In this document: piece by piece, positions 1-43,338 of the stretch
Layout: the number at the start of each line of letters is the position of its first letter
Numbering within the stretch: the stretch's first letter is position 1
DNA from: Candidatus Roizmanbacteria bacterium RIFCSPHIGHO2_12_FULL_37_23
Lineage (GTDB): Bacteria; Patescibacteriota; Microgenomatia; UBA1406; HO2-37-13b
Assembly (NCBI GenBank): GCA_001788095.1
Contig: MFZX01000043.1
Span: 1-43,338, forward strand
Direction: 5' to 3'
DNA: 43,338 nucleotides
Position numbers and translations under genes: made by a program
Notes under the pieces: model-generated
Databases searched by the model: none
What the model was told of the DNA's origin: nothing
The model's input: only the letters and a program-made list of their open reading frames with translations

Positions 1-601
1 TCGAATATGCTCTCTTCATTCCTTCAGATGTTGGTGTATCTTTTTGTTCCTTTCCTGTTATTACAACAATATCAACGATGTTCCAATAATCATGCGGAAA
101 TATCGATTTTGCATATGATCCGTCACTCGTATTAGCATTGAGCCATTCAACAAATCCGTCAGGAATAGATCGACACGCTGATCCTGATCCCTGTCGAGCA
201 AGAATTGATAAATCTTTTTCTGATAAATCAAGATTTGCAGCTTTAGATGCAGCAAGTGAAAGAGCTGCAAAGCCTGATGCCGACGATGAAAGGCCTGTGC
301 TTTCTGGGAAATTATTCTTGGAAACTATTTGAGCTCTCTGCTGAAATTTTTTTAAGAGTCTAATTCTATCGAGATGTTTGAGAACTCTTTGTAAAGATCT
401 TTGTTTTGGTTCCTCACCGTTGTACAAAATTACGTCTTCTCCATAATCATCACTAAACTCCACGGTTGTTGTTGTAATAAGATTACTCAGATTCATTGAA
501 ATACTGCCATTAACAGGCAATCGTTCTTCTTCATGACCCTTTTTTTTACCCCAATATTTAATAAACGCTAAGTTTGATGGTGCTATTGCGGTTGCTTTCA
601 T
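1..601 (-). CDS. mvaD: Diphosphomevalonate decarboxylase, 3' part cut off by window edge
   Basis: Manual translation from ATG at 601: MKATAIAPSNLAFIKYWGKKKGHEEERLPVNGSISMNLSNL...STGLSSSASGFAALSLAA...RQGSGSACRSIPDGFVEW; hallmark MDD motifs. Absent from ORF track because it is open at the edge. Confidence 0.95.
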   Translation of the reverse strand, partial: MKATAIAPSNLAFIKYWGKKKGHEEERLPVNGSISMNLSNLITTTTVEFSDDYGEDVILYNGEEPKQRSLQRVLKHLDRIRLLKKFQQRAQIVSKNNFPESTGLSSSASGFAALSLAASKAANLDLSEKDLSILARQGSGSACRSIPDGFVEWLNANTSDGSYAKSIFPHDYWNIVDIVVITGKEQKDTPTSEGMKRAYS

Positions 602-603
602 AA

Positions 604-1536
604 TTAGTTATGAGATATAACCCCTTCAATACCTGTCTCAACTTTAATAACCTCGCCTCCAGCTTCTTCGATTGCTTTCTCGACAGATTTTCTATTACTT
701 TCTGACGTAAGTGCAATCATGATATCTCCTCCTCCTGCGCCAGATAGTTTTGCACCAAAAGATCCAGCCCTTATGGATGCGTTAACTAAATTATCGAGTC
801 TTCCTGTACTTACTCCTAATTCCTTAAGAACGAAATGATCTTCTATCATCAACTTACCGAATTCTTTCAAATTATTATTTTCTAATTCTCTTCTACCTTT
901 ATTAACAAGCTGAGTAATATGTTTAAATAGATTGTCAATCTTTTTCTTTTCTCGTTGATATTTCTTAGCAACGTTTTTTATAATTTTTGCGGTATTTGCT
1001 TTTTCTCGCGTATAACCAACAACAAGTGGTAATGTACCGATTTTTATATGATCAATAACTTCCCCACCTCTTACATAATAAAGTGTACCGCCAAATGTTG
1101 CTGCAGCAGTATCAAATCCAGATCCAACACGTTGTACAGAAAGCACTACTTTATAACTTATGTCGAAAATTTCTCTTTGGGAAAGCGAAAGATTCCATAA
1201 TGTATTTAAGGCAGCACATGTAGCAACAGTAACAGCAGAAGACGATCCAAGACCAATACCATTAGAAAAATCACCATTCGTTCTAACTTTAACAAAAGTT
1301 CTGATTCCGAATTTCTTTTTCATATGATGTATCGTTTCGAGCACAAATCGAGGATTTTTAGCTTGAGGTGCATCAACAATATCATTTGGGCTATCTATAT
1401 GCTCTACATATGCATGAACACGCTTATTTACCGCTGTAACAATACATGGATGACCATAAACTACAGCGTGCTCACCTAAGAGCATTAACTTACCCGGTGC
1501 TGATACTTTGATTAAGTTTTCTGTACTCCTTTCCAT
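604..1536 (-). CDS. GHMP kinase, probably phosphomevalonate kinase (mevalonate kinase-like family)
   Basis: APGKLMLLGEHAVVYG, GLGSSSAVTVAT, VGSGFDTAAATFGG, VVGYTREKANT, SGAGGGDIMIAL; PMK-like hallmarks. Confidence 0.8.
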   Translation of the reverse strand: MERSTENLIKVSAPGKLMLLGEHAVVYGHPCIVTAVNKRVHAYVEHIDSPNDIVDAPQAKNPRFVLETIHHMKKKFGIRTFVKVRTNGDFSNGIGLGSSSAVTVATCAALNTLWNLSLSQREIFDISYKVVLSVQRVGSGFDTAAATFGGTLYYVRGGEVIDHIKIGTLPLVVGYTREKANTAKIIKNVAKKYQREKKKIDNLFKHITQLVNKGRRELENNNLKEFGKLMIEDHFVLKELGVSTGRLDNLVNASIRAGSFGAKLSGAGGGDIMIALTSESNRKSVEKAIEEAGGEVIKVETGIEGVISHN

Positions 1537-2447
1537 GACTGTTTGAATTTTATGATGTTGATCTTTTTGTATTTACAATATTTTTTCAGTCCATCGACAT
1601 CGTCGGCGAGAAACAAAAGATAACCAGATCCGGTCTTTTTACCACCAGCTCCAGTGATTTTTCCAAAACCATATTTTGATAACTCTTGTAATAGATTTTT
1701 TGTTGAAACAGATACAATTCCAATTTTTTCTAATAAATTCTCATTGTTCTTGATTTGTTGTGCAAACAATTGAACATCTTCCTTTACTAAGCTAATTACT
1801 AATCTCTTGGTAGTTTTTTCAATTTTGTTAAAGATTTCTTCTGCTGATTTTGGGTACTTGTTATAGTATTTTCCTACCAAGTCAACCATTTCGCCTGTTG
1901 TCTCTATGGGTTTACCCGAATCAATAAGGTAAAGTTTCTCCTCAATTTTTTTAGGAATTTTGAAGGCTAATTTATAGATACCTTTTAAGAATTCAAATTC
2001 CTTTCGGAAATAAACAAGTCCACCAAAAGTAGATGTTGTTGAGTCAACACCTGAAGGATTTTTATGAAAAGCTTTCTCGACTTTATAAGCGAGGTTATTA
2101 ATAAGTTCTATTGGGTGTGATTTTCCTGTATAAAAATCTAGAAAAGCTGCTGTTCCGGCAGCTGAGAAAGCCGCTGAAGAGCCAAGACCTCGCGCAATGG
2201 GGATGTCGGACTTGATGGTATAATCGATTTGAGAATTGAAATTTGAGAGATGAGAATTTTCGATAAGGTATTTTCTCACTACATCTACGATTCTTGCAAC
2301 GTTTTTATCTTTTCTCTTATTTTCTCCTTCTCCTACAGCAAAGACTAATCGCAAATCTATTGCAGAAACAATCGCTGGCTTCCCATACACAACGACATGT
2401 TCCCCTGAGAGAATTACCTTTGCTGGTGCTGAATAAGATATTGACAT
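1512..2447 (-). CDS. mvk: Mevalonate kinase (GHMP family)
   Basis: APAKVILSGEHVVVYGKPAIVSAID, ARGLGSSAAFSAAG, NPSGVDSTTSTFGG, KITGAGGKKTGSGYLLF. Confidence 0.88.
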   Translation of the reverse strand: MSISYSAPAKVILSGEHVVVYGKPAIVSAIDLRLVFAVGEGENKRKDKNVARIVDVVRKYLIENSHLSNFNSQIDYTIKSDIPIARGLGSSAAFSAAGTAAFLDFYTGKSHPIELINNLAYKVEKAFHKNPSGVDSTTSTFGGLVYFRKEFEFLKGIYKLAFKIPKKIEEKLYLIDSGKPIETTGEMVDLVGKYYNKYPKSAEEIFNKIEKTTKRLVISLVKEDVQLFAQQIKNNENLLEKIGIVSVSTKNLLQELSKYGFGKITGAGGKKTGSGYLLFLADDVDGLKKYCKYKKINIIKFKQSWKGVQKT

Positions 2448-2459
2448 TACTGAATTGAT

Positions 2460-2765
2460 TCAACTTGCTGGTCTAAATTTAATTCCGTAAGCAATCACCC
2501 CATCCTCTGATGGCTTATGAACCTTTCTTAATATTGAGACAACTTCCTTACCTGTTGTAAGATCGCTCTCGTTATATTCAACTAATTGTCCACATATACG
2601 TTGCTTATTTTCTAGTTGTACCAATATCACTGGGAAAGGTGCCTGATCTTTATGCTTATGTCCAGGCACAGAAATAACTGTCCACGTGATAATTTTTCCT
2701 TTCATCCCTAATAATTTTCTTAATGTTTTTTGTCTTCTCCAAACTTTGACAGGACTCGTTTTCAT
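2460..2765 (-). CDS. DUF35-type OB-fold protein (acyl-CoA-binding scaffold of thiolase/HMGS)
   Basis: SPVKVWRRQKTLRKLLGMKGKIITWTVISVP...DQAPFPVILVQLENKQRICGQLV; adjacent to thiolase and HMGS. Confidence 0.8.
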   Translation of the reverse strand: MKTSPVKVWRRQKTLRKLLGMKGKIITWTVISVPGHKHKDQAPFPVILVQLENKQRICGQLVEYNESDLTTGKEVVSILRKVHKPSEDGVIAYGIKFRPAS

Positions 2766-2769
2766 AAGC

Positions 2770-3936
2770 TCAATTTCCTAATATCGTAACTACTGCTGTT
2801 CCACCCGAACCCCCTACGTTATGTGCCAGGCCATATCTCGATTTCTTCACTTGTCTTTTACCAGCACGGCCAGTAAGCTGTAGATAAACTTCCCCTATCT
2901 GTTTAACTCCAGTCGCACCTACAGGATGGCCTGCTGCTTTCAATCCCCCGGACGTATTTACAATAAACCCATTACCATTACCATGCATCGTTTCATATTC
3001 TTTAATCCTTTTACCTGCTGTTCCTTTTTTCCAAAAACCAAGATCCTCCATAGCTAAAAGCTCTGCAATGGAAAAACAATCATGAAGCTCTGCAACTGAA
3101 ATATCTTTTCGATCTATTTTTGCTTGGTCAAAAGCTTTATCCGCAGCTATTTTCGTTGCCAAAAGTTCATCAAGTCTTTTTCTTGATTTAAGAGAAATAG
3201 AATCAGTAGCAACTTCTGATGATAAAATCTTCGCAACGTATTTCGCTTGTGCTACAAGTTGATGATTAGAAGATATTATTAGAGCTGAAGCCCCATCAGA
3301 TATTGGCGAAGAGTCTAATACTTTTAACGGGCTTGCAACATAAGGACTTTTTAATACATCTTCAATCGTTATTTGCTTTCTAAAATGAGCATACTCATTA
3401 AGAAAACCATGATAATGATTTTTAACAGAGACATACGCAAGATCTTCTTCTGTATAACCATACGTTTCCATATATACCCGGGCAAGCATTGCATAAAGCC
3501 CGGGAAATGTTAAACCCACTTCTTGTTCGTCCCCTGAAGCTGCTGCAGAAAGTCCAGAAATAGTAACGTCGGGTGGAAAATCTGTCATTTTCTCAGCACC
3601 AACGACAATAACAGTATGAGCTTTACCAGCGGTAATATAATTAACCGCCATGTTAAATGCAATACCACCAGAAGCACATGCTGATTCAACATGAAATACT
3701 GGAATGTGAGTATCGAGAATTTCTGCTACTTTTGCTCCTGAGTGAAGATTATTTTCCAATACACCACCGAGCATATTGCCTATAAAAATAGCGTCACAAT
3801 GTTCTTTCTCCAGTTTAGCATCTTTTAATACGCCCCTGATTACTTCTCCAACAAGATCGTATAATGATTTGTTCCAAAGTTCTCCAAATTTTGTTGTATG
3901 ATAACCAATTACTGAAATCATAAATATTAAATTCAA
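2770..3936 (-). CDS. Thiolase family protein (acetoacetyl-CoA thiolase, archaeal SCP-x-like)
   Basis: HVESACASGGIAFNMA, HDCFSIAELLAMEDLG, NTSGGLKAAGHPVGATGVKQIGE, HNVGGSGGTAVV. Confidence 0.92.
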   Translation of the reverse strand: MNLIFMISVIGYHTTKFGELWNKSLYDLVGEVIRGVLKDAKLEKEHCDAIFIGNMLGGVLENNLHSGAKVAEILDTHIPVFHVESACASGGIAFNMAVNYITAGKAHTVIVVGAEKMTDFPPDVTISGLSAAASGDEQEVGLTFPGLYAMLARVYMETYGYTEEDLAYVSVKNHYHGFLNEYAHFRKQITIEDVLKSPYVASPLKVLDSSPISDGASALIISSNHQLVAQAKYVAKILSSEVATDSISLKSRKRLDELLATKIAADKAFDQAKIDRKDISVAELHDCFSIAELLAMEDLGFWKKGTAGKRIKEYETMHGNGNGFIVNTSGGLKAAGHPVGATGVKQIGEVYLQLTGRAGKRQVKKSRYGLAHNVGGSGGTAVVTILGN

Positions 3937-4952
3937 TCACCCATTAATCTTAAATATTTCTGATAATCCACATATTGTTTCACATCAATAGTTTCGGAAA
4001 AATTCTTTCTTCTTTTCTCAATTTCTTTCGTTACCCTAAATACAAAAGCATCAGATCCTGCACCTGACCCATACGATGCTAATAGTATTAAATCGCCTGG
4101 TTGTGATTTGTCTAGTACAGCACAAAGTCCAATAAGAGAACAGGCAGAATATGCATTACCTAATTTTCTAACAATGAGTGAATCTTCTATCTGTTCCTTT
4201 GAGAACCCGAGTTCTAGTGCACAGCGAATAGGAAATTTCCCATTAGGCATATGAAAAATGATTCTCGAAAAATCTTGAGGTTTTCTTTTTGTTTTCTTAA
4301 GTAAAGCTTTTACTGCTCCATGAACATGAAAAAAATATGCAGGTTCGCCAGTAAAACGACCTGCGTGAGATGGAAATTTATTACCATGTCGTCTCCAAAA
4401 GTCAGGTGTATCTGATGAAAATGAGGAGGAATCTATATATTCTAAAAGAACATCTTTTTTTCCAAGAATGAACGACGCTGCAGCTGAAGCTGCTGAATAC
4501 TCAAGAGCATCTCCAGGCTTCCCTGTTGCTTTATCTGAACCAGAAACGAGAACGTATTCACAAAATCCGGCTTTAACGAGTGCAAAAGAAGATATTAAAA
4601 CACCAGTTGCAGCTTTACATGCAAACTGCGTGTCATATGCAAGATAATTATTACCAATATCAAGATAATCAGCAAGAATTGTTGAGGTGGGATTTACTAC
4701 ATATGGATGGCTTTCTGAACCAATAAAAACACCAGATATTTTTGTTTTATCAAAAATATTATCAGCAAGTGCCATCGTTGCAGATTGATATGACATAGTT
4801 AGAGTATCTTCATCAATCCCTCCAATTGCTTTTTCATAGATATTAAGAGATCCTATAATACTTTCTGGATTTTTTCCCCAGTAACGTGCAATATCTTCTG
4901 TTTTTATTCGATAACGTGGAATATAAAATCCGTATGAAACTATACCGAGCAT
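3933..4952 (-). CDS. Hydroxymethylglutaryl-CoA synthase (archaeal type)
   Basis: GIVSYGFYIPRYRI, DTQFACKAATGVL (catalytic Cys), FHMPNGKFP (His), SYGSGAGSDAFVF. Confidence 0.92.
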   Translation of the reverse strand: MLGIVSYGFYIPRYRIKTEDIARYWGKNPESIIGSLNIYEKAIGGIDEDTLTMSYQSATMALADNIFDKTKISGVFIGSESHPYVVNPTSTILADYLDIGNNYLAYDTQFACKAATGVLISSFALVKAGFCEYVLVSGSDKATGKPGDALEYSAASAAASFILGKKDVLLEYIDSSSFSSDTPDFWRRHGNKFPSHAGRFTGEPAYFFHVHGAVKALLKKTKRKPQDFSRIIFHMPNGKFPIRCALELGFSKEQIEDSLIVRKLGNAYSACSLIGLCAVLDKSQPGDLILLASYGSGAGSDAFVFRVTKEIEKRRKNFSETIDVKQYVDYQKYLRLMGD

Positions 4953-4986
4953 ATATTTAATTCTTAATTTCTAATTCTTAATTTTA

Positions 4987-6111
4987 TTATCTTCCTAGTT
5001 GTCTGTGGGCCTTTCCTAGTGTTCCTTCAGTTTCAGATGCTAACAATGAAATTTCACCTGCTAAAACTGCACCGCTCAATATTTCTACGAATTCTTCAGA
5101 ACTCTTTACTCCAGTTAATTTCAATGCTTCATTCTGAGTTTTTAAACCAGTTCCACCTCCAACAATCCCCGCTAATACTGCTGGAAGATAAATGCTTGCG
5201 TATAAATCTCCATTGGGTAGTACTTTTGTCGTTGTTATCCCCATGCTTCCTTCTACGACATGGGCCGCATCCTGACCTGTTGCTAAATAAACGGCAGCAA
5301 TGATATTTGCAAAATGAGCGTTAAATCCAAGGGAGCCACTCATCGCCGAGCCAATCATGCATTTGGAGAGCCATACATCGAATACATGTTCTGCGTCCAC
5401 TTTGAGAGTGTTTTTAAGAACATCCTTTTTTAATACGATCTCTGCCCAAACTTTAAATCCTCTATTATCAATAAAGTTAAGCCAGGCTGGTTTTTTATCA
5501 ATATCAAAATTGCCGGCAACAGACAGACATTTAAGTCCGGTTTCTTTTTCAATTAATCGTACGATCTTCTCAGTAGCAAAGGTTGCCATATTCATACCCA
5601 TGGCGTTTGCCGTGTCGTAATAAAAACGAACAAATACATATCTCCCTACACTTTTAATCATCATCTTTTTATACTTGAGATGGTTTGAAGTAGATTCTGC
5701 TGTTTCAACAACTTTTTCTTCGTTCTTGTGAAGCCACTTAAAAAGCTTTCTATTTCCAGCTATAGACTCGACATCAAATACTGGACCTCTTGTTGTTCCT
5801 ATTCTATAAGCAAAAACATTTGCTCCTCCACTCTCTCTAATCGCTTTACTTCCTCTATTAACAGAGGCAACAAGAGCTCCTTCTGTTGTTGCAAGTGGAA
5901 TATAAAATTCTCCATTGATATATTCTCCTTTAAGTTTCATAGGACCTGCAGCACCAAGCGGAAGAGTAATAGCTCCGATTAAATTTTCGCAATGTACGTT
6001 TTTTTCCTCATCAATAAAACTGTTCCCAATATTTTTCAGAGATATATTCATGAGTTTTTCAAGATATTCTTGTCGATCTTTATAGTTTTTGAATTCTGAA
6101 AGTTTCTTCAT
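4987..6111 (-). CDS. Hydroxymethylglutaryl-CoA reductase, class I
   Basis: ENLIGAITLPLGAAGPM, LATTEGALVASVNRG, NAMGMNM, DIDKKPAWLNF, GQDAAHVVEGS, GIVGGGTGL, C-terminal GKAHRQLGR. Confidence 0.95.
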   Translation of the reverse strand: MKKLSEFKNYKDRQEYLEKLMNISLKNIGNSFIDEEKNVHCENLIGAITLPLGAAGPMKLKGEYINGEFYIPLATTEGALVASVNRGSKAIRESGGANVFAYRIGTTRGPVFDVESIAGNRKLFKWLHKNEEKVVETAESTSNHLKYKKMMIKSVGRYVFVRFYYDTANAMGMNMATFATEKIVRLIEKETGLKCLSVAGNFDIDKKPAWLNFIDNRGFKVWAEIVLKKDVLKNTLKVDAEHVFDVWLSKCMIGSAMSGSLGFNAHFANIIAAVYLATGQDAAHVVEGSMGITTTKVLPNGDLYASIYLPAVLAGIVGGGTGLKTQNEALKLTGVKSSEEFVEILSGAVLAGEISLLASETEGTLGKAHRQLGR

Positions 6112-6114
6112 TTT

Positions 6115-6753
6115 TTATATAAATGGAATTCTAAAAATTTTTAATTGATACATCATATATGAATATGGAATAAACCAAACGAAATACAACGCGATTAACC
6201 CCATAGTTGCAAAAAATTGGGTCTTAAAAGTAAAACGTATAGATAAATAAAGCAATATAAACCTCCATAAAAGGAGGGTTATAGAGTAAGCCGTAAATAC
6301 GAAGCTAAATAATTGGCCCAAAAACGATATTGTTCTCGGGGGTGGTAAAATCAAAAAAAGTGTAGAGGTAGCGATAAACCATAATAACGTTGGGATCATC
6401 GAATATGCAAATAGAAACATTAGCTTCTTAAATTCAACTGTTTTTATAGATAATGTTTTTCCAAGAACATAAAAAAAACTTGTTGAAAGAATAAAAGTAA
6501 TAATGAACATAATAAAAGATGCGAGAGAAGATTTCGAAATAATAAAAGGGTGTAGTGTTTGAGCTCGAATCACATTAGCATAAACAAAATAAGCATAAAT
6601 GAAAACAAATAGAATGAGAATTTGCATATAATCTTTCTCGCGAGCAATTTTTCGCATAGTTGCATATGGGGCGAGTATTAATCGAGATATATAGTTTGTT
6701 ATCAAAACTAGAGAAGCAATAGATGATGTCAGAATGTTTGTTATTGGATTCAT
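6115..6753 (-). CDS. Polytopic membrane protein, Yip1-like
   Basis: 212 aa, about five hydrophobic helices; 3 nt from both neighbours. Confidence 0.6.
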   Translation of the reverse strand: MNPITNILTSSIASLVLITNYISRLILAPYATMRKIAREKDYMQILILFVFIYAYFVYANVIRAQTLHPFIISKSSLASFIMFIITFILSTSFFYVLGKTLSIKTVEFKKLMFLFAYSMIPTLLWFIATSTLFLILPPPRTISFLGQLFSFVFTAYSITLLLWRFILLYLSIRFTFKTQFFATMGLIALYFVWFIPYSYMMYQLKIFRIPFI

Positions 6754-6756
6754 ATG

Positions 6757-7011
6757 CTAAAAACCGTGCTGTAAGAGTGACACTAATCGGACGATGAAAA
6801 TACCGAATACAAGATATAAAATAACTGTTATGAAGAGAGATAAAGGAATAAAAATTTTGAAGGGAAAAAATTTAAGTTGACCACTGATTGTTTTAAAAAT
6901 CTGAGTGAGATGTGTAAAACCAAGATTATTTGGACTTAGAGAATATACTTCATCGTAGCGTTCCTTCAAATGTGAATAAACCTTGTCTTTCATATGAAGA
7001 GTATTTTTCAA
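6757..7011 (-). CDS. Small single-TM protein overlapping the sigma-factor gene; candidate anti-sigma/regulator
   Basis: 84 aa, C-terminal TM (FIPLSLFITVILYLVFGIFIVRLVSLL); 62 nt overlap with sigma ORF. Start may be internal Met at 6993. Confidence 0.55.
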   Translation of the reverse strand: MKNTLHMKDKVYSHLKERYDEVYSLSPNNLGFTHLTQIFKTISGQLKFFPFKIFIPLSLFITVILYLVFGIFIVRLVSLLQHGF

Positions 7012-7558
7012 TAAAAGCCTTCCTGGCTCTAAACAGAAGGCTTTCGGTTGCCTTAAATGGAAGCTTAACTTTCTCTGAAATTTCGGCGACTTTATAACCC
7101 TCTTTATACTTTAGTCTCAGGACGAGGGCATAATCATTTGGAAGTTTACTAAGTATCATTTCGATTTTATGGGCAATATGTTTTTTATCAAGATCATCTT
7201 TAAGAAAAACAATTGCGAGTGAGTCAACTATATGACTTGGCAAATGTGAGAACAAAATTTTCTTTACTCGTTTTTTACGTATCTTGTCAATCGCTTTTCG
7301 CTTTGCAATAGAATATAAAAAAGTCTTAAGAGAAGCCTGTCCTTTAAAGCTACGGAGAGCCTCAATAAAAGCTATAAAAGAATCTTGAAACACTTCTTCA
7401 GCATCTTGATATTCTAATTGTCTTAGAAGATATTCCATTAATGCATTTTTGTGTTCAAGATAAAACTCTCGAAGAGCTAATTCGTCTTTCTGTAAAAGTC
7501 TTTCCAAAACAGCCTTGTCTTTGTTTGAAAGCATAGGTACAAATTGTAATCTATTCAA
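6950..7558 (-). CDS. ECF-like sigma-70 family RNA polymerase sigma factor
   Basis: YQDAEEVFQDSFIAFIEALRSFKGQASLKTFLYSIAKRKAIDKIRKKR (region 2) and LPNDYALVLRLKYKEGYKVAEISEKVKLPFKATESLLFRARKAF (region 4). Confidence 0.9.
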   Translation of the reverse strand: MNRLQFVPMLSNKDKAVLERLLQKDELALREFYLEHKNALMEYLLRQLEYQDAEEVFQDSFIAFIEALRSFKGQASLKTFLYSIAKRKAIDKIRKKRVKKILFSHLPSHIVDSLAIVFLKDDLDKKHIAHKIEMILSKLPNDYALVLRLKYKEGYKVAEISEKVKLPFKATESLLFRARKAFIEKYSSYERQGLFTFEGTLR

Positions 7559-7596
7559 CTGACCTTTTCAACGTAAGTAGCATTCAAGAATATTTC

Positions 7597-7626
7597 TTGA
7601 CTTTTCTATCCAAATACAATTAGAAT
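7597..7626 (+). promoter_or_regulatory. Putative sigma-A-type promoter TTGACT-N18-TAGAAT upstream of DUF378 gene
   Basis: -35 TTGACT at 7597-7602, -10 TAGAAT at 7621-7626. Confidence 0.45.
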
Positions 7627-7701
7627 CTATTAAGAAGTTAAACGCATAGAATAGTTTTTTCTAAACTTATTGACTTATAAGGAAAGGGGGTGATAGAAGA
7701 T

Positions 7702-7905
7702 ATGAAGGATTTACAAAAGTTCACCTTTTGGCTCATGGTAATTGGAGCACTTAACTGGGGACTTGTTGGTCTCTTAGATCTTAATCTCGTCGAAATGCTT
7801 CTTGGTACATGGCCGGTTCTTGTACAGGTAGTATATATTCTCGTTGGATTATCAGCAGTTGTAGAAGCAGTAAACCATCCAAGCATGCGCGGAAAGGGCA
7901 AATAA
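7702..7905 (+). CDS. DUF378 family small membrane protein
   Basis: MKDLQKFTFWLMVIGALNWGLVGLLDLNLVEMLLG; strong SD GGAAAGGGGGTGAT before ATG at 7702 (track start 7690 is a GTG inside the SD). Confidence 0.85.
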   Translation: MKDLQKFTFWLMVIGALNWGLVGLLDLNLVEMLLGTWPVLVQVVYILVGLSAVVEAVNHPSMRGKGK

Positions 7906-7922
7906 GTAATCGTAAACTTAGT

Positions 7923-8579
7923 TTAATTCATTTTGTAAAAGCTCAATGCTTTGCTATCGTTTATCTGCTCAAAACGAGAATAATATTGTCCAACAGCATT
8001 AAAATAAGGATCTTCGTGGAAGATAATAATTTTATCAAAACACTTATTTCCACTATTAAACATCGATCCGTTTCCTATTCTAAAATCTATAGGTGCTACA
8101 GGAACAGCTAGATAGATTCTTTTTGTATTCTTTGAACTAATACATTTGCATGCAGCATATACAGATGCCCCTGTTGCAACTCCATCATCAACCACTATAA
8201 CGATTTTACCTTGGAGTTGGGGTAGAACAATTTTGAACCTTCTTTTATAGTGTAATTCTTGATAACGAGCTTTTTCTATCTGAATTTCTACTTCGTCTTC
8301 AGAATATCCCGCTTGATTAATCAATGAATTATTCAAAAAAACTTCTTCATCGCATACTGCACCTATTGCAAGTTCCTCTCTGTGAGGAGCTCCGATTTTC
8401 TTCACTATAAGAGGATAGTGTGGAGCTTGGAGAATCTTGGCAACCTCATATCCAACAGGAGCTCCACCACGAACTAGACTTAAGACGATCAGATCCTGTT
8501 GTTTTTCCCTTATCTCCTTTATATTTTTTAGCTTGTTCCCAAGTTTTTTACCTGCATCATTCCTATCTTGAAACCGCAT
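7923..8579 (-). CDS. Phosphoribosyltransferase family protein
   Basis: LSLVRGGAPVGYEVAKIL; PRPP loop IVIVVDDGVATGAS. Confidence 0.88.
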   Translation of the reverse strand: MRFQDRNDAGKKLGNKLKNIKEIREKQQDLIVLSLVRGGAPVGYEVAKILQAPHYPLIVKKIGAPHREELAIGAVCDEEVFLNNSLINQAGYSEDEVEIQIEKARYQELHYKRRFKIVLPQLQGKIVIVVDDGVATGASVYAACKCISSKNTKRIYLAVPVAPIDFRIGNGSMFNSGNKCFDKIIIFHEDPYFNAVGQYYSRFEQINDSKALSFYKMN

Positions 8580-8660
8580 GCTTGATCAGAATGATACATT
8601 CTCAAATTTTAAATTTCAATTCTCAAATAATTTACGTTCAAAAATAATATAATATTCATA

Positions 8661-9230
8661 ATGGATATTCAGCAGAAGAAAAAGAAACCCATGCGCGAAG
8701 AACAGTTTGTACCAAGAAGAATTCCTGTTACTCATATTAATATCAGACAAAGTATTTCAATCCTTGTAGTAAAAGTTATTCTTCTTGAATTTTTGAGTCT
8801 ATTTACCTTTTTGTTCACATGTCGTCTAGTTAACTGTGGCAGCTTTCCACTATTCATGCAAATTTTTTCCATTGTTATATCAGGATTAAAACTTACCCTC
8901 TTTATTTACATCATCTATCAATGGCTCACAGAATATTATGAAATTACTCCTGAAAGAATTATTCATAAAAGAGGGTTAATCTTTCAGAGAATGGATATAT
9001 ATTATTTCAAACATATTTCAGCGATAAGTTACCAACAAAGCTTATTTGGCCGATTATTGAACTTCGGATCCATCACGCTTCATGATTGGGAATTAGAAAA
9101 AAATATTACTTTGTATCTCATACATAATCCTAAAAAATACTACAAACTCTTGAAGATGCTTAACCCAAATATGGATATTGAAAATAAGACGATACGAGAA
9201 AAGTTCATTCTTGAGGATGAGAAAGTTTAA
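8661..9230 (+). CDS. PH (bPH2/DUF304-like) domain membrane protein
   Basis: Two N-terminal TMs then [53 protein letters not shown]. Confidence 0.75.
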
Positions 9231-9612
9231 ATGCAAGTGCTGCTGAGTTTATGCAATATCGTTGTCCTGTAGGTTTTGGGCCATCTGGAAAAAGATGACC
9301 TAAGTGCGAACCACATCTCCTACAAAGAACTTCAGTTCTTACCATTCCATAACTTCTGTCTTCTTTTATTTCAACATTAGATGTATTTGCGAGATCATAA
9401 AAACTTGGCCAACCACAGTGTGAATCGTATTTTGTTTTTGAAGAAAAGAGTTCTTGACCACATCCGCCACAATAATATATTCCTTCTCTCTCTTCTGAAT
9501 AGTATTTACCTGAAAAGGGGGTTTCCGTGCCTTTTTCTCTTAGAACACGATACTGTTCTTCAGTAAGCTTTTCTTTCCACTCCTGTTCGGTTAACTCCTT
9601 CGGATCTTTCAT
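9205..9612 (-). CDS. msrB: Peptide-methionine (R)-S-oxide reductase
   Basis: [71 protein letters not shown]. Confidence 0.96.
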
Positions 9613-9628
9613 GTTAATTTCGAATTTC

Positions 9629-10831
9629 TTATTTTAAACTCTTTGAAATTATTTGATTTTTAATATATCTACTGTATATCGTATATCCTCCTCCTAACGT
9701 TAACCAAAAAAGACTTATAAATATAAGTAATACTTTTTGAGGAGACCACACCGTTAACATTAACCCAGCAAAAAATGGTGCTAGAGTTGCATAGACTCTA
9801 TCAAACACTGCATCAATACCAAGAATCTCTCCCCTATGCTTACTTTCAACATTATCAATAATGAGAACTGATTGTACAGGCCCGTACATAGCTTCTCCAA
9901 GAGCATATAGTCCTGCCGCAATCCAGAAAACTTCAATAAACTGGGTTTGAGTAAGAATTGTCCCTGATAGAACGAGCATAAAAAGTGTTATAAATGCAAA
10001 TTTATATGTACCGATTTTCAAAGCTACTTTACCAATAAAAAGAAGTACAAAAAAAGCAACTACACCCTGCGTGCCCATAATGAGCCCTGTTGAAGCATCT
10101 GATTTTGTGATACTAAATATGATGAGAGGATAAAGCATATATTTAATACCGAAATTCAATGATTGAGCGCTGTTTATAATAAAATAAAACACAAGTGCAG
10201 GTTTTGAAAATATATATTTAATTCCAAAGAGAAAATCTTTGTTTCTAGACTGTGACCTGACATCTTTTATAGGTTCGATAGTTAGTTCTCTTAAAGCAAT
10301 AAGTGTTGTCATGACAAAAAGAATCGACATCACAAAATACGGAGCCCGAAGACCATATAAATCACTTAAATATCCACCTAAAACCATTGCAATCGCCCCA
10401 CCTAGTGATTGAAAGGCAAACATAATGCTCATATAATGGCCTTTTTCCTTTAGATCCTTAACGAGATCTTGCATATAGGCCATAAAGATTGGCCCAGTAG
10501 ATGCTGCGGAAAATGCCCAAGCAAATTTCACCCCCATATATTGAAAAACGTTAAGCGTTGAAGCATACAAAAGTGGATAAATAATACCTATAAAAGCTCC
10601 AATAATAATAAATCTGTTTCTTCCTATCCTATCTGACATTCTTCCTAACCAGACTGAGATTAAAGCAAAGAGTATGGAACCAATTGCGTATGTCGCACCT
10701 ATAAGAACCGAATCAGGTGTAAGTGTTTTAAGAAATCTAACCTCAATAGGAGAAATCAAATAACCTGCTGTAATTGCAAGAGTGGAAAGAATTATACCAA
10801 TAGTAAATTGTTTAAGAATCTTTTTTGGCAT
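9629..10831 (-). CDS. MFS transporter
   Basis: About 12 TM helices; [16 protein letters not shown] motif. Confidence 0.9.
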
Positions 10832-10874
10832 AGAGGGTAATCATAGAAAATATATATTACAATAAGTCTAGCAT

Positions 10875-12059
10875 ATGCGATTTCCTAAATATTCTTTGAT
10901 TATTATTGTTCTTATTGCGCTTATTGGCGTAGGATGGTTGATCAAAAATAATAAAACCAGACAAAACACAATCGTCATCCAAGATAAAGAAGAATTCGAC
11001 AACCAGCAGGCTAGAATTGATGAAATCGTTAACTATGAAGTTGAATCATATGTTGAAAACTTATTTGTTCCTTGGGAAATCGTTTTTACATCACCAAATA
11101 GAATACTTGTTACAGAACGAAATGGAAAAATTCGTGTTATTGAAAATGGTACTCTTCGATCTCAACCTTTAATAAATTTTCCAGAAGTTTCAACAATATC
11201 AGAAGAAGGACTCATGGGTCTAGTACTTGATCCCCAATATGAGAGTAATAAATTGATATATACGTGCTACGCATATGCTGAAGGTCAAGACCTATTTGAC
11301 AAAGTTGTTGTTCTAAAAGATAACGAAACCTATATTGAAGCACAAAATACTATTATAGATCGGATTCCCGCTGCGCAATTCCACGCCGGTTGTAGATTAG
11401 GATTCGGCCCTGACCTAAAACTCTATATTACAACTGGCGACGCTACGCAAAAAGAGTTGGCACAAGATGTAAACTCACTCGCAGGTAAAATTTTACGTAT
11501 CAATCCAGATGGTACCATTCCTGAAGATAATCCGTTCCCTAACTCACCTATTTACAGCTATGGACATCGTAACCCACAAGGAATAGACTGGCACCCTGTA
11601 TCTGAAATCTTTGTTTCCACTGAGCATGGACCATCTATAATTGACGGACCTCCAGGTGGAGATGAAGTTAATATCATTAAAAAGGGCCAGAACTATGGTT
11701 GGCCACTTGTTTCTCATGAAAAAAATAAGGAAGGTCTTATTGGTCCAAAAATTATCTTTACACCAGCCGTTGCTCCTGCATCAGGTACATTTTACTCGGG
11801 AGTTGTGTTTCCACAATTTAAAAATCATTTTCTCTTCGGAGGATTAAAAGGAGAAGGAATTTTTAGAGTAGTCTTCGCAGAAAACACGCCTGAAACAATT
11901 GTTGCATATGAAAAACTTAGTGGTATAAATGTTGGACGAATTCGTGCTATCACTGAAGGACCTGATGGATTTATTTATTTCTCAACAAGCAATAGAGATG
12001 GAAAAAGTGAAACGAGAGATGGAGATGATAGAATTTATAGGTTAGTACCAGTTAAGTAA
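10875..12059 (+). CDS. PQQ-dependent sugar dehydrogenase family (soluble glucose/sorbosone dehydrogenase fold)
   Basis: VPWEIVF, GRIRVIENG-type motif, EEGLMGLVLDPQY, FHAGCRLGFGPDLKLYITTGDA, YSYGHRNPQGIDWHP, EHGPSIIDGPPGGDEVNIIKKGQNYGWP. Confidence 0.9.
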   Translation: MRFPKYSLIIIVLIALIGVGWLIKNNKTRQNTIVIQDKEEFDNQQARIDEIVNYEVESYVENLFVPWEIVFTSPNRILVTERNGKIRVIENGTLRSQPLINFPEVSTISEEGLMGLVLDPQYESNKLIYTCYAYAEGQDLFDKVVVLKDNETYIEAQNTIIDRIPAAQFHAGCRLGFGPDLKLYITTGDATQKELAQDVNSLAGKILRINPDGTIPEDNPFPNSPIYSYGHRNPQGIDWHPVSEIFVSTEHGPSIIDGPPGGDEVNIIKKGQNYGWPLVSHEKNKEGLIGPKIIFTPAVAPASGTFYSGVVFPQFKNHFLFGGLKGEGIFRVVFAENTPETIVAYEKLSGINVGRIRAITEGPDGFIYFSTSNRDGKSETRDGDDRIYRLVPVK

Positions 12060-12168
12060 TCAGGCCAGCAATAACCAAAAGTATCGCATACACAAATCCA
12101 ATAAAAAGAAAAGGTAAAACAATTATTAAAATAAGATGTTGCTTAATGGTTTCAATAATATTCTGCAT
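12052..12168 (-). CDS. Single-TM microprotein (38 aa)
   Basis: Manual translation MQNIIETIKQHLILIIVLPFLFIGFVYAILLVIAGLIT*; not in ORF track. Confidence 0.4.
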   Translation of the reverse strand: MQNIIETIKQHLILIIVLPFLFIGFVYAILLVIAGLIT

Positions 12169-12177
12169 ATTTTTGAG

Positions 12178-12486
12178 TTATTTTATTGATTTTTTCTTCT
12201 CTGTCTTCTCAATACGCAATGCTTTGACTACGAAATAAACAACAAGTGCGATAATAACAAAATCTATTAAGACATTAATGAAGTTTCCCCACCGAATTTC
12301 AGCAGATCCGATATGTATTGATGCTTCTGATAAATTTTCTGTGAATCCTAAAGCTAAACCAATGATAGGATTAATAATATCGTTTACAAGTGAAGTAATA
12401 AGCTTAGTAATAGCTCCTCCAAGAATAAAACCCACTGCTAAAGCTGCAACTTTTTGTTCACGAATAAATTCTAAAAAACCTTTCAT
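12178..12486 (-). CDS. mscL: Large-conductance mechanosensitive channel
   Basis: GFLEFIREQKVAALAVGFILGGAITKLITSLVNDIINPIIGL. Confidence 0.93.
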   Translation of the reverse strand: MKGFLEFIREQKVAALAVGFILGGAITKLITSLVNDIINPIIGLALGFTENLSEASIHIGSAEIRWGNFINVLIDFVIIALVVYFVVKALRIEKTEKKKSIK

Positions 12487-12510
12487 AGATCCGTTTCCCT
12501 TTATTTAATT

Positions 12511-12837
12511 CTATATCTTAACATTATCGATATCCTTATGAAAGTCGAGCTTTAACTTTTCTAAGACATCAGAAATTTTATTTTCTATATTTTCAGCTTT
12601 CTCTTTTAATAATTTCCAGATACTTTTATGATCTCCTGCTGCAATATATGATAAAAATAACTTTTTATCTGGTTTATCCAAATGAGAAAGAACAACATCA
12701 ATAACTGCATTATGCATACTTGATTCTAAAATAAAAAGAAGTTCTTCTCGTTCTTCAATTGATAAATCTAATTTATCCAATTTAATATGTATATCTTTGA
12801 TTTCTACAATATGACTATAAAAATGTTTCTGTTTCAT
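12511..12837 (-). CDS. Hypothetical helical protein
   Basis: 108 aa, charged, tightly packed between neighbours. Confidence 0.6.
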   Translation of the reverse strand: MKQKHFYSHIVEIKDIHIKLDKLDLSIEEREELLFILESSMHNAVIDVVLSHLDKPDKKLFLSYIAAGDHKSIWKLLKEKAENIENKISDVLEKLKLDFHKDIDNVKI

Positions 12838-12840
12838 ACG

Positions 12841-13740
12841 TTAAAGCGGTTTAACAGGACCCAATGTAACTTTATCCTCTGGATCTACTATAAAAAAGTA
12901 TAATACAGGACCTTTTAATGAGCCATCTTGTCGTTCTAAATAACTCATAACCTCAGGCGACCCTCCCAAGTGTTTCCCGGTCCACTGGGCCGGACCTGCG
13001 TCTCCTATATCAGCAACAATTGCTTTCCCATTTTCCGGATTTACAACAAGCATTTTACGATATCTAAAAAAGTCATAATGTTCTTTTACATTGCCTTGCC
13101 ATCCTGGAGACAAAAATGTTTGCACAGCTATGTAATATTTTTCTCTTAATTTATCTTGTTCAGTCATTTCCTCTTTTGAAGGAGCAAAATATCCCCATGC
13201 TCCTCTACCTGGAGCCATACCCGAAGACCAATATATTCTTTCTTCTGGTGTATCAAAGTGGGAAGCCATCGAGTCTCCGGGATATCTCGTGAGGTGTTGC
13301 TCTGCTCCAATAATTCCATAGCTTCTATTCAACCGATGTCCTGTAAGTTGGGGAATTACTTGAATACCAAAATAGTCTGTTAAAATCTGTGCTATGTTAT
13401 TCTCTTGTTCTTCTGACAAAGGATCCTTCTCGCCAGGTAGAAATTGTTTTAAAGTCTCAATCAGCTTTGCACGCTTTTCAGCAGGTGTCTCATTGGGAGT
13501 CTGTTGTACTGGTTCTAAGCCCTGCGCCAGTATCGAGGCAGATGCGGGATGCGCTAATAGTAGAATACTTGCTAATGAACTAATTGCTAAATTTTTAGAT
13601 GAATCATAAAAATCCTGTAAAGAATCTTTATGCCTTTCCCAAAGATTTTTTTGTAAATGACGATGTCGGCTTGTCCATTTTTTATGAAGATCTTTAAAGT
13701 GTAATGACTGAGTGTGCTTAGGCATAATTTCATTGTACAC
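12841..13740 (-). CDS. Secreted/membrane-anchored hypothetical protein
   Basis: Hydrophobic segment LAISSLASILLLAHPASASILAQ after a ~45-residue basic N-terminus; exported domain with NGKAIVADIGDAGPAQWTGKHLGGSPEVM. Confidence 0.65.
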   Translation of the reverse strand: MYNEIMPKHTQSLHFKDLHKKWTSRHRHLQKNLWERHKDSLQDFYDSSKNLAISSLASILLLAHPASASILAQGLEPVQQTPNETPAEKRAKLIETLKQFLPGEKDPLSEEQENNIAQILTDYFGIQVIPQLTGHRLNRSYGIIGAEQHLTRYPGDSMASHFDTPEERIYWSSGMAPGRGAWGYFAPSKEEMTEQDKLREKYYIAVQTFLSPGWQGNVKEHYDFFRYRKMLVVNPENGKAIVADIGDAGPAQWTGKHLGGSPEVMSYLERQDGSLKGPVLYFFIVDPEDKVTLGPVKPL

Positions 13741-13774
13741 GTTCTTACGGGTTACGTATTAAATATTAGGTATC

Positions 13775-14218
13775 TTATTTGAGTTTGTGGAGTTTTATTG
13801 CAAGAGCGAAGATTATTATCATAATTACTTGACAACCTATACATATCGGACATATAACTCTTAGTTGTACAAGTTCTATATATCCAATTCCTAAACAAAA
13901 TAGAAGCCCAAATGCTGCAGCTCCAAGAAGTAATTTTTTTTGTTTTAATATTGTTGCAAGGTATATAACTGTGTAACCAACTAAACCATATAGCGGCGTC
14001 GGGATACCAAAGGTTTTTGCAACAGGTCCGGAAATAACAGCATCACAGTTGATAAAACTATTGATGGTACAGGGTTGAAATGCAGGTCTAAAAAACTGCT
14101 GCCAAAGTAGATAAACAGAGAGAAGCAAACCTATTATCGCAAGTATCTTAATATAGGTATAAATTTGTTTAGGTTTCATTAAATTTATTCTAACAGCTTT
14201 CACCTTTGTCTTCAACAC
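13775..14218 (-). CDS. Vitamin K epoxide reductase (VKOR) family protein
   Basis: FINCDAVISGPVAKTFGIPTPLYGLVGY and VICPICIGCQ (CxxC), four to five TMs. Confidence 0.9.
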   Translation of the reverse strand: MLKTKVKAVRINLMKPKQIYTYIKILAIIGLLLSVYLLWQQFFRPAFQPCTINSFINCDAVISGPVAKTFGIPTPLYGLVGYTVIYLATILKQKKLLLGAAAFGLLFCLGIGYIELVQLRVICPICIGCQVIMIIIFALAIKLHKLK

Positions 14219-14687
14219 GTTTTATTTCTTCAACTGGAATAGTATCTTTTCGTTTGCTATCAATATTTTCATTCTTACCAACAAAGAATATTACGCTTTC
14301 ATACTTCTTAATAGGTTTATCTAAAATATTCTGTTGTACTTGACCGTTTGAATACGCAACAACGTCGTTGGGGATATTGTAGTTGATATTAGTAAACAAA
14401 TCTCTCCATATCACTTTTTTCCTGTGTACATGTACAACATAACCTATACCATCATGTAAATGCGCTTTTTCAAGCTGTTCATTTTCCTCTCCTTCTTCAT
14501 GTTCCTCTTCTTCACATGGTTCAATCAACATATATTTCATATCTGAAAAGTCTATTTTTTCGCTATCTTTAAAGACTACAAAGCCAGCATGATGGTGGAC
14601 TTCTGTAGGTTTTTGCTTTAATAAGAGAAAAAGCCCAACTAGTATTAAAAAAATAAAAACAAGTTGAGTTCGATTAAGCCGATACAT
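14190..14687 (-). CDS. Membrane-anchored His/Glu-rich protein, VKOR partner
   Basis: N-terminal TM; HHHAGFVVF, CEEEEHEEGEENEQLEKAHLHDGIGYVVHVH; 29 nt overlap with VKOR ORF. Confidence 0.65.
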   Translation of the reverse strand: MYRLNRTQLVFIFLILVGLFLLLKQKPTEVHHHAGFVVFKDSEKIDFSDMKYMLIEPCEEEEHEEGEENEQLEKAHLHDGIGYVVHVHRKKVIWRDLFTNINYNIPNDVVAYSNGQVQQNILDKPIKKYESVIFFVGKNENIDSKRKDTIPVEEIKRVEDKGESC

Positions 14688-14817
14688 GGCTACATTATAC
14701 TCTCAAGTATTTATCCACACAAAGCTAAAATACAGATCAATAATACTAAAAATATTTGAACGGTAAAATTGAATCTCCGTGTCGTAGATTAAAAAATTCT
14801 GAGAATTACCAAATCTT

Positions 14818-14852
14818 ACCTCAAATCCCACTCCCGAGGTGGGATTTGAGGT
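14818..14852. repeat. 14-bp perfect inverted repeat with 7-nt loop
   Basis: acctcaaatcccac-tcccgag-gtgggatttgaggt. Confidence 0.85.
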
Positions 14853-15047
14853 GAGATCCTGCGTAACAGGCGCCGTTACATTAATATTTACAATTTCTGA
14901 AAACAGACCGAAAGAAGAAGACATGCTTAAATCTATATCTCAATTGAGTAGAATCTTATATAATCAAAAAAGCATAAAACGAATCTAAGTCTTCAGGGGT
15001 AATCTGTTTGATAATTATTGGTATAGTTGATTATAAATCTAAAAAGG

Positions 15048-15554
15048 TTATTCTGAATCTTGAACAAACCCGACATTTCTTTTAATCATCTTTATTGCAG
15101 CATTGTGAAGATTATCTTTCGATGTAGAATAAGTCAGATTTTCTAAAATAACGGGTTTGATGTTTTGATCAAATAAATCATACGTTGTTGCAAGAACACA
15201 ACAGTCAGTATCAAAACCACATAAATGGACTTCATTAATTGTATTATCTTTTAATCCCTTTGTTATCTCGGGAACTTTCACAGCAGAAAGTATGTTTTTG
15301 TAAAATAAATTATTATCATTAACAAGCTCTTGTAATTCTTCACAAATATCTGTATCAGGCGAATTAGTTATTCCTTCCCAACCAGCAATTTTCCACAAGG
15401 GACCAGTAGGATCATTTTTGAAGATTGTGAAATATATTTGGTCGTATTGATCAGATTTTTCTAAAAGAAATTTTTGTATTTTTTTGACAATATCTTTAGT
15501 TTCGTTTGTTAAAAAATATTTCTGTACATCAATAACGATAAGTGCTTTTTTCAT
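15048..15554 (-). CDS. Cysteine hydrolase (isochorismatase-like)
   Basis: KKALIVIDVQKYF..., VHLCGFDTDCCVLATTYDLFDQN. Confidence 0.88.
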   Translation of the reverse strand: MKKALIVIDVQKYFLTNETKDIVKKIQKFLLEKSDQYDQIYFTIFKNDPTGPLWKIAGWEGITNSPDTDICEELQELVNDNNLFYKNILSAVKVPEITKGLKDNTINEVHLCGFDTDCCVLATTYDLFDQNIKPVILENLTYSTSKDNLHNAAIKMIKRNVGFVQDSE

Positions 15555-15561
15555 AAGGTTG

Positions 15562-15632
15562 TTGCCCAGCAGGGATTTGAACCCCGATTACCTCGTCCAG
15601 AGCGAGGCGTCCTACCATTAGACGACCGGGCA
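15562..15632 (-). tRNA. tRNA-Gln (anticodon CTG), CCA not encoded
   Basis: TGCCCGG TC GTCT AATGGTA GGAC G CCTCG CTCTGGA CGAGG TAAT CGGGG TTCAAAT CCCTG CTGGGCA A folds as full cloverleaf. Confidence 0.93.
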
Positions 15633-15730
15633 CATTGCCTCGGCTAGACGGGCCGGGCATATTAAACTCGTTTAAGTTATCACAATTGTATCATCACATA
15701 CCGCTTTTGTCACCAAATCCTCCCTGTTCC

Positions 15731-15760
15731 TTGACACTATCTGGACTATTGTAATACAAT
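15731..15760 (+). promoter_or_regulatory. Near-consensus promoter TTGACA-N18-TACAAT
   Basis: -35 TTGACA 15731-15736, -10 TACAAT 15755-15760, overlapping the ORF-track ATG at 15759. Confidence 0.55.
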
Positions 15761-17786
15761 GAAATATAAGCCCGAATTTATTTACCAGGTGACCTCAATT
15801 TCAGATATGCCGAAATCTTTAGTACTTGGTAACGGTACTGTATTGGTATGCCTAAATGCTGATGCTAATTTATCGGATTTTTACTTCCCTTATGTTGGGT
15901 TAGAAAACCACATAGGAGGACACTACAAGCATCGAATTGGTGTGTATGCTGATGGAAATATCCGTTGGTTCGGAGATCCGTCTTGGAAAATTGAAACAGA
16001 TTATATTGCAGACACGCTTGCTGGAATTACCAAAGCAGTAAATGACTTCCTTCAAGTCCAAATGACCGTTGAAGATGTTGTTTACAATGAAAAAAACATA
16101 TTTCTTCGCGAAGTAACGCTCAAAAACGTCTCTGATAGAGATCGCGAGATAAAAATTTACTTCCACCATCAATTTGAACTTTATGAATCCCATAGAGGTG
16201 ATACTGCATACTACGATCCTATCAAACGAATCATTATTCACTATAAAGGAAGGAGAATATTTCTCATAAATGCAGTTGCTGAGCATAGACAATTTGATGA
16301 TTACAGTATTGGACTATTTGAAATCGAAGGAAAAGAAGGGACACACAAAGATGCGGATGATGGTAAATTATCCAAAAATCCTGTTGAGCATGGACTAGTA
16401 GATTCTGTTATCGGTCTTACGCTGTTTCTAAAAGCAGGTCAAAAAACAACTATTAATTATTGGATGACTGCCTCAAAACATATGCACAGCGCATTTAGAC
16501 TGAATGAATATGTTCTAAAACGTACTCCTGAATATCTCATGCAAAGTACCAAAAACTTTTGGAAGGCCTGGACCAATAAACAAAATTTTTCATTCTACGG
16601 ACTCGATAACAATATTATTTCACTTTTTAAAAAATCTCTTCTGTGTATGCGTGCCCACGTTGGTAACAATGGTTCGATACTCGCGTCAGGAGATTCTGAC
16701 ATGCTCCAACATGGTAGAGATACATATAGTTATGTATGGCCAAGGGATGGCGCTCAAGTTGCTATTGGATTAGATAAGGCTGGTGATGTAAATGTCGCAA
16801 AACGATTTTTTGAATTTTGTAAAGATATTATTACAGAAGAAGGTTTTTTTATGCACAAATACCGATCAGATAAATCACTTGGGAGCTCATGGCATCCATG
16901 GCTGAGAAATGGACGTATAGCATTACCAATACAAGAAGATGAGACTGCATTAGTTGTTTATGCTTTATGGAAACACTACTACATAACTAAAGATATAGAA
17001 TTTATTGAGGAACTGTACAATCCAGTTATTAAAAAAGCCGCTGAATTCATGGTTGACTATCGTGATCCCAGTACCAAACTACCAAAGGCAAGCTATGATC
17101 TATGGGAAGAAAAATGGGGCACGCATACTTTCTCGTGTAGTGCCGTATATGGAGCGCTAAAAGCAGCATCTCGGATAGCATCTCTACTTGGAAAAAAGAA
17201 CAGTATGGATCGTTATAACGAAGCCGCAAATGAAGTCAAAGAAGCAATACTTCATCATCTTTGGGATCAAGAAAACAGGACTTTTCTTAAATCTGTAAAT
17301 ATTGATGGTGATCAAATGATTCCAGACAAAACTATTGATATGTCTAGTATTTATGGGATATTTAAATTTGGAGTTCTAGGTATAGAAGACGAACGCGTTA
17401 AACAAAATATTGAAGTAATCAAAGAGCGACTTTCTCCAAAGACAGAAGTAGGAGGCATTGCTAGGTATGAAGGTGACTATTATTACAGAAACACATCCGA
17501 TGTTCCTGGAAATCCATGGTTTATAACTACGCTTTGGTTAGCGCAATACTATATCGAAGTAGCTAAACAAGAAGCTGATTTAAATCCTGTTAAAGAAATT
17601 CTCAAATGGACTTCACAACATACATCCCGATCAGGGGTTTTATCTGAGCAGCTTGATCCACATTCTGGAGCACAAGTTTCAGCAGCCCCACTCACATGGA
17701 GCCATGCAGAATACGTGATTACAGTTATTGAATATCTAGAAAAACTTGAGCATATGGGAATTAGCAAAGTCTTTTATCCAATTTAA
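15759..17786 (+). CDS. Glycoside hydrolase family 15 (glucoamylase-like)
   Basis: PKSLVLGNGTVLVCLNADANLSDFYFPYVGLENH, YSYVWPRDGAQVAIGLDKAG, SYDLWEEKWGTHTFSCSAVYGAL. Confidence 0.92.
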   Translation: MKYKPEFIYQVTSISDMPKSLVLGNGTVLVCLNADANLSDFYFPYVGLENHIGGHYKHRIGVYADGNIRWFGDPSWKIETDYIADTLAGITKAVNDFLQVQMTVEDVVYNEKNIFLREVTLKNVSDRDREIKIYFHHQFELYESHRGDTAYYDPIKRIIIHYKGRRIFLINAVAEHRQFDDYSIGLFEIEGKEGTHKDADDGKLSKNPVEHGLVDSVIGLTLFLKAGQKTTINYWMTASKHMHSAFRLNEYVLKRTPEYLMQSTKNFWKAWTNKQNFSFYGLDNNIISLFKKSLLCMRAHVGNNGSILASGDSDMLQHGRDTYSYVWPRDGAQVAIGLDKAGDVNVAKRFFEFCKDIITEEGFFMHKYRSDKSLGSSWHPWLRNGRIALPIQEDETALVVYALWKHYYITKDIEFIEELYNPVIKKAAEFMVDYRDPSTKLPKASYDLWEEKWGTHTFSCSAVYGALKAASRIASLLGKKNSMDRYNEAANEVKEAILHHLWDQENRTFLKSVNIDGDQMIPDKTIDMSSIYGIFKFGVLGIEDERVKQNIEVIKERLSPKTEVGGIARYEGDYYYRNTSDVPGNPWFITTLWLAQYYIEVAKQEADLNPVKEILKWTSQHTSRSGVLSEQLDPHSGAQVSAAPLTWSHAEYVITVIEYLEKLEHMGISKVFYPI

Positions 17787-17788
17787 CT

Positions 17789-19006
17789 ATGAAAACACGT
17801 GTATTGATGTTTGGTTGGGAATTTCCTCCCTATAATAGTGGAGGGCTTGGGGTGGCTTGCCATGGTCTAACTAAGGCCTTGGTTTCACAGGATATTACAA
17901 TAACATTTGTCCTTCCAAAAAGAATGGGGCTGAAAGGAGATATTCCACATATTCTGTTTGCTGATGACGACATTCTTAATATTCATCAAATAGATACACT
18001 CCTATATCCATACATCACATCATCAAAATACATAGATGAGCGACAAAGCATTAAAGGTGGTTATGGTAAAAACCTCTTTGACGAAGTATACCGATATGCA
18101 CTCCATGCTCGAAGGATTGCTCAACAAGAACAATTCGATATTATTCATGCTCATGAATGGTTATCGTTTCCAGCTGGACTTGCTGCAAAAAGCGTAAGTG
18201 GAAAACCACTTATTGTTCATGTGCATGCTACTGAATATGATAGAAGTGGAGGAAATATCAATCCAATGGTATTCAATATAGAGTGGGAAGCACTCCAAAA
18301 AGCAGATGAAATTATTGCAGTTTCAGAATATACAAAACAAATAATAATTGACCAATACGGTATTTCTCCAAATAAAATCACCGTAGTTCATAATGGAGTA
18401 ACTCCTTTTGATGATAATAGACAACCTCTTATCGATAAACCTTTTAGCCTTGCTGAACTTAAACAATCTGGCGCTAAAATTGTCTTGTTTGTAGGAAGAC
18501 TCACGCTTCAAAAAGGACCTGATTATTTCCTGCAAGCAGCAAAAAAGGTCTTAGAATTTGAACCAAATACATATTTCTTGATTGCCGGATCTGGAGATAT
18601 GGAACGAGAACTTATTGAAAAAACAGCACAATTAGGCATATCTGATAAAGTTTTCTTCACGGGCTTTTTACGGGGAGAGGACTTGAAAAAGGTCTATCGT
18701 TCGGCAGACCTTTTCGTCCTCTCCTCGGTCTCCGAACCCTTTGGTATTACCACCTTAGAGTCTATGATCAATGGTACACCCGTTCTTGTGTCAAAGCAAT
18801 CAGGCGTTGCAGGAGCTTTACAACATGCTCTTAAAGTAGATTTCTGGGATATTGATGAAATGGCAAATAAAATGCTTGCCGTGCTTATGTATCGTCCTCT
18901 TATGCAAAGTTTGTCAGAAAATGGTTATCAAGAAGCACAAAAGTTCACATGGCAGCAAGCAGCAGAAAAGTGTATAAGGATATATGAAAGGCTAGTTAAA
19001 AATTAA
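17789..19006 (+). CDS. Glycosyltransferase (GT4/GT5-like, glycogen synthase-like)
   Basis: MFGWEFPPYNSGGLGVACHGL, HAHEWLSFPAG, LFVGRLTLQKGPDYFLQAA, SVSEPFGITTLESMINGTPVLVS. Confidence 0.92.
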   Translation: MKTRVLMFGWEFPPYNSGGLGVACHGLTKALVSQDITITFVLPKRMGLKGDIPHILFADDDILNIHQIDTLLYPYITSSKYIDERQSIKGGYGKNLFDEVYRYALHARRIAQQEQFDIIHAHEWLSFPAGLAAKSVSGKPLIVHVHATEYDRSGGNINPMVFNIEWEALQKADEIIAVSEYTKQIIIDQYGISPNKITVVHNGVTPFDDNRQPLIDKPFSLAELKQSGAKIVLFVGRLTLQKGPDYFLQAAKKVLEFEPNTYFLIAGSGDMERELIEKTAQLGISDKVFFTGFLRGEDLKKVYRSADLFVLSSVSEPFGITTLESMINGTPVLVSKQSGVAGALQHALKVDFWDIDEMANKMLAVLMYRPLMQSLSENGYQEAQKFTWQQAAEKCIRIYERLVKN

Positions 19007-19018
19007 GAAATATTTTTC

Positions 19019-20263
19019 ATGCCATCTGTTTGTCTATATTTTCAGGTTCATCAACCTCGACGATTGAAACAGTATCGTATTTTTGATATCGGAAAAGATC
19101 ATTCATATTTTAATGAAAAGAGTGAAACAAACAGAAATAATCAAGCAATTATTAAAAAAATAGCTCAAAAATGTTATCTTCCTGCAAATAAATTACTACT
19201 AAAATTGCTTAAAAAGTATCCTACATTTAGGATTACTTATTCTTTCTCCGGAGTTTTCCTCGATCAACTAGAAGAGTACTATCCAGAAGTTTTAAAATCC
19301 TTCCAAGAGCTTGTTGAAACCGGGCATGTCGAAATATTGTCTGAAACATATTATCATTCTCTTTCATTCCTCTACTCTGTTGACGAATTTATTCATCAAA
19401 TTAAATTACATTCTAAGAGGATTGAGGAAGTATTTGGAGTGAAGCCAAAAATTTTCCGAAATACAGAACTCATTTATAATAATGATATTGGAAAAATAGT
19501 AGGAAGTCTTGGTTATAAAGGAGTTCTCGCTGAAGGAGCAGATCACATTCTCCAGTGGCGGAGCCCAAACTACCTATATAAACATCCAGAGATTAATCTT
19601 CCTTTATTACTAAAAAATTACAAACTATCTGATGATATTGCATTCCGATTTTCTTCTAAAGATTGGCCCGAATATCCTTTAACAGCAGATAAATTTAGCC
19701 AATGGATAAGTGCGCTTCAAAATGAAGATATCGCATGTCTTTTTATGGATTATGAAACATTTGGAGAACATCAGTGGGAAGACACAGGTATCTTTAATTT
19801 TCTTGGTGCGCTACCTGAGGAAATTTTAAAAAATCAAAATATAGATTTCATAACTCCGTCTGAAGCAGTGAAACGATATAAACCCGTTGCAGAACTTGAT
19901 ATTCCTGAGTATGTATCATGGGCTGATACTGAACGTGATCTTTCCGCCTGGCTATCAAATCCTATGCAACACGATGCTGCCTTTAAACTTTATGCAATGG
20001 AAGAGGATGTTTTAGATAGTGGAGACAAACAACTTATAGAAGACTGGAGAAGATTACAAACATCTGATCATTTTTACTATATGTGTACGAAATGGTTTGC
20101 TGACGGAGATGTTCATAAATACTTTAATCCTTACGAATCACCTTATGAAGCATTTATTACATTTATGAATGTTTTAAAAGATCTCAAATTACGTCTTTCA
20201 AAAACCGACCAAATAATGATTGAGGATATTAAAGAAAAGCTCGTTCAATTAACAACAAATTAG
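19019..20263 (+). CDS. Glycoside hydrolase family 57 (alpha-amylase/glucanotransferase-like)
   Basis: VCLYFQVHQPRRLKQYRIFDIG, FRNTELIYNNDIGKIVGSLGYKGVLAEGADHIL, FMDYETFGEHQWEDTGIFNFLGALP. Confidence 0.92.
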   Translation: MPSVCLYFQVHQPRRLKQYRIFDIGKDHSYFNEKSETNRNNQAIIKKIAQKCYLPANKLLLKLLKKYPTFRITYSFSGVFLDQLEEYYPEVLKSFQELVETGHVEILSETYYHSLSFLYSVDEFIHQIKLHSKRIEEVFGVKPKIFRNTELIYNNDIGKIVGSLGYKGVLAEGADHILQWRSPNYLYKHPEINLPLLLKNYKLSDDIAFRFSSKDWPEYPLTADKFSQWISALQNEDIACLFMDYETFGEHQWEDTGIFNFLGALPEEILKNQNIDFITPSEAVKRYKPVAELDIPEYVSWADTERDLSAWLSNPMQHDAAFKLYAMEEDVLDSGDKQLIEDWRRLQTSDHFYYMCTKWFADGDVHKYFNPYESPYEAFITFMNVLKDLKLRLSKTDQIMIEDIKEKLVQLTTN

Positions 20264-20265
20264 AA

Positions 20266-20895
20266 TTATAAAAATAGACTACATTCTCCTCCCACACATG
20301 GTTCTCCTTCTTTAATATGTTTGTACATAAGCTTTTCATAATCATCTATGTGTTTTATGACATCTTGTGGGGTAATTGCATATTTGAAAACTCTATAAGC
20401 ATCTTCCTGGACCTTCATGTGCTTCCAAAATACATTCATAATCTCTTGCCAAAAGGCGCCATAAAGTACAAGTGGTTTATGATGGCCAAAATATAGCTTC
20501 GCAACAGCCCAAGCCATTGCAAATTCTGATACTGTTCCTGTTCCCCCATTAAAAATTACATACATATCACCCAATTCCAATAATTTCTGTGTCCTATCGA
20601 TATAGTTGGCTTCTTTCTGTTCTTCGTCTGCGAGTTGAAGACCTGCTCTTCCTTCAAATTCCGTTGCTCTTTTCGGATCATAATACACAACAGAAACTTC
20701 TCCTCCTCCATCTTTTGCTCCTTTTGTTGCAGCATACATTACACCTGGTCCACCACCATTAATAATTTTTCGGCCACTTTGAGCAACGAGCTTCGCAGAA
20801 TCATAAGCTGCTATAAAATCAGGGTCTGTTTCTTTTGCTAACGAGTGGCCAAAAATGGCGACTGTCTGAATTACTTTCTCTGTTGTATCACTCAT
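20266..20895 (-). CDS. LOG family (Rossmann, lysine decarboxylase-like) protein
   Basis: KIINGGGPGVMYAATKGAKDGGG, VIFNGGTGTVSEFAMAWAVAKL. Confidence 0.82.
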   Translation of the reverse strand: MSDTTEKVIQTVAIFGHSLAKETDPDFIAAYDSAKLVAQSGRKIINGGGPGVMYAATKGAKDGGGEVSVVYYDPKRATEFEGRAGLQLADEEQKEANYIDRTQKLLELGDMYVIFNGGTGTVSEFAMAWAVAKLYFGHHKPLVLYGAFWQEIMNVFWKHMKVQEDAYRVFKYAITPQDVIKHIDDYEKLMYKHIKEGEPCVGGECSLFL

Positions 20896-22724
20896 ATTAT
20901 TTCTTTAACCTTTTTTATTATACCTTGTGAAGAAATACCCTCAAAATCAAGTAATTCTTCTGCAGTGCCACTACGCGGTAATTTTGTAACAGTAAGTAAA
21001 TAAATTGGAATATTTGTTCTACTTAGAGCAGAAGTAACAGCTTCGCCAATACCTCCTGCAGGATAATGATCTTCAATAGTAATGAGAGCTTTTGTTTCAC
21101 TTGCCGCTTTTTCCAATACTTCCTGATCGAGTGGCTTAATACTATAAAGGTCTATTACCCGAACATGTATATCCTCTTGTACAAGCTCATCATATGCCTT
21201 CAATGCCTCATGCACAGTAATGCCAGCTGCTATCAAAGTAACTTGATCATTTTTGCTCGTTTTTAATGTTTTGCTGCCGCCAATTGGAAACATTTCAGAT
21301 TGTGGATAAAGCACCGCAGCTGTTGGTCGTGTTGTTCGTAAATAAAACATCCCATAATTAGCTGCTGCTTGTTCCACAAGTTTTACAGTTGCTACGATAT
21401 CTGATGGATACAAGACTTTACAATCAAGAATTGAGCGGAAAAGTGCTATATCTTCAAGTCCCATCTGTGAAGGCCCATCCTCACCAACCGAAACTCCCGC
21501 GTGTGATCCAACAAACTTAATATTTGCATCTGAATATTGAGCCATACGAATCTGGTCAAAAGCTCTGGTAAGAAACGCGGCAAATGATGAAACAAATGGA
21601 ATCTTTCCTCTTCTTGCAAATCCCAATGCCACACCTACCATATTTTGCTCTGCAATAAACATCTCGAAAAATCTTTCGGGATAAATTTCCTGAAAATCTT
21701 GAGAGTATGTTGAATTTGATACTTCTGCATCAAGGACAACTATATTTGAGTATTTGGGGAAAATACTTGCGAGTGTTTTTCCATATATTTTTCGCGTTGC
21801 CATTGGTTTACTTAAATCGAGTTTTATTGTTTTCTTTGGTTTAAGTTTCTTTGATAAGGTAATGCTCACTTTCGGTTTCACTAAATGTTTTGTTATTGAT
21901 TTATCAATCTCCCCTAAATCTTTTAATGCACTTTGTAGTTGTTCTTTTGGAACTGCTATACCATGCCAACCGTCCTTATCTTCTAAAAATGAAATTCCTT
22001 TTCCTTTTATAGTTTTAGCAATAATGACTTTTGGTTTTCCCTTTACCGTTGCCACATCTCTATATGCTTTATTAATGTGTTCATAAGAATGTCCATCAAT
22101 AATGCTTGTATGCCATCCAAAAGAAGACAGACGTTTTTCATAAGCTTTCATATCATGGCCATATATTGTTTCACCACGCTGACCAAGTCTGTTTACATCA
22201 ATAACGGCTACAAGATTATCTAGTTTATAGTAAGAAGCAATTTGTACTGCCTCCCATACTGATCCTTCTGCCATTTCAGAATCACCAAGTAAGACATAGG
22301 TACTATAAGGTACTTTGTCAACATATTTTGCATTGAGAGCATAACCAACACCAACAGAAAGTCCTTGTCCTAAAGAACCGGTTGCAGCTTCTGTATACTT
22401 AAAATGTGATGTTGGATGTCCTTCAAGGGGACTTCCGAACTTTCTTAAAGTTAATAAGTCTTGCTCTGTAAGTACTCCCGCCACTGTCCATAAAGCATAA
22501 AACAGTGGAGACGCATGTCCCTTAGAAAAAATAAGCCGATCATTTACAGGATTATCGGGATGATCTATGTCAAACTTAAAGAATCCTCCGAACATGAGAA
22601 CGGACATTAAATCCGCTGCTGAAAGAGAAGATGTTACATGACCAGAACCTGCTTCTGTTGTTGATATGAGACTATAGTATCGAATCAACTGTGAAATTTT
22701 CTGAAGATGGTCGTATTTATTCAT
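20892..22724 (-). CDS. Transketolase
   Basis: SGHVTSSLSAADLMSVLMF, GHPTSHFKYTEAATGSLGQGLSVGVGYAL, LLGDSEMAEGSVWEA, full length with pyrimidine and C-terminal domains. Confidence 0.95.
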   Translation of the reverse strand: MNKYDHLQKISQLIRYYSLISTTEAGSGHVTSSLSAADLMSVLMFGGFFKFDIDHPDNPVNDRLIFSKGHASPLFYALWTVAGVLTEQDLLTLRKFGSPLEGHPTSHFKYTEAATGSLGQGLSVGVGYALNAKYVDKVPYSTYVLLGDSEMAEGSVWEAVQIASYYKLDNLVAVIDVNRLGQRGETIYGHDMKAYEKRLSSFGWHTSIIDGHSYEHINKAYRDVATVKGKPKVIIAKTIKGKGISFLEDKDGWHGIAVPKEQLQSALKDLGEIDKSITKHLVKPKVSITLSKKLKPKKTIKLDLSKPMATRKIYGKTLASIFPKYSNIVVLDAEVSNSTYSQDFQEIYPERFFEMFIAEQNMVGVALGFARRGKIPFVSSFAAFLTRAFDQIRMAQYSDANIKFVGSHAGVSVGEDGPSQMGLEDIALFRSILDCKVLYPSDIVATVKLVEQAAANYGMFYLRTTRPTAAVLYPQSEMFPIGGSKTLKTSKNDQVTLIAAGITVHEALKAYDELVQEDIHVRVIDLYSIKPLDQEVLEKAASETKALITIEDHYPAGGIGEAVTSALSRTNIPIYLLTVTKLPRSGTAEELLDFEGISSQGIIKKVKEII

Positions 22725-22772
22725 GAGATAGATTCAAGAATAGACTATTCTATATACATTTTCAACCCAATT

Positions 22773-23642
22773 CTAATTTCCTGTTACTGCTGTTTGGTAA
22801 TTATTTGACCATCCTAATCCAATATATCGAGCACTTCTATCCACTAGGACTGCATGATGTCCAGGACTTTGCCACCAGCCATCTACTACTGCCACAGCAG
22901 TTCTAAAACCACAGCCTACGTCTTCACCTCTAAATCCACCTGAATACCCAGCATCACGAACTCTATCTGGAGGAAGAGAATTATCACTACCCTTGTGGTC
23001 ACAAAATTTTTTACTTCCCATATCAGCACTATGTCTACGCGCTGCTGCTGTAAGCTGTTGGTTTATGGTTAACTCATGTATACCTTCTTCTCTCCTCCTA
23101 CGATTTATTTCATTTAACATGCCCTGTTCAAGTGATACATCGCCCTGAGGTGGTGGTACTTGCCTTGAAGATGTTTGTGTAGGAGTAGGAATTTGAGGGC
23201 GTGTTGGTATACTAGTTGGTCTTTGAAACGCTGTTGGTAAGCGAAATAATGGAGTTGGTGATGGTCTTGTATCAGGTTGTTGTATTGGAGTGACTGTTGG
23301 TTGTTGTGGGGGTGGTTGTTGAGGTGGATTTGTAGGATTAGGTCCAGATTCTGGAGGTATTGAAGAAGGTGCTGGAACCCAGGGCGGAGGCAATCTGATT
23401 CCGTTTTGAGGTTTTCTCTGAACAATTTCCGGAGTTTTTTCTATCATCTCAGGAATTTTTTTCACATTATCTATTATGATTTGAGGAATAGTTTGTGGAA
23501 GACTCTTTACTTCTTCTTTAAAATCAGGTCGAATCTCCGGAATTGGTCCGACAAAAACATTTTGAATAAGATAAGTGGAAATAAAAAAAGCAACGATCTG
23601 AGCTACAATAATTTTTCCAAAAAAAACACTTGTTTTATCCAT
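22773..23642 (-). CDS. CAP/SCP-domain surface protein with Pro-rich linker
   Basis: N-terminal TM, Pro/Thr/Gln-rich linker, MLNEINRRRREEGIHELTINQQLTAAARRHSADMGSKKFCDH...GEDVGCGFRTAVAVVDGWWQSPGHHAVLVD. Confidence 0.9.
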   Translation of the reverse strand: MDKTSVFFGKIIVAQIVAFFISTYLIQNVFVGPIPEIRPDFKEEVKSLPQTIPQIIIDNVKKIPEMIEKTPEIVQRKPQNGIRLPPPWVPAPSSIPPESGPNPTNPPQQPPPQQPTVTPIQQPDTRPSPTPLFRLPTAFQRPTSIPTRPQIPTPTQTSSRQVPPPQGDVSLEQGMLNEINRRRREEGIHELTINQQLTAAARRHSADMGSKKFCDHKGSDNSLPPDRVRDAGYSGGFRGEDVGCGFRTAVAVVDGWWQSPGHHAVLVDRSARYIGLGWSNNYQTAVTGN

Positions 23643-23645
23643 TTT

Positions 23646-24164
23646 TTATTCTTGTATCGTAATAATGTCTGCTGAGCTTGAAGCATTGTATACGAATCGA
23701 TACAGTTGAGAAGGCTCTCTACTTACCCCTTCTAGTAATTTTGTTTGAGTTATACCTTCTGTATTTGTTCCGTATACCGCTACACTATATGGCTCTCCTT
23801 TCTCCGTATTGATTGAAAGCTCATATCTTCCATTTGGAGCATTGAGTAGAGAAATCCATGTTATCTTTTCAGATTCATCAAATTCTCGGATTCCTACTTC
23901 TTGTCCTGCTTGGTTCTTGATAGAAATTTCTGTAGGAGATTGAGCTGCAACCTCTATGAGCTGCATTGCTAGTTCTTCTTCAATTCGTATTGGAGGAAAT
24001 GTTTTAATAGGACCATTTACTTTTTTGACCTCCATAGAGCTTGTGGGTTGTGCTTCTCTAAAAATATCAACCCTACTATAAGTATTCAATCTAAAATAAT
24101 TCCAATAATATATTCCACCAAGAATTATTGAAATAAGAAGAATGATTAAAGAAAATCTATGCAT
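23646..24164 (-). CDS. TM-anchored hypothetical exported protein
   Basis: 172 aa, N-terminal TM, beta-rich exported domain; 3 nt upstream of CAP gene. Confidence 0.65.
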   Translation of the reverse strand: MHRFSLIILLISIILGGIYYWNYFRLNTYSRVDIFREAQPTSSMEVKKVNGPIKTFPPIRIEEELAMQLIEVAAQSPTEISIKNQAGQEVGIREFDESEKITWISLLNAPNGRYELSINTEKGEPYSVAVYGTNTEGITQTKLLEGVSREPSQLYRFVYNASSSADIITIQE

Positions 24165-24199
24165 AGAATCATTATAAATGTTGCTACTGCATGATTCAA

Positions 24200-24688
24200 T
24201 TAATATAATTCTGCATCAAAATGTAAAGATCTTTTTACTTGAAGTTTTGTATTTAAGATAAAGTATTCAAAATCAAAATGATTAAGCAACAGCTCTGGAG
24301 GAACAAGAAATAAGCTCGTTGCTAGTCCGTCTGCAAGAGTTGTATTTTCTGCAATAACCCATGTAGCCAAGATATCTTTTGGTGAATTGGATGTATCAGG
24401 ATCACCAGGTTTGTGCAATTTCAAAATGAATGAGTCTGAAATAAATCGAGAATAAAGCTCATCGAATTGTCTTGTCTTATCAATAATATTTTTACGAAGG
24501 TATTCAAAATTTTCTTCCGAGATATGGTCCCATATCTTAACGGTCCAAATAGTTCCCATTGATTCGTAGGAAAAAGGGAGCATGACTTAGCTTAAGTTTT
24601 CAGATTTCTGACTGTTTAAGAGTTGGACACCGGCGAAACCAATGATCGCAAGAGCAACAATGCCAATTGCGATATTTTTGGTATTCAT
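24200..24688 (-). pseudogene. ApbE (FAD:protein FMN transferase)-like gene: TM anchor, in-frame TAA, then N- and C-terminal ends without the core
   Basis: 24587-24688 encodes MNTKNIAIGIVALAIIGFAGVQLLNSQKSENLS*; same-frame ORF 24200-24583 encodes FSYESMGTIWTVKI...LYSRF joined to DPDTSNSPKDILATWVIAENTTLADGLATSLFL. Confidence 0.6.
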
Positions 24689-24727
24689 ATAGTAAAATGT
24701 TACTTGAAATAATATTTCATCTTCAAT

Positions 24728-25633
24728 ATGTTACCTGAAGTAAGAAAATTCTTCAATATTAGGAATCCACTCTTTCAATTTTTTCTCTATTTAGCTTTTT
24801 TTGTATTGATTGCACACCTTGATCTGCTCTTATTTTCAAAAAATTCTAGCGACCAACTAAGGTTTACTATCCAACTCATAACAATTTTAATAACAGGAAT
24901 ATTGTTATATATCGTCAGTGTATTAAAACTTAACTTCAGACATGCAAATCCACTGAACATTCTTATTTCATCAATGATTGTTTATATTCTAATACATCCA
25001 ACAAACCCTTGGATATTTTTCCCTCTTACGATTTTTTTCGCATGGATCGGAAAATATTTCATTAAATATAAAAATCTTCCCATGTTTAATCCAGCAGGGT
25101 TTGGCATATTCCTTACATATTATGTAACAACATTTCTTCAAAAAATTGGTGTTTCGAATGATGTCTTGCTTGTATCATGGTGGGGAGCCGATATGCAGCA
25201 ATACTTCCTTAATGAGATACCAATTTTTAACATGATGGTTTCCCTACTATTACTTTTTGGCTTCCTTTACTTTATACAGAAATATAATAAACACATTCTT
25301 GTCTCAACGTTTTTTGTTACTTTTTCGATTATTTTTTTACTTTATAACTTTTTTTTCCACATTACATTTCAAGAATCAATCAAAATCCTAAGTATGAATA
25401 TGTTTACTTCTTTTGCTTTTTTGATGCTTATTATGATCCCAGAACCCAAAACCTCTCCAAATTTATCAAAGCACCAAACGGTAATTGGTATATTAGGTGC
25501 TTCAGTTCTATTTTTTTTGACGTGGTATTTGCCTGATAAGTCACTTTTTACTCCAGGTCTTCCTTTTCTCACTACGCTACTTACTATGAATCTCTTCACT
25601 GTAGTACTCAAAGAAAAAAAACTGCTACAATAG
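24728..25633 (+). CDS. NqrB/RnfD-like integral membrane protein
   Basis: About nine TMs, MFNPAGFGIFLTYY, SWWGADM, MIPEPKTSPN. Confidence 0.65.
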   Translation: MLPEVRKFFNIRNPLFQFFLYLAFFVLIAHLDLLLFSKNSSDQLRFTIQLITILITGILLYIVSVLKLNFRHANPLNILISSMIVYILIHPTNPWIFFPLTIFFAWIGKYFIKYKNLPMFNPAGFGIFLTYYVTTFLQKIGVSNDVLLVSWWGADMQQYFLNEIPIFNMMVSLLLLFGFLYFIQKYNKHILVSTFFVTFSIIFLLYNFFFHITFQESIKILSMNMFTSFAFLMLIMIPEPKTSPNLSKHQTVIGILGASVLFFLTWYLPDKSLFTPGLPFLTTLLTMNLFTVVLKEKKLLQ

Positions 25634-25637
25634 CATC

Positions 25638-26939
25638 ATGCAAAAAAACAATGAAGAAGAACGTATTGTTGATCTTCATATTCACTCTCATTACTCTCGA
25701 GCTACAAGTAAAAATATGAATATTGAATCACTTTATCGCTGGGGAAAAATTAAAGGCATTGAGATTATGGGGACTGGTGATTTTACTCATCCTCAATGGT
25801 TTGCTGAACTTCGGAATAAATTAGAACCTGCTGAACCAGGTTTATTTAAATTAAAGAGCCAGTATGCTCAAGAGCAAGACGGATTGATACCTGAATCATG
25901 TAAGCAAAATTTAATGAGATTTGTATTAACAGTTGAAATCAGTAACATCTATTCAAAAAACGGATCGGTTCGTAAACTTCACAATCTTATTGTTGTCCCA
26001 AATTTTGAATCCGCATCGAGAATAAATGCCCAACTATCAAGAATTGGTAATTTACGAGCAGATGGTCGACCTATCTTAGGCATGGATAGCAAAAATCTAT
26101 TAAAAATTACTCTTGAAGCAGATCAAGATGCTTTGTTTATTCCAGCGCATATTTGGACTCCATGGTTTGCGATGTTTGGATCAAATTCAGGATTTGATTC
26201 GATTGAGGAGGCATTTGGAGAACTTTCTTCACATATCCACGCAGTAGAAACCGGTCTTTCTTCAGATCCATTTATGAATTGGCGTTTGTCACAACTTGAT
26301 AAAATTACCCTTGTGTCTAATTCTGATGCGCATTCACCTCAAAAACTCGCTCGCGAAGCAAATATTATAAAAAGCAAACTCGATTATTATGATATTGTAA
26401 ACGGACTTAAAACAAATGATGAACGGATTGTAGGTACAGTAGAGTTTTTTCCAGAAGAAGGTAAGTATCATTATGATGGTCATCGATTATGTGGAGTTCG
26501 ATGTACACCTCTTGAAACAGAAAAATATAATGGCTTATGTCCTGTATGTAAGCGTCCACTTGTTGTTGGAGTACAAAATCGAGTTAACAAGTTAGCGGAC
26601 CGACCATCAGACTATCGTCCAAAAACACACAAACTTGTGGAATACATTATTCCTTTGGTCGAAATTCTTTCAGAAATAAAAAATGTTAAAAGTACCGGTT
26701 CGAAAGCTGTAGAAGCTGAGTATGAAAAAGTCATTTCAGAGCATGGAAGTGAATTCGATATTCTTCGTAAAGTTCCAGTAGACGATCTTCACCACAATGG
26801 ATTTACTCAACTTGCTCATGCTCTTGCGAAAATGAGAAAAGGTGATGTACACGTCGAGCCGGGATATGATGGTGTGTTTGGAACTGTCAAGGTTTTTGGG
26901 GAAGAAAAATCTGAGAATGAACAATTGAAATTAATTTAG
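25638..26939 (+). CDS. Endonuclease Q-like PHP-domain nuclease
   Basis: DLHIHSHYSRATSKNM, GTGDFTHPQW, IPAHIWTPWFAMFGSNSGFDSIEEAFG, VSNSDAHSPQKLAREA, zinc cysteines LCGVRCTP...LCPVCKRPL, EYIIPLVEIL. Confidence 0.88.
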   Translation: MQKNNEEERIVDLHIHSHYSRATSKNMNIESLYRWGKIKGIEIMGTGDFTHPQWFAELRNKLEPAEPGLFKLKSQYAQEQDGLIPESCKQNLMRFVLTVEISNIYSKNGSVRKLHNLIVVPNFESASRINAQLSRIGNLRADGRPILGMDSKNLLKITLEADQDALFIPAHIWTPWFAMFGSNSGFDSIEEAFGELSSHIHAVETGLSSDPFMNWRLSQLDKITLVSNSDAHSPQKLAREANIIKSKLDYYDIVNGLKTNDERIVGTVEFFPEEGKYHYDGHRLCGVRCTPLETEKYNGLCPVCKRPLVVGVQNRVNKLADRPSDYRPKTHKLVEYIIPLVEILSEIKNVKSTGSKAVEAEYEKVISEHGSEFDILRKVPVDDLHHNGFTQLAHALAKMRKGDVHVEPGYDGVFGTVKVFGEEKSENEQLKLI

Positions 26940-26964
26940 TGAAATTCTAAACTCCTTTTTAGTT

Positions 26965-28752
26965 ATGACTTTCAAACATCTTAATACTTCACAGTTACGA
27001 GCTGTCCAAAGTACTGAAGGTCCTGTAATGATTATCGCTGGACCTGGAACAGGCAAAACTACAACTCTTATTGCAAGGCTTATGTACCTCATACATAACA
27101 AAAAAGTTAAACCACAAAACATTCTTGCTCTCACGTTCACAGAAAAAGCTTCTCAAGAAATTATAGACAGATTGCATATAAATCAACAAAAAAAACCGTG
27201 GGTTGGAACGTTTCACGCACTTGGTTATGAACTAATACCAAAGGAGAAAAATAAAAATCTTATTATAGTAACAGAAAGAAAAAGAAAAGAAATTCTTCGG
27301 AAGCTACGTTTGGAATATAAATTTAACAACATACCTCTTAGAGAATTACAACTTAAGGTCTCGAGATTTAAACAGACAGCATTGTTAAACCAACAAAAAA
27401 AATCTGATCTTTCAAATCTTATAGAAAAGTATAACCAATATCTTAAAAAAGAAAATTTATTTGATTATGATGATCTACTTATTGAGGCATACACATCAAC
27501 ACTAAAAGATCGCGGTACTCGAGAATCTCTCCAGAATCGATTTCACTATATCATGATCGATGAATTCCAAGACACTAATGAATTACAGTATGAACTTATT
27601 AAGCTTGTCGTCAATAATAATAGAAATATTTTTGTTATCGGAGATCCACTTCAGTCTATCTACTCATTCCAAGGAGCAGTGCCAAAAATCTTTGAAACGT
27701 TTAAAAAGGACTTTATAGGAACACATGAAATTTTTCTTGAAAAAAATTATCGCTCAGGTAAAAATATCATTCAGATAACATCTCAACTTTTTCCAGGTAT
27801 TCGAATCGCTCAATCTGAAACAGAGCATAATGGAAATACCTCAATAGTTCAAACATATAACGCAAAAACCGAAGCAGAATGGATACTATCATGTATTGAA
27901 AAGAGAATGGGAGGATCAGATCTCCTTCAAGCAAGTGATAATTCTGACGAAACTGATAAAAAAACTTCCTTCCGAAATTTTGCGGTATTATACAGAACTC
28001 ATCATCTCGGTAAAGTTATTCAGGAAGTATTTTCTGACTCAGGAATGCCATATCAGGTAGTCGGCGGAGGATCTCCGTTTGAACAAAAAGAAATACAGAT
28101 GATTATTCATACAATCCAGTTCCTCAATACACATAAGACCGAAAACCTTGAAAGCTTTAAAGAAAAAGAGAGAAATAAGATTAAGGGGTTCCATATTGAA
28201 CGAATAATAAACCTAACAGGTCTGATCGATCAAATTATCAAACTCTTAGACATTGAGAATATGGTGAAGAATAAACCTAGGAAAATAAATAATCTTCGCC
28301 ATTTTCTAAGTATGTGTCTTCATTATGACTCGTATAAAGATGGTCTTGAACAATTTTTATCTTATATTGATTTTCTAGAAAATAATGACTACTATGACAA
28401 ATCTAGCGAAAAAATAACGCTTTCAACTATGCACGCATCAAAAGGACTTGAATTTGACTATGTATTTATTTGTGGATTTGAGGAAGGAATAATTCCCTTT
28501 AAAAAAACAGCCTTAGATACTCAGAATTCAGACGAGGAGAAGCGTCTTCTCTATGTTGCTATGACGAGGGCTCGAAAAGAACTCTTTCTTCTGCATACGT
28601 TGAAAAGATTTAATCATAACAACAATGTCTCATTATTTTATAAACAGCTCAAGAATAGGTTACTTAAAGAAATCCGTGATGATAAAATTGACACTATTAG
28701 GAAAAACATACACAAGTGGAAACTTAAAAAAAGTCAACTCAAACTTTTCTAA
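26965..28752 (+). CDS. UvrD/PcrA/Rep-family SF1 DNA helicase
   Basis: LNTSQLRAVQSTEGPVMIIAGPGTGKTTTL, IDEFQDTNELQYELI, GDPLQSIYSFQGA, LSTMHASKGLEFDYVF, LLYVAMTRARKELFL. Confidence 0.95.
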   Translation: MTFKHLNTSQLRAVQSTEGPVMIIAGPGTGKTTTLIARLMYLIHNKKVKPQNILALTFTEKASQEIIDRLHINQQKKPWVGTFHALGYELIPKEKNKNLIIVTERKRKEILRKLRLEYKFNNIPLRELQLKVSRFKQTALLNQQKKSDLSNLIEKYNQYLKKENLFDYDDLLIEAYTSTLKDRGTRESLQNRFHYIMIDEFQDTNELQYELIKLVVNNNRNIFVIGDPLQSIYSFQGAVPKIFETFKKDFIGTHEIFLEKNYRSGKNIIQITSQLFPGIRIAQSETEHNGNTSIVQTYNAKTEAEWILSCIEKRMGGSDLLQASDNSDETDKKTSFRNFAVLYRTHHLGKVIQEVFSDSGMPYQVVGGGSPFEQKEIQMIIHTIQFLNTHKTENLESFKEKERNKIKGFHIERIINLTGLIDQIIKLLDIENMVKNKPRKINNLRHFLSMCLHYDSYKDGLEQFLSYIDFLENNDYYDKSSEKITLSTMHASKGLEFDYVFICGFEEGIIPFKKTALDTQNSDEEKRLLYVAMTRARKELFLLHTLKRFNHNNNVSLFYKQLKNRLLKEIRDDKIDTIRKNIHKWKLKKSQLKLF

Positions 28753-28848
28753 TCAGTTAGTTGCAGTTGAAGATCTTTGCCTGAACTATTATGATGTATA
28801 TAAACGTAGATTCCGGTTTAGATTTATTGTACAATTTCTTTGATTCAT

Positions 28849-29418
28849 ATGAATAATAGATTCACTTCTGACAATGTTCCGCCACCTAATAATCTTAAAA
28901 AAATTCTTATTATTGGTAGCACTGCTACACTCCTTGTTGTACTTGGAATTAGTACTTTTGTCGTACAGCGCGTACAAAAATCAGATACTCAAGCTATGCT
29001 TGAAGATCGGATCGCACAATGCCCATATCTTGTCACAGATTCATTAAGCTGTAGTAGAGATGGTGGTGAAATTATCAATACTGTAGACGCATCAGGATCG
29101 GGTGATGGGACTACCATCCTTGTTTGTTGTCGATTAGCTCCTTCACCAACTCCTTTTGCTTGTCCAGAAGATTCTATTCTTTTACCCACGGATCAATGCC
29201 TGCCGGAAAATATCATACCAATTGAACCTATTGAACCTCCTACTGATGGTGGTGATATACAACCTGGTATGGTGTGTTGTCGACCAAAAAGTTCACCGAC
29301 TCCACCCGAGCTTGAAGGCCCTACAGATACACCTACTCCAACACCCCTTGTATGCAAAGAACCACCACCACCAAATATTACTAATTTAAACATTACTTGT
29401 CCTGAATGCGTACCATGA
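28849..29418 (+). CDS. TM-anchored Cys/Pro-rich surface protein
   Basis: KKILIIGSTATLLVVLGISTFVVQRV then Cys-rich domain with PTDTPTPTP. Confidence 0.7.
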   Translation: MNNRFTSDNVPPPNNLKKILIIGSTATLLVVLGISTFVVQRVQKSDTQAMLEDRIAQCPYLVTDSLSCSRDGGEIINTVDASGSGDGTTILVCCRLAPSPTPFACPEDSILLPTDQCLPENIIPIEPIEPPTDGGDIQPGMVCCRPKSSPTPPELEGPTDTPTPTPLVCKEPPPPNITNLNITCPECVP

Positions 29419-30854
29419 GTAGATTTTCCCGTTTTACAGAAGAATACGATATAAAAAAAATTGCTCTCACATTGGGAGCTTTTGTGATAATTACTCTTGG
29501 TTCAATCGCAGGTATTCAAGTCCTTCGGAATAATTTAGATATTCGTGAACAAGCAGCAGGACCTTCATGCCCAAGTGGAACTGGCTTATTAACTTGTTCC
29601 TTTGATGTGGAATCTTCGGGTCAAACTTTCGAATACAAAGTTGTGTTTTCCGTGTTTGACGAAGATGGAAATTTGATAATGCAAATCCCTAGTGATCCGA
29701 AAATTATTAACGATTCTGAGAGAATACACCATGTTGTTGAATCTAAACAAGTTCCTATCAATTTTAAGTACAAATGTGATGTTGAAGTAACATATAAAAA
29801 AGTTTGTACACCTGATACAGGAATAATCAGACAGTCTACGGAGATTAGTTGTCCTGTTGAAAATCCCCCTACCTCAACTCCCGCAACAAATCCAACCTTA
29901 ACACCATCGCCAACTCCTTTTCGTCGAACTGGCGTAGAATGCTCTAAGTGTTCGCAACTTCAAGTGACAGTAGATTTAACGACTATTCCCCCCCCTCCTA
30001 AATTTCCACCAAATATAGATGAACCTGGTCTAAAGATTGGCCGCGTCAAACTTGCTTCATCAAGCGCGGATTGTCCAGGGGGTATAAATTGCGATAACAT
30101 AGATCTTAAATGGGTAGCGTTTGCTGGACCTTCTTGTGGAAATGTCAATGATGATACGAGCATAGTTATCCCAACTCCCCCTGATAGATTAGACATAAGT
30201 TGTGCTGAAGCAACGGGGCCAGACGGAGCAGTTTTCAGACTCCATCAGGCTGTTGAGGATGGGTGCCGATGTTATCAACTTCGACTTGATATAAATGGTG
30301 AAAACGATCCACCGGTCTGTCCAAATCCAGAAGAATTAAGAGTATGTTGTCCTCTACGATGCGCGCCACCACAAATCATTGATGATCCTAATAATCCAGA
30401 TGATAACTGTGATGGTGATCCAGATGGGCCAAATCCAAACGTACCCGCAGCAGATCAATGCTACTTTGACCTTACAGAACCTAACGCATGTCCTATCTTA
30501 AAAAAAGAAGCTCAATTTAGAACACAAATCGGATCGAATCTTGGAACAGGAGAAATAGAATTTGATGATGATTTTAAAGAAAGTAATAAGCAGGTACAAA
30601 ACGGCACTGATGATCCTACATATACATATAATGATGCTGGAGTATACGACGTAGAACTTCGATGTAAAAACTCAGCTGGAAATGATAAAACGTGTAAAAA
30701 GCGCATCACCGTAACGTGCGAAAGTGGCGGCGGGGGTGGTGGTGGAGGCGGCGGTGGAGGTGGTGGAGGTAGTGGAACACCAAGACCGAGCCCAAGTAAT
30801 ACACCACCATTTTGCCCATTACAAGATCAGACCGTAACAGGAATATGTCAATAA
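29415..30854 (+). CDS. TM-anchored surface protein with PKD-like domain and polyglycine tract
   Basis: N-terminal TM; DPTYTYNDAGVYDVELRCKNSAGNDKTCKKRITVTCESGGGGG...; start at 29415 overlaps upstream stop as ATGA. Confidence 0.75.
   Translation: MSRFSRFTEEYDIKKIALTLGAFVIITLGSIAGIQVLRNNLDIREQAAGPSCPSGTGLLTCSFDVESSGQTFEYKVVFSVFDEDGNLIMQIPSDPKIINDSERIHHVVESKQVPINFKYKCDVEVTYKKVCTPDTGIIRQSTEISCPVENPPTSTPATNPTLTPSPTPFRRTGVECSKCSQLQVTVDLTTIPPPPKFPPNIDEPGLKIGRVKLASSSADCPGGINCDNIDLKWVAFAGPSCGNVNDDTSIVIPTPPDRLDISCAEATGPDGAVFRLHQAVEDGCRCYQLRLDINGENDPPVCPNPEELRVCCPLRCAPPQIIDDPNNPDDNCDGDPDGPNPNVPAADQCYFDLTEPNACPILKKEAQFRTQIGSNLGTGEIEFDDDFKESNKQVQNGTDDPTYTYNDAGVYDVELRCKNSAGNDKTCKKRITVTCESGGGGGGGGGGGGGGGSGTPRPSPSNTPPFCPLQDQTVTGICQ
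30722..30777 (+). repeat. GGN triplet tract encoding polyglycine
   Basis: ggcggcgggggtggtggtggaggcggcggtggaggtggtggaggtagtgg. Confidence 0.9.
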
Positions 30855-32131
30855 ATGAACGTAAAAAAAATATTTTAGTCGCATTTACACTACTAGTCCT
30901 TGGAGTTGGGATTATCGCAGGTTTATTTTTAGTACGACAACGTCAACTTATTAAAAAAGAAGCTGCTATTCCTGAAGGTCGAACAATAACATGTTCTTGG
31001 GAAATTGACGGAACGTATGAAGTAAGTGTTGTCGATAGTCAAGGCAATACTATCTTAGGTCCCGAAACTGTAACCGGAACATCCTTTACTTTTATTAATG
31101 TTGATACTACTTCACTTCCCGATCCTGTTTTTTGCCAAATAAATACCATTGGTGCATCAACGGCTTGTGTACCAATACGTAGTGGTCCTATTTCTTGTCC
31201 TATTCCTCCCGAAGTAACAGACACACCAACACCAACTCCAGAACTTCCCGGCTGTTATCAAACCTGTGGTACCGGAGTACCTTCTTGTCAGCCTGGTTTA
31301 GGCTGTGTATATCCGGGGGGTGAAGCCTGTGATCAGGGAGGAGAAGGATGTTACTGCTTTAGTGAAGCTCTTTGTGATATAACGCCAACTACCACACCAA
31401 CACTGACTTCTACCCCAACGCTGACAAGCACACCAACGCCGACACTTACGCCGACTGCCACACCAACACTACCTCCTGGCGTTACACCAACATCTACACC
31501 ACCTATTACACCAACAAGAACACCAACTCCTACATCGACTCCAACACGCACTCCTACGCCAACACCAACACCAATTAGCTGTCCATTACCTGACGCTGTA
31601 GAAAATCTTGCACTCAGCTGTGATCCTGGACGATGTTCGTGGGAGGGAGTTTCTGGAGTTTCTGCATATAAGGTAAATGTTGTTGATGATACAACAGGAC
31701 TTTCTATATACGAAAATGGGTTTATTCGCACATTAAATACACAGGTTACATTCACTGTTCAAGCAAATCACGCATATAAATGCTATGTAGAATCAGAGAA
31801 CTCTTGTGGCTCCAGTCCTGCAGAAGGATCAGATCTGTGCACACTTGTTGTGCCAACAGATACACCAACACCAAGCAAAACCCCACCACCGACAAGCACA
31901 CCAAAACCAACAAGCATAGCTGGTCCTACAAGTACTCCAACAAAAACATTGACACCGACAGGTACGTTTATCGCTCAAGAAGATACACCAACACCAGTAA
32001 AAGGGTTGTCACCAACCACAACACCGTTCCCAACCTTACCAGTTGCCGGAATATCGCAAAGACTATTATTCACTGTTATCACAATAGGTGCTCTTATCGC
32101 AATCGGAATAGGATTGTTCTTACCATACTAA
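30845..32131 (+). CDS. Surface protein with TPTPT linkers and C-terminal LPVAG + hydrophobic tail
   Basis: N-terminal TM, extended Thr-Pro repeats, [34 protein letters not shown]. Confidence 0.75.
31380..31575 (+). repeat. Degenerate ACACCAACN low-complexity tract encoding Thr-Pro repeats
   Basis: acaccaacactgacttctaccccaacgctgacaagcacaccaacgccg... Confidence 0.85.
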
Positions 32132-32174
32132 ACTTCATACGCATTCTTCGTACTCTTCGTGTTACCATGATAAT

Positions 32175-32834
32175 ATGGATCTTACCTTTCAGAAAATTGT
32201 AATAGGAATTGTAGGATTTCTTATCGCGCTCAACCTTGTAATTCTCGATATTGAAGTGTTACGAGAATCCCCAAATCCGACTATTCAAACGATTGTGCAA
32301 AAAACCCTTCCTATGCCAACGCAGGTTCCACAACCGACAACTATCCAATCACTTATAAAAACTTCGCAAACATGTTCTCCATCATGTATAGATCTGATTC
32401 AAGAAGCAACTGCTTCATTAAAATTGGATAAAACTACAACAACACAAACCAATACGTCTCCTTCGACAGCTAAAGAATTCTTTATATCTATGGGTTCAGG
32501 ATCTACGTCAGCAGGAGATTGGGAAGATGTAAATGGTCTTCAGGCATATGTTGATACTACTCAATATAACGGCATAAAATCTGCTATTTTTGAAGCTTCT
32601 GTACGCGTACCTACAAAAAATCAATGGGTTGATGTAAGGCTGTATAATGTGACGGACAAACATCCTGTATGGTTTTCTGAGGTGAGGTTTCCAGGTGGAA
32701 GTGATCCAAAATTGATAAGATCTGAAACAATGGTTCTTGATCCAGGAAGTAAACTCTTACAAGTACAAATGAGAACTCAGCTAAGACACATTGCCTATCT
32801 CGATCAGTCAAGAATCGTGATCACAACGTATTGA
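32175..32834 (+). CDS. TM-anchored hypothetical exported protein
   Basis: N-terminal TM, Thr/Pro linker, beta-rich C-terminal domain. Confidence 0.65.
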   Translation: MDLTFQKIVIGIVGFLIALNLVILDIEVLRESPNPTIQTIVQKTLPMPTQVPQPTTIQSLIKTSQTCSPSCIDLIQEATASLKLDKTTTTQTNTSPSTAKEFFISMGSGSTSAGDWEDVNGLQAYVDTTQYNGIKSAIFEASVRVPTKNQWVDVRLYNVTDKHPVWFSEVRFPGGSDPKLIRSETMVLDPGSKLLQVQMRTQLRHIAYLDQSRIVITTY

Positions 32835-32876
32835 TGTGAATTAATTATATCGATCAGTTATCAAGAGCTGATTCTA

Positions 32877-33428
32877 TTAAAGTTCTTGATACATATAAAC
32901 AAGATCTTCTCTTTTATTCTTGTAAACTATCCCTTTAGGTAATCTCCCGAATTCTGAAAATCCGGCTTTCCTATACATGTCTAGTCCTATATTGTTAGGT
33001 GCAAAAACTTCAAGAGTAACAATTTCAATATTTGGAATGCATCTTTTAGCTTCTTGAAGAATCAAATTAATCATCAACTTACCCATCCCCTGACCTCTCA
33101 TTTCTTTTGCAACTGAGATCCCCAAAACTCCTGTGTGTTTTTCTGTCCTATCTTTCATATCAATCTGAGTTATACCTACCACTTTATCATCAACTACTAA
33201 AAACAACATTACTGCGGTGAGCTTCTCAATCTTGTTCAACATATCACTTAAAAATTTTTGTTCTTCCTTAAGAGTAAGTTGTTCTCCCTGAAAGGGTATA
33301 AAGGTTTGCTCTCGGGAAAGCACATTAATATACTCTAGCATCATAGGAGCGTCTTCATTCTTTGGATAACGAATTATATATTGCTTCCCATTTTTAGTTT
33401 TTCCTGAAATAATAGTTCGTCCATCCAT
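32877..33428 (-). CDS. GNAT family N-acetyltransferase
   Basis: VDDKVVGITQIDM...LGISVAKEMRGQGMGKLMINLILQEAKR...NIGLDMYRKAGFSEFGR; start trimmed to Met at 33428 since the upstream ORF extension runs through a repeat. Confidence 0.9.
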   Translation of the reverse strand: MDGRTIISGKTKNGKQYIIRYPKNEDAPMMLEYINVLSREQTFIPFQGEQLTLKEEQKFLSDMLNKIEKLTAVMLFLVVDDKVVGITQIDMKDRTEKHTGVLGISVAKEMRGQGMGKLMINLILQEAKRCIPNIEIVTLEVFAPNNIGLDMYRKAGFSEFGRLPKGIVYKNKREDLVYMYQEL

Positions 33429-33442
33429 TTCGAAAGTATAGC

Positions 33443-33498
33443 AAAAAAGGGGTGTGTGAAGTATATCACACCTGCCATGTGTGATGAGGCTCACACAC
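33443..33498. repeat. Dual-hairpin GTGTGTGA repeat, copy A
   Basis: AAAAAAGGGGTGTGTGAAGTATATCACACCTGCCATGTGTGATGAGGCTCACACAC. Confidence 0.8.
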
Positions 33499-33573
33499 GG
33501 TTGAGTTAATGGTAATTTAACTTAATGAAAATTAATAAATGCGATTTAATAATCGTATAAGATTTAGGTTGGA

Positions 33574-34419
33574 TTATGACAAAAGCACTCCTCCATCGAC
33601 AATGATTTGCGCGCCTGTCATGTATGAAGACATATCAGAAGCGAGAAAAAGTGCAACTTTTCCTATATCATCAGGTTCTCCCATACGATGCATCGGTATT
33701 TTTTTAAGAAACATCTCCATTAGTTGCACCGGATCTACCCCTTCGGGCATTGGTACTGCTTTTTGAAATTCTTGAACTCCTGGCGTCAATATTCCTCCTG
33801 GAGCGATAGCATTTACCCAAATTCTATGAACAGCCAGTTCAAGAGCGACATTTTTTGTAAATCCCCATACACCATGCTTCGAAGCATCATAATGAGCCAG
33901 GCCAATTGACGAAGGATGCAATGCATCAATAGATGTGATATTGATAATCTTACCTCCTCTGTCTTGTTCTATCATTTTCTCGGACACATATTTTGTACAA
34001 AGAAATACACCTTTGAGATTGATTGCTAAGACTTGTTCAAACTCTGCTAAAGTCATATTCTTAACAGGGATGTTTGGATACACGCCGGCATTGTTTACTA
34101 ATATGTCTACACCACCATAAGTAGCTACTGTTTCGCCCACCATATTTTTTACATCATCTTCCACTGAAACATCTATCTTTATTCCTTTTACGTTCCATCC
34201 CTTATTTGCCAGCTGGTTTACTGTCTCGTCTAGAGTATCTTGTGTCCGGCTTGCGACCATAACATTTGCTCCCGCCTCTGCGAGTCGATAAGAAATGCCA
34301 TAACCTATTCCAACAGCACCAGTTACAATAGCAGTTTTTCCTGAAAGATTAAGTAAGGAAAGTAGGGGTATAGGCTCTGCCATATATAAGGTTATAGTCT
34401 TACAGAAACCTGATGTCAA
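33574..34419 (-). CDS. SDR family oxidoreductase
   Basis: GKTAIVTGAVGIGYGISYRLAEAGANVMVASR, LVNNAGVYPN, YDASKHGVWGFTKNVALELA, DGGVLLS. Confidence 0.94.
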   Translation of the reverse strand: MTSGFCKTITLYMAEPIPLLSLLNLSGKTAIVTGAVGIGYGISYRLAEAGANVMVASRTQDTLDETVNQLANKGWNVKGIKIDVSVEDDVKNMVGETVATYGGVDILVNNAGVYPNIPVKNMTLAEFEQVLAINLKGVFLCTKYVSEKMIEQDRGGKIINITSIDALHPSSIGLAHYDASKHGVWGFTKNVALELAVHRIWVNAIAPGGILTPGVQEFQKAVPMPEGVDPVQLMEMFLKKIPMHRMGEPDDIGKVALFLASDMSSYMTGAQIIVDGGVLLS

Positions 34420-34427
34420 TAGAAAAA

Positions 34428-34961
34428 TTATTCTCCTGTTTGTCCGCTAGAAGTTGATTCTGAATCAGACGCTGCTTTGGTAGGAGTTGCAGTTGGTTTC
34501 TCCTCCTCTTTTGATTGCTGACCACCGATGATTATTACTACATCAACACTTTCGTCCTCGCTAAGTTCTTCAACATCAATAGTTCCATATGTATCAGATA
34601 ATGTTTCCTTAAGAAGTTCTATAAATCCATCTGGTACATTTGCTTTTTTTTGTATGATAGTGTTTTTATAATCATAATTATCTGCATTTCCAGTACTATC
34701 AACAGTGAAACCAGCATCTTTAAGCTCTCCTTCGAGCTTCCCTGCTAAACCAACAGTTCCACTTCCATTAAGAACTTTTATAGAAAAATCGCTCTTTTCA
34801 AACGCTGGTTCTTCTGTGGGTTGCGGAGCTTGAGTAACAAAAGTTTCTTCAACAGTTTTTTCACTCTGACTCTCTTGATTTGACCGATTCATAAAAAACC
34901 AAGCGCCCGCACCAATTGCGAGTAAGATAGCGACAGCAACAATGATAATTTTTTTATTCAT
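34428..34961 (-). CDS. LytR C-terminal domain, TM-anchored protein
   Basis: N-terminal TM, FSIKVLNGSGTVGLAGKLEGELKDAGFTVDSTGNADNYDYKNTII. Confidence 0.85.
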   Translation of the reverse strand: MNKKIIIVAVAILLAIGAGAWFFMNRSNQESQSEKTVEETFVTQAPQPTEEPAFEKSDFSIKVLNGSGTVGLAGKLEGELKDAGFTVDSTGNADNYDYKNTIIQKKANVPDGFIELLKETLSDTYGTIDVEELSEDESVDVVIIIGGQQSKEEEKPTATPTKAASDSESTSSGQTGE

Positions 34962-35022
34962 GGTGTATATTGTACAATATTTTTAAGCTTATAGTTATGT
35001 ATTTTACAATACCTCCTATTTC

Positions 35023-35355
35023 ATGACAATTACAAAAATGGCGCGAATCGTTACAGTAATTTATATTATTTTTATTAGCTTATTTGCACTTGATATCTTC
35101 GATGCAGGATATGATCCGTTAGAGCTTATTGTCGGCCTATTTATGCATCTTATTCCCTCATTTATATTTATCGCGATAGCAATTATCGCATGGAAAAAAG
35201 AAAGACTTGGAGGATTGCTTTTTATTTTAGCCAGCCTGGTAACTGTTGTGTTATTCAATACTTATAAAAGTTTTGGGTCGTTTTTACTCGTATCACTTCC
35301 TCTCATAATAATCGGCGGACTATTTTTAAGCTCAAGAATGCGAAAGTTTCACTGA
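35023..35355 (+). CDS. Small polytopic membrane protein
   Basis: 110 aa, about four TMs. Confidence 0.7.
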   Translation: MTITKMARIVTVIYIIFISLFALDIFDAGYDPLELIVGLFMHLIPSFIFIAIAIIAWKKERLGGLLFILASLVTVVLFNTYKSFGSFLLVSLPLIIIGGLFLSSRMRKFH

Positions 35356-35385
35356 AGATTTTTATTTACGAGAGATAAGCCGTAG

Positions 35386-35847
35386 TCATAAATCTAACAC
35401 TTTAAACTGCTCTTTTGGCCAAAGTTCTGTATTAAAAAATTTGATTTTCTTCGGAGTTATTTTATAGATTGTCGATACTCCAGCATCTAGAAATTTTTTA
35501 GGGTCAACTAATTGTTCACCCTTACTTCCTGCTATCAATTTATTCCACATTTTAAACATCCATTCCAACTTAGAAATTATATGAACTGGTTGAGCCGTAC
35601 CATTTATTTGCAGACCTTTTTGTGGCTCGTAAATCGATTGATAAGAATCGGCTATAGCAATAGCAACTTTATTATTTATAGCTAATGCTTGACAATGCTC
35701 GCGCCAACTTTTGCTCAAAAAATAAAGGTTTAAATTAGCATCATGGACATAATACACATTCGCTATCCAAGGATATTCTCCATAAGTTGCTACTGACATC
35801 AGTTTTTGTGTAGAGAGATATTTATTGATTTCCTGTTTAAGATTCAT
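35386..35847 (-). CDS. Pyridoxamine 5'-phosphate oxidase-like flavin-binding split-barrel protein
   Basis: LMSVATYGEYPWIANVYYVHDANLNLYFLSKSWREHCQALAINNKVAIAI. Confidence 0.82.
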   Translation of the reverse strand: MNLKQEINKYLSTQKLMSVATYGEYPWIANVYYVHDANLNLYFLSKSWREHCQALAINNKVAIAIADSYQSIYEPQKGLQINGTAQPVHIISKLEWMFKMWNKLIAGSKGEQLVDPKKFLDAGVSTIYKITPKKIKFFNTELWPKEQFKVLDL

Positions 35848-35855
35848 GTTGTTTA

Positions 35856-36401
35856 TTATTCGAAAATTCCTAGATAATCAAAGTTTTTCATCTCTTTATT
35901 AAGCTTGTCGATGAAAAGACTATTATCTTCTCCAAGCATTTCCCAAATCATCATTATTGTTTGTTCCCAATCATGACCTAGTTGACCAAGAATAAATCTG
36001 AGAATAAATTCAGCTATTTCTTCATTTGATCCGTGAAAAGTAATGTTTACCTTTTCAAGATGATCAATGAAGTTGTTGACAATCTCATCTCCCGGATATG
36101 TTACCCACGCTGGAATATCTTTACCAATGCTTTCGGAAGGATATTTGGAATTTAGAGCAACTGCATCAATAATATTCTTTTCTTTTACTTGTTGTAAAAT
36201 ATCTTTTAATATATCTCTCCAATCATGTAGCGCCTTTTGCGTTCTGATTATAATAATTAGTAACTGATTTATATCAGTAGAAGTACCTAAAACTTGGGGA
36301 TATTTTTTACTTTTCCCAATTTTACTTAGTAGACTAAATGCTTCTTTATCCCACTCTGTGTAAAGTGAGTAGCGATATTGTGGAGGATAATGTATAGACA
36401 T
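35856..36401 (-). CDS. Hypothetical protein
   Basis: 181 aa; no recognised motif. Confidence 0.6.
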   Translation of the reverse strand: MSIHYPPQYRYSLYTEWDKEAFSLLSKIGKSKKYPQVLGTSTDINQLLIIIIRTQKALHDWRDILKDILQQVKEKNIIDAVALNSKYPSESIGKDIPAWVTYPGDEIVNNFIDHLEKVNITFHGSNEEIAEFILRFILGQLGHDWEQTIMMIWEMLGEDNSLFIDKLNKEMKNFDYLGIFE

Positions 36402-36453
36402 AGTAATATAAAGCGGTGGGTTTTCTATTAACTGTCATTCGCTTACTCCAACA

Positions 36454-37077
36454 TTAACTTCCAACAGTATATTCATTCTGTTGAATCTCATCAAAACCAA
36501 TCTCAGAACAGTTTTGGCATTCAAATGTAAAACCATCGAGCATTGTATTTTGTCCATTATATCCTGATGTACCAAACACCCATTGATCAGAATATGCTGA
36601 TTGATCTATCTGGTACTGTTCTCGTCTTCCAGCTGGACCTCCTGGATCCCCGATTGTTGAAGTATACCGTCCTTCTGTAGTTGTTGCATGATCGTCTGGT
36701 ATAAATATCCATACAACATGATATTTATCGAGTTCATCATTTCCATCAAAATCCCAGTTCGCATAAAGGTCATTACCTACACCACCTGAGTGATTATACG
36801 CCCAATGCATATGACTAGGTCCACAGATTTCCCCAGTGTTTCTACAAATAAGTGTATCTATGTTCCCACAAAAACCTTCATTCCAATCAATCGCCCATCT
36901 ATTTGGTTCTCCTCCATATTTTGTCCACTGACAACCACCATCCGCAACACGTTCCCATCCATTACATTCATAACCACCACAAGCTTCTGATTTACATGAA
37001 TCACATCCTTGAGCATTTACACCCCCAACAAAATATAATCCTAGGAGAATTAAAAAAACCAATATTAATTTTTTCAT
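36454..37077 (-). CDS. Secreted Cys-rich hypothetical protein
   Basis: Signal peptide MKKLILVFLILLGLYFVGGVNA; many Cys. Confidence 0.7.
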   Translation of the reverse strand: MKKLILVFLILLGLYFVGGVNAQGCDSCKSEACGGYECNGWERVADGGCQWTKYGGEPNRWAIDWNEGFCGNIDTLICRNTGEICGPSHMHWAYNHSGGVGNDLYANWDFDGNDELDKYHVVWIFIPDDHATTTEGRYTSTIGDPGGPAGRREQYQIDQSAYSDQWVFGTSGYNGQNTMLDGFTFECQNCSEIGFDEIQQNEYTVGS

Positions 37078-37868
37078 AAGCTTAATGTATTTGAGTAACT
37101 AACAACATCTCCCCCCGGAGATAATCCGACCTGAATAAATGGATGAACTTTATCATCAAGTATGGTACTAGTATCTTCCCACCTAAAGAAGGTTCTGATT
37201 GTGTATTCATTCTCTTTTACATTGACTTTTAGCGTAAGATTGTCTAATGAAACAGGACTATATTCCTTGGCAATATTTTCTGCGATTGTTTGAAGTTTAG
37301 CCTGATTCAATGAAGCAATTTCATTGTACGTTATACGAGCTTCACCTTCTTTAAATGGTCTTGGACCATATTGTATTACTTCATTCGTTGATTCATTTAC
37401 TACATACATATGAAGGCCAACGGTATATAGTTCTAACTTAGCAGCGCTTTTATATGGATCGTCGCCGCGCATCTTATATTCAATGACGTCTGCGCTTCTT
37501 TTTGTATTTGCAAGCGTTGCAAACGTATCTATGTTTTTTATTGCATTTTGACGCTCGCTTTCAGGACGAGCTAATAGCTTATGGACCTGAGCCATTGTTT
37601 CATCTTGAAGAGCTTCTATCTTTTCAGCTGATGCTCCTGAAAATACTTTTCTTCCTCTAAACTCTTCAGTTGTTCCATGCTCAAATTCATAATCTGTTGC
37701 GGTTTTAAGATTTGATAGCAACTGCTTTGCCACAGCAACCTTTTCTTGACTGGTAGCTGGATATTCATATCCGCCCTCTTGATTTTGGGCGAACACGACT
37801 GACCCTATGACTAAACCTAGAGATAGAACTATAGCAATAAGTCCTATTGTTATTCTTCTATTTTTCAT
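37074..37868 (-). CDS. Secreted hypothetical protein
   Basis: Signal/TM ITIGLIAIVLSLGLVIGSVVFA; 4 nt overlap with downstream secreted ORF. Confidence 0.7.
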   Translation of the reverse strand: MKNRRITIGLIAIVLSLGLVIGSVVFAQNQEGGYEYPATSQEKVAVAKQLLSNLKTATDYEFEHGTTEEFRGRKVFSGASAEKIEALQDETMAQVHKLLARPESERQNAIKNIDTFATLANTKRSADVIEYKMRGDDPYKSAAKLELYTVGLHMYVVNESTNEVIQYGPRPFKEGEARITYNEIASLNQAKLQTIAENIAKEYSPVSLDNLTLKVNVKENEYTIRTFFRWEDTSTILDDKVHPFIQVGLSPGGDVVSYSNTLSL

Positions 37869-38029
37869 AGGAAGTACATAGAACTGATAATAGCTGTAAT
37901 ATAGTACTATTTCTTACGGAAGTAAAGTATGATTTCTGTCAAAACAAAACCAATTTTTTCAGCTTATAAAAATTGAAAGAGTAGGAGTTATTCATCTGGA
38001 TATAAAATACTATAGATCAAAATACCCTC

Positions 38030-38425
38030 TTACATTTCCGACGTTTGTCCATCAAAATGCTCTTCTTTTTCGTCTGCTTTTGTGGGTTGTATCGTGTCTT
38101 TTTGATGTTCTGGGGGGGAATAAAGAGTGTAAAGTTTCAATTCGCTATTTCCAGTATTAATGACGTTGTGATGTGTTCCTGCAGGGATAATGATGGCCCA
38201 GTTATCACTCACATTGTATTCTGTCTCGCCATTATTAAGAATTACTTTAGCTCTTCCTTGCTCTATACGAATGAATTGGTCAAGCTCATGAATTTCGTTA
38301 CTAATTTCTTCACCGGGCTTGAGGTTCATTACTACGAGTTGTGTATTTCGTGCGGTATAAAGCACGCGACGATAATCTGAATTTTTGATCGTTACTTCTT
38401 CAATATTTGCCGCATACCCTTTCAT
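38030..38425 (-). CDS. Cupin domain protein
   Basis: QLVVMNLKPGEEISNEIHELDQFIRIEQGRAKVILN...IIPAGTHHNVINTG. Confidence 0.92.
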   Translation of the reverse strand: MKGYAANIEEVTIKNSDYRRVLYTARNTQLVVMNLKPGEEISNEIHELDQFIRIEQGRAKVILNNGETEYNVSDNWAIIIPAGTHHNVINTGNSELKLYTLYSPPEHQKDTIQPTKADEKEEHFDGQTSEM

Positions 38426-38452
38426 ATATACAGTATAGTACTATTGCTAAAA

Positions 38453-38682
38453 TTATTTTCTGTAATAAACCCTTATCCATTCAATATTTCTGGTTAAGTC
38501 TTTTTCTTTTTCAAAGAAAATTTTATGTAATCCGATTTGAGAAAACATCTGTTCTAACTCGTTTGGCATTAATAAGGTAAATAATCAAGATTTGATTCTG
38601 GCAATCTGTTAGCTATTTTTTTAGCATAATCATCTGCTATCTCATTATATTTTTGAATTGTTCGCGACACCCGATCTTGCAT
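38453..38682 (-). pseudogene. SAM-dependent methyltransferase remnant (N- and C-terminal ends, core missing)
   Basis: MQDRVSRTIQKYNEIADDYAKKIANRLPESNLDYLPY* then other frame MPNELEQMFSQIGLHKIFFEKEKDLTRNIEWIRVYYRK*. Confidence 0.6.
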
Positions 38683-38704
38683 AGTAAAATACAGTTTCTT
38701 TAGT

Positions 38705-38851
38705 TTAAAATACAAGCCTCCAGATAAATAATAAAATCAAGATTGCTGCAATAGTCCCAAGTATATTTCTAGGAATCGGTATAAAACTAAATGCGATATC
38801 AGCAAGTACTAGAAAAATTAACAGTCCGATGATGAATTCAACAAGTCCCAT
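38705..38851 (-). CDS. Two-TM microprotein (48 aa)
   Basis: MGLVEFIIGLLIFLVLADIAFSFIPIPRNILGTIAAILILLFIWRLVF* with SD GGGGGTGATTCTAATG; not in ORF track. Confidence 0.65.
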   Translation of the reverse strand: MGLVEFIIGLLIFLVLADIAFSFIPIPRNILGTIAAILILLFIWRLVF

Positions 38852-38916
38852 TAGAATCACCCCCAATCTCATTCATGTTACAATTATATAAAATTAACCG
38901 AAGGGGGGTGAACTCT

Positions 38917-39273
38917 ATGAATCAACAACCAGCTACTACTGGAGGAACACAACCTGTAACAAAAGAAGAAAAACCATACATATTAAGCAATAAAACTGTT
39001 AATTATATTCTTGGATTAGTTGAGGCATTATTGCTTTTGCGATTTATTTTTAAACTATCAGGTGCAAATCCGGGGGCAGGCATCGTGCAATTTTTATACG
39101 ATGTCACAAATGTATTGATGGCGCCCTTTTTATTTATTTTTCCAACTTCGGCATCAGGAGGATCTATTTTTGAATGGTCGATATTAGTCGCAATGGTTAT
39201 ATACGCACTTGTGGTTTATGGAATTATAGGGATTCTTGATATAATTCGTACAGCTGATACTAACAAAACATAA
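38917..39273 (+). CDS. YggT family membrane protein
   Basis: GLVEALLLLRFIFKLSGANPGAGIVQFLYDVTNVLMAPF; SD GGGGGGTGA before ATG at 38917. Confidence 0.85.
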   Translation: MNQQPATTGGTQPVTKEEKPYILSNKTVNYILGLVEALLLLRFIFKLSGANPGAGIVQFLYDVTNVLMAPFLFIFPTSASGGSIFEWSILVAMVIYALVVYGIIGILDIIRTADTNKT

Positions 39274-39349
39274 TCGCACAAAAATTAGATTGAATAGATG
39301 AGACAATATTATGATGCTATGATATTGTAAAATTTGTTCTATTTGTTTT

Positions 39350-39592
39350 TTATATCCATAATCTTTGCTTTTTCTCTCTTCCCCATCCTTTAATCTCTTT
39401 CTCTCGCCTTCGTCCCTCGATTAATGTTTCATACTTCTCTTTATACTTTAAAATAACCGGTCTTCTTAACTTAGTATAGTGAGCTCCTCGCTTTGAATCA
39501 TTATGTTCTTTTAGCCTTTTTTCTAAATTATTGGTACATCCGGTGTAATATGAGCTGTCTGCGCACTGAAGAATATAAACAAAATAAGACAT
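39350..39592 (-). CDS. GIY-YIG nuclease family protein
   Basis: FVYILQCADSSYYTGCTNNLEKRLKEHNDSKRGAHYTKLRRPVILKYKEKY. Confidence 0.92.
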   Translation of the reverse strand: MSYFVYILQCADSSYYTGCTNNLEKRLKEHNDSKRGAHYTKLRRPVILKYKEKYETLIEGRRREKEIKGWGREKKQRLWI

Positions 39593-39596
39593 AAGA

Positions 39597-39618
39597 TTAA
39601 CAACCCTCGGGGTTAGGA
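39597..39618. repeat. Short hairpin repeat AACCC-TCG-GGGTT, copy 1
   Basis: TTAACAACCCTCGGGGTTAGGA. Confidence 0.7.
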
Positions 39619-39649
39619 CACAAAACCATTTAATCTTTATAACTATAAT

Positions 39650-40342
39650 CTAGAGAATTAAAACTTTTTGGATTTTTGCGCCGTACATTTTTCCGTTAGC
39701 TGGGTTAATCCTTCCTAATTGTGGTTCAATAGAAATTATTCCAGACAAAGGCCTATCACCAAATTGCCGATTAAGCAGAAGTCTGTGTTCCATTGGAGTT
39801 TTATCTACAGTCTGATGTTCGGGAACTTGAAAAATAGAATGTCCTACATCTTTATAAGGATCAAGTACTTCCATTCTTTTCTCTTTTGTTAAATAAATAC
39901 AGTAATCATACAGATCATTGACCGTCTTCGCTTCTTTTTCAGAAAATAATGCAGTTTTCTCAACAATTTCTTTTACATCCTTAATGATGCTTTCAAAAAA
40001 AACATTCTCTCCAACTATAACGGTATCACACCAGTTGGTCCAAATGGTTCCCATCATTGGAGTACAATCAATGAAGATGATATCGCTTTCTTTTACTCTA
40101 ATGTCTTCAGAAGGAAGATGTATTCTTCTACTAATTGGTTTCCCTGTAGCCTCTCCTGAATAGACAAGCACTGGGTACCAATATTCCTTGAAACCTCTAT
40201 CCTCTAATAGTGCGTAATATCTATCTGCAATGCTTTTTTCAGATTGACCTGGAGATATTTCCCTACTTAGTACATTGGTTGCCTCAACAGTTAATTTTTG
40301 AAGTTCATCGAATTTTTTTAGATACTCTTGATCTCGAAGCAT
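39650..40342 (-). CDS. M24 family metallopeptidase-like protein
   Basis: M24/creatinase-like fold: REISPGQSEKSIADRYYALLEDRGFKEYWYPVLVYSG, IIFIDCTPMMGTIWTNWCDTVIVG, DVGHSIFQVPEHQ, ISIEPQLG. Confidence 0.7.
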   Translation of the reverse strand: MLRDQEYLKKFDELQKLTVEATNVLSREISPGQSEKSIADRYYALLEDRGFKEYWYPVLVYSGEATGKPISRRIHLPSEDIRVKESDIIFIDCTPMMGTIWTNWCDTVIVGENVFFESIIKDVKEIVEKTALFSEKEAKTVNDLYDYCIYLTKEKRMEVLDPYKDVGHSIFQVPEHQTVDKTPMEHRLLLNRQFGDRPLSGIISIEPQLGRINPANGKMYGAKIQKVLIL

Positions 40343-40414
40343 TTACTACATGATAGCACTAACACCAACTCCAACTCTAGGATATTTTTTCACAGCTTTA
40401 GTATTATAGCTCCT

Positions 40415-40627
40415 TTAAACATCATGTCCTCTATTATTAGCAGTTAAAAAGGATATTCCTTGCTTTGAAAGTTTATCCGCTTCTAGTTCTATGAAATTAT
40501 GGGTGTAAAAATCTCCAGAAGTTCCATGAGAGTGAAATACAGCAATATCACTCTTCTTATTCACCCAAAAACCCTTTAGTTCAAGACCATCTTTAGTGAT
40601 AGTAGTTGCGAGCTGGCCACTTAACAT
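40415..40627 (-). pseudogene. Alpha/beta-hydrolase N-terminal fragment
   Basis: MLSGQLATTITKDGLELKGFWVNKKSDIAVFHSHGTSGDFYTHNFIELEADKLSKQGISFLTANNRGHDV*; ends before the nucleophile-elbow region. Confidence 0.65.
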
Positions 40628-40674
40628 ATAGCGTGTTAAGACTATTCTATCAGGAAATAAAAAAGAAACAATCG

Positions 40675-40719
40675 AAAAAAGTGGTGTGTGAGGTTCATCA
40701 CACACGCGGTGTGTGATGA
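40675..40719. repeat. Dual-hairpin GTGTGTGA repeat, copy B
   Basis: AAAAAAGTGGTGTGTGAGGTTCATCACACACGCGGTGTGTGATGA; ungapped 37/45 match to copy A by hand count. Confidence 0.85.
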
Positions 40720-40721
40720 TT

Positions 40722-41222
40722 TTATTTGGATACCGCTGTTAAATCATTTTCCGATTTTATGTTTACAGCATCTTGGAGGAGCCTTTCAAAAATAGCTGCA
40801 GTACTTGCAATTACTATGGAGGCAAACATGGTGTAAATACCTAAAGCAACAGGACCAGCTACATCATCACCACTGGCATTTAAAATAAGAAAGACATCTC
40901 CCAACACAATAAAGACAGGGATGACTAGTGCACAGTATTTTATTATCCTCACAGCTTTCACTGCTAATTGAGAAAAGACTTTATTGCTATCAACATAACC
41001 TAAAAACTTAAATGCGTAATATAACGCAACAAAAAATGGAATTGAAGCTATATAACCATAGATAATAAGTGGATCTTTATAAATACTGATTAGATCTAAG
41101 TTAGTAGCTCTTCCTTCAAGTTGGGGAAACCAAATCATCCATATAAGGGTACCGATTGCGATAAGTAAAATGACTACCTTTAGGAATAATGTTGAACTTT
41201 GTTTTACAAGTATTTTACCCAT
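40722..41222 (-). CDS. DUF2975-like membrane protein
   Basis: Four TMs; FKFLGYVDSNKVFSQLAVKAVRIIKYCALVIPV. Confidence 0.75.
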   Translation of the reverse strand: MGKILVKQSSTLFLKVVILLIAIGTLIWMIWFPQLEGRATNLDLISIYKDPLIIYGYIASIPFFVALYYAFKFLGYVDSNKVFSQLAVKAVRIIKYCALVIPVFIVLGDVFLILNASGDDVAGPVALGIYTMFASIVIASTAAIFERLLQDAVNIKSENDLTAVSK

Positions 41223-41240
41223 ACATTGATATGCTAACTC

Positions 41241-41513
41241 CTATTTTATCGATTTTAAGAGATTTTTATAAGCTTTTATCAAAGTTCCCTTTTTTGTCTT
41301 AGTCCATTTCTTAACTTCCTATTCTCTTTTCATAGCTTCTTGGAGCGTGGAAAATTTTTCAGAATAAACTAAAGCAACTGGTTTCTTTGCTCGTAAATAT
41401 TTTGCGCCTCGGGAAGTAGAAGAGTTATGCTCATGAATTCTTTTTTCTAAATTATTTGTCTGTCCGCAATATAAAGTACTATCAGAACATCGAAGAATAT
41501 AGAAGTAAAACAT
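41241..41513 (-). pseudogene. GIY-YIG nuclease gene interrupted by in-frame TAG
   Basis: MFYFYILRCSDSTLYCGQTNNLEKRIHEHN...LQEAMKRE[TAG]EVKKWTKTKKGTLIKAYKNLLKSIK*. Confidence 0.75.
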
Positions 41514-41562
41514 TTATTAATTCCTTTCGACTCGTTTCACTCACTCAAGACCTTCGCTTGTT

Positions 41563-42144
41563 CTAATCAATAAATTTGTCCGGGAGAGAAATCGGTTTAT
41601 ACTCCTTGAAATAATTAATAATATTGTTAATATCATCCTCGATGAGGACAATATTTCCAAGCGCAATTTTTGAGAAGCTTTTTTCAGTCATATATTTCAG
41701 GAATTCAATGAATTTGTCGTAAAAACCCTTGTAATTATAAATAGCTATTGGCTTATCAAACAATTTATTGGCTTTACCACCGACTATTATTCCTAATTCC
41801 TCAAGAGTCCCATAACCACCAGGTAAAATTATAAATCCATTTGATAGTTCAACAATTTTTCTTTTCCTATCCTCCATTGTTGGAACTAAAAATTTCTCAT
41901 CCAAATTAGAATAGGCTTTATACCCTTTGGTTACTTTCATTAAGTCTTTTGCAATTACTCCAACTAAGTCTTTTCCACCATTATCTTTGTAACTTTTTGC
42001 AAGCTCTCCCATCATCCCATAATCGGTTCCTCCAAAAACAACTCCAAATCCTTCATGAGCCAAGCTAGCCGCAACCATATGAGTTAAATCTATATATTCG
42101 GGAGCCACTTTTAGAGAAGAAGTTAAACTTATACCAATTCTCAT
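41563..42144 (-). CDS. LOG family protein
   Basis: FGGTDYGMMGELA, FIILPGGYGTLEELG. Confidence 0.9.
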   Translation of the reverse strand: MRIGISLTSSLKVAPEYIDLTHMVAASLAHEGFGVVFGGTDYGMMGELAKSYKDNGGKDLVGVIAKDLMKVTKGYKAYSNLDEKFLVPTMEDRKRKIVELSNGFIILPGGYGTLEELGIIVGGKANKLFDKPIAIYNYKGFYDKFIEFLKYMTEKSFSKIALGNIVLIEDDINNIINYFKEYKPISLPDKFID

Positions 42145-42162
42145 AGAGATATTATATGTTAA

Positions 42163-42184
42163 TTAATAACCCTCGGGGTTGGGA
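42163..42184. repeat. Short hairpin repeat AACCC-TCG-GGGTT, copy 2
   Basis: TTAATAACCCTCGGGGTTGGGA. Confidence 0.7.
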
Positions 42185-42206
42185 ATTTGAACGAGCTTAT
42201 TATAAA

Positions 42207-42686
42207 CTACATATCTAGAAACACTACCCTATTATTTGTCCAGGATAGAAACTTTTTTAGATCACTTATATCTATAACCAACGTTGCTGTATTAATATTA
42301 GGATGAAATCCCAGCTTCTCAAACTTCAAAAGATCTTTATCTACAATAATATTTACTTCTTTATTTTCGTCATTAATTAATCCGAAAGGAGATACTGCCC
42401 CCGGGAGTAATTCAAGATATTTCATAAGTCTTTCAGGGGAAGCAAGGCTGAGTCTACTTTCATCTAACTGAGAAGTAAGTTTTTTTAGATCAACTTGTTT
42501 TAAACCTTCAATAATTATTAGATAGTGTTTGTCTCCTTTTTTATTTCTAATAAAAAGGTTTTTGCTATGGCCAGTATTAATTCCTGCAAAATACTCATTT
42601 GCTTCTTCAACAGTATAAACCGCAGGATGCTCGTATTTTTGGTACTCAATACCTAATTCTTCAAGTATTTGATAAATATCTTTCAT
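42207..42686 (-). CDS. YbaK/ProX-type aminoacyl-tRNA deacylase
   Basis: EELGIEYQKYEHPAVYTVEEA, HSKNLFIRNKKGDKHYLIIIEGLKQVDLKKL, LPGAVSPFGLIND. Confidence 0.9.
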   Translation of the reverse strand: MKDIYQILEELGIEYQKYEHPAVYTVEEANEYFAGINTGHSKNLFIRNKKGDKHYLIIIEGLKQVDLKKLTSQLDESRLSLASPERLMKYLELLPGAVSPFGLINDENKEVNIIVDKDLLKFEKLGFHPNINTATLVIDISDLKKFLSWTNNRVVFLDM

Positions 42687-42704
42687 AATAAAGATTCCCG
42701 GATG

Positions 42705-43286
42705 TTAACCTTTAGATAACTGCTTTCTTCTAATAAAGAGCATACCTATAAACGCCCAGTTCATAACAACTAGCGAGATGGGGTAAAGCGACGTGGTGAT
42801 TGTAAAGTTCGATAGAGCAAAAAGTGATAACAAAAATTTGAAACCACTTAAAAAATAAGTTATCAATGTTTCTTCGTTTGGCTTAAAGTAAGATTTCCTA
42901 AATGTTGGGAAAAATCCCAAAGCATCTATAACAGAAATAAGAATTACAGAAAGCAATGGTCCTTTTGTTAAATACCATAAAATAAGTGCCAACCCCGCCC
43001 CTATTAAACTTAACCAATCTATAAGTACAATATTTTTTCTTCCCTTTACTACACCAGCTATAAATATAAAAAAACATATAACTGCGGTGAATCCTGTAAC
43101 CCAAGCTCCTGGTCCCGCCCCATCTACTACCTGACCCGCGAAACCTATTGCTGTTAATATTCCCCAAACTAGCCAAGAGAATGCATGGGGCTTAGTTTTA
43201 TTTGCAAAGATATCCTTAAAATAGGGAATGTAACTAATGAATGCTATAACCGTAGCAGTAACTCCAATTACAGATTTGTAGTCCAT
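42705..43286 (-). CDS. Polytopic membrane protein, possibly PQ-loop/SWEET-like
   Basis: ATVIAFISYIPYFKDIFANKTKPHAFSWLVWGILTAIGF repeated-helix layout. Confidence 0.6.
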   Translation of the reverse strand: MDYKSVIGVTATVIAFISYIPYFKDIFANKTKPHAFSWLVWGILTAIGFAGQVVDGAGPGAWVTGFTAVICFFIFIAGVVKGRKNIVLIDWLSLIGAGLALILWYLTKGPLLSVILISVIDALGFFPTFRKSYFKPNEETLITYFLSGFKFLLSLFALSNFTITTSLYPISLVVMNWAFIGMLFIRRKQLSKG

Positions 43287-43338
43287 GTTAGGAGTATATC
43301 AAGAAAGTTCTAACATAGCACACTGAGGCTATCTTAAA

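Follow-up and report, generated by a model that had tools for sequence, protein, structure and literature searches.

The window analysed here, the whole stretch of 43,338 nucleotides of contig MFZX01000043.1 from Candidatus Roizmanbacteria bacterium RIFCSPHIGHO2_12_FULL_37_23, encodes a homologue of endonuclease Q (EndoQ) followed on the same strand by a helicase of the UvrD family, each ending in a peptide that resembles a binding motif for the beta sliding clamp, DnaN (Table 1). A scan of the gap between the two genes found no terminator-like site, and co-transcription, inferred from sequence alone, is likely.

Table 1. Features of the EndoQ-helicase locus (positions in the window)
Feature	Position	Strand	Remarks
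EndoQ homologue	25638..26939	+	433 aa; PHP catalytic domain, zinc-ribbon-like insert, C-terminal domain; ends ...KSENEQLKLI
EndoQ-linked UvrD-family (SF1A) helicase	26965..28752	+	595 aa; ends ...LKKSQLKLF
Codons of EndoQ terminal clamp-binding-like motif QLKLI	26922..26936	+	stop codon directly after
Codons of helicase terminal motif QLKLF (predicted clamp-binding)	28735..28749	+	stop codon directly after
Gap between EndoQ and helicase genes	26940..26964	.	exactly 25 nt; from sequence and terminator scan

Upstream of the pair (24200-25633), a short ApbE-like open reading frame (127 aa, matching only the C-terminal part of the profile) lies divergent from the gene of a 301-aa membrane protein without a Pfam match; the two may be a flavinylation-related pair. 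Downstream (28840-32834) are three or four consecutive proteins, possibly related surface proteins, that share a membrane segment at the N-terminus and linkers rich in Pro, Thr and Ser; one of them has a weak PKD-like match. Genome G001, of the same family, has a membrane protein of similar look to the 301-aa one near its EndoQ gene, and genes resembling the downstream proteins after it. Farther off (15759-20263), a GH15-like glucoamylase, a GT4-type glycosyltransferase and a GH57 glycoside hydrolase are encoded consecutively, which suggests a glycogen or starch-type module.

The first gene of the pair encodes a full EndoQ homologue. Residues 12-421 align to the Pyrococcus furiosus enzyme (PfuEndoQ, 5zb8, E 5.4e-43 by phmmer; 5zb8 and 7k30 both at E about 1e-42), and an AlphaFold model built from 17 homologues (pLDDT 87, pTM 0.88) has the same two structures as its top PDB matches in Foldseek (E 5e-31, TM about 0.8), 7k30 being a complex of EndoQ with dU-containing DNA. 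The protein thus has the full-length match and the fold, with PHP domain and zinc-ribbon region, that mark the family. H14, H16, E100, H115, H171, D230 and H232 align with the PHP metal-ligand residues of the Pfu enzyme and, on family knowledge, we take them to be metal ligands; all except H14 are invariant in the 17-homologue alignment. Several EndoQs of a distant group have Gln (DLQxHSK) at position 14, where the PHP HxH motif has its first His. H282, C285, C301 and C304 align with the four zinc-ribbon Cys of the Pfu enzyme, the first being a Cys-to-His replacement. With the NCBIfam model TIGR00375 the protein scores 161 bits (E 5e-47), short of the equivalog cut-off of 326.6, and the fused homologues described below score 170-182 bits; it is therefore classed as an EndoQ homologue and not as a TIGR00375 equivalog. 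Cleavage 5' of dU, dI and AP sites is inferred.

The second product has both UvrD domains, N-terminal (PF00580, 2e-66) and C-terminal (PF13361, 3e-45), and the motifs GPGTGKT, DEFQD, GDPLQSIY, NYRS, TMHASKGLEF and AMTRAR. With the PcrA model TIGR01073 it reaches 340 bits and the PcrA-like protein of the same genome 644, both short of the equivalog cut-offs of PcrA, UvrD or Rep (911-1168 bits), the window helicase scoring at most 340 with any of them. A tree of 11 rows, all taken from related genomes, sets the EndoQ-associated helicases, whether paired or fused, apart from housekeeping UvrD/PcrA with support 100; in a tree of 20 rows that includes diverse phyla, the two kinds separate with 2 label changes, with weak deep nodes and one odd helicase (L209) inside the EndoQ-linked group. 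Furthermore, of nine genomes that carry a fusion or a pair, eight have an EndoQ-linked helicase that matches the window helicase better than their housekeeping one does. A generic UvrD duplicate was rejected on the strength of the trees, this comparison of matches in nine genomes and the fusions.

The initial annotation had described an EndoQ-like PHP nuclease and a UvrD-family helicase, 25 nt apart, with tails that resemble clamp-binding motifs, the helicase tail being the classic QLxLF and that of EndoQ a near variant. Re-reading of the sequence confirmed both genes, both tails and the spacing exactly; the nuclease assignment held through the 5zb8/7k30 alignment and fold match, the helicase assignment through the two Pfam domains, and the reading of the tails at the level of sequence. 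QLxLF is the highest-affinity clamp consensus, and QPLLI of MutL, with Ile at the last position, also binds the clamp (PMC11139829). QLKLF of the helicase fits the clamp-client consensus Q-aliphatic-x-[L/M]-[F/L] fully, and QLKLI of EndoQ fits it except for Ile at position 5.

These tails are not chance occurrences, which genome-wide pattern searches and counts in background open reading frames rule out. Codons for Q-L-K-L-[I/F]-stop occur at just two sites in the 1,093,306-base assembly, the ends of the EndoQ and helicase genes, and the reversed control pattern at none. The strict terminal pattern was found in 0 of 352 other neighbourhood open reading frames of 100 aa or more, and a looser pattern, allowed anywhere in the last 14 residues, in 16 of the 352; the four background matches of one tail count each turned out to be the paired helicase of a relative. 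In the 17 aligned EndoQ homologues Q429 is invariant although the linker before it is variable, and all complete proteins of the distant EndoQ group end in a Q-x-x-L-F-like peptide after a linker highly variable in sequence and length. Among 91 complete unfused bacterial EndoQs, 84 have a clamp-motif tail: 77 are pentameric by the loose pattern and 7 are hexameric (such as QMSLGL, QLSLEI and QMGLDF), a form which the terminal pattern undercounts and which was added by hand; a few unfused EndoQs lack any clamp motif (L079, L102, L120, L143). Linked helicases carry such a tail in 16 of 19 cases (QLTLL, QMKLF, QMELF, QLKMF, QSSLF, QTKLF, QISLF, QLKFF, QLKLF, QMGLF, QMTLF and others), compared with 0 of 11 housekeeping UvrDs. 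Of the three without it, one lies on a cut contig, one is a mis-called open reading frame and one has a frameshift that leaves its motif, QMKLF, in another frame. In the helicase gene of genome G022 (L031 8500-8720) an apparent frameshift has removed the tail, and QMKLF-stop is present in another frame.

The EndoQ tail has low confidence in the AlphaFold model (pLDDT 51-55); low confidence is expected for a short linear motif. The window's genome encodes a DnaN that retains TDGFRL and IMPLR, which we take to match the E. coli clamp pocket around residues 172-177 and 362-365. Both proteins are thus predicted clients of the beta sliding clamp, binding itself being inferred in the absence of binding data.

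EndoQ was found in 38 of 57 related genomes. Wherever the DNA downstream of a close EndoQ homologue could be read, a helicase gene followed directly or after one small gene (11 of 11 loci: the window, G022, G031, G030, G047, G012, G214, G273, G123, G266 and G296). At one of these (G030, L033 35-8811) the pair comes after genes resembling, by eye, MutS, MutL and PanC. Genome G001, with similar flanking genes, has no helicase at this place and keeps the EndoQ tail (QLHIF), and the other EndoQ group in the class has no linked helicase and likewise keeps the tail; the helicase is therefore not obligatory for EndoQ. In the distant group (L038-L067), the next gene after EndoQ, close to it or overlapping, usually encodes a polytopic membrane protein of about 400-430 aa with an O-antigen-ligase-like look, and the gene of a small exported protein often comes next, along with an HU-like gene; this is a conserved neighbourhood without the helicase.

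In many other bacteria the two enzymes form one protein. Among 80 named loci, chosen as the best-scoring by EndoQ alignment and not as a random sample, there are at least 43 clear EndoQ-helicase fusions, three more that are cut or frameshifted, eight with an adjacent helicase and 26 with none nearby; the EndoQ homologues of this set include Patescibacteria records. The fused proteins, mostly about 1030-1180 aa long, occur in records of Thermodesulfobacteriota, Myxococcota, Gemmatimonadota, Chloroflexota, Planctomycetota, Actinomycetota, Binatota, Pseudomonadota, Elusimicrobiota, Bacteroidota, Bacillota, KSB1 and Latescibacterota, and named isolates with the single-protein form include Desulfonema magnum, Dactylosporangium siamense, Asanoa siamensis and Actinoallomurus soli. 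A terminal clamp motif is present in 38 of the 39 fusions with a complete C-terminus, and a second motif (QKSLF, QKYLF, QDALF and others) lies at the junction, within 25 residues after the EndoQ core, in 25 of 42 scored fusions compared with 30 of 1060 background windows. Thus, the fusions have the same layout as the split pair of the window: enzyme, clamp peptide, motor, clamp peptide. Fusion is the strongest evidence for a partnership of EndoQ and helicase, and supports it. The initial annotation, which had named conservation of the tails and of helicase adjacency among homologues as its check, is borne out on both counts, the tails being kept where the linker before them is not and the adjacency in all 11 close homologues; it was made without knowledge of the fusions, which add support to the pair from other phyla.

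The distribution of EndoQ is complementary to that of uracil-DNA glycosylase (UDG), counted as the UDG superfamily. Across 281 genomes of the class, 61 have both, 92 only EndoQ, 110 only UDG and 18 neither (odds ratio 0.11, Fisher p 9e-16), so that 263 hold at least one. With counts given in the order both/EndoQ only/UDG only/neither, the pattern recurs among the 57 nearer genomes (7/31/15/4, p 2e-5) and inside a single family (5/14/8/0, p 6e-4) and a single genus (0/8/3/2, p 0.03); genomes of 90% or more completeness show it too (6/23/13/1, p 8e-6). These p-values ignore shared ancestry and hence are inflated, an objection that the switches within family and genus answer in part. Ogt (PF01035), a repair gene taken as control, is distributed independently of EndoQ among the 57 nearer genomes (odds ratio 1.0); an artefact of genome quality was rejected, because the trade-off persists at 90% or more completeness and is absent for Ogt. 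Where UDGs are weak-scoring and possibly family-1-like, EndoQ occurs alongside in just 7 of 35 genomes. No UDG was detectable in the window's genome, and endonuclease V (EndoV) was detected in none of the 57 genomes, the window's included, by a model that detects the E. coli and B. subtilis controls. In archaea the distributions of EndoQ and UDG are reported not to be associated (PMC6202378), and the trade-off could hence be a peculiarity of these bacteria.

Taken together, what the sequence shows is the families of the two enzymes, their adjacency or fusion, their tails, the presence of a clamp gene and the lack of detectable UDG and EndoV; activity, clamp binding, direction, order of steps and all coupling are inferred. 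On this basis the pair is likely to act on deaminated bases as a repair unit that nicks and unwinds DNA while tethered to the clamp. EndoQ would recognize uracil, hypoxanthine or an AP site and nick the strand just 5' of the lesion, as is established for the archaeal and Bacillus pumilus enzymes (PMC6202378), leaving a 3'-OH and, at the 5' end of the nick, the lesion. EndoQ and helicase would each hold DnaN through a C-terminal QLxL[F/I] peptide. UvrD-type motors are 3'-5', and the polarity of the window helicase is taken from its family; this SF1A motor would enter at the nick, travel along the intact template strand and displace the lesion-bearing 5' end in the direction of polymerase extension. 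A polymerase, likewise bound to the clamp, would fill in behind it from the 3'-OH, and flap trimming and ligation would complete the repair. The clamp would be a natural meeting place, and the fused proteins, often with a motif after each enzyme, might fill the two pockets of a dimeric clamp at once. For the lineage of the window, such a unit would stand in for base excision repair started by UDG. The scheme proposed in the initial annotation, nicking at a deaminated base and unwinding by the helicase with both proteins tethered to DnaN, is thereby supported, the tethering by the tails and the pocket signatures of DnaN; DnaN binding, base specificity and unwinding are inferred. Against this reading stand the variant Ile in the EndoQ motif, the EndoQs without a linked helicase (in G001 and in the other group of the class) and the 61 of 281 genomes that hold both EndoQ and UDG. 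A bolder version, which we regard as no more probable than its opposite, is that split and fused forms are one widespread bacterial excision machine, its two peptides seated in both pockets of one DnaN ring so that nicking and strand displacement are coupled on one clamp; this machine would replace glycosylase-based uracil repair in bacteria that lack UDG.

The alternative that survives best, though it is unlikely, is that EndoQ repairs alone and that the helicase is a general UvrD/PcrA paralogue which shares its operon and its replisome address without any joint reaction. In its favour, the second EndoQ group in the class has the tail and no linked helicase, the helicase is missing at the same place in G001, and clamp motifs are common to many proteins. 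Against it, EndoQ and helicase are fused into one protein across many phyla, and linked helicases separate from housekeeping ones in trees, the window helicase resembling the EndoQ-linked helicase more than UvrD/PcrA of the same genome in 8 of 9 cases. That the pair acts mainly on AP sites or another lesion, such as ribonucleotides or mismatches, with deaminated bases secondary, is very doubtful: EndoQ does cleave AP sites as well (PMC6202378), and MutS-, MutL- and PanC-like genes precede the locus in G030, but the gene whose presence and absence trade off against those of EndoQ is UDG, not the control Ogt. An anti-phage system, a Gabija-like nuclease and UvrD helicase directed against phage DNA with uracil or other modified bases, is likewise highly improbable and was rejected, since, although the helicase matches many GajB profiles in PADLOC, the layout resembles Gabija and uracil-DNA phages exist, GajB matches are expected of any UvrD, EndoQ matches no PADLOC model, searches of 50,697 phage records and 72,556 plasmids, and of viral contigs within the reach of the patterns used, returned no EndoQ, none of the neighbouring genes seen was noticed to be a defence gene, and the complementarity with UDG points to housekeeping repair.

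The clamp-tethered repair unit therefore remains the preferred reading. Bacterial EndoQ and its clamp motif are already published, the motif having been predicted in 2016 (PMC4858679); the helicase partner, the fusion, the double motif and the complementarity with UDG are apparently new. No paper on these four was found in the literature searched, which did not cover most subscription papers, and novelty is not proven. A review states that repair of EndoQ nicks remains elusive and merely assumes an unnamed helicase (PMC8438529); the pair names a candidate for this gap, backed by gene fusions, and suggests how many small-genome bacteria handle cytosine deamination without UDG, and the single-protein versions in named isolates make the pathway testable.

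Comparison with known systems places the pair as follows. EndoQ of Thermococcales (Pyrococcus furiosus PF1551, T. kodakarensis TK0887) shares the fold over nearly the whole length and likewise ends in a sliding-clamp peptide, in that case a PIP box that binds PCNA (KD 55 nM), by which the enzyme is stimulated (PMC4858679), in agreement with the initial annotation's statement that the archaeal enzyme works with PCNA. In contrast, the window enzyme has a beta-clamp peptide instead of a PIP box and HxxC instead of CxxC as its first two zinc-ribbon ligands, and it and its relatives have a UvrD-type helicase as a partner or as part of the same protein, an arrangement of which we found no description for the enzymes of archaea. 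The bacterial enzymes previously reported (B. pumilus, 2017; B. subtilis and Desulfovibrio homologues, 2016) share the C-terminal beta-clamp consensus predicted in PMC4858679, and that of B. pumilus nicks 5' of U, Hx, X and AP sites (cited in PMC6202378). Gabija (GajA nuclease and GajB helicase) is also a nuclease-helicase pair with a UvrD-type motor, but membership, which takes a GajA-type nuclease beside GajB, is not met, the neighbouring nuclease being a PHP-type EndoQ without a PADLOC match, in no visible defence context and with no mobile carriage seen. PcrA and UvrD share with the window helicase the SF1A UvrD-family core with all its motifs, whereas the window helicase belongs to a separate branch and carries a clamp motif where PcrA and UvrD have an RNA-polymerase-binding C-terminal region (PMC3797733).
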